From: Sedimenticola sp.
GTDB taxonomy: Bacteria > Pseudomonadota > Gammaproteobacteria > Chromatiales > Chromatiaceae
Direction of reading: 5' to 3'
Assembly: GCA_027008705.1 (NCBI GenBank)
Contig: JALVEB010000197.1
Location: 1-60,673, forward strand
DNA length: 60,673 bases
The stretch's first letter is position 1. The number at the start of each line of letters is the position of its first letter. Both the position numbers and the translations under genes were made by a program. This document shows positions 1 to 60,673 of this stretch, piece after piece. The notes beneath the pieces were generated by a model. That model was not told where the DNA came from and made no database searches. It was given only the letters and a program-made list of their open reading frames with translations.

Positions 1-1851
1 CTCGGTGGGCATGTCACCCTCGATGCCGGCACCGGCTGCGTGCATACCGCGCCGGGGCACGGTCTCGACGATTATCTGGTCGGTCAGCGCTATGATCTGC
101 CGGTCGACAACCCGGTCGGCGGCGACGGTCGCTTCGTCGAGGGCACTCCGCTGTTCGCCGGCGAGCATGTGATGAACGCCAACGACAAAGTGATCGAGGT
201 GCTGAAGGCGCGCGGCGCCTTGCTGCGGGAAGCGCGTCTGACCCATAGCTACCCGCATTGCTGGCGGCACAAGACGCCGATCATCTTCCGTGCCACGCCG
301 CAATGGTTCATCTCGATGGAGCAGAACGGCCTGCGCCGCCGCGCGCTCGATGCGATCGGCGAGGTGCGCTGGATGCCGGAATGGGGGCGCGCGCGCATCG
401 AGGGCATGGTCGAGGGCCGCCCGGACTGGTGCATCTCGCGCCAGCGCACCTGGGGCGTGCCGATCCCGCTGTTCACGCGCAAGCGGGATGGCGCATTGCA
501 CCCGCGCACCAGCGAGCTGATCGAGGAGGTCGCGCGGCGCGTCGAGCGCGCCGGCATCCAGGCTTGGTTTTCTCTCGATGCCGCCGATCTGCTCGGCGAC
601 GAGGCCGACGACTATGAAAAAGTCGGCGACACGCTGGACGTGTGGTTCGATTCCGGCGTCACCCATTACACCGTGCTGCGTCAGCGCGAAGAGCTCGATT
701 TCCCGGCCGATCTTTACCTGGAAGGCTCGGACCAGCATCGTGGTTGGTTCCAGTCCTCGCTGCTGACCTCGGTCGGCATCAGCGACGCGCCGCCGTACCG
801 CGCGGTGCTGACCCATGGCTTCACGGTCGACGCCCAAGGGCGCAAGATGTCGAAATCGGTCGGTAATGTCGTCGCGCCGCAGGAAATCTTCCAATCGCTC
901 GGCGCCGACATCCTGCGCCTGTGGGTGGCGGGCACCGACTACCGCGGCGAGATGAGCGTCTCCGACGAGATCCTGAAGCGCACCGCCGACGCCTACCGCC
1001 GCATCCGCAATACCGCCCGTTACCTGCTCTCGAACCTGCACGGCTTCGATCCGGCCAGCGACCAGGTGGCGCTGGAACAGCTGATCCCGCTCGACCGCTG
1101 GGCGATCGCGCGCGCCGCGGCGTTGCAGCAAGAGATCACCGAGGCCTACCGTGATTACCAGTTCCACGTCATCGTGCATCGTCTGCACAATTTTTGCGTC
1201 GTCGACATGGGTGGCTTCTATCTCGACGTGATCAAGGATCGCCAGTACACCGCCAAGGCCGACGGTCTGCCGCGGCGCTCGGCGCAGACCGCGCTGTATC
1301 ATATCGCCGAGGCCTTCTGCCGTTGGCTGGCGCCGATCCTGAGCTTTACCGCCGACGAGATCTGGCAACAGCTGCCGGGCGAACGCGACGAGACCGTGTT
1401 CTGGGCCACCTGGTACGAAAATCTGGCCGGGCTCGACCCCGACAGCGCCTTCAACGACGCCTTCTGGGACGCATTGCTCGAGGTGCGCGTCGCGGTCGCC
1501 AAACAGATGGAGGCGGCGCGCGCCGAGGGCCGTATCGGCGCCTCGCTGGATGCCGAGGTCGATCTCTACTGCGACGGCGAGCTGTATCAGCGCCTCGCCG
1601 CGCTTGGCGACGAGCTGCGCTTCGTGATGATCACCTCCGAGGCGAGTGTGCACCCGTTGGCCGAGGCTCCGGAGGAGGCCGGTGAAAGCGGCATCGAAGG
1701 TTTGAAGCTGCGTATCCGCGCCAGCGCGCACCCCAAGTGCGTGCGTTGCTGGCATCACCGCGCGGACGTCGGCGCCAGCGACGAACACCCGGAGCTGTGC
1801 GCGCGTTGCGTCGAAAACCTCGGCCCCGGCGAAACGCGGAAGTTCGCCTGA
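1..1851 (+). CDS. ileS: Isoleucyl-tRNA synthetase, C-terminal part (5' truncated by window)
   Basis: ORF open from the window start; KMSKS motif ([11 protein letters not shown]), [10 protein letters not shown]-terminal zinc-binding [12 protein letters not shown]...CARC; followed by lspA with overlapping TGA/ATG. Confidence 0.97.
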
Positions 1852-2321
1852 TGGCGCGCTGGCTTGCGGTCGCCGCGCTGGTCGTGCTCCTCGACCAGCT
1901 CTCGAAATGGTGGATCACGCAGCATCTTCTGGTGTTCGAGGTGCGTCACCTGTTGCCGGTCTTCGATCTGACCCTGATCTACAACGAAGGGGCCGCATTC
2001 AGCCTGCTCAGCGAGGCTGGCGGTTGGCAGCGCTGGTTCTTCATCGCGCTGGCGCTGCTCATCCTGGGTGTGCTGTGGGTATGGCTGCGCCGGCTGCGCG
2101 CCGGGCCGGTCAGCGAGGCGCTCGGGATAGCGCTGGTGATGGGGGGGGCGCTCGGTAACCTGATCGATCGCATCCGTATCGGACATGTCATCGACTTCCT
2201 CGATTTCCACCTCGGAGGCTGGCACTGGCCGGCGTTCAATATCGCGGATGCCGCGATCAGCCTCGGAGTGGTGTTGCTGATCGTCGCCACTGTGCGCAGT
2301 GGCGGTCGCCGCGAGAGCTGA
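1851..2321 (+). CDS. lspA: Lipoprotein signal peptidase (signal peptidase II)
   Basis: [22 protein letters not shown]..., YNEGAAFSLL, GGALGNLIDRIRIGHVIDFLDFH, FNIADAAIS: catalytic-Asp motifs of LspA. Confidence 0.97.
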   Translation: MARWLAVAALVVLLDQLSKWWITQHLLVFEVRHLLPVFDLTLIYNEGAAFSLLSEAGGWQRWFFIALALLILGVLWVWLRRLRAGPVSEALGIALVMGGALGNLIDRIRIGHVIDFLDFHLGGWHWPAFNIADAAISLGVVLLIVATVRSGGRRES

Positions 2322-2322
2322 G

Positions 2323-3042
2323 ATGATCGACCTGCACAGCCACATACTGCCGGGTGTGGACGATGGCGCGCATCAACTGGAAGACGCCTTGAGGATGCTG
2401 CGCGTCGCCGTCGACGATGGTGTGCGGGTCCAGATGCTGACTCCGCATATCCACATCGGCCGTTACCCGAACACCGCCGAGTCGCTGCGCGTGGCGTTCG
2501 AGGAATTCCAGCGCGAGGTCACCGCGGCCGGTATCGAGGTCGAGCTGCGTCTCGCCGCCGAGTTGCGCATCGGCCCGGAACTGGTGGGCCTCGCCAAGCA
2601 GGATGGTCTGCCGTTTCTCGGCGTCCTCGACGGGCGTCGCGTGATGCTGATGGAGTTTCCGCACAGCAGTATTCCGGCGGGTTCCGAGAACATGGTCGAG
2701 TGGCTGTTGCAGCGAGACATCCTGCCGATGATCGCCCACCCCGAGCGCAACCAAGCGTTGCAACGGCGCCCGGCCAAGCTCGAGCCCTTCGTGCGTGCCG
2801 GTTGCCTGTTGCAGGTCACCGCCGGCAGCCTGACCGGACACTTCGGTCCGCGCGCGCGCCAGTTGGCCGAGCGACTGCTGGCCGCCGGGCGGGTCGCGGT
2901 GCTCGCCACCGACGCCCACAACCTGGCCTATCGGCCACCGGATCTCTCCGCCGGCGTGGCCGCGGCGGCGCGCCTGATCGGCGACGAGGCCGCGCGGCGG
3001 ATGGTGTGGGACACCCCGCGCGCGCTGCTCGAAACGGCCTGA
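2323..3042 (+). CDS. PHP-domain tyrosine-protein phosphatase, CpsB/YwqE-like
   Basis: MIDLHSHILPGVDDGAHQLEDALRML, TPHIH, AHPERN, ATDAHN motifs of PHP phosphatases. Confidence 0.88.
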   Translation: MIDLHSHILPGVDDGAHQLEDALRMLRVAVDDGVRVQMLTPHIHIGRYPNTAESLRVAFEEFQREVTAAGIEVELRLAAELRIGPELVGLAKQDGLPFLGVLDGRRVMLMEFPHSSIPAGSENMVEWLLQRDILPMIAHPERNQALQRRPAKLEPFVRAGCLLQVTAGSLTGHFGPRARQLAERLLAAGRVAVLATDAHNLAYRPPDLSAGVAAAARLIGDEAARRMVWDTPRALLETA

Positions 3043-3045
3043 GGG

Positions 3046-3594
3046 CTACAGACAAGCGCGATACCGTATCCAATCGAAGGCCGGACCGGGGTCGGTCTTG
3101 CGCCCCGGCGCGATATCGCAGTGACCCACGATGCGCTCGCGGCGCAGATCGGGATAGTGACGCAGCAGGGTTCGGGTCACCGTCGCCAGCGCGGCGTACT
3201 GCGCCTCCTCGTAGGCCACATCGTCGCAGCCCTCAAGCTCGATCCCGATCGAGAAGTCATTGCAGCGCTCACGTCCCTCATAACAGGAGACCCCGGCATG
3301 CCAGGCGCGTCGTTCGAACGGCACGAACTGGGTCACTCGCCCGGTGCGATCGATCAACAGGTGAGCCGAGACGCGCAAGCGGTGGATTTCGGCAAAATAC
3401 GGGTGTGCGTTCGGATCGAGCTGGTTCAGGAACAAGTCCTCGATCCAGCGACCGCCGAACTCCCCCGGCGGCAAACTGATATTGTGGATCACCAACAGGT
3501 CGATGGGGGTGTCGGGCGGACGTTCGTCCTGGTTGGGCGAGGGCGCGGGGCTTGCGTGTTGCAGCCAACCCGCTATGATTGTCGGACAGGGCAT
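3046..3594 (-). CDS. ampD: 1,6-anhydro-N-acetylmuramyl-L-alanine amidase AmpD
   Basis: IDLLVIHNISLPPGEFGG...FLNQLD, VSAHLLIDRTGRVTQFVPFERRAWHAGVS, NDFSIGIELEG, IVGHCDIAPGRKTDPGPAFDW. Confidence 0.96.
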   Translation of the reverse strand: MPCPTIIAGWLQHASPAPSPNQDERPPDTPIDLLVIHNISLPPGEFGGRWIEDLFLNQLDPNAHPYFAEIHRLRVSAHLLIDRTGRVTQFVPFERRAWHAGVSCYEGRERCNDFSIGIELEGCDDVAYEEAQYAALATVTRTLLRHYPDLRRERIVGHCDIAPGRKTDPGPAFDWIRYRACL

Positions 3595-3708
3595 GATCGG
3601 AAATACCTTCCTTTTGCGGATCGTTTGTCAAGGGGTTTGATTCCCGGCATGCTTTGGGAGTGTGATCGGTGACACGCTCCGGTCACCTGAATTGTGTATT
3701 ATTGCAAA

Positions 3709-3784
3709 TATACTCGTCGCCGATGAATGTAACGACGCCCACGGGTGCGGTCGCAGTGACCGAAATTCATGGGCGGTGAGTATA
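3709..3784. repeat. Palindromic MITE-like repeat, family B copy 1
   Basis: Begins TATACTCGTCGCCgATGAAt and ends CCGAAATTCATGGGCGGTGAGTATA (inverted); shares the terminal sequence with copies at 6212, 11926 and 42254. Confidence 0.7.
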
Positions 3785-3866
3785 ATCATGTATGACCTTG
3801 AATGCCGCTTGATCATTTGCTGTATGTCTCGTCAATTGGCGGTTGGTCGCAACGAGCAGGATAGAG

Positions 3867-6053
3867 ATGCCTCAGGACGATAAGATAGTCTCATTGAGCG
3901 GCGTGCGGAACTCGGCGATGAGTCCGCGCGGAAAAGCCATCATGGCGGATACGCGCAAGGTTGTGGCGGATACCTTGCCGGCATTGATCGAAGGCTTGTT
4001 CGAGCAGATGGACGACGCGATGTACCAGCTCGCCGAGAAATCCGGCGGCGACGCGCTCCAGACCTCGTATTTCCAGACCATGAGGGCCTTGCGCAAGGTC
4101 AGAGACGCGATTGCAACGCGCTACGTAAGCCAGGTTCTGCAAGGCTTCGACCGCTTCTGGTCGAACGGACCGGCACCGGCCGGTCCCGCGGGAGGCGGCA
4201 GTGGTTCCACGGAAGACGGGTTGGAGCTGGTCAACGAAGAACAGCTCGAAGAATCTTTGGCGATCAGCAATATCATTTCAAAGGCGGAGAACAGTTATCA
4301 CCGCGAGCTGTTCGCCTTGAATCATCGGTTTGGCCACTTGCGTGGGGACGAGGAACTCGCCTCCGTGGACAACCCCGTCGGACCCTCGGCGCTGAGTACC
4401 GCCTTTCAGCAGGCGATTTCGGTGCTGGATGCCGAGACCCCGATGAAACTGGTCATCTACAAGCTGTTCGATCGGCATGTCATCGCCTACATCGGGGCGA
4501 TGTATGATGAGTTGAACGACGTGCTGCGCGATGCCGGCGTACTGCCGAAACTCAACCCCCGCATCAAACGCAACCCGGTGGCCCCGGCGGTCGCCAAGAA
4601 ACGGGGGGATGCCCCGGCCGATGAGGAAGGTCGCGGTGATGAGGTCGACTCGGCCCAGGTGCGTTTATACAACACCCTGACCGAGCTGTTGGCCGCGCAG
4701 CGGTCCTCCTCGCCGGACTTGCCTCCGGGCGTGCCGGTGCGTCATGTCGAGCAGCGCGAGCTGCTGTCCGCGCTGAACGCCGTACAGCAGAGTGTCGCCG
4801 ACGGAAAGCTGTTGCGTTCACCGGAGGAGGTCAAGGCCCGGCTCGGCGAGCAACTCGGGTTGGATGCGCGGGTTGTCGGAGAGCATTCGCTCGGTCGCGC
4901 CGAGGCCGATACGCTCGACGTGATCTCGATGCTGTTCGACTTCCTGGTCGAGGATCGCAATCTGCCCGATGCGATGAAGGTGCTGCTCGGCCGCCTGCAG
5001 ATCCCGATGTTGAAGGCGGCGATCCTCGATCGCAGTTTCTTCAGCAAGCGTCACCACCCGGCACGGCTGCTGCTGAACGAACTGGCCCAGGCCGCGGTCG
5101 GCTGGAACGAGAGCGACGAGCGCGGCCCTGAAAGCCTGTATGGGCGCATCGAAGCGGCGGTAACGCGGATCACCGATGAATTCGATACCGACATCAAGCT
5201 GTTTGCGGAAGTGCGCAAGGAGTTTCAATCGTTCTATCAGCGCGAGCAGCGTGGCGCCGAACTGGTCGAGAAGCGGGTATGTCAGGCCAGCGAAGGCAAG
5301 GAGCAACTGGCCCAGGCGCGCAAGGTCGTCAACGCCTTGCTGCGGGAGAAACTGATGCGTCGTGACGGCGTGCCGGTGGTGGTGCGCAACATGCTGCGGG
5401 ATGCCTGGAAGGACGCGATGGTGCTGGCCTACCTGAAGAACGGTCCGGAAAGCGAAAAATGGCACCGGATGGTCGAATTGGTAGACCAATTGCTGTGGAG
5501 CGTGGAACCCCGTCATGTGCCGGAAGAACGTAGAAAACTGCTCGATACCATCCCCAGCCTGTTGAAGGGTCTGCGTGAAGGGCTCAACGAGATCTCGTTC
5601 GATCAACACAAGATCACCCGCATGTTCAAGTCGCTGCAAGAGTGCCATGTCGCCTGCCTGAAGGCACAGCCGATCGAGGTCTTGCCGACGGAACAGGTGG
5701 AGTCCGACTTGGTCGAGGCCGATACCCTGCTGCCGGAAGAAACCATCGAGATCACCGATGAGCATGCCAAGCAGCAAGCGGAGTCGTTGCAAGTGGGCGC
5801 CTGGGTGGAATTCACGTCAAAGGATGGAAAGACTCAGCGCCTGAAGCTTTCATGGAAGAGTCGCGTCAGTAATAACTGCCTGTTCGTCAATCGCAAGGGG
5901 ATCAAGTCGCTGGAGCTGAACCTGCCCGAATTGGCGCAGGCCTTTGCCGAAGACCGTATCAAGGTGCTCGAGGATGCTGGAAAGCTGCTTACCGATCGCG
6001 CGATGAATGCGATGGTGAGTTCGTTGAAAAAGAAAAAAGGGACAGATTCCTAG
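3867..6053 (+). CDS. DUF1631 family protein
   Basis: Long single ORF; overall architecture and C-terminal VGAWVEFTSKDGKTQRLKLSWKS...CLFVNRKG resemble DUF1631 proteins; start ATG 3867 chosen (MPQDDKIVSL). Confidence 0.8.
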   Translation: MPQDDKIVSLSGVRNSAMSPRGKAIMADTRKVVADTLPALIEGLFEQMDDAMYQLAEKSGGDALQTSYFQTMRALRKVRDAIATRYVSQVLQGFDRFWSNGPAPAGPAGGGSGSTEDGLELVNEEQLEESLAISNIISKAENSYHRELFALNHRFGHLRGDEELASVDNPVGPSALSTAFQQAISVLDAETPMKLVIYKLFDRHVIAYIGAMYDELNDVLRDAGVLPKLNPRIKRNPVAPAVAKKRGDAPADEEGRGDEVDSAQVRLYNTLTELLAAQRSSSPDLPPGVPVRHVEQRELLSALNAVQQSVADGKLLRSPEEVKARLGEQLGLDARVVGEHSLGRAEADTLDVISMLFDFLVEDRNLPDAMKVLLGRLQIPMLKAAILDRSFFSKRHHPARLLLNELAQAAVGWNESDERGPESLYGRIEAAVTRITDEFDTDIKLFAEVRKEFQSFYQREQRGAELVEKRVCQASEGKEQLAQARKVVNALLREKLMRRDGVPVVVRNMLRDAWKDAMVLAYLKNGPESEKWHRMVELVDQLLWSVEPRHVPEERRKLLDTIPSLLKGLREGLNEISFDQHKITRMFKSLQECHVACLKAQPIEVLPTEQVESDLVEADTLLPEETIEITDEHAKQQAESLQVGAWVEFTSKDGKTQRLKLSWKSRVSNNCLFVNRKGIKSLELNLPELAQAFAEDRIKVLEDAGKLLTDRAMNAMVSSLKKKKGTDS

Positions 6054-6099
6054 CCCGCATTTCTCACCAGCGTTCGTGGCGAGACGGATCAAATGCGGG
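6054..6099. repeat. MITE-like family A copy 1 (46-bp minimal derivative)
   Basis: CCCGCATTTCTCACCAGCGTTCGTGGCGAGACGGATC...AAATGCGGG; same left end as copies at 13131 and 57046; terminal CCCGCATTT/AAATGCGGG inverted repeat. Confidence 0.75.
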
Positions 6100-6150
6100 C
6101 CGGCCCTGCCCACGCGAGCGCTGCCGGCTCTTTGCGGCGCCCCCATGCTT

Positions 6151-6182
6151 GATCTGACGCATTTCAGAGGTGATCTGAGTAG
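6151..6182. repeat. Tripartite direct repeat copy A
   Basis: TCTGA-cgcatt-TCAGA-ggtga-TCTGA-gta. Confidence 0.7.
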
Positions 6183-6211
6183 TTCCCCCTTCATTTGATC
6201 TACTCGCTGAG

Positions 6212-6288
6212 TATACTCGTCGCTCATGAATTTTCGGATTTTCGAGGCCGTTCCCCGCGCTCGTGGGCCAGGCGCGGAAGCGAGTCAC
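6212..6288. repeat. MITE-like family B copy 2
   Basis: TATACTCGTCGCtCATGAATTTTCGGATTTTCGAGGCCGTTCCcCGCGCtCGTGGGCcAGGCGCGGAAgCGAGTCA, near-identical to the copy at 42254. Confidence 0.8.
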
Positions 6289-6317
6289 AGAAGGGTAAAT
6301 GATTATTTTTGAACGCG

Positions 6318-6349
6318 GAGCTGACGCATTTCAGCGGTTAGCTGAGTAA
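6318..6349. repeat. Tripartite direct repeat copy B
   Basis: GCTGA-cgcatt-TCAGC-ggtta-GCTGA-gta, ending at the FKBP start codon. Confidence 0.7.
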
Positions 6350-6711
6350 TGGCAACGGAGCAAACGATGACGGCCAGAATGACCGACAGCGGTTTGAAGA
6401 TCGAAGAGATGCACATCGGTGATGGCGCCGAGGCCAAGGCGGGCGATCAGGTTTCCGTGCATTATACCGGCTGGTTGAGTGATGGAACCCAGTTTGACTC
6501 CAGTGTTGATCGGGGGCGGCCGTTTTCGTTTCCCCTGGCTGGCGGCCGGGTGATCCGTGGTTGGGACGAAGGCGTGCAAGGCATGAAAGTAGGGGGGCGA
6601 CGCAAGTTGACGATACCGCCGCAGCTGGCCTATGGCGCCACGGGCGCCGGCGGCGTGATACCGCCGAACGCGACCCTGGTGTTCGAGATCGAACTGCTGG
6701 AGATCCTTTGA
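6349..6711 (+). CDS. FKBP-type peptidyl-prolyl cis-trans isomerase
   Basis: [91 protein letters not shown]. Confidence 0.97.
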
Positions 6712-7553
6712 AACGCGAGCTCCTGATCGACGATGTGGCATTGCTCGAGCAGGTCCGTGGCGCGTTGGCGGAGGATCTGGGGGCGGGCGATCTGACCGCC
6801 GCGCTGATCCCCGCCGATGCGGTTTCGGTGGTCGATGTCCGGTGTCGTGAGTCTGCGGTGATCTGTGGGCGCGACTGGTTCGATCGGGTGTTTTCCTGTC
6901 TCGACCCTTCGATCCGTATCGATTGGTATGTCGCTGACGGCGAACGGGCCGATGCCGGCCGTTCTGTTGCCGAACTGCGGGGCGCGACGCGCGCGCTGCT
7001 GAGCGGAGAACGCACGGCGTTGAATTTTTTGCAGACGCTCAGTGGCACGGCCACCCGCGCACGGCGTTACGCCGATCTCGTGGCCGATCTGCCGGTGCGT
7101 CTGCTCGATACGCGCAAGACCGTGCCGGGTCTCCGGTTGGCGCAGAAATACGCCGTGCGTTGCGGCGGCTGCGACAATCACCGGATCGGCCTCTACGACG
7201 CCATTCTCATCAAGGAGAATCACATCATGGCGGCCGGTTCGATCGCGGCCGCGGTGGAGACCGCGCGCCGCCTTTCTCCGGGCGTGCCGATCGAGGTCGA
7301 GGTCGAAAACCTTGCGGAACTCGAACAGGCCCTGGTGGTCGAAACGCCGAGGATTCTGCTCGACAACTTCACCACGGAGCAGCTGCGCGAAGCCGTGCGG
7401 CGCACAGCGGGGAGGGCGAAGCTCGAGGCCTCGGGTGGCATGACGGAATCACGCTTGCGCGAGGTGGCCGAAACCGGTGTCGATTTCATCTCGATCGGCG
7501 CGTTGACGAAGGACCTGCGTGCCATCGATCTGTCGATGCGATTTCGAAGCTGA
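6708..7553 (+). CDS. nadC: Nicotinate-nucleotide pyrophosphorylase (quinolinate phosphoribosyltransferase)
   Basis: [87 protein letters not shown] start overlapping FKBP stop. Confidence 0.96.
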
Positions 7554-7698
7554 GTCGAATCCAGGGCGATTGCGCCGTCCGCCAGACGAGCGGTTTTCTC
7601 ATCGGACGCCAGGCGCGGGGTCTTTGCGCCTCGCGCGACGGCTGCTTTCCCGGAGGATCGCTCCGGATCCATTCATAACCAGATCAAGAGGTAATTTC

Positions 7699-8376
7699 AT
7701 GCGTTTTGTTCCCATATCTTTGTTCGGGCTGTCCTTGCTGGCGGCTTCGTGGGCGTTCGCGGATGGGCTGGACTCCCCCGAATCGCAGTATGCCTACACC
7801 ATCGGTCAGCGTATCGGTCAGTTACTGAAAGGTCAGGTGACCGGTGAGCTGGACGCCGATGCCTTTGCCGCCGGCGTCAAGGATTACCTGAACGGCTCGC
7901 CGCCGCGGCTGAGCAAGGCGCAGATGAAAAAGGCCTTGCAGGAGGCGCGTGCGCGCGCCGCCGCGTTGCGCGAGAAGAAAGCCGCCGAGGCGTTGGAGAA
8001 GGGGAAGCGATTCCGGGAGCAAAACGCCAAGAAGGCGGGCGTCAAAACCTTGGCCGATGGCTTGCAATACGAGGTCCTGAAGGAGGGTGACGGCGAGAGT
8101 CCGAAGGCCTCCGACCGTGTCCAGGTACACTATCGGGGCACCTTGATCGATGGAAAGGAGTTCGACAGCTCCTACAAGCGGGGCAAGCCGGCCGAGTTCT
8201 CGTTGAAAGGCGTCGTCCCGGGCTTCCGCGAGGCGATCACGCGGATGAAGCCGGGCGCCAAGTGGCGCGTAGTGATGCCGCCGGAGCTGGCCTACGGAAA
8301 GCGTGGCGCCGGCGCCGATATCGGTCCGAACGAAACCCTGGTCTTCGAGATCGAATTGCTCAAGGTCTTGAAGTAA
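7699..8376 (+). CDS. Exported FKBP-type peptidyl-prolyl isomerase (FkpA/Mip-like)
   Basis: Signal peptide, FKBP_N-type dimerisation helix region, then VQVHYRGTLIDGKEFDSSYKRGKPAEFSLKGVVPGFREAITRMKPGAKWRVVMPPELAYGKRGAG. Confidence 0.93.
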   Translation: MRFVPISLFGLSLLAASWAFADGLDSPESQYAYTIGQRIGQLLKGQVTGELDADAFAAGVKDYLNGSPPRLSKAQMKKALQEARARAAALREKKAAEALEKGKRFREQNAKKAGVKTLADGLQYEVLKEGDGESPKASDRVQVHYRGTLIDGKEFDSSYKRGKPAEFSLKGVVPGFREAITRMKPGAKWRVVMPPELAYGKRGAGADIGPNETLVFEIELLKVLK

Positions 8377-8413
8377 GCTCCGCGGTTTGCGCCGGGCGTC
8401 GTGCCCGGCGCGT

Positions 8414-9196
8414 TCAGTCTTCCCTCAGCCAGCCGATCTCGCGGGCAGTGGTGGCGTTGACCACGACCTGCCCCAGGTGTTTGGGCATCTCCGAGCGATC
8501 CGGCCCCAGCGCGATCCGTCCGGCCATGATCTCGGCGCGACGCTGTGGATACAACGGCTTGCGCTCCGGCTCGGCATAGCCTTCCGGGTAGATCGGATTG
8601 CCCTTTTCGTCGTAGCGGTCCCGGGCGCCCACGGTGTGCATGATTTCGTGCGTGATGACGATGTTGTTCTGCGCGCTCTGACGCTTCGTCGCAAACGCGT
8701 TGACGACCCCGAGCAGCCCCTTTTGCAGCCCGAGAGAATGCGCCAGCGCAACCCCCTTGCGGCCCTGTTGGTACAGCACGAAAACCCGTATCCGGCGCGT
8801 GTTGGAGCGATTGTCCGGGGTGTATTTCCAGGCCCAGTAACGGATCCGCAGGCTCCATAGCAGGCGGGCGGGGAGGCTGGCGCCGGGATGCGGCGGCAAC
8901 GGGACATCCAGTACCGGACCCAGGGTAACGCGGAGTGGATCCGGCTCGACCACTCCCCAGCGATGAGCCTCGCGTCGGACGAATCTGGCAATCGGCTGGA
9001 AGGTTCGCGTCGAAAGCGAACGGATATAGGCGGCGGTGCGCGGGTCGCCGTCGGCATCGATCGGATAGATCACTACCGGCAGCGGGTCGCTCCAGCTGGT
9101 TGTCAACAGGCGCTGGCTGAGGGTGTAATCGATGGCCCAGACCAGCAGCCCGATCAGCAGGCCGATGCGCAGCAGGCGGAACGGGGTGATTTTCAT
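8414..9196 (-). CDS. Membrane-anchored protein with metzincin-type zinc motif (predicted metalloprotease)
   Basis: N-terminal TM segment; VITHEIMHTVGARD fits HExxHxxGxxD; downstream EIMAG could be a Met-turn. Confidence 0.6.
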   Translation of the reverse strand: MKITPFRLLRIGLLIGLLVWAIDYTLSQRLLTTSWSDPLPVVIYPIDADGDPRTAAYIRSLSTRTFQPIARFVRREAHRWGVVEPDPLRVTLGPVLDVPLPPHPGASLPARLLWSLRIRYWAWKYTPDNRSNTRRIRVFVLYQQGRKGVALAHSLGLQKGLLGVVNAFATKRQSAQNNIVITHEIMHTVGARDRYDEKGNPIYPEGYAEPERKPLYPQRRAEIMAGRIALGPDRSEMPKHLGQVVVNATTAREIGWLRED

Positions 9197-9197
9197 G

Positions 9198-9599
9198 CTA
9201 TACCAGACCCAGGTGGGTTGCCTCGTCTTCGTCGAGGATGCGTTGTTGGGCCAGCCGCCAGTGACCGCCTTCGCGGCGCAGCAGCATCTCGACCGCTTGC
9301 CCGGTTCGTTCTCCGTCGTGCGTCTCGATCGCTTCGATTACGCTGAACAGGATATCCCGATCGGTGGCGGTGCGGATGCGGGGCTCGCTGTAGTGGATCG
9401 CGCGGACCAGGCGTTGCGGAAACTCGTGGGCGCATTGCCGCCGCCAATCGTCGTATTCCAGTACTTCGAAACCCGGGATGCCGAACAGTTGCAGGTCCGG
9501 CGAGATCAGGGCCATGTGGGCTTCGAGATCCCCCGCGACCGCGGTGGAGGCCAGTCGTTGCAGCCAGTGCGTGACGGTTTCGCTAGCGGAGTGGGACAT
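9198..9599 (-). CDS. SnoaL/NTF2-like fold protein (hypothetical)
   Basis: ~130 aa, WLQRLASTAVAGDLEAHMALISPDLQLFGIPGFEVLEYDDWRRQ...RIRTATDRDILFSVIEAIETHDGERTGQAVEMLLRREGGHWRLAQQRI: typical NTF2-like layout. Confidence 0.55.
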   Translation of the reverse strand: MSHSASETVTHWLQRLASTAVAGDLEAHMALISPDLQLFGIPGFEVLEYDDWRRQCAHEFPQRLVRAIHYSEPRIRTATDRDILFSVIEAIETHDGERTGQAVEMLLRREGGHWRLAQQRILDEDEATHLGLV

Positions 9600-9838
9600 G
9601 GCGCATTCCTGAGTTACGGGAAGTCTGCAAGCTATGCGGCAAGCGTGGCGCTGTCAAGACGGAAAACGCCCGGCTCTCCCGTTTATGCACAAAGGCCGGG
9701 AAGCCCGTCAGGATCGTTTGTAAACGCTCCGTAATTTATCGTCAAATCGCTTATCGTTATGCCAATAGATTGATTTCAAGCTGAAAAGCTTGCTGTCAGG
9801 TTGTTTTCCCGAGACACGGGAGGTGGGTGGATTCCGGG

Positions 9839-9882
9839 TTATTCTGTTGTTATCCAGGCGTTTATCCACCAAGTTATCCACA
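9839..9882 (+). promoter_or_regulatory. Array of DnaA-box-like 9-mers (TTATTCTGT, TTATCCAGG, TTATCCACC, TTATCCACA)
   Basis: Starts at 9839, 9850, 9862, 9874 (11-12 bp phasing, same orientation); the last matches TTATNCACA; another consensus match TTATGCACA at 9683-9691. Confidence 0.5.
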
Positions 9883-10084
9883 GTTTGTCACGGGAGGCGG
9901 GAAAAGCGCTTCCGGCCTGCCCGTTTGGCCGACTCTCCGTTGGCGTTTTGCGTATTGCCCATTTCAAGTCATTGATCAGAGCGAGTTCTGGGCAGTCTGG
10001 CAGACGCTCGTCGAGGCATTCGGGTCGAATCAGTAAACCCTGATATAATGGCCGGCTTTGCTTCTTGGTAAACCGGATCCGCTC

Positions 10085-11908
<1,824 letters not shown>

Positions 11909-11925
11909 GTTCTCTCCCATAGTAA

Positions 11926-12028
11926 GATACCCGTCGCCCATGAATTTTCGGCCCCTGCGACCGCCCCTCGCGCCCACGGGCGAGAGGGGCGGCCTTGAAA
12001 ATCCGAAAACTCATGGGCGACGAGCATA
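11926..12028. repeat. MITE-like family B copy 3 (long cruciform)
   Basis: GTCGCCCATGAATTTTCGG ... CCGAAAACTCATGGGCGAC (18/19 complementary arms) with inner CCGCCCCTC/GAGaGGGGCGG arms; just downstream of typA stop. Confidence 0.8.
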
Positions 12029-12173
12029 AGCGTGGAGAGCTCACGTTTCTCACGGGGCGCGGTGGTCAGCCGCCATGGCTTGGGCTATAAAGAATTCGCT
12101 GTTTCTTCCGCTATCTCGAAAACCCACGGCCTGCCGGCGCGCCCGGTGGGTTTCATGTCGGGGGAGAAAGTCG

Positions 12174-13130
12174 ATGCAACGAATCGTCGGGCTGGTTTGC
12201 GTTCTCTGGCTGCCGGTTTCGGCCCTGGCGGGAACTCGCTGTCTGATGGTTTCATCCTATCATCCGGAATACCCTTGGTCCCATGGCGAAGAGGCCGGCG
12301 TGCGCGCCACCCTGGGCGACGCCTGCGACCTGCGTGTCTTCTATATGGATACCAAGCGCCATCGTGATGAGCGTTCGAAGAAACGCGCGGCGGTGCGCGC
12401 GCGTCGGCTTATCGAAACCTGGAAGCCGGACGTTCTGATCGCCGCCGACGACAATGCCGTCAAATACCTGGTCGCTCCGTACTATAAGGACGGTCCGTTG
12501 CCGGTCGTGTTCTGCGGCGTCAACTGGTCGGCGGCTCCGTATGGTCTGCCGACATCGCATGTCACCGGGATGGTGGAAATCGCGCCGGTCGCGGCCTTGC
12601 TGAAGGCCGCGGCCACAATCAGCGGAGGCAGGCGCGCGCTCTACCTGGGCGCGGATACCCTGAGCGAACGTAAGAACCTGCGCTGGTCGCGTCGCGTCGC
12701 CGGGAGGATGAATATCGAGCTGGAGAGTCATCTGGTTGCAACGCGGGAAGCCTGGCTGTCTGCGTTTGCGGCGGCGCAGGATCAAGGCTACGATTTCCTC
12801 GTGATCGGAAGTCGTGCCGGCATCGATGGTTGGGACGAGCGATTGGTGGCCCGGGCCGTCCGCCGGCTGGGGCGGGTTTTGAGCGTGACGGTGCATGAAT
12901 GGATGATGCCTGTCGCGATGCTCGGCATGACCAAGATTCCAGAGGAGCAGGGCGAATGGGCCGCTGAAGTCGCGTTGGAGATACTGAATGGCCATTCACC
13001 GTCGGAATACCCGGTTTTGAGTAACCGGCAATGGGATCTGTGGCAAAACCCACGCCTGCTGTCCGCCGCGGGTATCCGCTTGCCGGCGTCGCTGGAGAAC
13101 AAAGCGAAACGGGTTCATCGTGTCGACTAG
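12174..13130 (+). CDS. Periplasmic ABC-type substrate-binding-like protein (ABC_sub_bind-type)
   Basis: Signal peptide MQRIVGLVCVLWLPVSALA; MVSSYHPEYPWSHG, PDVLIAADDNAVKYLV, PVVFCGVN, TGMVE, PVAMLGMTKIPEEQGEWAAEVALEILNG. Confidence 0.75.
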   Translation: MQRIVGLVCVLWLPVSALAGTRCLMVSSYHPEYPWSHGEEAGVRATLGDACDLRVFYMDTKRHRDERSKKRAAVRARRLIETWKPDVLIAADDNAVKYLVAPYYKDGPLPVVFCGVNWSAAPYGLPTSHVTGMVEIAPVAALLKAAATISGGRRALYLGADTLSERKNLRWSRRVAGRMNIELESHLVATREAWLSAFAAAQDQGYDFLVIGSRAGIDGWDERLVARAVRRLGRVLSVTVHEWMMPVAMLGMTKIPEEQGEWAAEVALEILNGHSPSEYPVLSNRQWDLWQNPRLLSAAGIRLPASLENKAKRVHRVD

Positions 13131-13306
13131 CCCGGATTTCTCACCAGCGTTTGTTGCGAGACGGATCCAGGGTGCGTCCTGGGTGGCTTTCGCGGCCGGG
13201 GAGCGCGCAGGCACAGGCGACACGATGTCGAGCACTCCGACCGAGCGAAAGCCAGCCAGGGCGTGCCATTGGGTCGTCGCAGTAGAAGGATGGTGAGAAA
13301 TGCGGG
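13131..13306. repeat. MITE-like family A copy 2 (with nested insertion)
   Basis: CCCGgATTTCTCACCAGCG ... TGGTGAGAAATGCGGG; CTAG on both flanks; 89 bp longer than copy 3 because of an internal palindromic insert. Confidence 0.85.
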
Positions 13307-16044
13307 CTAGACGGGCGGTCGTTTCTTCCTTTCTGAAACGCTATCGCGAGGCGTTGTCGCTCGGCTTGTTGCTGGCGATCCCGGTGCTCGCCGTGGCGCT
13401 GGCGCGTTCCGTGTACCATGTCGAGAGCGACGCTCGTTATCGACACCGGACGACCGAGATCGCGCGCGGCCTGATGCGCAATATCGATCATGTCGAGGGT
13501 TTGCTGACGGCTTCGTCGGCGGTTCATCAGGCCCTCGATGCCATGGATGCCGCCCAGTTCGCCGGGTTCGCCCACGAGCTGCTGAGCGCCTATCCACGAA
13601 TCAGCAGCCTCGCCTACCTGCCGGTGGTGCGCAGCGAGGACCGCGCGCGGTTCGAGCGACAGGTTTCGTCGACGCGGATGCGGCCATTCCACATCCGTGA
13701 GCGCGCCGACGGGGGCGACACCCGGCGCGCGGAACCTCGGGAACGCTATGCGCCGGTGCTGCACATCGAACCCTTGACGCCGGTGAACGCCCGCCTGCTC
13801 GGTCGTGACCTGTTGGCCGAGGAGCCCTTGGCCGGCGTGATCGGCGAGGCGATCGATTCCGGCCGGGTACGCTCGCTGATCCAGCGGCGCGCGTTGCTCA
13901 TGCTGAAAGCCGTGTACTATGGATACTATCCGCCCCGGGACGCGGCTGAGCGTCATGCCCAGGCGCAAGGCGTCTATCTGGCGCGCATGCCCCTGGGCGA
14001 CATCCTCGCAGGTCTGCTCCGCGTTGGGGAGCGCGTGGAACTGGCGCCGCTGGCGGCGGGCCCGCGTCGCGCCGCGATCGTCGAGGAGCTTGCCCCGGTT
14101 GCCGCGGAGACAGCCTCCGGCGCGACCCGGCTCGTCGAGTTGCCAATGCGCTTGCCGGATGGCGAATACCGGCTGCGCGCGGCTTTTCGCGTCACGCAGC
14201 CTTGGTACCTTATGCGCGAGGCCGGGATGATCCTCGCGGGAGGCGCGGTGCTGACCCTGCTTTCGGCCTGGCTGTGGTGGCTGCGACGGCGCGCCGACCA
14301 GGGGCTGCGCCGCGCCGCCGGCCAGCTTCATGCCGAGAAGGAGCGCGCCGAGGTGGCGCTGTATTCGATCGGCGAAGCCGTCGTGACCACCGACGAGCGG
14401 GGACGGGTCGATCGCCTCAATGCGGCGGCTGAACGCCTCACCGGCTGGAGCGCGGAGCAGGCCATCGGGCGGGATATTCGCGAGATCGTCCCATTGGTGC
14501 GGGAGAAGGACGACCAGCCGTTGTCCTCGCCCTTTCAACGGGTCTACGGCGGTGGCGAATCGCTGTCTCCATGCGAGCTCATGTTGCTGCGCGCCGACGG
14601 AGGGCGCGTCGCGATCACCGAGACCGCGGCGCCGATCCTCGATGCGCGTGGACATGTCACGGGAGCCGTCGTGGTGATGCGCGACATGAGCCGCGAGCGT
14701 GAGCTGATCCGTCGCGCGACCCACCAGGCCCGCCATGATGCGCTGACCGGGCTCCACAACCGCTACGCCTTCGAAGGCGACATCCGTCGGGCCATCGACG
14801 CCGCGGCTGAAGGCGAGGGCAGGCATGTGGTGTGCTTCATCGACCTCGATCGCTTCAAGAAGATCAACGACAGCTGCGGACATGCGGCGGGGGACCAATT
14901 GCTGCGCCAAGTGGCTCAGTTGTTGAAATCCGGCATTCGCAAGGAGGATGTGCTGGCGCGGATCGGCGGTGATGAGTTCGGGATTCTGCTGCGGCACTGC
15001 GATCTCGACCAGGCGCGCGCAACGGCCGAAAATCTGCGCCGCAAGCTGGCCGATTTTCGCTTGATCTGGGATGGAGAGCATTTCTCGGTGGGCCTGAGTA
15101 TCGGCCTCGCCTTGATTGCCGATGGCCGTCTCGGCGCCGGCGAGATTCTGAAAGCCGCCGATGCCGCCTGCTACATGGCGAAAGAGCGGGGACGAAACCA
15201 GGTTTGCGTCTATCGGTTGGACGACGAGAAGCTGCGTCGGCGGTCGCTCGACCTGCGTTTGGCGAATCAGCTGCAAGATGCCCTGGATGAGGATCGGCTC
15301 GAACTGTTTCGTCAGCCGATCTTCGATCTGCGTGGCGATTTGAAGACGCCCGAGGGCTACGAATTTCTGCTGCGCATCCGTCTTGCCGATGACGGTTTAT
15401 GCGGCCCGTCGAAATTCCTCAATATCGCCGAGCGATTCGACCTGCTGACCCTGCTCGACCGCGCCGTGGTCGCCAAGGCCTTCCGGCTGATTCAGCGTTA
15501 TCGGGCGGCCCCGGGGGCGCGACGGACACGCTTCCACATCAATCTGTCGGGTCAGTCCATCGGCCGGGCCGAGGTGCTCGAATTCATCCAGCGCGAGGCC
15601 TCGCGGCGAAGCATTCCGCCCGCTTCGGTGTGTTTCGAGATCCATGAGAGCAGCGTGATCGAGAACATGGATACCGCGATCGCGGCGATGGCGCGGCTGC
15701 GTGACGCGGGCTTCCGCTTTGCCCTGGACGACTTCGGCACCGGCTTGAGTTCGATGGCCTATCTGAAGAAACTGCCTGTCGACATGCTGAAGATCGACGG
15801 CGAGTTCGTGCGTTCGATTCTGTCGGATCCGGTGGATCAGGCCCTGGTGCGGACCATCAATGAAATCAGCCATATGCTCGGAATGCGCACCATGATCGAA
15901 CGGGTCGAGGATCGCGCCACGCTGGAGCTGCTGCGCAAGATCGGCATCGATGCGGTGCAGGGATACTACACCGGCGGGCCCGAAGCCATGGTGGTGGAAA
16001 ACGCAAGCGGCGGTCTCAGCCTGGTGCGGTTGCGCGGCGCATAG
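13300..16044 (+). CDS. CHASE-PAS-GGDEF-EAL signalling protein
   Basis: Two TM segments flanking a CHASE-like region; PAS; RIGGDEFGILL; EFLLR, NLSGQSI, DDFGTGLSSMAYLKKLPVDMLKID, VQGYY. Confidence 0.92.
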   Translation: MRARRAVVSSFLKRYREALSLGLLLAIPVLAVALARSVYHVESDARYRHRTTEIARGLMRNIDHVEGLLTASSAVHQALDAMDAAQFAGFAHELLSAYPRISSLAYLPVVRSEDRARFERQVSSTRMRPFHIRERADGGDTRRAEPRERYAPVLHIEPLTPVNARLLGRDLLAEEPLAGVIGEAIDSGRVRSLIQRRALLMLKAVYYGYYPPRDAAERHAQAQGVYLARMPLGDILAGLLRVGERVELAPLAAGPRRAAIVEELAPVAAETASGATRLVELPMRLPDGEYRLRAAFRVTQPWYLMREAGMILAGGAVLTLLSAWLWWLRRRADQGLRRAAGQLHAEKERAEVALYSIGEAVVTTDERGRVDRLNAAAERLTGWSAEQAIGRDIREIVPLVREKDDQPLSSPFQRVYGGGESLSPCELMLLRADGGRVAITETAAPILDARGHVTGAVVVMRDMSRERELIRRATHQARHDALTGLHNRYAFEGDIRRAIDAAAEGEGRHVVCFIDLDRFKKINDSCGHAAGDQLLRQVAQLLKSGIRKEDVLARIGGDEFGILLRHCDLDQARATAENLRRKLADFRLIWDGEHFSVGLSIGLALIADGRLGAGEILKAADAACYMAKERGRNQVCVYRLDDEKLRRRSLDLRLANQLQDALDEDRLELFRQPIFDLRGDLKTPEGYEFLLRIRLADDGLCGPSKFLNIAERFDLLTLLDRAVVAKAFRLIQRYRAAPGARRTRFHINLSGQSIGRAEVLEFIQREASRRSIPPASVCFEIHESSVIENMDTAIAAMARLRDAGFRFALDDFGTGLSSMAYLKKLPVDMLKIDGEFVRSILSDPVDQALVRTINEISHMLGMRTMIERVEDRATLELLRKIGIDAVQGYYTGGPEAMVVENASGGLSLVRLRGA

Positions 16045-16984
16045 CGTCGGCGAGCGCGATGGCCGCGCGCAGGCTGCCGTCGCTGGCGCGCCCGCCGCCG
16101 GCCAGCGCCAAGGCGGTGCCGTGATCGACCGAGGTGCGGATGATCGGCAAGCCGAGGGTGACATTGACCGCTTCGCCGAAACTGGCATGTTTCAGCACCG
16201 GCAGGCCCTGGTCGTGATACATCGCCAATACCGCGTCGGCCTCTGCCAGCCGGTCGCGGTTGAACAGGGTATCCGCGGGCAGCGGGCCGACCAGGTCCAT
16301 TCCGCCTGCGCGCAGCCTGGCGAGCACCGGTTCGATGATCTCGATCTCCTCGCGGCCGAGATGCCCCTCCTCGCCGGCATGGGGATTCAGGCCGCATACC
16401 AGGATGCGTGGCGAGGCGATGCCGAAGCGTCTCGCCAGATCGCGGTGCAGTGTGGTGACGACGCGTTCCAGCAAGCGCGCATCGATGGCCTCGGCGACCG
16501 CCTTCAGCGGGAGGTGGGTGGTGGCCAGCGCGACCCGCAGCGTCGGGCTGGCGAGCATCATCACCGGGTGCCCGCCGGTCCGCGCGGCGAGGTACTCGGT
16601 ATGGCCGGTGAATGGGATGCCGGCCTCGTTGATGATGCCCTTATGGACCGGCGCGGTGACCATGGCGTCGAACAGGCCCCGCCGACAGCCCTCCACCGCG
16701 CGATCGAGCAGACGCAGCACATGGCGCGCATTGGCCGCGTCCAGCCGGCCGGGTCGTGACGGCGCGTCCAGCGGCTCGCGCAGCACGCTGAGCGCCGCGG
16801 GCCGGGCCGGATCGAACGCCGGCGCGGCGAATTCCATCCCGAGCGCGGCGGCGCGCGCCGCGAGCAGCCCTGGATCGCCGATGAGCACCAGCGGGGGCAG
16901 GTCATCGTAGCCGGCAAGGCGCGCGCACAGCTCCGGCCCGATGCCGGCGGGTTCGCCGACGGTGACCGCGATCGGTTTCATCAT
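16016..16984 (-). CDS. pdxA: 4-hydroxythreonine-4-phosphate dehydrogenase
   Basis: AVTVGEPAGIGPELCARL, FTGHTEYLA, LNPHAGEEGHLGREE, AMYHDQGLPVLKHASFGEAVNVTLGLPIIRTSVDHGTALALAG. Confidence 0.97.
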   Translation of the reverse strand: MMKPIAVTVGEPAGIGPELCARLAGYDDLPPLVLIGDPGLLAARAAALGMEFAAPAFDPARPAALSVLREPLDAPSRPGRLDAANARHVLRLLDRAVEGCRRGLFDAMVTAPVHKGIINEAGIPFTGHTEYLAARTGGHPVMMLASPTLRVALATTHLPLKAVAEAIDARLLERVVTTLHRDLARRFGIASPRILVCGLNPHAGEEGHLGREEIEIIEPVLARLRAGGMDLVGPLPADTLFNRDRLAEADAVLAMYHDQGLPVLKHASFGEAVNVTLGLPIIRTSVDHGTALALAGGGRASDGSLRAAIALADAMRRATAPG

Positions 16985-18267
16985 TGGGGCAGACGGATAT
17001 CCACATAGGCCTCGTCGCGCAGCCGGCGTGACAACAGCTCGGCCTGTTGGTCGGCCTTGCGCTTGCGGATCTGTTCGCGCGCCCGTTGGCGCAGGCGTTC
17101 GTCGCTGTCGTCATGCTTGCGGCGCCCGAGTACCTGAACGATGTGCCAGCCGAAATCGGTACGGAACGGCTGGCTTACCTCGCCGACGGCGAGCTTGTTC
17201 ATGGCTTCGGCGAAGGCCGGCACCACGTCCTCGTCGCTGATCCATTTCAGATCGCCGCCGTTCAGCGCCGAGCCCTTGTCATCGGAGTGGGCGCGCGCCA
17301 GGGTGGTGAAATCCTCGCCGTTTTCGATGCGATCGCGCAGTTGTTCCAGGCGCCGGCGCGCCTCTTTGCTGGAGGTCCGCTCATCGACGCGGATCAGGAT
17401 GTGACGCGCGTGGGTTTGTTCGATCATGTGCTGGTTGTCGCCCTTGATATCCTCTACCTGGAAGATATGGAACCCTCCGGCACCGCGCACCGGCTCGCTG
17501 ATGCCGCCCTTCGGCAGGTCGGCGATGGCGTCGGCCGCGACATCCGGCAAGGCTCCGGACTCGATCCAGCCCAGATCGCCGCCGTTCAGGGCCTGGCGAC
17601 CGTCCGACTCGGTGACCGCCAATTCGCCGAAATCGGCGCCGTTGCGCAGTCGTTCCACCAAGTCTTGCGCCTTCTTCCGCGCCGCCGCGATCTGGTCGGC
17701 GCTGGCGCCCTCCGGCGTGGCGATCAGGATATGGCGCAAATGATAGGCCGAGGGACCGGCGAGATCGGCCTTGTGTCGCGCCAGCCAGGCTTGAATCTCG
17801 CGTTCGCTGACCTTGATCTTGTTGACGACCGCGCGTTGTTTGAAGCGTTGCAGCAGGATCTGACGGCGCAGGTTCTTGCGATAGTCGTCGAAATTCACGC
17901 CCGCCTGTTCCAGCGCGTCGCGGAAGGCTCCGACGCTGAGGCCGTTGCGCTTGGCGATATTGCTGATCGCCTGCGCCAGCATCTCGTTGCTGACCTCGAT
18001 GCCGGCGCGATGGGCGGCTTCCTCCTGCAACTTCTCGACGATCAGGCGTTCGAGCACCTGGCGCTCGAGCGGTTCGCGCGGGGGCGGGCGCTGCCCCTTG
18101 GCGCGCAGGCCGGCGAGGATCTGATCGGTGCGCCGGTCCAGCTCGCTGCGCATGATGGTATCGTCATTGACCACCGCGACGATCTCGTCGAGCGGTCGTT
18201 CCTCGGCAAGCGCGGCGTGCGTCGCGAGCAGCAGGATGGCGAGAAGCGGGATCAGCAGTCTATTCAT
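16981..18267 (-). CDS. surA: Peptidyl-prolyl isomerase / periplasmic chaperone SurA
   Basis: LDEIVAVVNDDTIMRSELDRR; two parvulin (rotamase) domains with GGDLGWI and GGDLKWI; between lptD and pdxA. Confidence 0.96.
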   Translation of the reverse strand: MNRLLIPLLAILLLATHAALAEERPLDEIVAVVNDDTIMRSELDRRTDQILAGLRAKGQRPPPREPLERQVLERLIVEKLQEEAAHRAGIEVSNEMLAQAISNIAKRNGLSVGAFRDALEQAGVNFDDYRKNLRRQILLQRFKQRAVVNKIKVSEREIQAWLARHKADLAGPSAYHLRHILIATPEGASADQIAAARKKAQDLVERLRNGADFGELAVTESDGRQALNGGDLGWIESGALPDVAADAIADLPKGGISEPVRGAGGFHIFQVEDIKGDNQHMIEQTHARHILIRVDERTSSKEARRRLEQLRDRIENGEDFTTLARAHSDDKGSALNGGDLKWISDEDVVPAFAEAMNKLAVGEVSQPFRTDFGWHIVQVLGRRKHDDSDERLRQRAREQIRKRKADQQAELLSRRLRDEAYVDIRLPQ

Positions 18268-20644
18268 AAGTGGTTCGATAGCCTTGGATATTGCGTTGCA
18301 GGTAGTTGTCGATGTCATTGCCGAGTCGGCCGAGTCCGCGCAGCTCGAGCTGCATCAGAAACGTCAGATTGGACTCGGCGGACGGGTCGCTGAGGTAGTT
18401 GCGCACCACCATGCGCAGCGACCAGCAGCAGTTGCCATACTCGAAGCCGGCGACCGATTCCATCGTCTTCTCGAACAGCATCGAGTAGTCCAGCCGTCCG
18501 ATCAGGCGCAGTCGCGGGTTTAGCGGCCAGACCATTGAGACCGCGGTGTTCTCCGAAATATCCCGCGTGAAGTGGTAGGCGAGGTCGGCCAGGCGGCCGC
18601 TTTCGTCATGGTAGCCGATACGCAGCGCGCTCTTCTCGGTGCGACCGTCGCCGAGCGATGGATTCCATTGGATGGTGCCGGCGAGATCCCAGTTCGGCGT
18701 CAGCGCGGCGCGCCCCTCGGCGACCAGCGACGAGGTCGCCTCGGTGGCGGTCGGCTGGCCGGGCAGCTGTACCTCGCGATCGGAGAAATAATAGATCTGG
18801 CCGATGCTGCCGCGCGCCAGCTCGCGACCGCTGGCGGTGTCGATCACGCGACTGGTGAGCGCGGCGGTCAACTGGTTGGCGTCACCCACCCGGTCCGCGC
18901 CGCTGAAGCGATCCTCGTAGAACAGGCTGACGAAGCTGAAATCGATATCGTCGGTATCGAACACCGGCAGCTCGCGTTGGTCGACGCGCGTGCGGTAAAG
19001 GTAGAACAGGCGCGGTTCCAGCGTCTGGGTGACGGCGTGGCCGAACCAGCGGCTCTTGCGCTCCAGAAACAGCCCGCTGTCCAGGCTGGCGCTGGCGCTG
19101 GTGCGGCTCGGCGTGTCGGGGCGGCCGGGGGCGTTGTTGTCCAGTGAATAGGCGGTATAACGCGCGCCCAGCTTCGGCGTGACGAAGCCCCAGCTGTTGC
19201 GCAGCGGCAGGCTGATCGCCGGGTGCAGGTCGACGCGGCTGCCACGCACGCTGTCGGTGCGCGAGAAATAGACATACTCGGCATCGAGCTGCACGGTGCT
19301 GCCGAGCCATTGGTTCGGGCGGCGCAGTTGAAACAGCAACTGCGGCAGGCGCGCATAGGGCCGCTGGTCGGGAGGGATCGCCAGGTCCAGGGTTTGGAAG
19401 TCTTGCACGCGGCCGAGCAGCCGCCAGCCGTCGCCCTGGTAGTTCAGCGTCGCGATGCGTTGCAGATGGCGCGTGCTCGCGATCGCCAGGCGGTTGCTCA
19501 AATCGTCGAGATAGTCGGCGTCCGAGGCCCAGTCGAACCCGATATCGCCGGTCAGGCGTGGGCTCAACGACAGGCGATGGCGCCACGAAAGCGCGCCGCG
19601 GTTGCTGTTGTCGCCGTCATACAGACGATCGTTCGGCAGGTATTCCGCGTTCAACGTGCCCCGTTGGCGGCGGCTCAGGTAACGGAACTCGGCGGCCAGC
19701 AACAGTCCGCGCTTCGAGACCAGGCGAGGGGTCAGCGTCAGGTCGTAGTCCGGCGCCAGATTGAAATAATAGGGCACCTGAATATCCACCCCGTTCTTGC
19801 TCGAATAGCCGGCGCGCGGCAGCAAGAAACCACTCTTGCGCCGGTCATCGATCGGGAAGCTGGCCCACGGCAGATAGAGAATCGGCACCCCCTTGAAGCG
19901 CAGCCGGGCGTTTTTCGCCTCGCCGACGCCCTTGTGTTGGTCGATGGCGAGCTCGTCGGCGCTCAATACCCAGTCATGGCGGCCGGGTGGACAGGTTGTG
20001 TAGGTGGGTCGATCATAGGTGGAATGCTCGCGGTCGAGGATGCGCGCGACGCGCGCCGTGCCGCGCGCGTGCGCCGCCGGCAACTGGTAGCCGACCTCGT
20101 CGAGCACCCCGCGATTCTCCGCCAGATGCAGCTCTGCGCGCGCCGCGTGGATTGTGCGCCGCGGCGTGCGAAACTCCACTCCGCCACGGGCCCGCAGGAG
20201 CTGTCGTTTGCTGTCGTAGTGGAGGAAATCGCCTTTCACCTGTTGGCTCGCGCGCCGCGCGACGACATTTCCATGCAGCTCGACCACGCCTTTGCCGACC
20301 TGGTAGTCCGCGTTGTCGGCCTCGATCGTCAGTGGCGCATTGGCGGGAACTTGCATGGAGGGCGGCGTCTTGCGCGTCGCTCGGGCATGTCGCCCCGGCA
20401 GCACGCAGGCGGCGGGCGACGCGACCGCTGCAAGCGCTTGCGCCCGGGGGGCTGGCGCGGGTTGCGCGGCGGGGGCGCCGCTGGACGTGGGCGGGTGATC
20501 CGTCGCGGCGTCCGCTTCCCCCCGCTGGGCGCAAACCCAGTTCCCGTCCGCGCCGGCGACGCATTGCCAGCCCGTATCGCCGGCCCATCCTCCGGGAGAG
20601 ACGACGGCAAGACAGATCAGCAGGGAAACGGCGGCGCGATGCAT
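18260..20644 (-). CDS. lptD: LPS-assembly protein LptD
   Basis: OstA-like domain (IEADNADYQVGKGVVELHGNV...) plus C-terminal beta-barrel; TCPPGRHDWVLSA; upstream of surA. Confidence 0.96.
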   Translation of the reverse strand: MHRAAVSLLICLAVVSPGGWAGDTGWQCVAGADGNWVCAQRGEADAATDHPPTSSGAPAAQPAPAPRAQALAAVASPAACVLPGRHARATRKTPPSMQVPANAPLTIEADNADYQVGKGVVELHGNVVARRASQQVKGDFLHYDSKRQLLRARGGVEFRTPRRTIHAARAELHLAENRGVLDEVGYQLPAAHARGTARVARILDREHSTYDRPTYTTCPPGRHDWVLSADELAIDQHKGVGEAKNARLRFKGVPILYLPWASFPIDDRRKSGFLLPRAGYSSKNGVDIQVPYYFNLAPDYDLTLTPRLVSKRGLLLAAEFRYLSRRQRGTLNAEYLPNDRLYDGDNSNRGALSWRHRLSLSPRLTGDIGFDWASDADYLDDLSNRLAIASTRHLQRIATLNYQGDGWRLLGRVQDFQTLDLAIPPDQRPYARLPQLLFQLRRPNQWLGSTVQLDAEYVYFSRTDSVRGSRVDLHPAISLPLRNSWGFVTPKLGARYTAYSLDNNAPGRPDTPSRTSASASLDSGLFLERKSRWFGHAVTQTLEPRLFYLYRTRVDQRELPVFDTDDIDFSFVSLFYEDRFSGADRVGDANQLTAALTSRVIDTASGRELARGSIGQIYYFSDREVQLPGQPTATEATSSLVAEGRAALTPNWDLAGTIQWNPSLGDGRTEKSALRIGYHDESGRLADLAYHFTRDISENTAVSMVWPLNPRLRLIGRLDYSMLFEKTMESVAGFEYGNCCWSLRMVVRNYLSDPSAESNLTFLMQLELRGLGRLGNDIDNYLQRNIQGYRTTYE

Positions 20645-20813
20645 CGGGGCTCCAAACGAGGTCCGTGAAGTGGGCTGGGCGCCTAGTTTACCGTATTCGC
20701 CGGCGGGATTCCGGGCGTGCGGAAGGCATGGGCCGCGGGGTGGGCGGCCATCGGTTGCTCATCGGCGCGGGCGCGATCGGGAAATCCCCCCGCTTGTGCG
20801 ACAATAGTCTGTC

Positions 20814-22022
20814 TTGGTGTCCAGGGTAGGTTCGGTCTTGTCGAGAAAGACATCTCTGTTGATTACGCTGCTGGTGTCGCTCGCGGTGATTGCGGTGGTC
20901 GCGTGGTTGGTGAAAACCCGCCCGAAACCGAGTGGCGAGCGTCGCCCCATGCCGCCGCCCGTGGTCGAGCTGACCCCGCTTGCGCGCGCGACCTTACAGC
21001 CGGTGGATCGCGTTTCCGGTTTGCTGCAGCCGGCGCGGCGGGCGCGACTGCATTTCCAGCTCAGCGGCGAGTTGGTCGAGCGGCGGGTGGATGCGGGCGT
21101 GGCGGTGGCGGCCGGCGATCTGTTGGCGCGCCTGGACGATGCCGACGAGGCCGCCGACGCGCATAACGCGGAGGTTGCGGTGGCCGAGGAACGCGCGGCG
21201 GTGGCGCGCGATCGGCGGCTGTTGAAGCTGGCGCGCGAGCAGGTGGCGTTGGCCGAGCACGAGGTCGCGCGTCAACGTAGCCTGGGTAAGCAGTCATTGG
21301 CTTCGCGCGCCGGCCTGGACAGCGCGCGCACCGCGTCGTTGCGCCAGCGCACCGAGGTGGCGCGTCTGGAGTACGCGGTGTCGACCGCCGAGCAGCGCCT
21401 GGCGCGCAAGCGCATCGCCTTGGAGAAGGCGATGCGCCGGCTGGCGCGCACCCGCTTGCGTGCGCCCTGGGCCGGCGAGGTGGCGCGGGTCGCCGTGGAG
21501 GTCGGGGATTACCTGACGCCGGCGACGCTGGCGGTGGAATTGATCGATGTCGCCGAATTGGAGCTGCGGGTGCATGTGGGTGTCGACAGCATCGCCGCGT
21601 TGGCGCCGGGGCGGGAGGTGGAGGTGCGGATCGGCGATCGACGCCGCGTCGGGCGCATCCGCTCGTTGGCGCGCGTGCCGGAGGCCGACAGTGGAACCTA
21701 TCCGGTGCGTATCCGCCTGGCCGGCGATGGCTTGGTGGCCGGGCAACTGGGGCGGGTGGCGCTGCCGCTGCGCGCGCGCGTCGATGTGCTGGTGGCGCCG
21801 GCCAGCGCGATTCTGCGCGACGAAGGCAAGACCTGGTTGTTCGTCTTCCACGATGACGGCGGCGGGCGCGGTCATCTGGAGCGCCGCGCGGTGCGTCTCG
21901 GCGTGCGCGTGGGCGATCTGGTCGAGCTGCTTTCCGGGGCGAAGCCGGGCGAGCGGGTCGTCGCGCGCGACGTGGCTTTTCTCTCCGATGCCCAACCGGC
22001 CGAGGCGCGGGGCGCGCAATGA
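20814..22022 (+). CDS. RND efflux periplasmic adaptor (MFP) subunit
   Basis: N-terminal TM, VVELTPLARATLQPVDRVSGLLQPARRARLHFQLSGELVERRVDAGVAVAAGDLLARLDD lipoyl-like, coiled coil, overlaps permease gene. Confidence 0.9.
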   Translation: MVSRVGSVLSRKTSLLITLLVSLAVIAVVAWLVKTRPKPSGERRPMPPPVVELTPLARATLQPVDRVSGLLQPARRARLHFQLSGELVERRVDAGVAVAAGDLLARLDDADEAADAHNAEVAVAEERAAVARDRRLLKLAREQVALAEHEVARQRSLGKQSLASRAGLDSARTASLRQRTEVARLEYAVSTAEQRLARKRIALEKAMRRLARTRLRAPWAGEVARVAVEVGDYLTPATLAVELIDVAELELRVHVGVDSIAALAPGREVEVRIGDRRRVGRIRSLARVPEADSGTYPVRIRLAGDGLVAGQLGRVALPLRARVDVLVAPASAILRDEGKTWLFVFHDDGGGRGHLERRAVRLGVRVGDLVELLSGAKPGERVVARDVAFLSDAQPAEARGAQ

Positions 22023-25000
22023 TCGATTTCTCGATACGCAATCCGCTGATCGTCAATCTGTTTCTGGCGCTGGTGGCGCTTGCCGGCATCCAGGCCTGGA
22101 ATGGCATGCCGCAGGAGATGTTCCCGACCGTCGAGCAGGACAAGGTGCGGGTGACGACGATCTTCGAGGGAGCGTCGCCGGAGGAGGTCGAGCGGCAGGT
22201 GACGCTGCCGATCGAAGAGGCGCTCGACGGCCTGCCGGACATCGATGTGATGACCTCGACCAGCACCGAGGGGCGTTCAGCGGTTCTGGTCAGCCTGCGC
22301 AGCGGTGCCGATGTCGACGATTTCATCCGCGCCGCGCAGAATGCGCTCGATCAGATCACCGACCTGCCGGAAGAGGCCGAGGAGCCCCAGTTGGTGCGTC
22401 TGACGACCCGTTTCCCGGTGATCTCGGTGAGCCTCTACGGCGATGTCGCGCGCGCCTATCTCTACGATCGCGCCGAGCAGGTGCGGCGTGAGCTGGCGCA
22501 GTTGCCGGGGGTGGCCTCGGTCGGCGTCGCCGGGCGGCGTGACTGGGAGCTGTGGGTGACGGTCGATCCACAGCGGCTGGCGGCGCGCGGGGTCTCGCTC
22601 GGCCAGCTGCGGCGAGCGCTGAGCGAAAACCTGCGCGACCTGCCCGGCGGTTCATTGAAGTCGAGCGCCGGCGACATCCGTCTGCGCGGGCTGGGCGTGC
22701 CGCCGCGGGCCGATGCGATCGAGGCGATCGCGGTGCGCGCCGACGCCGATGGCGGGGTGTTGCGTCTGGGCGACATCGCGCGTGTCGGCGTGCGCTTCGA
22801 GGAGGCGCGCACGCTCGGGCGCTTCAACGGGAGACCCTCGGTCAACCTGACCATCAACAAGACCGCGGCGGCCTCCACGATCACGGTCGCCGCCGAGGCG
22901 CGCGCCTATGTCGATGCCTTGCGCGCGCAACTGCCGCCGGGGCTGCGCGCCGGCTTGTTCAGCGATCTCTCGGTGTATGTCAAGCACCGCCTCGAAACCG
23001 TCAAGTCCTCGGGTCTGGTCGGTCTGGCGCTGGTGCTGCTGTCGCTGTATCTGTTGCTGAATTTCCGTGTCGCGGCGATCACCGCGATGGGCATACCGGT
23101 ATCCTTTCTGGTGGCGGTGATCTTCATCCAGCTCACCGGCTACAGCATCAACATGGTCTCGCTGTTCGCCTTCCTGATCGCGCTCGGCCTGATCGTGGAC
23201 GATGCGATCATCGTCACCGAGAACATCTACCGCCATGTCGAGGAGGGCATGGCGCCGCGCCACGCCGCGAGCATCGGCGCGAAAGAGGTGTTCTGGCCGG
23301 TGGTGGCGTCGACCGCGACGACGATCGCGGCGTTCATGCCGATGTTCGCGATCGGCGGCACCATGGGCGCCTTCATCTCGGTGATCCCGGCGGTGGTCAG
23401 TGCCTCGTTGCTGGGCTCGCTGTTCGAGGCCTTCGGGGTGTTGCCGTCGCATGCCGCCGAGTGGCTGCATCCGGGCGGGCGCACCCACAGCGAGCGCCGT
23501 TGGCGCGGCCTGCTCGATGCCTATGCCGGCTTTTTGCGTCGCTCGCTGCGCCATCGCTACCTGTTGGCGGTGCTCTCGGTCGGCGTGCTTGTCATCACCC
23601 TGACCTGGGCCGCGACACGCATCCCGTTCGTGCTCTTCGGCAATGTCGCGGTGGGGCAGTTCTTCGTCAACGTCGAGGCGCCCAACACCTATTCCCTGGA
23701 CGATTCGGCCGCGCTCGCGGTGGAGCTGGAACGATTGGTGCGCGAGACCATCGCCCCGGAGGAGCTCGCCACGCTGCTGACCAACGTCGGTGTCAGCTTC
23801 ATCGATTTCCACCGCGTGCGGCTCGGCAGTCAGTACATCCAGTTGATCGTCGATCTGAAGAAAAAGAAGCCGGAGGGCTTCATCGAGCGTTTCGTCTCGC
23901 CGCTGGTCAGCCTGCGTTTCGACAACGACGGCGAACGCCGGCGCGATACCGAGGCCATCATCGACGCCTTGCGCGCGCGCCTGGAACGCGTGCCGGGGAT
24001 CCGCCGCTACTCGATCCTGCGTCCCCAGGGCGGGCCGGCGGGCGCCGACCTCGAGATCGGCATCGTCGGCCAGGATGTCCGCCTGTTGCGCCACGAGGCC
24101 GACCGCGTGCGCGACTATCTGCGCTCGCTGCCGGCCACCTCCGACGTCCGCCATGATCTCGACCCCGGCAAGCTGGAATACCGCTACCGGCTGAACGCGC
24201 GTGGCCGCGAGCTGGGACTGACCCAGCAGGATCTGGCCGCCGCGGTGCGCACCGGCTTCCTCGGCCTCGAGGCGGTCTATGTCAACTGGCGCAACAAGCG
24301 CATCCCGGTGCGCCTGATCTATGACGATCGCTGGCGTCACGACGGCGCCGCGCTGGAGCGTCTGCCGGTAAGCTTGAACGATGGCCGCGTGGTGTGGCTG
24401 CGCGATGTGGCCGACATCGAGGTCGGGCGTGGCTTCAACACCATCAACCGCCGCGACATGCGGCGTCTGGTCACCATCACCGGCGAGGTCGACGACGACA
24501 TCATGACCGCCGATCAGGTGGTCGAACTGGTCAGGCAGCGCTTCGGCGATATCGGCCGGCGTCATCCCGGCTACGAGCTGCTGTTTCTCGGCGAGAAGAA
24601 GCAGGCCGCGGACTCGATCCGGGATGTGCGCAGCGCCACCTGGATCGCGCTCGGCGCGATCTTCTTCATCCTGGCGAGCCTGTTTCGCTCGCTGCTCGAT
24701 CCACTGGTGGTGATGTTCTCGATCCCGTTCGGCGCGATCGGGGTGGTGATCGGCCATGCGCTGTTCGGATTCCATCTGCAATTCCTGTCGCTGATCGGCT
24801 TTCTGGCGCTGACCGGCATCGTCGTCAACGATTCGTTGATCCTGGTCGACTTCGCCAATCAGCGCCGCGCCGCCGGCGAGGAACGCATTGCGGCGATGGT
24901 CGCCGCCGGACGCGCGCGCATCCGGCCGATCTTGCTGACCAGCATCACCACCTTTCTCGGGATCTCGCCGCTGATCTTCTTCGCCACCGGGCAGACCGCC

Positions 25001-25177
25001 TTCCTGTCGCCGATGGCAGTCAGTCTGGGCTTCGGGCTGATCTTCTCTACCCTGCTGATCCTGCTGGCGTTGCCGAGCTTCTGGCTGATCGCCGATGATC
25101 TCCGTGGTCTCGGTCGTCGCCTGTTCGGCGCGCGCTCCGAACCCTCCACAGAAACCTTGATCGAAGAGCTGAAATGA
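22019..25177 (+). CDS. RND efflux transporter permease (AcrB/MexB superfamily)
   Basis: 1052 aa; GASPEEVERQVTLPIEEALDGL, two sets of TM helices, ALGLIVDDAIIVTENI, LSLIGFLALTGIVVNDSLILVDF. Confidence 0.95.
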   Translation: MIDFSIRNPLIVNLFLALVALAGIQAWNGMPQEMFPTVEQDKVRVTTIFEGASPEEVERQVTLPIEEALDGLPDIDVMTSTSTEGRSAVLVSLRSGADVDDFIRAAQNALDQITDLPEEAEEPQLVRLTTRFPVISVSLYGDVARAYLYDRAEQVRRELAQLPGVASVGVAGRRDWELWVTVDPQRLAARGVSLGQLRRALSENLRDLPGGSLKSSAGDIRLRGLGVPPRADAIEAIAVRADADGGVLRLGDIARVGVRFEEARTLGRFNGRPSVNLTINKTAAASTITVAAEARAYVDALRAQLPPGLRAGLFSDLSVYVKHRLETVKSSGLVGLALVLLSLYLLLNFRVAAITAMGIPVSFLVAVIFIQLTGYSINMVSLFAFLIALGLIVDDAIIVTENIYRHVEEGMAPRHAASIGAKEVFWPVVASTATTIAAFMPMFAIGGTMGAFISVIPAVVSASLLGSLFEAFGVLPSHAAEWLHPGGRTHSERRWRGLLDAYAGFLRRSLRHRYLLAVLSVGVLVITLTWAATRIPFVLFGNVAVGQFFVNVEAPNTYSLDDSAALAVELERLVRETIAPEELATLLTNVGVSFIDFHRVRLGSQYIQLIVDLKKKKPEGFIERFVSPLVSLRFDNDGERRRDTEAIIDALRARLERVPGIRRYSILRPQGGPAGADLEIGIVGQDVRLLRHEADRVRDYLRSLPATSDVRHDLDPGKLEYRYRLNARGRELGLTQQDLAAAVRTGFLGLEAVYVNWRNKRIPVRLIYDDRWRHDGAALERLPVSLNDGRVVWLRDVADIEVGRGFNTINRRDMRRLVTITGEVDDDIMTADQVVELVRQRFGDIGRRHPGYELLFLGEKKQAADSIRDVRSATWIALGAIFFILASLFRSLLDPLVVMFSIPFGAIGVVIGHALFGFHLQFLSLIGFLALTGIVVNDSLILVDFANQRRAAGEERIAAMVAAGRARIRPILLTSITTFLGISPLIFFATGQTAFLSPMAVSLGFGLIFSTLLILLALPSFWLIADDLRGLGRRLFGARSEPSTETLIEELK

Positions 25178-26154
25178 CCCAACGCCATACCGAAATGACC
25201 GCCTGGCTGGATGATCGCTTCCACGAATACCGGCTGGCTCCGGTGTCCGACGACGCCAGTTTCCGCCGCTACTACCGCGTCATACCGGGTGATGGTGGCC
25301 CGTCGCGGATCCTCATGGACGCGCCGCCGGACAAGGAAGATGTACGGCCTTTCGCCGCGATCGCCGCACGTCTGCGCCAAGTCGGTGTGCAGGCGCCGCG
25401 CGTGCACGCCAGCGACGAGGCGCGGGGTTTTCTGTTGCTCGATGATTTCGGCGACTGTCGCTACCTCGATGCGCTCGACGAAACCACGGTCGAGCGCCTC
25501 TATGGCGATGCCCTCGGCGCGCTGTCGGTGATGCAGGCCTGCGTGTCGGCCGACGAGCTGCCGCTTTATGACGAGCCCCTGCTGCGCGCCGAGATCGCGC
25601 TGTTTCCCGACTGGCTGTTGCAACGCCATCTCGGCCTCACGCTGGATGCCGACGAGACCCGCCTGATCGCGGAAGCCGCCGATACGCTGGTCGTCAACGC
25701 CCTGGCTCAGCCCCAGGTCTTCGTGCATCGCGATTACCATTCCCGCAACCTGATGCGGATCGGGCAAGGCAACCCCGGGGTGCTCGATTTCCAGGACGCG
25801 GTGCGTGGACCGGTGACCTACGATCTGGTCTCGCTGCTGCGTGACTGCTACATCCGCTGGCCGCGCGAGCGCGTAGAGGACTGGGCCTGGGGGTATTTCG
25901 ATCTTGCGGTACAGTCCGGTATCCTGCGTGAGGAGCACGAATCGCGCTTCCAGCGTTGGTTCGATCTGATGGGGATGCAACGCCAACTGAAAGCGGCCGG
26001 GATCTTCGCGCGCCTCGATCAGCGCGACGGCAAGCCCGGATATCTTGCCGACATCCCGCGCACCCTGGCTTATCTCGTCGAGGTCGCGCCGGATTATCCG
26101 GATCTGGCGGCATTCGGTGAATGGGTCGCGCGGCGGGTGCTGCCGGTGTTATGA
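25174..26154 (+). CDS. amgK: AmgK-like aminoglycoside phosphotransferase family (anomeric MurNAc/GlcNAc kinase)
   Basis: DASFRRYYRV, ILMDAPPDKEDVRPF, FLLLDDFGDCRYLD, FVHRDYHSRNLM, GVLDFQDAVRGPVTYDLVSLLRDCYIRW. Confidence 0.85.
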   Translation: MTQRHTEMTAWLDDRFHEYRLAPVSDDASFRRYYRVIPGDGGPSRILMDAPPDKEDVRPFAAIAARLRQVGVQAPRVHASDEARGFLLLDDFGDCRYLDALDETTVERLYGDALGALSVMQACVSADELPLYDEPLLRAEIALFPDWLLQRHLGLTLDADETRLIAEAADTLVVNALAQPQVFVHRDYHSRNLMRIGQGNPGVLDFQDAVRGPVTYDLVSLLRDCYIRWPRERVEDWAWGYFDLAVQSGILREEHESRFQRWFDLMGMQRQLKAAGIFARLDQRDGKPGYLADIPRTLAYLVEVAPDYPDLAAFGEWVARRVLPVL

Positions 26155-27018
26155 CGCCGGGCCGGCGGTGTCATCGGCGAGCCGGTCCAGTGTCGCGACC
26201 GCCTCGTCGAGATCACGGAACGGCAGATACCAGGTCGAGCATTCGCGGATCACACGGTCGACCGCGCGGAAGCCGCGTTCCCCCTGTAGCGGGTAATTGA
26301 AGGCATTGCCGGAGAGCTTCAGAAAGGCGCGTCCCTTGGCGAAGTCATGAAGGCGGGTGGTGGCCCGCGGATCGTATTGCGGAAACACCACCCAGGCCGG
26401 GCGCGCGGCCTCGCGCCAGCGCCGCAAGGCCTCTTCACCGGGGTGCACATGGGCGACGTCGCCCTTGCGCGTGCCCGGGTGGATCGGCCCGACGATCGCG
26501 CCGGGTTCGAACGCCTTGAATACCTCGATGGAGCGGTTCTTCAGCGGGATCGGGCGTGGGATCGGATCGATCATCCCACTGTCCGGGCGCAACAGAGCGA
26601 ACTCATCGGAGAGCAGCCGCCAGCCGCGGTAGGCCAGCGCCGCGCACAGGGTGCTCTTGCCCGAGCCGGGCGGCGCGGGCAACAACAATACCCGGCCGTG
26701 TTTCTCGAGCACCGCCGAGTGCAGCATCAGGTACTGGTGCGCCTGCATTGCGATGCAGTAGTTCAGCCCCCATTCGAACAGCGCGAAGGCCTGCTCCAGA
26801 GGAAAGGGGTAGAACGGCGTGTCCATGTCGGTGACGAACACCGCCTGCGGTCGCAACAGGTGGCGCAGGCCGCGCCGGCGGTAAACGCGGATGTGGAAAT
26901 CGACCAGCTGGTTCTCGTCCTCCGGCGGGCGTTCTCCGTACAGCAGCCGCAGCAGCTCGTGCAGCCGCGGCAGCGGGCTGTCGAGTCGGGTCAGGAACGG
27001 GCCGGTGCGAAACAGCAA
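26149..27018 (-). CDS. HprK-related kinase A (HPr-rel-A system)
   Basis: Walker A LLPAPPGSGKSTLCAALAYRGWRLLSDEFALLRPDSG, then PIPLKNRSIEVFKAF...GPIHPGTRKGDVAHV; HprK-like core without full HprK architecture. Confidence 0.8.
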   Translation of the reverse strand: MLFRTGPFLTRLDSPLPRLHELLRLLYGERPPEDENQLVDFHIRVYRRRGLRHLLRPQAVFVTDMDTPFYPFPLEQAFALFEWGLNYCIAMQAHQYLMLHSAVLEKHGRVLLLPAPPGSGKSTLCAALAYRGWRLLSDEFALLRPDSGMIDPIPRPIPLKNRSIEVFKAFEPGAIVGPIHPGTRKGDVAHVHPGEEALRRWREAARPAWVVFPQYDPRATTRLHDFAKGRAFLKLSGNAFNYPLQGERGFRAVDRVIRECSTWYLPFRDLDEAVATLDRLADDTAGPAS

Positions 27019-27057
27019 GCAAGCGTCTCCGCCAGGAACAACGAGAATGGGACCGTA

Positions 27058-27408
27058 TCAGGCCAGCAGGCGGCGGTCGTCGAAGCGTCCGTCGCTGATC
27101 AGGCCGAGATGGCGGAGCTGGCCCAGGTGCTGCTCGATGCGCCCGGCAAAGGCGTGCCGGGCATCGTCCCCGATCTCCCAGGTCTCCGCGAGCAAGCGCT
27201 GGATCTCCGCGCTGTTCAGCGGTTCCCCGGCGAGCAGATCGAGGATGTCGAGCGCCATCTGGTTCAGCAGGTGCGTCTGTCCGCTGCCGGGATTGTACAG
27301 AAAGTACTCGTCGTTCCAGCAGCGGCGGACGAAACGCTTGTACAGCGGACAGTGCCAGCGCGTCACCTGCAAGGAGCGGGAGTGCCGTGTAACCGCGCTG
27401 TCAGGCAA
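27058..27408 (-). CDS. PqqD-like (RRE-fold) protein of the HPr-rel-A system
   Basis: ~116 aa; DEYFLYNPGSGQTHLLNQMALDILDLLAGEPLNSAEIQRLLAE...IEQHLGQLRHLGLI: PqqD-type pattern; adjacent to HprK-like gene. Confidence 0.72.
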   Translation of the reverse strand: MPDSAVTRHSRSLQVTRWHCPLYKRFVRRCWNDEYFLYNPGSGQTHLLNQMALDILDLLAGEPLNSAEIQRLLAETWEIGDDARHAFAGRIEQHLGQLRHLGLISDGRFDDRRLLA

Positions 27409-27901
27409 AGGAGGCCAGGCAGGACACCGTCACCGGATTGCCGTTGAAGCCGCCGGCGCTGTTGCCGTCCTGATCGATGAAGCCGTTCGGACCGACATAG
27501 GCGGTTTGCGCGACGCCGGGCGTGGTTTCCTCCACATAGGCGACGCACACCTCGTCGGCGCCCAGCACGGTGTTGCCGTCGAGGCCGGTCAGGTTCGTTC
27601 CCGTGGAATCGTTGGCGTCGGAGTTTACCGGTCCACCGGCCCAGCCCAGGGTGTTCAGGTTGTTCAGGGCGGTATTGGCCTCGGACGCATCGGCGACCGC
27701 GGTGCAAGCGGGCTCCTGGCCGGGCTGGAATCCAGTGACGCATTGGTGGCTGCTGGCATTGGCCTGCGCCGCGTTGCTCAGGGTCAGCACGACCGGCGCG
27801 CTGGCCATGCCGAGCATGATCTTGCGCCGGCGGGCGAAGTCACTGCTGTCCGGGTTTGGGTTGGCTTGCTTTGCGTGATCGCTATTGTGGGTCTTCCGCA
27901 T
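27401..27901 (-). CDS. Small exported protein with Tat-like signal, four Cys after the signal, unknown function
   Basis: FARRRKIMLGMASAPVVLTLSNAAQANA signal-like segment; overlaps the PqqD-like gene by 8 bp (coupled). Confidence 0.65.
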   Translation of the reverse strand: MRKTHNSDHAKQANPNPDSSDFARRRKIMLGMASAPVVLTLSNAAQANASSHQCVTGFQPGQEPACTAVADASEANTALNNLNTLGWAGGPVNSDANDSTGTNLTGLDGNTVLGADEVCVAYVEETTPGVAQTAYVGPNGFIDQDGNSAGGFNGNPVTVSCLASFA

Positions 27902-28202
27902 GGTGCTATCCTGTTTTTCTGTACCGTCAGCGGCAGTGCCGTGAAACGGGAATCAACTATTGCAACGTAATCGACTGACAGTCGGCGGCGGGGCGAAGCG
28001 CGGGCCGATCGTACAGCACGGTATATCTCTAAAATGATGTTTCTTACAAGCAAGAGTCATGCCTTAAGTTACAACGCTATGTAATCCAGCGTTTTTTTTG
28101 GTTGCCGATAGGTCCGGCGGGTGATGGTTGTAAATAAAGCTGACGCGACCCATCGATCCGTGCCGCCATCGGCCGGCACCCGTTTTGCCCGCCGGCGCCC
28201 GT

Positions 28203-28236
28203 CATGCCCGATAGTCTAGCAGACTGTCGGGCATGG
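28203..28236. repeat. 15-bp-stem hairpin CATGCCCGATAGTCT-AGC(A)-AGACTGTCGGGCATG
   Basis: Near-perfect inverted repeat (one G/U-tolerated mismatch), no T-run; intergenic between the Tat-signal gene and the nucleotidyltransferase. Confidence 0.7.
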
Positions 28237-28372
28237 TAGTAATCTAGCGCGGCGGCGGGAGAGCGGGCAGTGGTTTTTCTGAATCTTCTCATCCCATCGG
28301 TGCGCCATGACGAGCGGAAAGGTTCCGGTTCGCGCGCCATTCGCGGAATCTCATCAACCAGGGAGGCGATCG

Positions 28373-29479
28373 ATGCCATCCGGCGCCGATACGACCATAC
28401 AGCAGCATTTCGTGGAAGTGGTGCAAGCGCCTCGGCGTTTGCTCGAATGGCCGCTGCCGTTGCAGAACCGCATATTGCGGCTGTTGCGCCGTCATTTGAT
28501 GCTGGGCGCGGTCGCGCTCGGCCTCGGGGAAGACGAGTTGCCAAGGGGTGGCACGAAGCTTCGCGATCAACTCGATGCCGCGCGCATCCATGCCTCGGTG
28601 TATCGACGTCAACTGCGTTGGGAAGTGCGTCAGATCGTGCATGCCCTGGCGGGACTCGAGGTGCCGGTGGTATTGCTGAAAGGCGCCGCCTACGAGTTTC
28701 TGAATCTCCCCAACGCGCGAGGACGCTGGGTTTCCGATGTGGACATCCTGGTTCCGCGCGACGCGCTGGAGGGGGTCGAACAGGCTCTGGTGCGGCATGG
28801 CTGGGAGGGCATGAAGCTCGATGAGTACGATCAGGGTTACTACCGCCAGTGGATGCACGAGCTGCCGCCGCTGCGCCATCGCGAGCGGGGCACGGTGGTC
28901 GATGTGCACCATGCCATCGCGCCCACCACCAGCCGCTTGAGGCCGGATTCGGCGCGCTTGCTGGCCGCCGCGCGGGCCTTGGAGCAGCCCCCGTTGCATG
29001 TGCTCGCGCCGCCCGACATGGTGCTGCACGCGGCGGTGCACCTGTTCCACGATGGAGACCTGTCCAATGGGCTGCGCGAATTGTACGATCTGTTCGTGTT
29101 GATGCGTCATTTCGGCGCGCGCGCGGGGTTTTGGGAGGCGCTGGAGAAACGGGCGCATGAACTGGGGCTGGAGCGCCCGTTGTACTACGCCACCCACCAT
29201 CTGCGCGAGGGGTTCGGGTTTCATGTCCCGGTGGCAATGGCAAACCGGCTGGCGGCGCGCCGTGGCTTGGCCAGCGGCCTTGTCAACCGGGCGATGCGGG
29301 AGCGCTTGCGGCCGAGCGACGAGCCGGCTGGAGCTTGGCGGAGCGCGCTGGCCTCCGAGCTGCTCTATCTGCGTTCGCATTGGTTGCGCATGCCGCCGCT
29401 GATGCTGGCGCGTCACTTGGCGACGAAGGCATGGATGCGCCGTCAGACGGTTCGAAGCGAGGACAAGGCGGCGATCTGA
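28373..29479 (+). CDS. Nucleotidyltransferase family protein (NTP_transf_5-like)
   Basis: PVVLLKGAAYEFLNLPNARGRWVSDVDILVPRDALEGVEQALVRHGWE; RBS AGGGAGG 7 nt before ATG 28373. Confidence 0.78.
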   Translation: MPSGADTTIQQHFVEVVQAPRRLLEWPLPLQNRILRLLRRHLMLGAVALGLGEDELPRGGTKLRDQLDAARIHASVYRRQLRWEVRQIVHALAGLEVPVVLLKGAAYEFLNLPNARGRWVSDVDILVPRDALEGVEQALVRHGWEGMKLDEYDQGYYRQWMHELPPLRHRERGTVVDVHHAIAPTTSRLRPDSARLLAAARALEQPPLHVLAPPDMVLHAAVHLFHDGDLSNGLRELYDLFVLMRHFGARAGFWEALEKRAHELGLERPLYYATHHLREGFGFHVPVAMANRLAARRGLASGLVNRAMRERLRPSDEPAGAWRSALASELLYLRSHWLRMPPLMLARHLATKAWMRRQTVRSEDKAAI

Positions 29480-29488
29480 CGGCTTGCT

Positions 29489-29857
29489 TCAGGTAGGCGG
29501 CGGGCAATCGGCCGGGGCGCGCGCGTAACGCAGCAACAGCAGGGCGATGCCGATGCCGGCGAGGTCGGCGAGGATGTCCGAGGCCGATGCGGTGCGTTGC
29601 GGGATGAAGTATTGCGCCACCTCGATCAGGATGCCATAGCCGAGCAGCGCGAGAGCGCTCAGATGAGCGCTGGCGCGCGGAAAGCTGCAATTGGCCAGGA
29701 GCATCAGCCAGCCGAACGCGGTGACGTGTTGCAGCTTGTCGTCGATGCCCTGTTCGAGGATCCGGGGGCTGTGCGGCGTCAGCGCCAGCCAGGTGATCGC
29801 GATCAGCGAAACGAAAAAAATCGTGGTATAGCTAAGCGTTTTGTGGGTCCTTGTCAT
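29489..29857 (-). CDS. VanZ-like family membrane protein
   Basis: DDKLQHVTAFGWLMLLANCSF...ALLGYGILIEVAQYFIPQRTASASDILADLAGIGIALLLL. Confidence 0.85.
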   Translation of the reverse strand: MTRTHKTLSYTTIFFVSLIAITWLALTPHSPRILEQGIDDKLQHVTAFGWLMLLANCSFPRASAHLSALALLGYGILIEVAQYFIPQRTASASDILADLAGIGIALLLLRYARAPADCPPPT

Positions 29858-31148
29858 GCTTCTGTTCCCTTGCGATCGCCCGGTAGCCGATGTCGGTGCG
29901 GTAGAAAATGCCGTCCCAGCGGATGGCGTCGGCCAGTTCATAGGCCCGATTCCGTGCTTCGGCGACGCTGTCGCCAAGCGCCGTGGCGCACAGTACGCGC
30001 CCGCCGGCGGTGACGATGCGGCCATCCTTTTCGGCGGTTCCAGCGTGGAATACTTTAGCGTCCGGCGCGTCCCGCGTTGGCAATCCTTCGATCGGCTTGC
30101 CCTTTTCATAGGCGCCGGGATAGCCGCCGGCGGCCAGCACCACGCCGAGCGCGGCGCGCGCATCCCATTCGACACGCGCCTCGTCGAGCCGCCGTTCGAG
30201 CGCCAGTTCGCACAAGTCTAGCAGATCGGAACGCAGCCGCAGCATGATCGGCTGGGTCTCCGGGTCGCCGAAGCGGCAGTTGTACTCCAGTACCTTGGGT
30301 ATGCCATCGGCATCGATCATCACGCCGGCATAAAGAAAGCCGGTATACGGATGGCCTTCGGCGGCCATGCCGGCGATGGTCGGGCGGATCACCTGATCCA
30401 GGATGCGCTCGTGCATCTCGGGCGTCACCACCGGCGCCGGAGAATAGGCGCCCATGCCGCCGGTGTTTGGGCCGCGGTCGCCGTTGTCACGCGCCTTGTG
30501 GTCCTGCGAGCTGGCCATCGGCAGGATGTGCTCGCCGTCGGCCATGACGATGAAGCTGGCCTCTTCACCTTGCAGATATTCCTCGATGACGACGCGGTGG
30601 CCGGCTTCGCCGAAGGCGTTGCCGGCGAGCATGTCGCGCACCGCGGCCTCGGCGGTGGCGAGGTCCCCGGCGAGGATCACGCCCTTGCCGGCGGCGAGAC
30701 CGTCGGCCTTGACCACGATCGGGGCGCCGACCTCGCGCAGATAGGCGAGCGCTTCGCCGACCTCGGTGAAGGCGCGGTAGGTCGCGGTGGGGATGCCGTG
30801 GCGGGCGAGAAAGTCTTTCGTGAAGGCCTTCGAGCCTTCCAGCCGGGCGGCGTTCCGGCGCGGGCCGAAGCAGCGCAGTCCGGCTTCCTCGAAGGCGTCG
30901 ACGATGCCGGCGACCAGCGGCGCCTCGGGGCCGACCAGGGTCAGGCCGACATCGTGGCCGCGGGCGAAATCGATCAGCGCCGGGATATCGTCGGCGGCGA
31001 TGGCGACGTTCTCGATGCCGGGTTCGCGCGCGGTGCCGGCGTTGCCCGGCGCGACATAGACGGTTCTGGCGCGCGGCGACTGGGCGGCTTTCCAGGCCAG
31101 GGCGTGTTCGCGACCGCCGCCGCCGATGATGAGAAGGTTGGTGCTCAT
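29832..31148 (-). CDS. purD: Phosphoribosylamine-glycine ligase
   Basis: MSTNLLIIGGGGREHALAWK, GPEAPLVAGIVDAFE, KADGLAAGKGVILA, SFIVMADG, DHKARDNGDRGPNTGGMGAYSPAP. Confidence 0.97.
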   Translation of the reverse strand: MSTNLLIIGGGGREHALAWKAAQSPRARTVYVAPGNAGTAREPGIENVAIAADDIPALIDFARGHDVGLTLVGPEAPLVAGIVDAFEEAGLRCFGPRRNAARLEGSKAFTKDFLARHGIPTATYRAFTEVGEALAYLREVGAPIVVKADGLAAGKGVILAGDLATAEAAVRDMLAGNAFGEAGHRVVIEEYLQGEEASFIVMADGEHILPMASSQDHKARDNGDRGPNTGGMGAYSPAPVVTPEMHERILDQVIRPTIAGMAAEGHPYTGFLYAGVMIDADGIPKVLEYNCRFGDPETQPIMLRLRSDLLDLCELALERRLDEARVEWDARAALGVVLAAGGYPGAYEKGKPIEGLPTRDAPDAKVFHAGTAEKDGRIVTAGGRVLCATALGDSVAEARNRAYELADAIRWDGIFYRTDIGYRAIAREQKHDKDPQNA

Positions 31149-31159
31149 GAGGGATTCCG

Positions 31160-31936
31160 CTATCGGTGGGGAAGGATGCCGCGCTCGCTGGCGCGGACGA
31201 AATCGATCAGGTGACGCACCTCGGGGCTCGGCGCGTCGCGTTCCAGGGCCTCCAGCGCCTGTTGCTGACGCAGGCCGGAACGGTACAGCAGGCGCAAGGC
31301 CCGCTTCAGCGCGCGCCGCGCCCCGGCGTCGAAGCCGGCGCGGCGCAGGCCGACCAGATTCAGGCCGACGACCTCGGCGCGATGGCCGTCGGCGATGACA
31401 TAGGGCGGGACATCGCGCGAGGCGCCGGACAGCCCGGACAACAGGGCGTAAGCGCCGACGCGCGCGAATTGATGCACCGCGGTCAGTCCGGACAGAAAGA
31501 CATGGTGCTCGACCACGCAATGCCCGCCGAGGGTGGCGCTGTTGGCGAAGATGTTATGGTCGCCGACGAGGCAGTCGTGGGCGACATGGCTCATCGCCAT
31601 CAGGTAGTTGTGGTTGCCGATGCGGGTGCCCTGTTCGCTCTTGATGCCGCGGCTGATGTTGACGCCCTCGCGGAAATGATTGTCGTCGCCGATCACCAGC
31701 GGCCTGCCGAGCTCCTCGCGGTAGCCCAGGTCTTGCGGCTCGCAGCCGATCACGGCGCCGTGGTCGAAGCGGTTGCGCCGGCCGATGCGGGAGCCGGAAT
31801 GGATGCGCACGTTGCTGCCGATATGGCAGTCCGCGCCGATGACGACATCGGCGTCGATCACCGCATGGGCGTCGACGCGCACCGAGGGATGGAGCTCGGC
31901 GCCGGGATCGACGACGGCGCTGGGGTGGATCCTCAT
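31160..31936 (-). CDS. LpxA-like acyl-ACP-UDP-N-acetylglucosamine O-acyltransferase
   Basis: Hexapeptide repeats; GNHNYLMAMSHVAHDCLVGDHNIFANSATLGGH, TAVHQFARVG, DVPPYVIADGHRAEVVGLNLVGLRRAGF. Confidence 0.88.
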   Translation of the reverse strand: MRIHPSAVVDPGAELHPSVRVDAHAVIDADVVIGADCHIGSNVRIHSGSRIGRRNRFDHGAVIGCEPQDLGYREELGRPLVIGDDNHFREGVNISRGIKSEQGTRIGNHNYLMAMSHVAHDCLVGDHNIFANSATLGGHCVVEHHVFLSGLTAVHQFARVGAYALLSGLSGASRDVPPYVIADGHRAEVVGLNLVGLRRAGFDAGARRALKRALRLLYRSGLRQQQALEALERDAPSPEVRHLIDFVRASERGILPHR

Positions 31937-31942
31937 CGGCGC

Positions 31943-33505
31943 TCAGTGACGGAAATGGCGCATGCCGGTGAACACCATCGCGATATCGTGCTCATCGGCG
32001 GCGGCGATGACCTCGTTGTCGCGCATCGAGCCGCCCGGCTGGATCACCGCGCGGATGCCGGCTTCGGCGGCGTTGTCCAGGCCGTCGCGGAACGGGAAGA
32101 AGGCATCGGAGGCCATCACCGATCCGGGAACCTCCAGACCGGCCTGTTCGGCCTTGATCGCGGCGATGCGCGCGGAGTTGACGCGGCTCATCTGGCCGGC
32201 GCCGACGCCGATGGTCATGGCCTCGCGGGCATAGACGATGGCGTTGGACTTGACGAACTTGGCGACCTTCCAGGCGAACAGCAGATCGGCCATCTCGGCG
32301 TCGCTCGGGGCGCGCGCGGTGACCACTTTCAACTCGTTGTACAAGGCGAGATCGGCATCCTGTACGAGCAGCCCGCCGACGACACGTTTGAAATCCAGAC
32401 GCGGGGCGGCGTCCTCTTGCCAGGCGCCGCATTCGAGCAGGCGCACGTTCTTCTTGGTCGCGACCGCCGCGGCGGCCTCCGCGGAGACCTCCGGGGCGAT
32501 GATGACTTCGACGAACTGGCGTTCGACGATCGCCCGCGCGGTATTGCCGTCGAGCGCGCGGTTGAAGGCGATGATGCCGCCGAAGGCTGATTCCGGGTCG
32601 GTCTGGTAGGCGCGTTGGTAGGCCGCCAGTGGGGTCTCGCCGATCGCCACGCCGCATGGATTGGCGTGCTTGACGATGACGCAGGCAGGCATATCGTCGA
32701 ACTGTTTGACGCACTCCAGCGCGGCGTCGGTATCGCCGATATTGTTATAGGAGAGTTCCTTGCCCTGGAGCTGGCGCGCGGTCGCGACCGAGGGCTCGGC
32801 GATGTCGCGTTCGACATAGAATGCCGCCTGCTGATGCGGGTTTTCGCCGTAACGCATCACCTGGGATTTGTGGAACTGGGTGTTGAAGGTGCGGGGAAAG
32901 CCTTCCGGCGCGCCGTTGTCGAGCACCGCGCCGAGATAGTTGGCGATGGCGCCATCGTAGGCGGCGGTGTGTTCGAAGGTCTTCACCGCGAGATCGAAGC
33001 GCAGTGCGTCGCTGGTGGCGCCGTCGTTGGCGTCGAGTTCGTCGAGCACTCGCGGGTAATCGGCGGCGTCGACCACGACGGTGACGTCGCGATGGTTCTT
33101 GGCCGCCGCGCGCAGCATCGTCGGGCCGCCGATGTCGATGTTCTCGATGGCCGTTTCCAGCGTGCAGTCGGGGTTCGCGACGGTGGCCTCGAACGGATAG
33201 AGATTGACCGCCACAAGATCGATCGGCGGGATATCGTGCGCGGCCATGGTGGCGTCATCCTGTCCGCGCCGGCCGAGGATGCCGCCATGGATCTTCGGGT
33301 GCAGGGTTTTCACGCGGCCGTCCATCATCTCGGGGAAGCCGGTATGTTCGCCGACCTCGGTGACGGCGACGCCGTGCTCGGCGAGCAGGCGCGCGGTGCC
33401 GCCGGTGGAGAGGATCTCGATGCCTCGGGCGGCCAGCGCCTGGGCGAATTCGACGATGCCGGTCTTGTCGGACACGCTGATCAGCGCGCGGGTAATCTTG
33501 GCCAT
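31943..33505 (-). CDS. purH: Bifunctional AICAR transformylase/IMP cyclohydrolase
   Basis: [86 protein letters not shown]. Confidence 0.98.
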
Positions 33506-33543
33506 CTTGCTACTCGGTTGAGGGTGGGGCGCCCGCGGGCGCG

Positions 33544-33843
33544 TCAGTCGATCTGGTAGAGCGCGAGTTTCTTGCGCAGCGTGCTTCGGCTGATGCCGAG
33601 CAGCGCGGCGGCGCGGGTCTGGTTGCCGCCGGTATGTTCCATGACGCTCTCGAACAAGGGTTGCTCGACCTCGCGGATCACCAGTTGGTAGAGCGATGAG
33701 GCGCCGTGGCCATCGAGTCGCTCGAAGTAGTCGCGCAGCGCGATGCGCACGCATTCGCGCAGTGGATCGGCATGCTCTTGCTTGTTGACTACGCGCAGCG
33801 CGGGCTCGACCTGCCCGCTGGCCGTTATCGTGTGGGTCATCAT
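33544..33843 (-). CDS. fis: DNA-binding protein Fis
   Basis: [19 protein letters not shown]...[46 protein letters not shown]; downstream of dusB. Confidence 0.95.
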
Positions 33844-34823
33844 GCTGCCGCCTCCTGGCTGTTCTGGTTATCGAAGTAGCGCTCGATCGCGGCGAGTTGC
33901 CCGCTCGCGCGCTCCAGCTGGTTGATCCGACGTCGAAACGCCGCGTCGCCCGGCCGCCCCCGGCAGTACCAGGCGATGTGCTTGCGCGCGATGCGCACGC
34001 CGTGGGGCTCGCCATGGAAGGCATGCAGCGCGCGGACGTGCTGGATCAACAGCGCGCGAACCCAGTCCGGCGATGGCTCCGGGAGCCGCTCGCCGGTGTC
34101 GAGGTAGTGGCGGACCTCGCGAAACAGCCACGGCCGCCCCTGGGCCGCGCGCCCGATCATCAGCGCATCGGCGCCGGTTCGCTCGAGTACCTCGCGGGCC
34201 TTCTCCGGACTCGTGATGTCCCCGTTGGCGATGACCGGGATGGCGACCGCCCGCTTGATCGCGGCGATGGTTTCGTATTCCGCCGCGCCGGCATAGCCGC
34301 AGGCGCGCGTGCGCCCGTGCACCGCGAGCGCCTGGATGCCGGCCTGCTCAGCGATGCGCGCGATCTCGACGCCGTTGCGGTGCGCCGGATCCCAGCCGGT
34401 ACGGATCTTCAACGTTACCGGAACCGGTACCGCGTTGACAACGGCTGTGAGGATCTTTTTTACTTTTTCCGGCTCCTTGAGTAACGCCGATCCCGCCGCG
34501 ACCCGGCATACCTTCTTGGCGGGGCAGCCCATGTTGATGTCGATGAGATCGGCGCCGAGGTCGACGTTGCGCCGCGCCGCCTCGGCCATGCTCGCGGGAT
34601 CGGCGCCGAGGATCTGGACCGAGACCGGACCGGGTTCGCCGCGATGATCGAGACGTTTTTGCGACTTGCGGCTGGCCCACAGGCTGGTGTCGGCGCTGAG
34701 CATCTCGGAGACCGCGAGGTCGGCGCCGAGGCGCCGGCACAGGGCGCGGAACGGCAGGTCGGTGACGCCGGCCATCGGTGCCAGGATGAGCTTGCCGGAG
34801 AGTTGAATCGGGCCGATACGCAT
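33840..34823 (-). CDS. dusB: tRNA-dihydrouridine synthase B
   Basis: [86 protein letters not shown]. Confidence 0.96.
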
Positions 34824-34882
34824 CGTGGAGGTGGACTGGTTGCTCGTCGGGCGGGGACTATACGCCGGCTGCGCCTTCCCGA

Positions 34883-35692
34883 TCAATACAAATCGAAGCG
34901 GTAGCCGGTGACACGCGGTCCCGGATCGGCGAGCAGGATGCTGGCGTCGGCGATCGAATGGGCGCGAAACAGCCGCTTGGGATCGCTGCCGGGCAGCAGG
35001 TAGTCTTGCGGCGCAAAGCGGCGCTTGCCGACGACCCGTTCCTCGGTATCCAGCAGCGTCACGTCGATACGCGGGAAGGGCTGATCGAAATCGGCGGTGT
35101 TCCCGAGCGTCAGCGTGATCAGCAGGCTTTTTGCGGGCCGTTCGGTCGGCTTGACGTCGTTGAGCAGGATGCGCAGCCGCTCGAGATCGCGGCGTTGCGG
35201 CGGCTGGCAGCCGAGCGGATGGCACAACGCGTTCAGCAATTGGCGGCCGAGCGGCGATTCCACGGCCTGTTCGCGGTTGAACCACAGGAGCTGGAGCGCC
35301 AGCGCGATCAGCAGCAATAAAGCGAGCAGGCCGAAACCCAGGCTCTTCAGCCAGCCGGGGACGCGGCGCGAAAGCGCATCGTCGACGCTGATCGCGCTGG
35401 CGCGCGGCGGAACCATCTCCGGCGCCGGTTTCAGGTGACCGCCGAAGCGGCTGTCGAAGTCATGGGCGAGGCTCGATTCGAAGCCGTGGGATTCCGGCGA
35501 GGAGGTCGAGGGAAGCGAGCGCGGTCCGCCGTCGTCGAGAATCGAGCTGTCGATCGGCTCGGTCAGGCAGCTGTCGAGCCAACTGAAATCGTCCTCGTCG
35601 CCGCTTGCCGGCGGTTGGGCGCCGCACGCCGGGCAGGGACCCTGGTGATCGGCGGGGAGGCGATGTTGGCATGAGGGGCATTCGGTCGGCAC
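34883..35692 (-). CDS. Zinc-ribbon DUF3426 membrane protein
   Basis: N-terminal MPTECPSCQHRLPADHQGPCPACGA zinc ribbon, single TM, C-terminal DUF3426-like domain; next to prmA. Confidence 0.85.
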   Translation of the reverse strand: MPTECPSCQHRLPADHQGPCPACGAQPPASGDEDDFSWLDSCLTEPIDSSILDDGGPRSLPSTSSPESHGFESSLAHDFDSRFGGHLKPAPEMVPPRASAISVDDALSRRVPGWLKSLGFGLLALLLLIALALQLLWFNREQAVESPLGRQLLNALCHPLGCQPPQRRDLERLRILLNDVKPTERPAKSLLITLTLGNTADFDQPFPRIDVTLLDTEERVVGKRRFAPQDYLLPGSDPKRLFRAHSIADASILLADPGPRVTGYRFDLY

Positions 35693-35698
35693 GTCGTT

Positions 35699-36562
35699 CT
35701 ACCTGCGGGTGGCGTGGAGCAGGACCCAGTCGCCCTGTCGTTCGGAAGTCGGGAAATCGAAATCCGCCGCGTAGGCCATGGAAACCTCTTCAGCCTGTTC
35801 GGCGAGTATCCCCGACAGTAGCAGATCGCCGCCGCGTTTCACAAGCCGGGTCAGCGACGCGCGCAACTCGAGCAGGGTGCTGGCGAGGATATTCGCCATG
35901 ACGAGATCGGCGACCGGCGGCTCGGGGGCCGTGGCGGCATGGATGGCGATGGTATCGCGACAGCCGTTGCGACGGGCGTTGTCGGCGCTCGCCAGCAGGG
36001 CCTGCGGGTCGTGGTCGATGGCATGAACCCGGCGCGCGCCGAGACGCGCCGCGGCGATCGCGAGGATTCCGGAGCCGCAGCCGAAGTCGATCACGTCGCG
36101 AGCGGCGGGCGGATGGGCATCGAGCCAGCGCAGGCACAGCGCGGTGGTCGGGTGGGTGCCGGTGCCGAAGGCCAGCCCGGGATCGAGGTCGATGATCACC
36201 GCATCCGGAGCGTCGACGCGGAAGCCGCTCGGGCGGATCCACAGGCGTTCGCCGAAGCGCATCGGCGCGAAGCGATCCAGCCAGGCGCGCTCCCAGTTCT
36301 GGTCGGCGAGCCATTCGAGCTCGACGCGGGCACCGGCGCGGTCGAGCGCCAGACGCAGGGCCTCGGGATCGGTTTCACCGGGAAACAGGCCGGTCACGCG
36401 GGTTCGCTTCCACAGACGGGTGTCGCCCGGCGCCGGTTCGAGGATCGGCTCGTCGCCGGCGTCGCGGATCGTCACCGACAACGCGCCGAGCTGTTCGAGG
36501 CGCAGCTCGAGCAGCGGGGCGCTGTCGGGGTCGCCGAGAAGATGGGCCTGAAGCCAGGGCAT
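35699..36562 (-). CDS. prmA: Ribosomal protein L11 methyltransferase
   Basis: LDPGLAFGTGTHPTTALCLRWL, VIDFGCGSGILAIAAARLGA, DLVMANILASTLLEL, GGDLLLSGIL. Confidence 0.97.
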   Translation of the reverse strand: MPWLQAHLLGDPDSAPLLELRLEQLGALSVTIRDAGDEPILEPAPGDTRLWKRTRVTGLFPGETDPEALRLALDRAGARVELEWLADQNWERAWLDRFAPMRFGERLWIRPSGFRVDAPDAVIIDLDPGLAFGTGTHPTTALCLRWLDAHPPAARDVIDFGCGSGILAIAAARLGARRVHAIDHDPQALLASADNARRNGCRDTIAIHAATAPEPPVADLVMANILASTLLELRASLTRLVKRGGDLLLSGILAEQAEEVSMAYAADFDFPTSERQGDWVLLHATRR

Positions 36563-36569
36563 GGCGCGC

Positions 36570-37910
36570 CTACAAGCCGAGCTTCTTCTCGAGGTAGTGG
36601 ATGTTCATGCCACCCTCGGCGAAGGTCGAGTCGCGCAGGATATCCTGTTGCAGCGGGATGTTGGTCTTGATGCCGTCGATGACCATTTCGCCGAGCGCGG
36701 TGCGCATCCGCGCCAGCGCCGATTCGCGAGTGTCGCCATGAGCGATCAGCTTGCCGATCATCGAGTCGTAGTGCGGCGGTACCTTGTAGCCGCTGTAGAT
36801 ATGGCTGTCGATGCGGATCCCGGGGCCGCCGGCGAAGTGCACCGATTTCAGCGTTCCCGGACACGGCATGAAGTTGTCGGGATCCTCGGCATTGATGCGG
36901 CACTCGATCGCATGGCCGTCGATGCCGATGTCTTCCTGACGGTAGGCCAGCGGCAGGCCGCTGGCGATGCGGATCTGCTCGCGCACGATGTCGACGCCGG
37001 TGATCATCTCGGTCACCGGGTGTTCGACCTGCACCCGGGTGTTCATCTCGATGAAGTAGAATTCGCCGTTCTCGTACAGGAATTCGAAGGTGCCGGCGCC
37101 GCGATAGCCGATGCGTCGGCAGGCCGCGGCGCAAACCTCGCCCATGCGCGCGCGAGTCTCGGCGTCGATGCCGGGGGCGGGCGCCTCTTCGACCACTTTT
37201 TGGTGGCGGCGCTGCATCGAGCAGTCGCGCTCGCCGAGGTGGATCGCGTTGCCGTGGGTATCGGCGAGCACTTGAAACTCGATATGGCGAGGGTTCTCGA
37301 GGAACTTCTCCATGTACAGCGTATCGTTGCCGAAGGCATTCTTGGCCTCGGCCTTGGTCAATGCGATCGCCGAAAGCAGCGTGGCCTCGGAGTAGACCAC
37401 GCGCATGCCGCGCCCGCCGCCGCCGCCGGCGGCCTTGATGATGACCGGGTAGCCGATCCGCTGGGCGAGCCGCAGGGTGCGCTCGTTGTCGTGGTCGAGC
37501 GGGCCGTCGGAGCCGGGCACGCAGGGCACGCCGGCAGCCTTCATCGCCTCGATCGCGGTGATCTTGTCGCCCATCTGGCGGATCGTCTCCGGGCGCGGTC
37601 CGATGAAGATGAAGCCGGAGTTCTCGACGCGCTCGGCGAAGTCGGCGTTCTCGGAGAGAAAGCCGTAGCCGGGGTGGATGGCCTCGGCGCTGGTGACCTC
37701 GGCGGCCGAGATCAGCGCCGGCACGTTGAGGTAGCTCTCCGCCGACGGCGCGGGGCCGATGCAGACCGATTCATCGGCCAGGCGCACATGTTTCAGATCC
37801 CGGTCGGCATCGGAATGCACGGCGACGGTATGGATGCCGAGCTCCTTGCAGGCGCGCAGGATGCGCAGCGCGATTTCGCCCCGGTTGGCGATGACGATTT
37901 TATTGATCAT
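36570..37910 (-). CDS. accC: Acetyl-CoA carboxylase, biotin carboxylase subunit
   Basis: [74 protein letters not shown]. Confidence 0.98.
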
Positions 37911-37917
37911 GGCGGAT

Positions 37918-38382
37918 TCAGGCGATGACGAAAAGCGGCTGGTCGTATTCGACCGGCTGGCCGTTTTCGACGAGGATCTTCTTCACCGTGCCGGCGATGT
38001 CGGATTCGATCTGGTTGAGGATCTTCATCGCCTCGATGATGCACAGGGTGTCGCCGACCGCGACACTGTCGCCCTCCTCGACGAACGGGTTGGCGCCGGG
38101 CGACGGCGCGCGGTAGAAGGTGCCGACCATCGGCGAGCGGATCAGGTGCCCCTCGATCGGCTCCTCGACCTCGCAACTCTCGCCGGCGGGGGGCGGCTCG
38201 GGTGGGGGCGGCGGTGGCGCGATCGCCGGCGCCGCGGCCGCCGCCGGTGGCGCGGCGATCACCGGCGCGACCGCGCTGGCGCGGCTGATGCGCACCGATT
38301 CCTCGCCCTCGTGGATCTCGATCTCGGCGACGTCGGATTCTTCCAGCAGCTCGATCAGTTTCTTGATTTTACGGATGTCCAT
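37918..38382 (-). CDS. accB: Acetyl-CoA carboxylase biotin carboxyl carrier protein
   Basis: [32 protein letters not shown], Ala/Pro-rich linker, [16 protein letters not shown] biotinylation site. Confidence 0.97.
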
Positions 38383-38400
38383 GGGTGACCTCGTTCGGTT

Positions 38401-38850
38401 TCAGGGGCTCGACAACGTCCGCGCGGCGGCGCTCAACGCCAGCGAATAGCCCTGGGTGCCGAGCCCGGCGATGACGCCGACGGCGATGTCCGACAGATAG
38501 GAATGTCGGCGGAAGGGTTCGCGCGCATGCACGTTGGAGATATGGATCTCGATGAAGGGGATGGCGGTGCCGAGCAGGGCGTCGCGCAGCGCGATGCTGG
38601 TGTGCGTGAACGCGGCCGGATTGATCAGGATGAAGGCGACCCCCTCGGCGGCGGCGGCATGGATACGCTCGACCAGGCGGTGCTCGGCGTTGCTCTGGAA
38701 GCAGTCCAGCGCGAGACCGAGGGCCTCGGCCTCGCCTTGCAGGCGTGCCTCGACGTCGCGCAGGGTATCGGCGCCATAGATTCCGGGCTCGCGCGTGCCG
38801 AGCAGATTCAGGTTTGGGCCGTTGAGCAGAAGCAAGTGGGGTCGGGACAC
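38401..38850 (-). CDS. aroQ: 3-dehydroquinate dehydratase, type II
   Basis: [79 protein letters not shown] start chosen. Confidence 0.95.
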
Positions 38851-39015
38851 GGTTCGGGTTGCGCTGGGTGTCGGAAAACAGGCGTAATTGTCGCGAAACG
38901 GCAGGAAAAAGTCTATAAAATGTTTGCCGGGAAAGCGCTCACCCATGGCAGAGGGTGCCGCCGCGACTGGCCGTTTCTTCCGGAAAACGCCGTCAATGTC
39001 CTTCCCCAGGCCGAC

Positions 39016-39561
39016 TCAGCGCGCGCCGGCGAGCAGCGGCGCCACGACCGCCTTCCGTCGAGCCGCCTCCCAGGCCCCGACATGGGTGGCGACCAATCGT
39101 CCCTGGCGGTTGAAGACCGCCGTGAACGGCAGTCTGCGCAGGCGGTCGCCGAGGCGCCGGGCGAGCTCGGCGCCTCGCATGTCAGCGACCAGCAGCGGGT
39201 AATCGATATCCATGTCCTGGCCGAAGATCGCGATCGCCGAGGCGGTATCGAGGCCGATGCCGACGATGCGCAGCCCGCGATCGTGGTCGCGCTCGTATTC
39301 CCGTTGCAGCTCGAGCATCTCGTCGATACAGGTCTCGCACCAGGTCGCCCAGAAATACAGCACGACGACGTTGCCGGCCCATTCGGCATTGTTGTGCATC
39401 TCGCCCCACGGATCCGGAAAGCGGAAATCCGGCAGGGCGTGGTAGTAATCGGCGCCCGGGCGATGCGCGCGCTGGTCCAGCCATTTCACCAGATAGGCGC
39501 CGCTGCCGCCGAGGATGAAGACGATCACCGCGAGCAGGCCGAGGGTGCGTGGGTGCATCAA
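39016..39561 (-). CDS. TlpA/DsbE-like thioredoxin-fold protein
   Basis: N-terminal TM; AGNVVVLYFWATWCETCIDEMLELQREYE. Confidence 0.88.
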   Translation of the reverse strand: MMHPRTLGLLAVIVFILGGSGAYLVKWLDQRAHRPGADYYHALPDFRFPDPWGEMHNNAEWAGNVVVLYFWATWCETCIDEMLELQREYERDHDRGLRIVGIGLDTASAIAIFGQDMDIDYPLLVADMRGAELARRLGDRLRRLPFTAVFNRQGRLVATHVGAWEAARRKAVVAPLLAGAR

Positions 39562-41906
39562 GGCACCCGCTGGATCTGATCGCGGAACGGCTTCGCTTTC
39601 ATGAAGCCGACCACGCGCAAGGCCTTGCGTTCACGGCCGTCGCTGCCGAAGAACAGGATCGCCGGCGGGCCGGGGATCGCGAAACGCTTCATCAGCGCCT
39701 TGTCGCGCTCGTCGTTGGCGGTGACATCGGCCTGGAGCACGACGAAGTCCGACAATGCCTGGATGACCGCCGGATCGGAAAAGGTATCGCGCTCCATCTC
39801 CTTGCACGAGACGCACCAGTCGGCGTAGAAATCCAGCATCACCTTTTTTCCCTGGGCGCTGGCCGCGGCGACCATGCGATCGAGATCGGCCGGGGATTCG
39901 ACCCGCCGCATTCGCAGGTGCGCCGCCGTGCCGCTCGCGCCGCCAGCGCTGGCGGCGAAGCCGACGCCGCGCAGTGGCTGAACGGTGTCCTTGCCGCCGG
40001 TCGCGACGCCGACCAGCATCAGCGCGCCATAGATCAGCAGCGCGAGACCGAATCCCTTCCACAGCTTGCGCCAGCCCGAAGCGCCCTCGGCGAGCGGCTC
40101 GAGCGCGCCCAGATAGACCGCCGAACAGATCAGCAGCAGCCCCCACAGCAGCATTGCGACGCTCGGACTGACGATGCGTTCGAGCAGCAGGATGGCGACC
40201 GCGAGCAGACCGACCCCGAAGAACGCCTTGATGGCGTCCATCCACGGGCCGGCCTTCGGCAACAGCTTGCCGGCCGAGGTGCCGAGCAGGATCAACGGCG
40301 CGCCCATGCCGAGGCCGAGCATGAACAGCGCGAGACCGCCAAGCACCGGATCCTGGGTCTGACCGATGTAGATCAGCGCGCCGGCCAGCGGCGGGGCGAC
40401 GCATGGCCCGACGATCAATGCCGAGAGAAAGCCCATGATCGCGACGCCGACCAGATGGCCGCCCTGCTGGCGGTTGCTGACGGCGGTCAGTTTGCTTTGC
40501 AGGTTGCTGGGCAGCTGGAGTTCGTAGAACCCGAACATCGACAGCGCCAGCAGCACGAAGAGCAGAGCGAACAGGCCGAGAATCCACGGGTTCTGAAACG
40601 CGGCCTGAAGATTGGCGCCGAAGAGCCCGGCGATGACGCCGGCGACGGTATAGGTCAGCGCCATCGCGACGACATAGACCAGCGACAACACCAGCCCCTT
40701 GCGCACCGTGATATCGGTTCCCTGGCCGGCGATGATGCCGGACAGGATCGGGATCATCGGGAAAACGCAGGGGGTCAGCGAAAGCAGCAGGCCGAAGCCG
40801 AAGAAGCTCAACGCGATCCACCAGGCGTTGCCGCCGCCGAGCAGCGCGGCGACCCGGTCCTGCTCCGACAGGGCCGGCCCTTCGGCTGGCGCGCCCGGGG
40901 GGGCGGTCGGAGTCGACATGGTGGTCGTGGTGGACGCGGGGGTGGCGTCGAGCTCGTCGGCGCTGTCGACCGGCGGCAGCAACAGCTTCACCTCGCGCCG
41001 CTGCGGCGGGTAGCAGATGCCGCGTTCGGCGCAACCCTGGTACGAGACTTTCAGCGTCGCCCCGGTCTCGCCGGTGGCGCCGCGTAACAGCGGGATGTCG
41101 ATGTCCAGCGCGTGATGATAGACCGCCACGTCACCGCTTTCGCCGCTCGGCAGGATCGCGTTCTTCTTGATCTCGGGCGGCGGCATCCGCCAGGGTCCGA
41201 GGCGGGTGGCGGTGGCCTCCAGCGCGATCTTGATTCGATCCTGATAGAGATAGGTGCCATCGGCGATGTCCCAGTGCAGGTGCAGGGTGCGCGGATCCTT
41301 CAGGCCCGCCCGGAAGCGGTAGGCCTGCTCCACCGGCTGCACGTCGTCCCCGGCCAGGCCCAGATCGTCGCCCAGGACGCCGAGCGAAGCGAGCGCCTTG
41401 CCTTCTTTCGCGGGCGAGGCGAGCGGCGACAACTGGGTGGGTTCGTCGGTTTTCGAGCCGGCAGGGGCGGGCAGGGTGATGTGAAAGCGCCGGTGTTGCG
41501 GCGGATAACACAGTCCACCATCGGCGCAGCCCTGGTAGACCGCCTCGATGGTGAGCTCGCGACCGGCGCTGCTCTCGATCGGCAGCTCGACCGAGGCGTG
41601 GTGATGATAGACCTCGAGGTGGCCGAAGAACGGATCGTCCTTGGGTTCGGCCGGCGAGAGGCGCGGCTCGCCGAGGATTGCATCACCATCCGGCGCATCG
41701 AAGCGGAACTTGCTCTTGTAGAGATAGTAGCCGTCGGCGATATGCCACTCGATGCGCGCGCTATCGGCGTGGACTGCCTTGATTTCCGGCCGGAAGGCCT
41801 CATCTACCGGGAGGAAGTCCTGATCCGCGAACAGACGGTTGGGAAGCAAGGAGGCGAGGCCGGCGAGCAGCGCAATGATCAATCGATGGTGCATTGATTC
41901 ATCCAT
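39558..41906 (-). CDS. dsbD: Thiol:disulfide interchange protein DsbD with two tandem N-terminal domains
   Basis: Two nDsbD-like modules (YQGCADGGLCYPPQ and YQGCAERGICYPPQ), central 8-TM domain, C-terminal FYADWCVSCKEME thioredoxin domain. Confidence 0.95.
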   Translation of the reverse strand: MDESMHHRLIIALLAGLASLLPNRLFADQDFLPVDEAFRPEIKAVHADSARIEWHIADGYYLYKSKFRFDAPDGDAILGEPRLSPAEPKDDPFFGHLEVYHHHASVELPIESSAGRELTIEAVYQGCADGGLCYPPQHRRFHITLPAPAGSKTDEPTQLSPLASPAKEGKALASLGVLGDDLGLAGDDVQPVEQAYRFRAGLKDPRTLHLHWDIADGTYLYQDRIKIALEATATRLGPWRMPPPEIKKNAILPSGESGDVAVYHHALDIDIPLLRGATGETGATLKVSYQGCAERGICYPPQRREVKLLLPPVDSADELDATPASTTTTMSTPTAPPGAPAEGPALSEQDRVAALLGGGNAWWIALSFFGFGLLLSLTPCVFPMIPILSGIIAGQGTDITVRKGLVLSLVYVVAMALTYTVAGVIAGLFGANLQAAFQNPWILGLFALLFVLLALSMFGFYELQLPSNLQSKLTAVSNRQQGGHLVGVAIMGFLSALIVGPCVAPPLAGALIYIGQTQDPVLGGLALFMLGLGMGAPLILLGTSAGKLLPKAGPWMDAIKAFFGVGLLAVAILLLERIVSPSVAMLLWGLLLICSAVYLGALEPLAEGASGWRKLWKGFGLALLIYGALMLVGVATGGKDTVQPLRGVGFAASAGGASGTAAHLRMRRVESPADLDRMVAAASAQGKKVMLDFYADWCVSCKEMERDTFSDPAVIQALSDFVVLQADVTANDERDKALMKRFAIPGPPAILFFGSDGRERKALRVVGFMKAKPFRDQIQRVP

Positions 41907-42199
41907 TCTAGATAGGAAGAAAGGCCGTCGACGATGGGCAGCGCGATCAGCTCGGGCACCTCGTAGGGGTGTAGTTCCGCAAGCCGTTCGCGCAGCGCGT
42001 CGAAACGAGTCCGGGTGGTTTTCATTATCATAAGGACTTCGGGGTCTTCATGCAGTTCCCCGCGCCAGCGGTAGAGCGAGTGGACGCCGGGCAGCAGGTT
42101 GACGCAGGCGGCAAGCCGCTCGTCGAGCAGTTGGCGCGCCAGCTCCCGCGCGCGGTCGCTGTCGGGCATCGTCGAAAGGGCGAGCAATGGTTCGGACAT
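41879..42199 (-). CDS. cutA: Divalent-cation tolerance protein CutA
   Basis: LDERLAACVNLLPGVHSLYRWRGELHEDPEVLMIMKTTRTRF...HPYEVPELIALPI. Confidence 0.95.
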   Translation of the reverse strand: MSEPLLALSTMPDSDRARELARQLLDERLAACVNLLPGVHSLYRWRGELHEDPEVLMIMKTTRTRFDALRERLAELHPYEVPELIALPIVDGLSSYLEWMNQCTID

Positions 42200-42253
42200 G
42201 ATTTTCCCGTGATACTGCATTACCCGTGGCGAAGCGGGTGCTTGCGCCCGCTG

Positions 42254-42376
42254 TATACTCGTCGCCCATGGGTTTTCGGATTTTCGAGGCCGTTCCTCGC
42301 GCCCGTGGGCAAGGCGCGGAAACGAGTCATAGCCCATTTCTATGGCGAGTTTCCGCAACAACGCCCACGGGTGCGA
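42254..42376. repeat. MITE-like family B copy 4, with extended cruciform
   Basis: TATACTCGTCGCCCATGGGTTTTCGGATTTTCGAGGCCGTTCCTCGCGCCCGTGGGCAAGGCGCGGAAACGAGTCA; GCGGAAAC/GTTTCCGC and CGCCCGTGGGC/GCCCACGGG arms; right boundary approximate. Confidence 0.75.
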
Positions 42377-42520
42377 GGCGTATCGCTTCGAGAGTGTAGC
42401 CTTACGCGCCTCACTTGTGTATCGCTCTGTTGCACTGATGGCGCCCGCCGGTTCGTTTCGGCGCCAGAGCGTTTTGATTTTCGGCTGGTGCGCCAGCGTA
42501 ATCCCGACAGGTCCGCTTCC

Positions 42521-42976
42521 ATGATCAATCCTCTTCCGCTTCTTTTATTGTTGTTTCTCATTGCGCCGGCCATCGAGCTCTATCTGATGATCCAGGTTGG
42601 CAGCCGCATCGGCGCCGGTCCCACGGTGTTGCTGGTATTGTTCACCGCGGTGCTCGGCGGCTTGTTGGTGCGCATGCAGGGGCTGTCGACCCTGAACCGC
42701 GTGCGGCGCACCCTGGCGCGGGGCGAGGCGCCGGCGCTGGAGATGCTCGAGGGCGTGGCCCTGGCGCTCGCCGGCGTGTTGCTGTTTCTGCCGGGCTTCG
42801 TGACCGACACTGCCGGTTTCCTGTTGCTCGTGCCGCCGCTGCGTCGCTGGTTGGTGATGCGCTGGGTGAGCGCCCCGGGCCGGCGCGTCGGGCTGCATGC
42901 CACCATCGACGGCGAGGCGCGGCGGGTGGGGGCGGGGCGCATCATCGATGCCGAGAGCCGCCGTGACGACGACTGA
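42521..42976 (+). CDS. fxsA: FxsA family membrane protein
   Basis: LLLFLIAPAIELYLMIQVGSRIGAGPTVLLVLFTAVLGGLLVRMQGLSTL...GVLLFLPGFVTDTAGFLLLVPPLRR. Confidence 0.92.
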   Translation: MINPLPLLLLLFLIAPAIELYLMIQVGSRIGAGPTVLLVLFTAVLGGLLVRMQGLSTLNRVRRTLARGEAPALEMLEGVALALAGVLLFLPGFVTDTAGFLLLVPPLRRWLVMRWVSAPGRRVGLHATIDGEARRVGAGRIIDAESRRDDD

Positions 42977-43017
42977 GACGGGTTCTTCCCCTCTCGAAAA
43001 AATTTCTTGCGCCTCTC

Positions 43018-43071
43018 TTGACTCCACCGGTTTTGCCCCTATTATTAGCACTCACATTTAGCGAGTGCTAG
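43018..43071 (+). promoter_or_regulatory. groESL promoter (TTGACT-N16-TATTAT) with CIRCE operator 43045-43071
   Basis: TTAGCACTC-acatttagc-GAGTGCTAG matches CIRCE (TTAGCACTC-N9-GAGTGCTAA) with one terminal mismatch. Confidence 0.95.
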
Positions 43072-43121
43072 CAAAAGGCGCTCGGGTTCGATGCACTAAC
43101 CACAATTGGAGAAAGGTCCCC

Positions 43122-43412
43122 ATGAAGATTCGTCCATTGCACGACCGCGTCGTCGTTCGTCGCCAGGAAGAAGAGCGCACCACCGCCGGTGGCATCGTTC
43201 TGCCGGACAGCGCAACCGAGAAGCCCGCGCAAGGCGAGGTCATCGCCGCCGGCAACGGCAAACTGCTCGAGAACGGCGACGTTCGTCCGCTGGATGTCAA
43301 GGTCGGTGACAAGGTGTTGTTCGGCAAATACGCCGGCAACGAGGTCACCATCGATGGCGAGGATCTGCTCGTGATGCGCGAAGACGACATCATGGGCGTG
43401 ATCGAAAGCTGA
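43122..43412 (+). CDS. groES: Co-chaperonin GroES
   Basis: [46 protein letters not shown]. Confidence 0.99.
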
Positions 43413-43447
43413 TCCGCAACGCGGACCAACCGACAGAATCTTTGTAA

Positions 43448-45112
<1,665 letters not shown>

Positions 45113-45151
45113 GCGCCCCATCCGTGACCCCGGCGCTTCCGGCGCCAAGTG

Positions 45152-45180
45152 AAAAAGCCCCGCTTCGGCGGGGCTTTTTT
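45152..45180. terminator. Rho-independent (bidirectional) terminator after groEL
   Basis: AAAAAGCCCCGCTTCGGCGGGGCTTTTTT. Confidence 0.95.
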
Positions 45181-45188
45181 CGTCTGGG

Positions 45189-45701
45189 CTATTTCTTCTC
45201 TTTCCGTGATCGGGTGTTATTGCTTTCCGTCCGCGCCTTTTTGGTTTTGGACTTCTTTTTGGTCTTTTTCTTGATCTTCTTTTCGACCTTTGCCGTCTTG
45301 ACGGGCTCGAAGGGCCGCAGTCGCCTGGCTTGCGCCGGCTTTGGAGCGGTGGAAGCGCCCGTCCGGCGGCTCGAGGCCGGGCTGCGCGCGTGTCTTGTCG
45401 TCGAGGCGGCTTTCCCGCCGCCCCGGGTGATTCCGCCGCTCAAGGACAGCTCGCGGCGGTTTTTCCGCAGGGTCGCTTCACCGATCCCCGGGACGTTCAT
45501 CAAATCCTCGATCTTGCGGAATGGCCCGTGCTTGCGGCGATAATCGATGATGGCCCGGGCCTTGACCGGGCCGATGCCATGCAGGTTCTGTTGCAGCGCG
45601 GCCGCGTCGGCCTTGTTGATATCGACCTTCGCCGCCCAGCCGGCCGGGGCGAGGCCGACGAGCAGGAAGATGCCGAGGATGAAGAGAAATTTGCGTATCA
45701 T
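45189..45701 (-). CDS. ComEA-family helix-hairpin-helix protein with long Lys/Arg-rich C-terminal tail
   Basis: Signal peptide; KVDINKADAAALQQNLHGIGPVKARAIIDYRRKHGPFRKIEDLMNVPGIGEATL; tail ...KTAKVEKKIKKKTKKKSKTKKARTESNNTRSRKEKK. Confidence 0.88.
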   Translation of the reverse strand: MIRKFLFILGIFLLVGLAPAGWAAKVDINKADAAALQQNLHGIGPVKARAIIDYRRKHGPFRKIEDLMNVPGIGEATLRKNRRELSLSGGITRGGGKAASTTRHARSPASSRRTGASTAPKPAQARRLRPFEPVKTAKVEKKIKKKTKKKSKTKKARTESNNTRSRKEKK

Positions 45702-45840
45702 GGATCGCCTCCTGTGGTTCATGGTTTCCCACGGTGGGTGGGGACAGGCGAATACTGGCCTCGTCGCGGGATAGAAGCAAGTAGGGCAACGAGGGCCTCG
45801 GGGGCGCGAGGCGGGCCAGGGGATTTCCCGGAGGATCGAT

Positions 45841-48645
45841 ATGAACGAACCTGAGGATCTGGAACGCTTCGCGCGGGCGTGCCCACGGCGGCGCGAGGCG
45901 CTGGTCCGGCTTGCGCGCTGGAGCGGGTTCGCGCGCCATTGGCTGCGCGCCGATGAGGAGCTGCTGGCCCGTTTGTGTCGCGATGATCTCGCGCGCGCGC
46001 GCAGCTTGGCGGATTATCGCGGGCGGCTGCGTGAACGGCTCTCCGGGATTGAGGATTTCGAAGGGCTGCAACGCGCGCTGCGCCGGTTTCGCAACGCCGA
46101 GATGACCCGCATCATCTGGCGCGACCTGAACGGGCTGGGTCCGCTGCGCGAGATCCTGCGGGAGCTCTCCGACCTGGCCGAGAGCTGCATCGATCTGACG
46201 CTCGACTGGCTCTACCCGCGTGCCTGCGCCCGCCATGGCACGCCGCGCGACGCCGGCGGCGCGCCCCAGCGGCTGCTGGTGTTGGCGATGGGCAAGCTCG
46301 GCGCCTGGGAGTTGAATCTGTCCTCCGATATCGATCTGGTGTTCATTTTCCCCGAGCACGGCCACACCGACGGCGCGCGCGCGTTGGCCAACGAGACCTT
46401 CTTCACCCGGCTCGCGCGCGAACTCGCGCGCGCGCTGTCGGCGCGCACCGTCGACGGTTTCGCGTTTCGCGTCGATACCCGCCTGCGCCCGTTCGGCGAG
46501 TCCGGTCCGCTGGTCACGAGCCTGGCGGCCTTCGAAACCTATCTGGAGGGACAGGCGCGCACCTGGGAGCGTTATGCGATGATCAAGGCGCGGGTGGTCT
46601 CCGGGCCGCCGCGCGAGGCTGCGCGGCTGATGGCCTTGATCGAGCCCTTCGTCTACCGCGGCTATGTCGATTTCGGCGTCATCGCCTCGTTGCGGCGCAT
46701 GAAGCGGCTGATCGAACGCGAGGTCGGAAAGCGCGGCGCCTGGGCCGACATCAAGCTCGGCCCCGGCGGCATCCGCGAGATTGAATTCATCGCTCAGGCC
46801 TTCCAGTTGATCCATGGGGGGCGGGATCGCCGCTTGCGCGTGCGTCCGGTCCTCGATGTGCTCGCGCGCCTCGCCGGGCTCGAACTGCTGCCCGCCTATG
46901 TGGTCACGGGGCTGCGCGAGGCCTACGAATTCCTGCGCCGGGTCGAGAACCGTCTGCAAGCATGGCGCGACGAACAGACCCACCGTCTGCCCGCCGACGA
47001 GGCCGCGCGTCAGCGTCTGGCCGAGGCGATGGGCTATGCGGAATGGGGTGGCTTCGCGCGCGCGCTCGAGACCCACCGGCGGCGCGTGCAGGGCTATTTC
47101 GAGCAGGTGTTCGACTCACCGCAACGTGATGAGGAAGCCGATCCGCCCGACGAGCCGCTGCGCGACGACGCCGCCCGGGTGGCGCGCTGGCTGCTCGAGA
47201 GCGGCGCCGATTCGCAGTGGCGGGACGAACTCGTTTCGTGGCTTGCGAGCGGCGAACTGCGTGCCCTCGACGCCCGGGGTCAGCGCCGCCTGGACCGTCT
47301 GATGCCGCTGTTGCTCGGCGCCGCCCGCGGTCAGCGGGTCGGTCGCGAGGTGTTGCCCCGTCTGCTCGAGCTGGTGCGTCGCGTGGCGCGGCGCGGCAAC
47401 TACCTCGAGCTACTGATCGAGAACCCGTTGGCGATCTCGCAACTGGTGCGGCTGTTCGCCGCCAGCCCGTGGATCGCCGAGCAACTGACCCGTTATCCGG
47501 TATTGCTCGATGAGCTGCTCGACCCACGCCGCCTGTATGCGCCGTTGACGCCGGAGGCCTTGGGCGCTGAGCTCGAGGCCCTGCTCGCGCATATCGACCC
47601 CGACGACCTCGAACAATCGATGGAGCGCCTGCGCCAGTTCGCGCGCGGCAACCGCCTGCGCGTCGCCGCCGCCGACCTCGCCGGCCTGCTGCCGGTCGCC
47701 ACCGTCTCCGACTACCTCTCGGCGATCGCCGACCGCGTGCTCGACGCCGCGCTGCGCCTGGCGCTGCGCGAGCTGCGCCGCCGTCATGGCGATCCGCAAG
47801 ACATCGAAGGCGACGACAGCGGCTTCGTCGTCATCGCCTATGGCAAGCTCGGTGGCCACGAACTCGGCTACGGCTCCGATCTCGATCTGGTCTTCGTGCA
47901 TGGCGCGCGCGCGCCCGCCGGCGTCACCGACGGTCCGCGCCCGGTGCCGAATGAGCAGTTCTATATCCGTCTCGGCCAGCGCCTGGTGCATATCGTTACC
48001 ACCCGCACCCACTCCGGGCGGCTCTACGAGATTGACATGCGGCTGCGACCGAACGGCGCCTCCGGGTTGCTCGCGGTCTCGCTCGGCGCCTTCGCCCGCT
48101 ACCAGCGCGAGCAGGCCTGGACCTGGGAGCATCAAGCGCTGGTGCGCGCGCGTCCGGTGACGGGTGACCGCGCGCTGACCGAACGCTTTCAGGCCTTGCG
48201 CCGCGAGATTCTGACCCGCCCTCGCGACGCCTCCCGGCTGCGCCGTGAAGTGCTCGGGATGCGGGAGAAGATGCGCGCCGCGCTGGACCGTTCCGATGCC
48301 CGTGAGTTCGATCTCAAGCAGGGCGCGGGTGGTATCGTCGATATCGAATTTATGGTTCAATATGCAGTCTTGCGCTGGGCCCATGCGCATCCCGACCTGG
48401 CCGACGAGACCAGCACCCTCGGCCTGTTGCGTCGGCTCGCCGGGCACGGCCTGCTGCCGCGGGACGAGGCCGGCGCGCTCGCCGCCGCCCTCGAGCGCCT
48501 GCGCGGCCTGGCGCATCGTCGCGCCCTGGCCGGGGAGCCGGCGCGCGTCGCCGACGATGAATTGCGCGATACGCGCGCCCGCGTCAGCGCGGCCTGGCGC
48601 CGCCTGATGCGGTCATCGGGTTCGTCCGGCCCGGTCGCGGGCTAG
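45841..48645 (+). CDS. glnE: Bifunctional glutamine synthetase adenylyltransferase/deadenylase
   Basis: MGKLGAWELNLSSDIDLVFIF, LGPGGIREIEFIAQ, YGKLGGHELGYGSDLDLVFVH, KQGAGGIVDIEFMVQY. Confidence 0.97.
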   Translation: MNEPEDLERFARACPRRREALVRLARWSGFARHWLRADEELLARLCRDDLARARSLADYRGRLRERLSGIEDFEGLQRALRRFRNAEMTRIIWRDLNGLGPLREILRELSDLAESCIDLTLDWLYPRACARHGTPRDAGGAPQRLLVLAMGKLGAWELNLSSDIDLVFIFPEHGHTDGARALANETFFTRLARELARALSARTVDGFAFRVDTRLRPFGESGPLVTSLAAFETYLEGQARTWERYAMIKARVVSGPPREAARLMALIEPFVYRGYVDFGVIASLRRMKRLIEREVGKRGAWADIKLGPGGIREIEFIAQAFQLIHGGRDRRLRVRPVLDVLARLAGLELLPAYVVTGLREAYEFLRRVENRLQAWRDEQTHRLPADEAARQRLAEAMGYAEWGGFARALETHRRRVQGYFEQVFDSPQRDEEADPPDEPLRDDAARVARWLLESGADSQWRDELVSWLASGELRALDARGQRRLDRLMPLLLGAARGQRVGREVLPRLLELVRRVARRGNYLELLIENPLAISQLVRLFAASPWIAEQLTRYPVLLDELLDPRRLYAPLTPEALGAELEALLAHIDPDDLEQSMERLRQFARGNRLRVAAADLAGLLPVATVSDYLSAIADRVLDAALRLALRELRRRHGDPQDIEGDDSGFVVIAYGKLGGHELGYGSDLDLVFVHGARAPAGVTDGPRPVPNEQFYIRLGQRLVHIVTTRTHSGRLYEIDMRLRPNGASGLLAVSLGAFARYQREQAWTWEHQALVRARPVTGDRALTERFQALRREILTRPRDASRLRREVLGMREKMRAALDRSDAREFDLKQGAGGIVDIEFMVQYAVLRWAHAHPDLADETSTLGLLRRLAGHGLLPRDEAGALAAALERLRGLAHRRALAGEPARVADDELRDTRARVSAAWRRLMRSSGSSGPVAG

Positions 48646-48806
48646 CAGGCTGTTGAAAAACGCGGTTTTTCAACAGCCTGTGCGCGGCACAGGGAAGTGC
48701 CGCCATTTTCAGTGGCTGTAAGCCATTGAAAATGAAGGAAGCGGGAAACCGCGTTTTCTGCTTCCGTGGTTGAAAAAGCCCAGGGAAGGGCTTTTTCAAC
48801 ATCCTG
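48646..48806. repeat. Multi-hairpin MITE-like element, family C
   Basis: CAGGCTGTTGAAAAA ... TTTTTCAACATCCTG ends (14/15), flanked on both sides by CTAG; several internal hairpins. Confidence 0.85.
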
Positions 48807-48837
48807 CTAGAGAGAGTCAGAGTCTAGGAGTTCGAGC

Positions 48838-49761
48838 ATGCAAACAATGGCCGATCGTGACGGCGTCATCTGGATGGACGGCGAGATGGTGCCCTGGCGC
48901 GAGGCCAAGGTCCATGTCCTGACCCATACCCTGCACTACGGCATGGGCGTCTTCGAGGGCGTGCGCGCCTACCACGCCGACCAGGGCACCGCGATCTTCC
49001 GTCTGCGCGAGCACACCCAGCGGCTGTTCCGATCGGCCAAGATCCTCGGCATGCCGATCCCGTTCGACGGCGCCGCGATCGACGAGGCCCAGCTCGCGGT
49101 GCTGCGCGAGAACCACCTGGATTCCGCTTACCTGCGCCCGATGTGCTACTACGGCGCCGAGGGCATGGGCTTGCGCGCCGACAACCTGCGCGTGCACTGC
49201 ATGGTCGCGGCCTGGGAATGGGGCAGCTATCTCGGCGCCGACAACATGGAGAAGGGCATCCGCATCCATACCTCCTCGTTCAGCCGCCACCATGTCAACG
49301 TCACCATGTGCAAGGCCAAGGCCAACGGCAACTACATGAACTCGATGCTGGCCTTGCAGGAAGCGATCGACAACGGCTATGACGAGGCCCTGTTGCTGGA
49401 TACCGAGGGCTATGTCGCCGAGGGCAGCGGCGAGAACATCTTCCTCGTCGTCGACGGCGGACTGGTCACTCCCGACCTGACCTCCGCGCTCGACGGCATC
49501 ACCCGTCGCACCATCATCGAGCTGGCCGGCGAACTCGGCATCCCGGTGCGCGAGAAGCGCATCACCCGCGACGAGGTCTACATCGCCGACGAGGCCTTCT
49601 TCACCGGCACCGCGGCCGAGGTCACGCCGATCCGCGAGGTCGACAAGCGCGTGATCGGCGACGGTCGGCGGGGTCCAATCACCGAAAAGCTGCAAAGCCT
49701 CTACTTCGACCTCGTCCACGGCCGCGTCGAGGCCCACCGCGACTGGCTGAGCTACGTCTGA
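48838..49761 (+). CDS. ilvE: Branched-chain amino acid aminotransferase
   Basis: VHVLTHTLHYGMGVFEGVRAY, NYMNSMLALQEAIDNGYDEALLLDTEGYVAEGSGENIF, DEAFFTGTAAEVTPI. Confidence 0.96.
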   Translation: MQTMADRDGVIWMDGEMVPWREAKVHVLTHTLHYGMGVFEGVRAYHADQGTAIFRLREHTQRLFRSAKILGMPIPFDGAAIDEAQLAVLRENHLDSAYLRPMCYYGAEGMGLRADNLRVHCMVAAWEWGSYLGADNMEKGIRIHTSSFSRHHVNVTMCKAKANGNYMNSMLALQEAIDNGYDEALLLDTEGYVAEGSGENIFLVVDGGLVTPDLTSALDGITRRTIIELAGELGIPVREKRITRDEVYIADEAFFTGTAAEVTPIREVDKRVIGDGRRGPITEKLQSLYFDLVHGRVEAHRDWLSYV

Positions 49762-49957
49762 CGCAGACTCGTTCGCGCCCGCTTCGTCCATCGGGAGCCA
49801 TCCGGGCATCCACCCGGCGCGGCCTTCTTCCTCCACCGCTTCGGAAGCACACGAATCACGGTCGACTTGATTCCTGTCACGCAAATGACAGCCGGGCCGG
49901 CTATGCTGTCGCACACTGGCCGCCAAAGAGTGGCCGATATCCGCTGGAGGAGACTGA

Positions 49958-51010
49958 ATGAAACGCAATACGCTGATTGCGATGCTGCGCGACATGCTGC
50001 TCGCCCGCGCCTTCGAGGAGCGCGCGGCGAAGGAGTACACGCAAGGCAACATCGCTGGCTTTTTGCATCTCTATCCGGGCGAGGAGGCGGTCGCAGTGGG
50101 CGTGCTGCATGCCGCCGAGCCTGGTGACTATGTGGTCAGCACCTACCGTGAGCACGTCCACGCCCTGGTGCGCGGTGTGTCGGCGCGCGCGGTGATGGCC
50201 GAGTTGTTCGGTCGAAAAAGCGGTTGCAGCGGCGGCATGGGTGGTTCGATGCACCTGTTCGACGCCGAGCGCCGCTTCATGGGGGGCTATGGCATCGTCG
50301 GCGAAACCTTTCCGGTGGCGACCGGCATCGGCTATGCGATCGCGATGCGTGAGTTGCCGGAGGCGGTGATCTGCTTCTTTGGCGATGGCGCGGTGAATCA
50401 GGGCACCTTCCATGAGTCGCTGAACATGGCCGCCTTGTGGCAATTGCCGGTGCTGTTCGTGTGCGAGAACAACCGCTATCAGATCGGCACCGAGATCCAT
50501 CGGCATTCCGCCGTGACCGAGGTCTACAAGCGCGCCTGCGGCTACCGCATCCCGGCCGAGCGCATCAACGGCATGGACGTGATCGAGGTCTATCGCGCCA
50601 CCCAATCCGCGTTGCAACGCATCCGCGAAGGGACCGGGCCACAGTTCCTCGAGATCGAGACCTATCGCTTCCGTGGCCACTCGATGGCCGATCCGGGAAG
50701 TTATCGTCCCAAGGTGGAGGTACAGGCCTTCCAGGAAGAAGACCCGATTACCGTGGTGCTCGAGGAGACCCTCCCCGATTATCCCAGCGCTGAACACCTC
50801 AACGCGATCGGGCGCGACAACATCGAACATCTGCGCAAGCACATCCATGAGGAAGGGCTGCTTGGCATCGGGGAGGTCGAGCAGCTGCGCCGCGAGATCG
50901 CCGAGGAGGTCGAAGACGCGGTGCGCTTCGCCAGCGAAAGCCCGGAACCGACGATGGCCGATGCGTTCGCCGCGCTGAACTGCAACCGCGGACAGGAGGT
51001 GCTGATCTGA
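49958..51010 (+). CDS. pdhA: Pyruvate dehydrogenase (acetyl-transferring) E1 component alpha subunit
   Basis: YREHVHALVRGV, GMGGSMHLFDAERRFMGGYGIVG, CFFGDGAVNQGTFHESLNMAALWQLPVLFVCENN TPP-binding motif. Confidence 0.93.
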   Translation: MKRNTLIAMLRDMLLARAFEERAAKEYTQGNIAGFLHLYPGEEAVAVGVLHAAEPGDYVVSTYREHVHALVRGVSARAVMAELFGRKSGCSGGMGGSMHLFDAERRFMGGYGIVGETFPVATGIGYAIAMRELPEAVICFFGDGAVNQGTFHESLNMAALWQLPVLFVCENNRYQIGTEIHRHSAVTEVYKRACGYRIPAERINGMDVIEVYRATQSALQRIREGTGPQFLEIETYRFRGHSMADPGSYRPKVEVQAFQEEDPITVVLEETLPDYPSAEHLNAIGRDNIEHLRKHIHEEGLLGIGEVEQLRREIAEEVEDAVRFASESPEPTMADAFAALNCNRGQEVLI

Positions 51011-52002
51011 TGGCCGGCGAAGTCTTGTTGTGGCAGGCGCTGAATCGCGCGCTGGATGCCGAGATGGAGAGCGACGACAGCGTCTTCACCCTCGGCGAGG
51101 ATGTCGGCCTGTACGGCGGCAGCTATCGCGTCACCGAGGGGCTGTATGCGAAATACGGTGAATGGCGGGTGCGCGACACCCCGATCTCGGAGGGTGGCTT
51201 CACCGGCCTGGGGGTCGGCGCGGCGATGGTCGGCATGCGCCCGGTGGTCGAGATCATGACCATCAACTTCGCGCTGCTGGCGCTCGATGCGATCATCAAC
51301 ATGGCGGCGAAGATCCCGTTCATGTCGGGAGGCCGGTTTCCGATGCCGCTGGTGGTGCGCATGCCCGGCGGCGTCGCCAAGCAGCTTGCGGCGCAGCATT
51401 CGCAACGTCTCGAACATACCCTGATGAACGTCCCCGGGCTGCGTATCGCGGTTCCCGCCACGCCCCAGGACGCTTGGTGGCAAACGCGCCAGGCGATTCG
51501 TTCCAACGAGCCGGTGATCGTCCTCGAGCATGAGCTGCTGTACTTCAGCAAGGGGCCGCTGGATACCAGGCTGGAGGCGCCGCCGATGCATCGCGCGGCG
51601 GTGCGGCGCACGGGAAGCGACCTCACCATCGTCAGCTACTCGCGTACCGCGTTGTTGACGGAGCAGGCCGCCACGCGGCTCGCCGCCGAAGGGATCGAGG
51701 CCGAGGTCATCGACCTGCGCAGCCTGCGCCCGATCGATTGGGATCGTTGCGCCGAATCGGTCGCCAAGACCCATCGTCTGCTGATCGTCGAGGAAGACTG
51801 CCTGTTCGCCGGCGCCGGTGCCGAGCTCGCCGCGACTCTCGGCGAGCGCTGCTTCTTCGATCTCGACACCCCGGTGCGGCGCCACGCCGGGCTGGATATC
51901 CCGACCCCGTACAACGGCGCGCTGGAGGCAGCGAGCATCCCGACGGTATCGAGCATCGTCGAGGCCGCGCGCGCGCTGGCCAACGAAGGAGCCCAAGCAT
52001 GA
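51010..52002 (+). CDS. pdhB: Pyruvate dehydrogenase E1 component beta subunit
   Basis: VFTLGEDVGLYGGSYRVTEGL, RVRDTPISEGGFTGLGVGAAMVGMRPVVEIM, AAQHSQRLE. Confidence 0.94.
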   Translation: MAGEVLLWQALNRALDAEMESDDSVFTLGEDVGLYGGSYRVTEGLYAKYGEWRVRDTPISEGGFTGLGVGAAMVGMRPVVEIMTINFALLALDAIINMAAKIPFMSGGRFPMPLVVRMPGGVAKQLAAQHSQRLEHTLMNVPGLRIAVPATPQDAWWQTRQAIRSNEPVIVLEHELLYFSKGPLDTRLEAPPMHRAAVRRTGSDLTIVSYSRTALLTEQAATRLAAEGIEAEVIDLRSLRPIDWDRCAESVAKTHRLLIVEEDCLFAGAGAELAATLGERCFFDLDTPVRRHAGLDIPTPYNGALEAASIPTVSSIVEAARALANEGAQA

Positions 52003-53189
52003 AGAGCGAAGCGATCAAGATGCCGGTATTGTCCGACACCATGGAGACCGGTCACCTGGCGCGCTGGATGAAGGCCCCGGGCGATCGGGTGCGCAAGGGC
52101 GATGTGCTTGCCGAGATCGAATCGGACAAGGCGGCGATGGATCTCGAAGCCTTCGACGACGGCTGGTTGGCCGGCCCGCTGGCCGCGCCGGGCAGTGATC
52201 TTCCGGTCGGCGCGGTACTCGGCTATATCGTCGATACGCCCGAGGTGCGCGAGGTCGAAGCCACGCCGCCAGCGGGCAACGAGGACGCCGCGCCGGCGGC
52301 GGCCACGGAGCCCGAGGCCGATCCGCAAACCCAGGTCGAGCCGCCTCTCGCACCGCCCTCCGCCGCGACGCCTCCGCCCGCGCCGGCACGGAAGGTTCCG
52401 CCGGCGGATGGCGCTCTCCGCGCATCACCCTACGCGCGCGCGCTCGCGCGGGAACTCGGCATCGATCCCGCCGGCGTGGCGTCCGGGCCGGATGGCGTGG
52501 TGCGCAGCGCCCAGGTGATCGCCGCCGCGCTGCGTGGCCCGGAGCCGGACCTCGATGCCGGGCCGGAATGGCACTACAAACTGATGATGCCGATGCACCG
52601 CGCGGTGGCCGAGAACATGATCGCGACGCTGCAAACGCCGACCTTCCAGGTCCAGGCCGAGCTGGCGATCGAGCCGCTGCATCAGGCCGCGAAGTCGCGC
52701 AAGCTGTCGTTGTCCCTGGCGCTGGCGCGCGCGCTGGCGGTCTGCGTGACGCGCCACCCGATGTTCAACGCGGTCTACACCCCGCGCGGCCTGGCGACGC
52801 GGCGGCGCGTCGATGTCGGCATCGCGGTGGACGTGCCCGGCGGGCTGGTCACCCCGGTGATCCGCGATGCCGCGGCCCGTCCATTGGCGGAGCTGGCCGA
52901 GGACTGGCGCATCCTGAAGGAGAAGACGCGCAAGCAGCGTCTCGCCGCCGAGGACTACCAGGGCGCGACCATCTATCTCTCCAACCTCGGGGTCTTTCCG
53001 GTGGTGCGGCACTTCACCGCGATCGTGCCGCTGGGAGCCGCCGCGATCCTGGCCTTGGGCGCGGCGCGCGACGGCATCGCGGGCTTCACCCTGAGCTGTG
53101 ACCACCGCGTGGTCTACGGCGCCGACGCGGCGCGCTTCCTGACCAGCCTGGAAGAACTGCTGAACGATCCGGAGAGCTGGCTGGCATGA
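51999..53189 (+). CDS. pdhC: Dihydrolipoamide acetyltransferase (E2), single lipoyl domain
   Basis: MPVLSDTMETGHLARWMKAPGDRVRKGDVLAEIESDKAAMDLE lipoyl domain; peripheral subunit-binding RASPYARALARELGID; catalytic SCDHRVVYGADAARFL. Confidence 0.94.
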   Translation: MKSEAIKMPVLSDTMETGHLARWMKAPGDRVRKGDVLAEIESDKAAMDLEAFDDGWLAGPLAAPGSDLPVGAVLGYIVDTPEVREVEATPPAGNEDAAPAAATEPEADPQTQVEPPLAPPSAATPPPAPARKVPPADGALRASPYARALARELGIDPAGVASGPDGVVRSAQVIAAALRGPEPDLDAGPEWHYKLMMPMHRAVAENMIATLQTPTFQVQAELAIEPLHQAAKSRKLSLSLALARALAVCVTRHPMFNAVYTPRGLATRRRVDVGIAVDVPGGLVTPVIRDAAARPLAELAEDWRILKEKTRKQRLAAEDYQGATIYLSNLGVFPVVRHFTAIVPLGAAAILALGAARDGIAGFTLSCDHRVVYGADAARFLTSLEELLNDPESWLA

Positions 53190-54583
53190 ACACCGAATAC
53201 GATTTTCTGGTCATCGGCGGCGGCCCCGGAGGCACCCCGGTGGCGATGGCGCTGGCGCGCGCCGGCCGATCCGTGCTGTTGGTCGAGAACGGCCCGGGGC
53301 TTGGGGGTACCTGCCTGTTCGAAGGCTGCATCCCATCGAAGATCCTGCGTGAATCGGCGCGCCGCCTGCGCGAGATCCGCGAAGCGGCCCGCTTCGGTTT
53401 GTGTCTGCCGAGTCTCGACAGCCGCATCGACTGGTACGCCATCCAACAGCGCAAGCGGCATATCCTGAAGCAGCGGAGCGAAGCCGCGATCGCGCGCGCC
53501 GGCGCCTTGCCGAAGCTGGAGCTGGTCTTCGGCCACGCCGCGTTTCGCGATGCGCGGCGCGCGCTCGTTACGCCGGGCGAGGGCGAGCCGGCCGAGATCG
53601 GTTTCGGCCGGGCGGTCATCGCCACCGGCTCGGCGCCGACGCGACCGCCGATCCCCGGCGTCGACCATCATCGCGTGATCGACAGCGAGACGCTGCTCGA
53701 CATCGACCACATCCCCGAGCGCCTGATCGTCATCGGCGGTGGGCCGATCGGCGTCGAACTCGGCCAGATCTTCCATACCTTCGGCAGCCAGGTGACCCTG
53801 CTCGAAGCCGCGCCGCGCATCCTCGGCCCGGTCGACGCCGAGCTCGCCGGGCGGCTCGAGGCGCGCATGCGCGACGACGGCATCGAGCTCTTCACCGGTT
53901 GTCGGGTCGAACGCATCGACAACACCGGTGGCGGCGTCTTCGTAAGCTATCAGGATGCCGACGGTCAGGCGTGGCATCGATTCAGCGAACAGGTCTTGCT
54001 GGTCACCGGCCGGCATCCGCGCGTGGAAGGACTCGGCCTTGAGCATACCGGCGTGCGCCACGGTCCACATGGCATCGAGGTCGACGAACACCTGCAAACC
54101 AGCGAGCCGGGCCTGTATGCGCTCGGCGACGTCGTCGGCGCGCCCGCCTTTGCCCACTGGGCCGGCGCGCAGGCGCTGTCCCTGGCGCGCCATCTGCTTG
54201 GCCGGCCGGCGGCCTTTCCGCGTCCGCGGTACAACAGCGCGGTGATTTTCAGCGAGCCTGAACTCGGTATTGCCGGTCTCACTGAATCCCAGGCGCGCGA
54301 GGCCGGCATCGATTACGCTGTCGCGCGCTACGATTTCGCCGGCGATGCGCGCGCCCAGATCGCCGGTCGCGCCGACGGCCTGCTGAAAATCCTCTACGAG
54401 CAAGGCAGTCACCGCGTGATCGGCGTCCACGCCCTGGTCGAAGGTGCCGACGATCTGATCGGCGAGGCCGCGCTCGCGATCCATGCCGGGGTCACCCTCG
54501 AAGCGCTCGCCAGCAGCATCCATCCGCATCCGACGCTGACCGAATCCTTCGCCCAGGCGGCTCGCGCCGCACTCGCGGGCTGA
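53186..54583 (+). CDS. lpdA: Dihydrolipoamide dehydrogenase-like flavoprotein (E3)
   Basis: DFLVIGGGPGGTPVAMALARAG, GGTCLFEGCIPSKILRESA redox disulfide, VIGGGPIGVELGQIF, YALGDVVG, HPHPTLTESFAQ. Confidence 0.94.
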   Translation: MNTEYDFLVIGGGPGGTPVAMALARAGRSVLLVENGPGLGGTCLFEGCIPSKILRESARRLREIREAARFGLCLPSLDSRIDWYAIQQRKRHILKQRSEAAIARAGALPKLELVFGHAAFRDARRALVTPGEGEPAEIGFGRAVIATGSAPTRPPIPGVDHHRVIDSETLLDIDHIPERLIVIGGGPIGVELGQIFHTFGSQVTLLEAAPRILGPVDAELAGRLEARMRDDGIELFTGCRVERIDNTGGGVFVSYQDADGQAWHRFSEQVLLVTGRHPRVEGLGLEHTGVRHGPHGIEVDEHLQTSEPGLYALGDVVGAPAFAHWAGAQALSLARHLLGRPAAFPRPRYNSAVIFSEPELGIAGLTESQAREAGIDYAVARYDFAGDARAQIAGRADGLLKILYEQGSHRVIGVHALVEGADDLIGEAALAIHAGVTLEALASSIHPHPTLTESFAQAARAALAG

Positions 54584-54928
54584 TCGATCCGCCAACGGTC
54601 GGCGGGCGGCGAAACGCCAGGTGAAACGAGGCGCAATGCTCCCGCAGCATCCGCCCCGACAAGGCGGAGGCCCGATCAAGCGTAGCGGATCGGGCAGCGA
54701 TGCCATTGCGCGGCCCCGCCGCAGCCGGTGCCGCGGTACTTGAGCCGGCCTACAGCGATTTTTTGCCATATGGGCGTAGGTTCGATCAAGCGAGCGGACC
54801 GGGCGACAGCGCCAAGCCTTTGAAACCGGGAAACGTCAAGCGGTATGAAGCGCGATGGCTCTGCCCTCGCTTGAATTGGTATCGGGCATTGGCTACAGTG
54901 CTTCATTCCGACCGAAACGTTCGGTCAT

Positions 54929-56934
<2,006 letters not shown>

Positions 56935-57045
56935 TGTCCGGCTGTCGGATGCGGGAGGCTGCCGCTTTCCGATGCGCCGCGCTCGATCGGGTCCGCGGTT
57001 TTTGAGGGTCGATGACCGCGCTACTTCGCGCCGGGGGGCGGTTGG

Positions 57046-57132
57046 CCCGCATTTCTCACCAGCGTTCGTAGCGAGACGGATCCAGGGCGTGCCATTGGGT
57101 CGTCGCAGTAGAAGGATGGTGAGAAATGCGGG
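57046..57132. repeat. MITE-like family A copy 3 (87 bp)
   Basis: CCCGCATTTCTCACCAGCGTTCGTAGCGAGACGGATCCAGGGCGTGCCATTGGGTCGTCGCAGTAGAAGGATGGTGAGAAATGCGGG; terminal inverted repeat. Confidence 0.88.
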
Positions 57133-57813
57133 TTAGAGACTGCCCCAGGTGTTCTTACGCTTGCGCATGTGCAGGCGCGGCAGGATCAGCCCGATCAGGA
57201 TGCCGCCGAAGGTCACCAGCGCGCCGTTCACCAGCCATTTCTGTGCCGAGGTGTTCGAGAGCTCCTGGTTCTCTTGTTTCAGTTCCTCGATCTGCCGCAC
57301 CAGCGAGACCTGTTTCTTGCGCAGCTCGTTTCGCTCATTGTTGACGCGTACCGCGTTGGCGGAGACCCGTTGCAGTTCCTCGTACTTGCGCGCCAGCTCG
57401 TCGCGTTCTCGTTGCAGGCGGGCGTTGCTGGCTTCCAGCTCGCTGTTCTCGCGTTGCGCCTTGGAGAGTCTCGCGGCCAGTTGGTCAGGCTCGGCCTGCA
57501 GCGCTTCGAGACGCTGGCGCATCTCGGCGAGTTGCGCGCGCGCGGCGGGTTCCTTCATCAGTTGGTGCAGCAGTACATAGCCGGTCTTGCCGCTTTTTGT
57601 GCGTACATGGGCGTAGCCGGTTTTCTTGTTGATCGAGAGGACCTCGACCGGATAGCCGGCCGGCAGGCGGCGCAGGATTTTGAAGCGCGGGCCCTCGCCG
57701 GCGCGCATCATGATCCGGGTCTGGTCGGAGATGTAGCGGGTCTCGGCGCGCAAGGGGGCGGCGAGCAGCAAGGGCAGCAGCGTCAGCAGCAATGGCAGTC
57801 TAAGGGCGTTCAC
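57133..57813 (-). CDS. SH3-domain, coiled-coil, C-terminally anchored membrane protein (TIGR04211/YgiM-like)
   Basis: Signal peptide; YISDQTRIMMRAGEGPRFKILRRLPAGYPVEVLSINKKTGYAHVRTKSGKTGYVLLHQL; coiled coil; LVNGALVTFGGILIGLILPRLHMRKRK. Confidence 0.9.
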   Translation of the reverse strand: MNALRLPLLLTLLPLLLAAPLRAETRYISDQTRIMMRAGEGPRFKILRRLPAGYPVEVLSINKKTGYAHVRTKSGKTGYVLLHQLMKEPAARAQLAEMRQRLEALQAEPDQLAARLSKAQRENSELEASNARLQRERDELARKYEELQRVSANAVRVNNERNELRKKQVSLVRQIEELKQENQELSNTSAQKWLVNGALVTFGGILIGLILPRLHMRKRKNTWGSL

Positions 57814-57880
57814 GTCGATCTCTTGTTGGGAGAGGGGTCCGCCGATTATGCCACAGCCATGTCTTCGCGAGAGAGTGCTC

Positions 57881-58813
57881 CTAGCCCGGAGCGTCGCCTG
57901 CCAGCAACAGCTCCAGCAGCGCCTTTTGCGCATGCAGGCGGTTTTCGGCCTCGTCCCAGACCACGCTTTGCGGCCCGTCGATGACCTCGGCCGCGACTTC
58001 TTCGCCGCGATGCGCCGGCAGGCAGTGCATGAACAGTGCGTCGGAGCGGGCCTGGCTCATCACGCGGCGGTCGACCTGGTAGCCGGCGAAGGCGGCCTCT
58101 CGGGCTTTTTGTTCCTCTTCCTGTCCCATGCTGGCCCAGACGTCGGTGACCACCAGATCGGCGTCGCGCGCGGCTTCCAGCGGATCGCGCACGATCTGGC
58201 AACGCGAGCCGGCCGCGCCGAGGATCGCCGGATCGGGATCGTAGCCTTCGGGACAGGCGATGCGCAGCTTGAAATCGAACTGACGCGCGGCGTTGATGTA
58301 GGAGTGGCACATATTGTTGCCATCGCCGATCCAGGTCGCGGTCTTACCCTGCATCTCTCCGTGCTGTTCGTACCAGGTCTGCATGTCGGCGAGCAGTTGG
58401 CAGGGGTGCAGCAGGTCGGTCAGGCCGTTGATCACCGGGACTCGCGAATACGCGGCGAAGGTCTCTACGGTGGCCTGCTCGAAGGTGCGGATCATCACCG
58501 CGTCGACCATCCGCGACAACACCCGGGCGGCGTCTTCGAGCGGTTCGCCCCGCCCGAGCTGGGTATCGCGCGACGAAAGGAAGATCGCGCCGCCGCCGAA
58601 CTGGATCATGCCCGCTTCGAACGAGACCCGGGTGCGGGTCGATGCCTTGTCGAAGATCATGCCAAGCACGCGGTTCTTCAGCAGCTCGTGCGGCTCGCCG
58701 GCGTGCTGGAGGCGTTTGAGTTCGATCGCGCGCCGGATCAGGGCCATCGGCTCGTTGTCGCGCAGATCGAGCAGGCTGAGGAAATGGCGGGGTGGCTGAC
58801 GCGGGCTCATCAT
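57881..58813 (-). CDS. argF: Ornithine carbamoyltransferase
   Basis: [78 protein letters not shown]. Confidence 0.97.
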
Positions 58814-59994
58814 GCGGCCTCGCTGGCGACGAAGGCGCCGATCAGCCGGCCGAGGCCATCGACCAGTTCCTCGATCTCGGCATCGCTGATCACCAGTGGC
58901 GGCAGCAGGCGCACCACATGGCCGGCGGTGACGTTGATCAGCAGCCCCTGGTCGAGCGCGCGGTTCACCAGCCCGCCGCATGGGCGCTCCAGTTCGATGC
59001 CGATCATCAGGCCGCGCCCGCGGATTTCGGTCACGCCGTCGAGTCCGCCGACGCGTTCGCGCAGGCTCGCCATCAGGCGTTCGCCGGCGTCCGCCGCGCG
59101 CGCCACCAGGGCCTCCTGGTCCAGGGTCTCGATCGTGGCCGACGCGGCGGCGCAGGCCAGCGGATTGCCGCCGAAGGTCGAACCGTGAGTGCCGGGGCCG
59201 AGCACCTCGGCGGCCGCCCCCGAGGCCAGGCAGGCGCCGATCGGCACGCCGTTGCCGAGCGCCTTGGCCAGGGTCATCACGTCGGGCGTGACGGCCTCGT
59301 GCTGGCAGGCGAACCAGCGGCCGGTACGTCCCATCCCGGTCTGGATCTCGTCGAGCATCAGCAGCCAGTGATGGGCGTCGCACAGTGCGCGCAGATCGCG
59401 CAGGTAGCCGTCGGTCGGCACGCGGACGCCGCCCTCGCCCTGGATCGGCTCGACCAGCACCGCGACGACCTCGTCGCTGTTTTCCGCGATCCGGCGGATG
59501 GCTTCCAGATCATCGAATGGCACCCGGATGAAGCCGCCGACGAGCGGTTCGAAGCCAGCCTGTACCTTGCGGTTGCCGGTCGCGCTGAGTGTCGCCATGG
59601 TGCGGCCGTGGAAGCTGTTCTCGGCAACGATGATAGTCGGCGTGGCGATGCCGCGGGCGTGCCCATGCAGGCGGGCGAGCTTGATCGCGGCCTCGTTGGC
59701 CTCGGCGCCGGAGTTGCCGAAGAACACCCGGTCCATGCCCGCCAGCGAGGTCAGGCGCTCGCCCAGCTCGCGCTGGCGGGCGATGCCATACAGATTGGAT
59801 GTGTGCACCAGCCGCCCGGCCTGCTCGCACAGCGCCTGGGTAACCCTTGGATGGGCGTGACCGAGAGCGCAGACCGCGATTCCGCCGATAGCGTCCAGGT
59901 AGGCCTTGCCGTTCTCATCGAACAGGCGACAACCTTCGCCATGGTGGAAGGTGACAGGCAGGCGCGCGTAGGTCGCCATCAACGGGTTGGGCAT
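58810..59994 (-). CDS. argD: Acetylornithine aminotransferase
   Basis: [93 protein letters not shown]. Confidence 0.96.
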
Positions 59995-60021
59995 GGCCGG
60001 GTCATCCAGTGTTGCGGAAAA

Positions 60022-60049
60022 ACAAAAAAGGCCGCCCGGAGGCCGCCTT
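60022..60049 (-). terminator. Intrinsic terminator-like hairpin in the argD leader
   Basis: Minus strand AAGGCGGCCTCCGGGCGGCCTTTTTTG: GC-rich stem (one mismatch) plus T6. Confidence 0.7.
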
Positions 60050-60163
60050 GCCTTGTCCCGGAATCGGACAGGAATTCCCTGGCCGACTTCCGTAAAACCC
60101 TAAACCTTAACCTATCCGGGAGTATCCGGCAAGAGTTGGTTTCCCTGGCGTCTCCCCATTTTT

Positions 60164-60673
60164 TCATCTCATTGCCCCCAGTAAGCCGGGCGCATCAGCG
60201 AACAGGTCGGGTGGTGGCGCGGTAGCTCCCGAATGCCGCCTTCGGCGCAACCAGGGGTGGAAGATGACCCGGGCTGCGCTGAACAGGTGTTGCCAGCTGG
60301 CCAACAGGCTGTAGAACGGGAAGATCGGAGATTTCCGGGGTTTCTGGCGTCGGGCTTTCTCCAGCCGTTTGCCGCCTTCTTCCTGATAGGATGCCAGCAG
60401 GGCCCAAGCCAGACTTGCCAGCGCCACCAGGTTCTGCAACGTAGTGAAACGCCGTGCCTGCACGCCCTCCAGATCAAATCCCTGCTCGGTGAACCGGTCG
60501 CCTTCCTCGCAGGCCCAACGGTCCAGGTAACTGTGAATCAATCGCTGCCGTCCAGCTCACCTCGTCATGTTTGGCCAGCATGCGGGAGATCCGTTTCTGG
60601 GTGTGGTGCAGCCGACAGGGCTCCTTGAGCGATCGGGCGATCTCCGACTGCTTGAGCGTGCCGCTGGTGAGAA
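60164..60673 (-). pseudogene. Internally deleted DDE transposase remnant (runs off the window edge)
   Basis: C-terminal piece SYLDRWACEEGDRFTEQGFDLEGVQARRFTTLQNLVALASLAWALLA; N-terminal piece (another frame) LTSGTLKQSEIARSLKEPCRLHHTQKRISRMLAKHDEVSW; no catalytic core between. Confidence 0.7.

Follow-up and report, generated by a model that had tools for sequence, protein, structure and literature searches.

The window analyzed here is a stretch of 60,673 nucleotides from the draft genome of a Sedimenticola species (G000; 2.9 Mb in 244 contigs). It contains, at positions 10085–11908 on the plus strand, the typA gene for the translational GTPase TypA/BipA, identified by a match to the NCBIfam profile TIGR01394 with a score of 946 bits. 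The divergent upstream neighbor, at 9198–9599 on the minus strand, encodes a SnoaL/DUF4440-like protein of the NTF2 fold (Pfam PF13474 and PF14534). The adjacent gene at 8414–9196 on the minus strand encodes a 260-aa protein with a zinc-peptidase-like HEIMHTVG motif and no match in Pfam or NCBIfam; it is kept next to typA in several relatives (loci L180, L191, L201, and L247). The hexamer TATAAT at 10044–10049 on the plus strand is the likely −10 element of typA and is retained in the alignment of upstream regions from relatives. No promoter was flagged in this region by a scan with both consensus hexamers, and a scan of positions 9580–10120 for sigma-70 promoters and terminators yielded no score exceeding those of shuffled sequences.

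The first-pass annotation reported in this intergenic region an array of four tandem DnaA boxes at steps of 11, 12, and 12 bp and a fifth box farther upstream. All five 9-mers are present at the positions and in the orientation given there. Relative to the DnaA box consensus TTWTNCACA, used for mismatch counts, two of them are exact: the distal box TTATGCACA (9683–9691, plus strand), 179 bp upstream of the core described below, and TTATCCACA (9874–9882, plus strand). These are the sole exact matches in the 60.7-kb window. The remaining three, all on the plus strand, have one mismatch (TTATCCACC, 9862–9870), two mismatches (TTATCCAGG, 9850–9858), and three mismatches (TTATTCTGT, 9839–9847). When one mismatch is permitted, the window contains 27 DnaA-box sites against 18.3 expected, and hence single weak boxes carry little meaning. 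An AT-rich stretch had also been noted between the distal box and the array, and indeed positions 9751–9800 are 62% AT compared with 34% for the window.

The comparison covered the 700-bp region preceding typA in 28 sequences from the family, taken by lineage as Sedimenticolaceae-like, and in 74 sequences from elsewhere in Gammaproteobacteria; the relatives referred to here are Sedimenticola-like Chromatiales. As a refutation test, close relatives were checked for the element upstream of typA, and it proved to be conserved there. In the relatives it consists of a box on the plus strand, a gap of 3 bp, TTATCCACA on the plus strand, a gap of 5 bp, and a box on the minus strand. Upstream of these, an IHF consensus lies at about 98 bp and one more box at about 178 bp. 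The gap pair 3/5 was observed, with up to three mismatches, in 16 of the 28 family upstream regions, a set that holds closely related records, so that the counts are not numbers of independent events. Any second gap other than 5 bp gave no matches in the family upstream regions, and other first gaps gave at most six. Outside the family, none of the 74 typA upstream regions matched the three-box pattern at the gaps tried.

At the DNA site DARS2 of Escherichia coli, the replication initiator DnaA is recharged; to our knowledge, most work on DARS elements has been done in E. coli. The element of the relatives has the three boxes of a DARS at the DARS spacing, boxes III and II being in the same orientation and boxes II and I head to head. 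In the window, TTATCCACC aligns with box III both in the family core and in E. coli DARS1 and DARS2, and TTATCCACA, 3 bp downstream, is box II, which is near-invariant in the family. The slot of the inverted box I (9888–9896) is TGTGNATAA-like in most relatives, reads TGTGGGTAA in a relative of the same genus, and reads TCACGGGAG in the window. Since TCACGGGAG replaces TGTGNATAA in this third slot, the inverted box I is gone from the window copy, which retains boxes III and II with their 3-bp gap and has no head-to-head pair of boxes II and I; this loss is seen in one draft assembly, where a sequence error is possible. The 9-mers at 9839 and 9850 are unconserved in the alignment of relatives. 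As they are both weak and unconserved, the proposed four-box array comes down to one conserved, 12-bp-phased pair (9862/9874) and two look-alikes, and the 12-bp phasing is kept in the family for the box III/II pair only. Thus, the element is a real, conserved feature whose box count was over-read.

The sites around the core are conserved as well. The IHF consensus site of the window, AATCAATCTATTG (9763–9775, minus strand), matches WATCAANNNNTTR with no mismatches, and a second IHF-like site with one mismatch, GATCAATGACTTG, lies downstream of the core (9965–9977, minus strand). Among 17 family loci, the window included, the IHF consensus with up to one mismatch occurs between −101 and −96 from the core in 13, the chance expectation for one such slot being about 0.01 per locus. 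All 17 loci have such a consensus on one or the other side of the core, and 7 of them have an IHF-like site at +99 to +104. A same-strand DnaA box at −176 to −179 is present in 13 of the 17. Another block, near −66 to −47 from the core, is conserved in the relatives and contains G-N13-C with an AT-rich center near −66. It is a weak candidate for a Fis site; at the corresponding position in the window (9795–9809, plus strand) the block is weak.

The E. coli regions between rppH and mutH and between bioD and uvrB, which we take to be DARS2 and DARS1, respectively, contain one core each, with the same two gaps and orientations as the family element. The rppH-mutH core is TTCTTCACA-ACT-CTATCCACA-GAAAA-GGTGAATAA, with three mismatches to the pattern, and the bioD-uvrB core is TAATACACA-TGG-TTATCCACA-GGAAT-AGTGGATAA, with two. 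The similarity to DARS2 extends beyond the three boxes. In both, IHF-like sites in the same orientation lie upstream of the core, at −87 and −71 in E. coli and at about −98 in the family, an offset of approximately 11–27 bp; both also have a consensus box near −180, which in DARS2 is at −185 and on the opposite strand. The two IHF-like sites found in DARS2 are 3 bp apart, in agreement with the published spacing of IBS1-2 (PMC4245941). The differences from DARS2 are the neighbor genes, the absence of box I from the window copy, and the family counterpart of FBS2-3, which is a weak candidate only. DARS1 also has other neighbor genes, and its accessory regions are minimal (PMC8682772), in contrast to the fixed IHF site and distal box of the family.

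The three-box core is not confined to typA. It was found in 77 of 96 family genomes (up to three mismatches), in 182 of 274 genomes sampled across the class (up to two mismatches), and in 107 of 249 genomes drawn from the phylum, this class and others together (up to two mismatches). The pattern read backwards had no match in any genome listed, and near-copies of E. coli DARS1 (e.g., TAATACACAAGGTTATCCACAGGAATAGTGGATAA), recovered in one family by the phylum scan, served as a positive control. When the flanking genes of 68 core loci were grouped, three recurrent contexts appeared: (i) upstream of priA, at 21 loci from several families, (ii) upstream of typA, at 14 loci, only in the family of the window, and (iii) next to a ycgN-family gene, at 8 loci. 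In a direct check of 30 genomes, half of them picked for having a core somewhere, the core was located just upstream of priA in 16 (up to three mismatches), and 2 more had a weaker core there. In the complete relative G005, the three cores are located at 2.994 Mb (priA), 3.315 Mb (typA), and 3.489 Mb (ycgN-like). None of rppH, mutH, ptsP, bioD, uvrB, and ybhK was found at the core loci examined, a shared neighborhood being a secondary criterion, and the priA region of E. coli contains no three-box core. Because the typA, priA, and ycgN neighborhoods differ from those in which DARS1 and DARS2 lie in E. coli, the likeness is no demonstration of common descent.

According to a review that gives no mapping, sequences similar to DARS are present in many proteobacteria (PMC10380432). 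The scans provide a concrete map of cores, which occur in two thirds of the class genomes sampled and also in some of the phylum's other classes. The gene downstream of the core is priA in repeated cases; in one family it is typA, and there the IHF site is fixed. Such a map makes DnaA reactivation testable in distant species. In the open-access literature, which the search covered, we found no publication on DARS at priA or typA.

The genome of the window contains no core within three mismatches and no match to an exact double TTATCCACA. It has two cores at four mismatches, both with good box II/I pairs: one on contig C63 near 9,781, adjoining an mfd-like gene, and one on contig C224 near 43,583, flanked by a ycgN-family gene on one side and ogt/xerD-like genes on the other (mfd, ogt, and xerD were named by eye). 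Upstream of priA in the same genome, the priA strand carries a box III-II pair, TTCCTCACA-GAG-TTATCCACA, with no box I, as read by eye.

Based on these comparisons, the typA site is probably an ancestral typA-linked DARS2-like element that has decayed in this species to a DnaA/IHF-binding site by loss of box I; we assign this reading a probability of about 0.7. With the defining inverted box missing, the local copy is to be classed as a degenerate DARS-type element; the type is known, but we found no prior description of it in this lineage in the open-access literature. The earlier suggestion of a datA- or DARS-like site fits the version of the relatives, with its DARS boxes, IHF site, and distal box.

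Boxes I and II of DARS face each other (PMC8682772), and in the E. coli sites this head-to-head arrangement is essential, box III being stimulatory (PMC10380432). By analogy, the three boxes of the relatives, with III and II head to tail and II and I head to head, would be occupied by ADP-DnaA, IHF would bend the DNA about 98 bp upstream, and the distal DnaA box would assist; ADP would then leave DnaA, which could be reloaded with ATP for the next initiation. In the species of the window, binding of DnaA and IHF is predicted to be retained. Without box I, reactivation by this copy should be abolished or much reduced, so that little or none would be left and the site would at most hold DnaA; reactivation in this genome would probably be provided by the near-complete cores on C63 (mfd) and C224 (ycgN-family). 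That the IHF site, box pair, and distal box have been kept hints at a continuing role for the window copy. Whatever is said here of protein binding and biochemical activity, for this element and its relatives alike, we infer from sequence. Natural losses of box I offer a test of the head-to-head model.

The main rival explanation is a DnaA-titrating or datA-like inactivating site, where tandem boxes and IHF would hold ATP-DnaA and either sequester it or promote hydrolysis of the ATP. datA is a non-coding cluster of DnaA boxes with an IHF site (PMC4245941), and the analogy is one of description, not of sequence. The window copy would suit such a role with its head-to-tail pair, two weak boxes, exact IHF consensus, and distal box, and this could be its real present function after the loss of box I. 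However, the feature conserved in the relatives is the head-to-head pair of boxes II and I, which is the mark of DARS (PMC10380432), and the extra tandem boxes are weak and unconserved. We therefore consider this explanation unlikely for the element. A related and more doubtful scenario is that the lineage converts DARS-type reactivators into DnaA-holding sites, losing box I and keeping the remainder of the element (boxes II and III, IHF site, and distal box). It is suggested by the absence of box I both at typA and at the box III-II pair upstream of priA; if true, it would mean that a positive element of replication control has turned, by natural change, into a negative one.

A DnaA-regulated typA promoter, where upstream DnaA would repress or activate the gene, is a distinctly poorer explanation than the decayed DARS2-like element. 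The element does lie within the intergenic region upstream of typA. However, the distance from the core to typA in the relatives ranges from about 134 to 436 bp, the same core is found upstream of priA and next to ycgN-like genes, and it is absent from the 74 typA upstream regions of other families. Given the variable distance and the presence of the core at other genes, a promoter role is very unlikely, and the proposal is left unsupported. An even smaller likelihood attaches to the idea that DnaA-like 9-mers cluster here by chance. Of the four tandem boxes reported, two are indeed weak and unconserved, but within the family the box pair, the distal box, and the IHF site keep their positions, and hence the core of the observation is not due to chance.

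A relocated or secondary replication origin had also been proposed. Because the genome of the window is a draft, this was examined in G005, which belongs to another genus and has a complete chromosome of 3,928,944 bp. Sampled GC skew in G005 changes sign near 2.81 and 0.86 Mb, and finer sampling places the skew minimum at 2.818 Mb. The dnaA gene is at 2.812 Mb and gidA/mnmG at 2.836 Mb, and a dif site with two mismatches is at 0.870 Mb, opposite the skew minimum. The typA core of G005, at 3,315,469, lies about 0.5 Mb (12.7% of the chromosome) away from this minimum, and the skew around the core is steadily positive. The typA element resembles oriC in its DnaA boxes, AT-rich stretch, and IHF site, but in this complete relative it neither lies at the skew minimum nor adjoins dnaA and gidA. 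The positions of the skew, dif, dnaA, and gidA in G005 thus lead us to reject an origin at typA, the least probable of all the explanations considered.

Several minor observations concern cores and dnaA in other genomes. In the complete genomes G005, G114, G227, and G129, the priA-linked core is origin-proximal, approximately 4–8% of the chromosome from dnaA, and a second core is often about a third of the chromosome away; because genome sizes were rounded, these distances are only a lead. Two genomes, G045 (G045:C1) and G399, carry eight and seven core-like matches, respectively. Most of those in G045 share a variant that resembles TTACCCACA-AGG-TTATCCACA-N5-CGGTGGATAA and may represent a repeat family rather than DARS sites. 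G021, scored as 99% complete, has no match to the DnaA domain and no typA-linked core. In G008, also 99% complete, the DnaA domain is in pieces across reading frames with a TAG inside (G008:C1:997626-998110; L129, L130), which reflects either a broken dnaA or a sequence error. In the genus of the window, about 1.6 to 2 kb separate priA from dnaA (G000:C31 25596-29828, L114; G002:C4 6190-10916), whereas in G005 the two genes are 182 kb apart.
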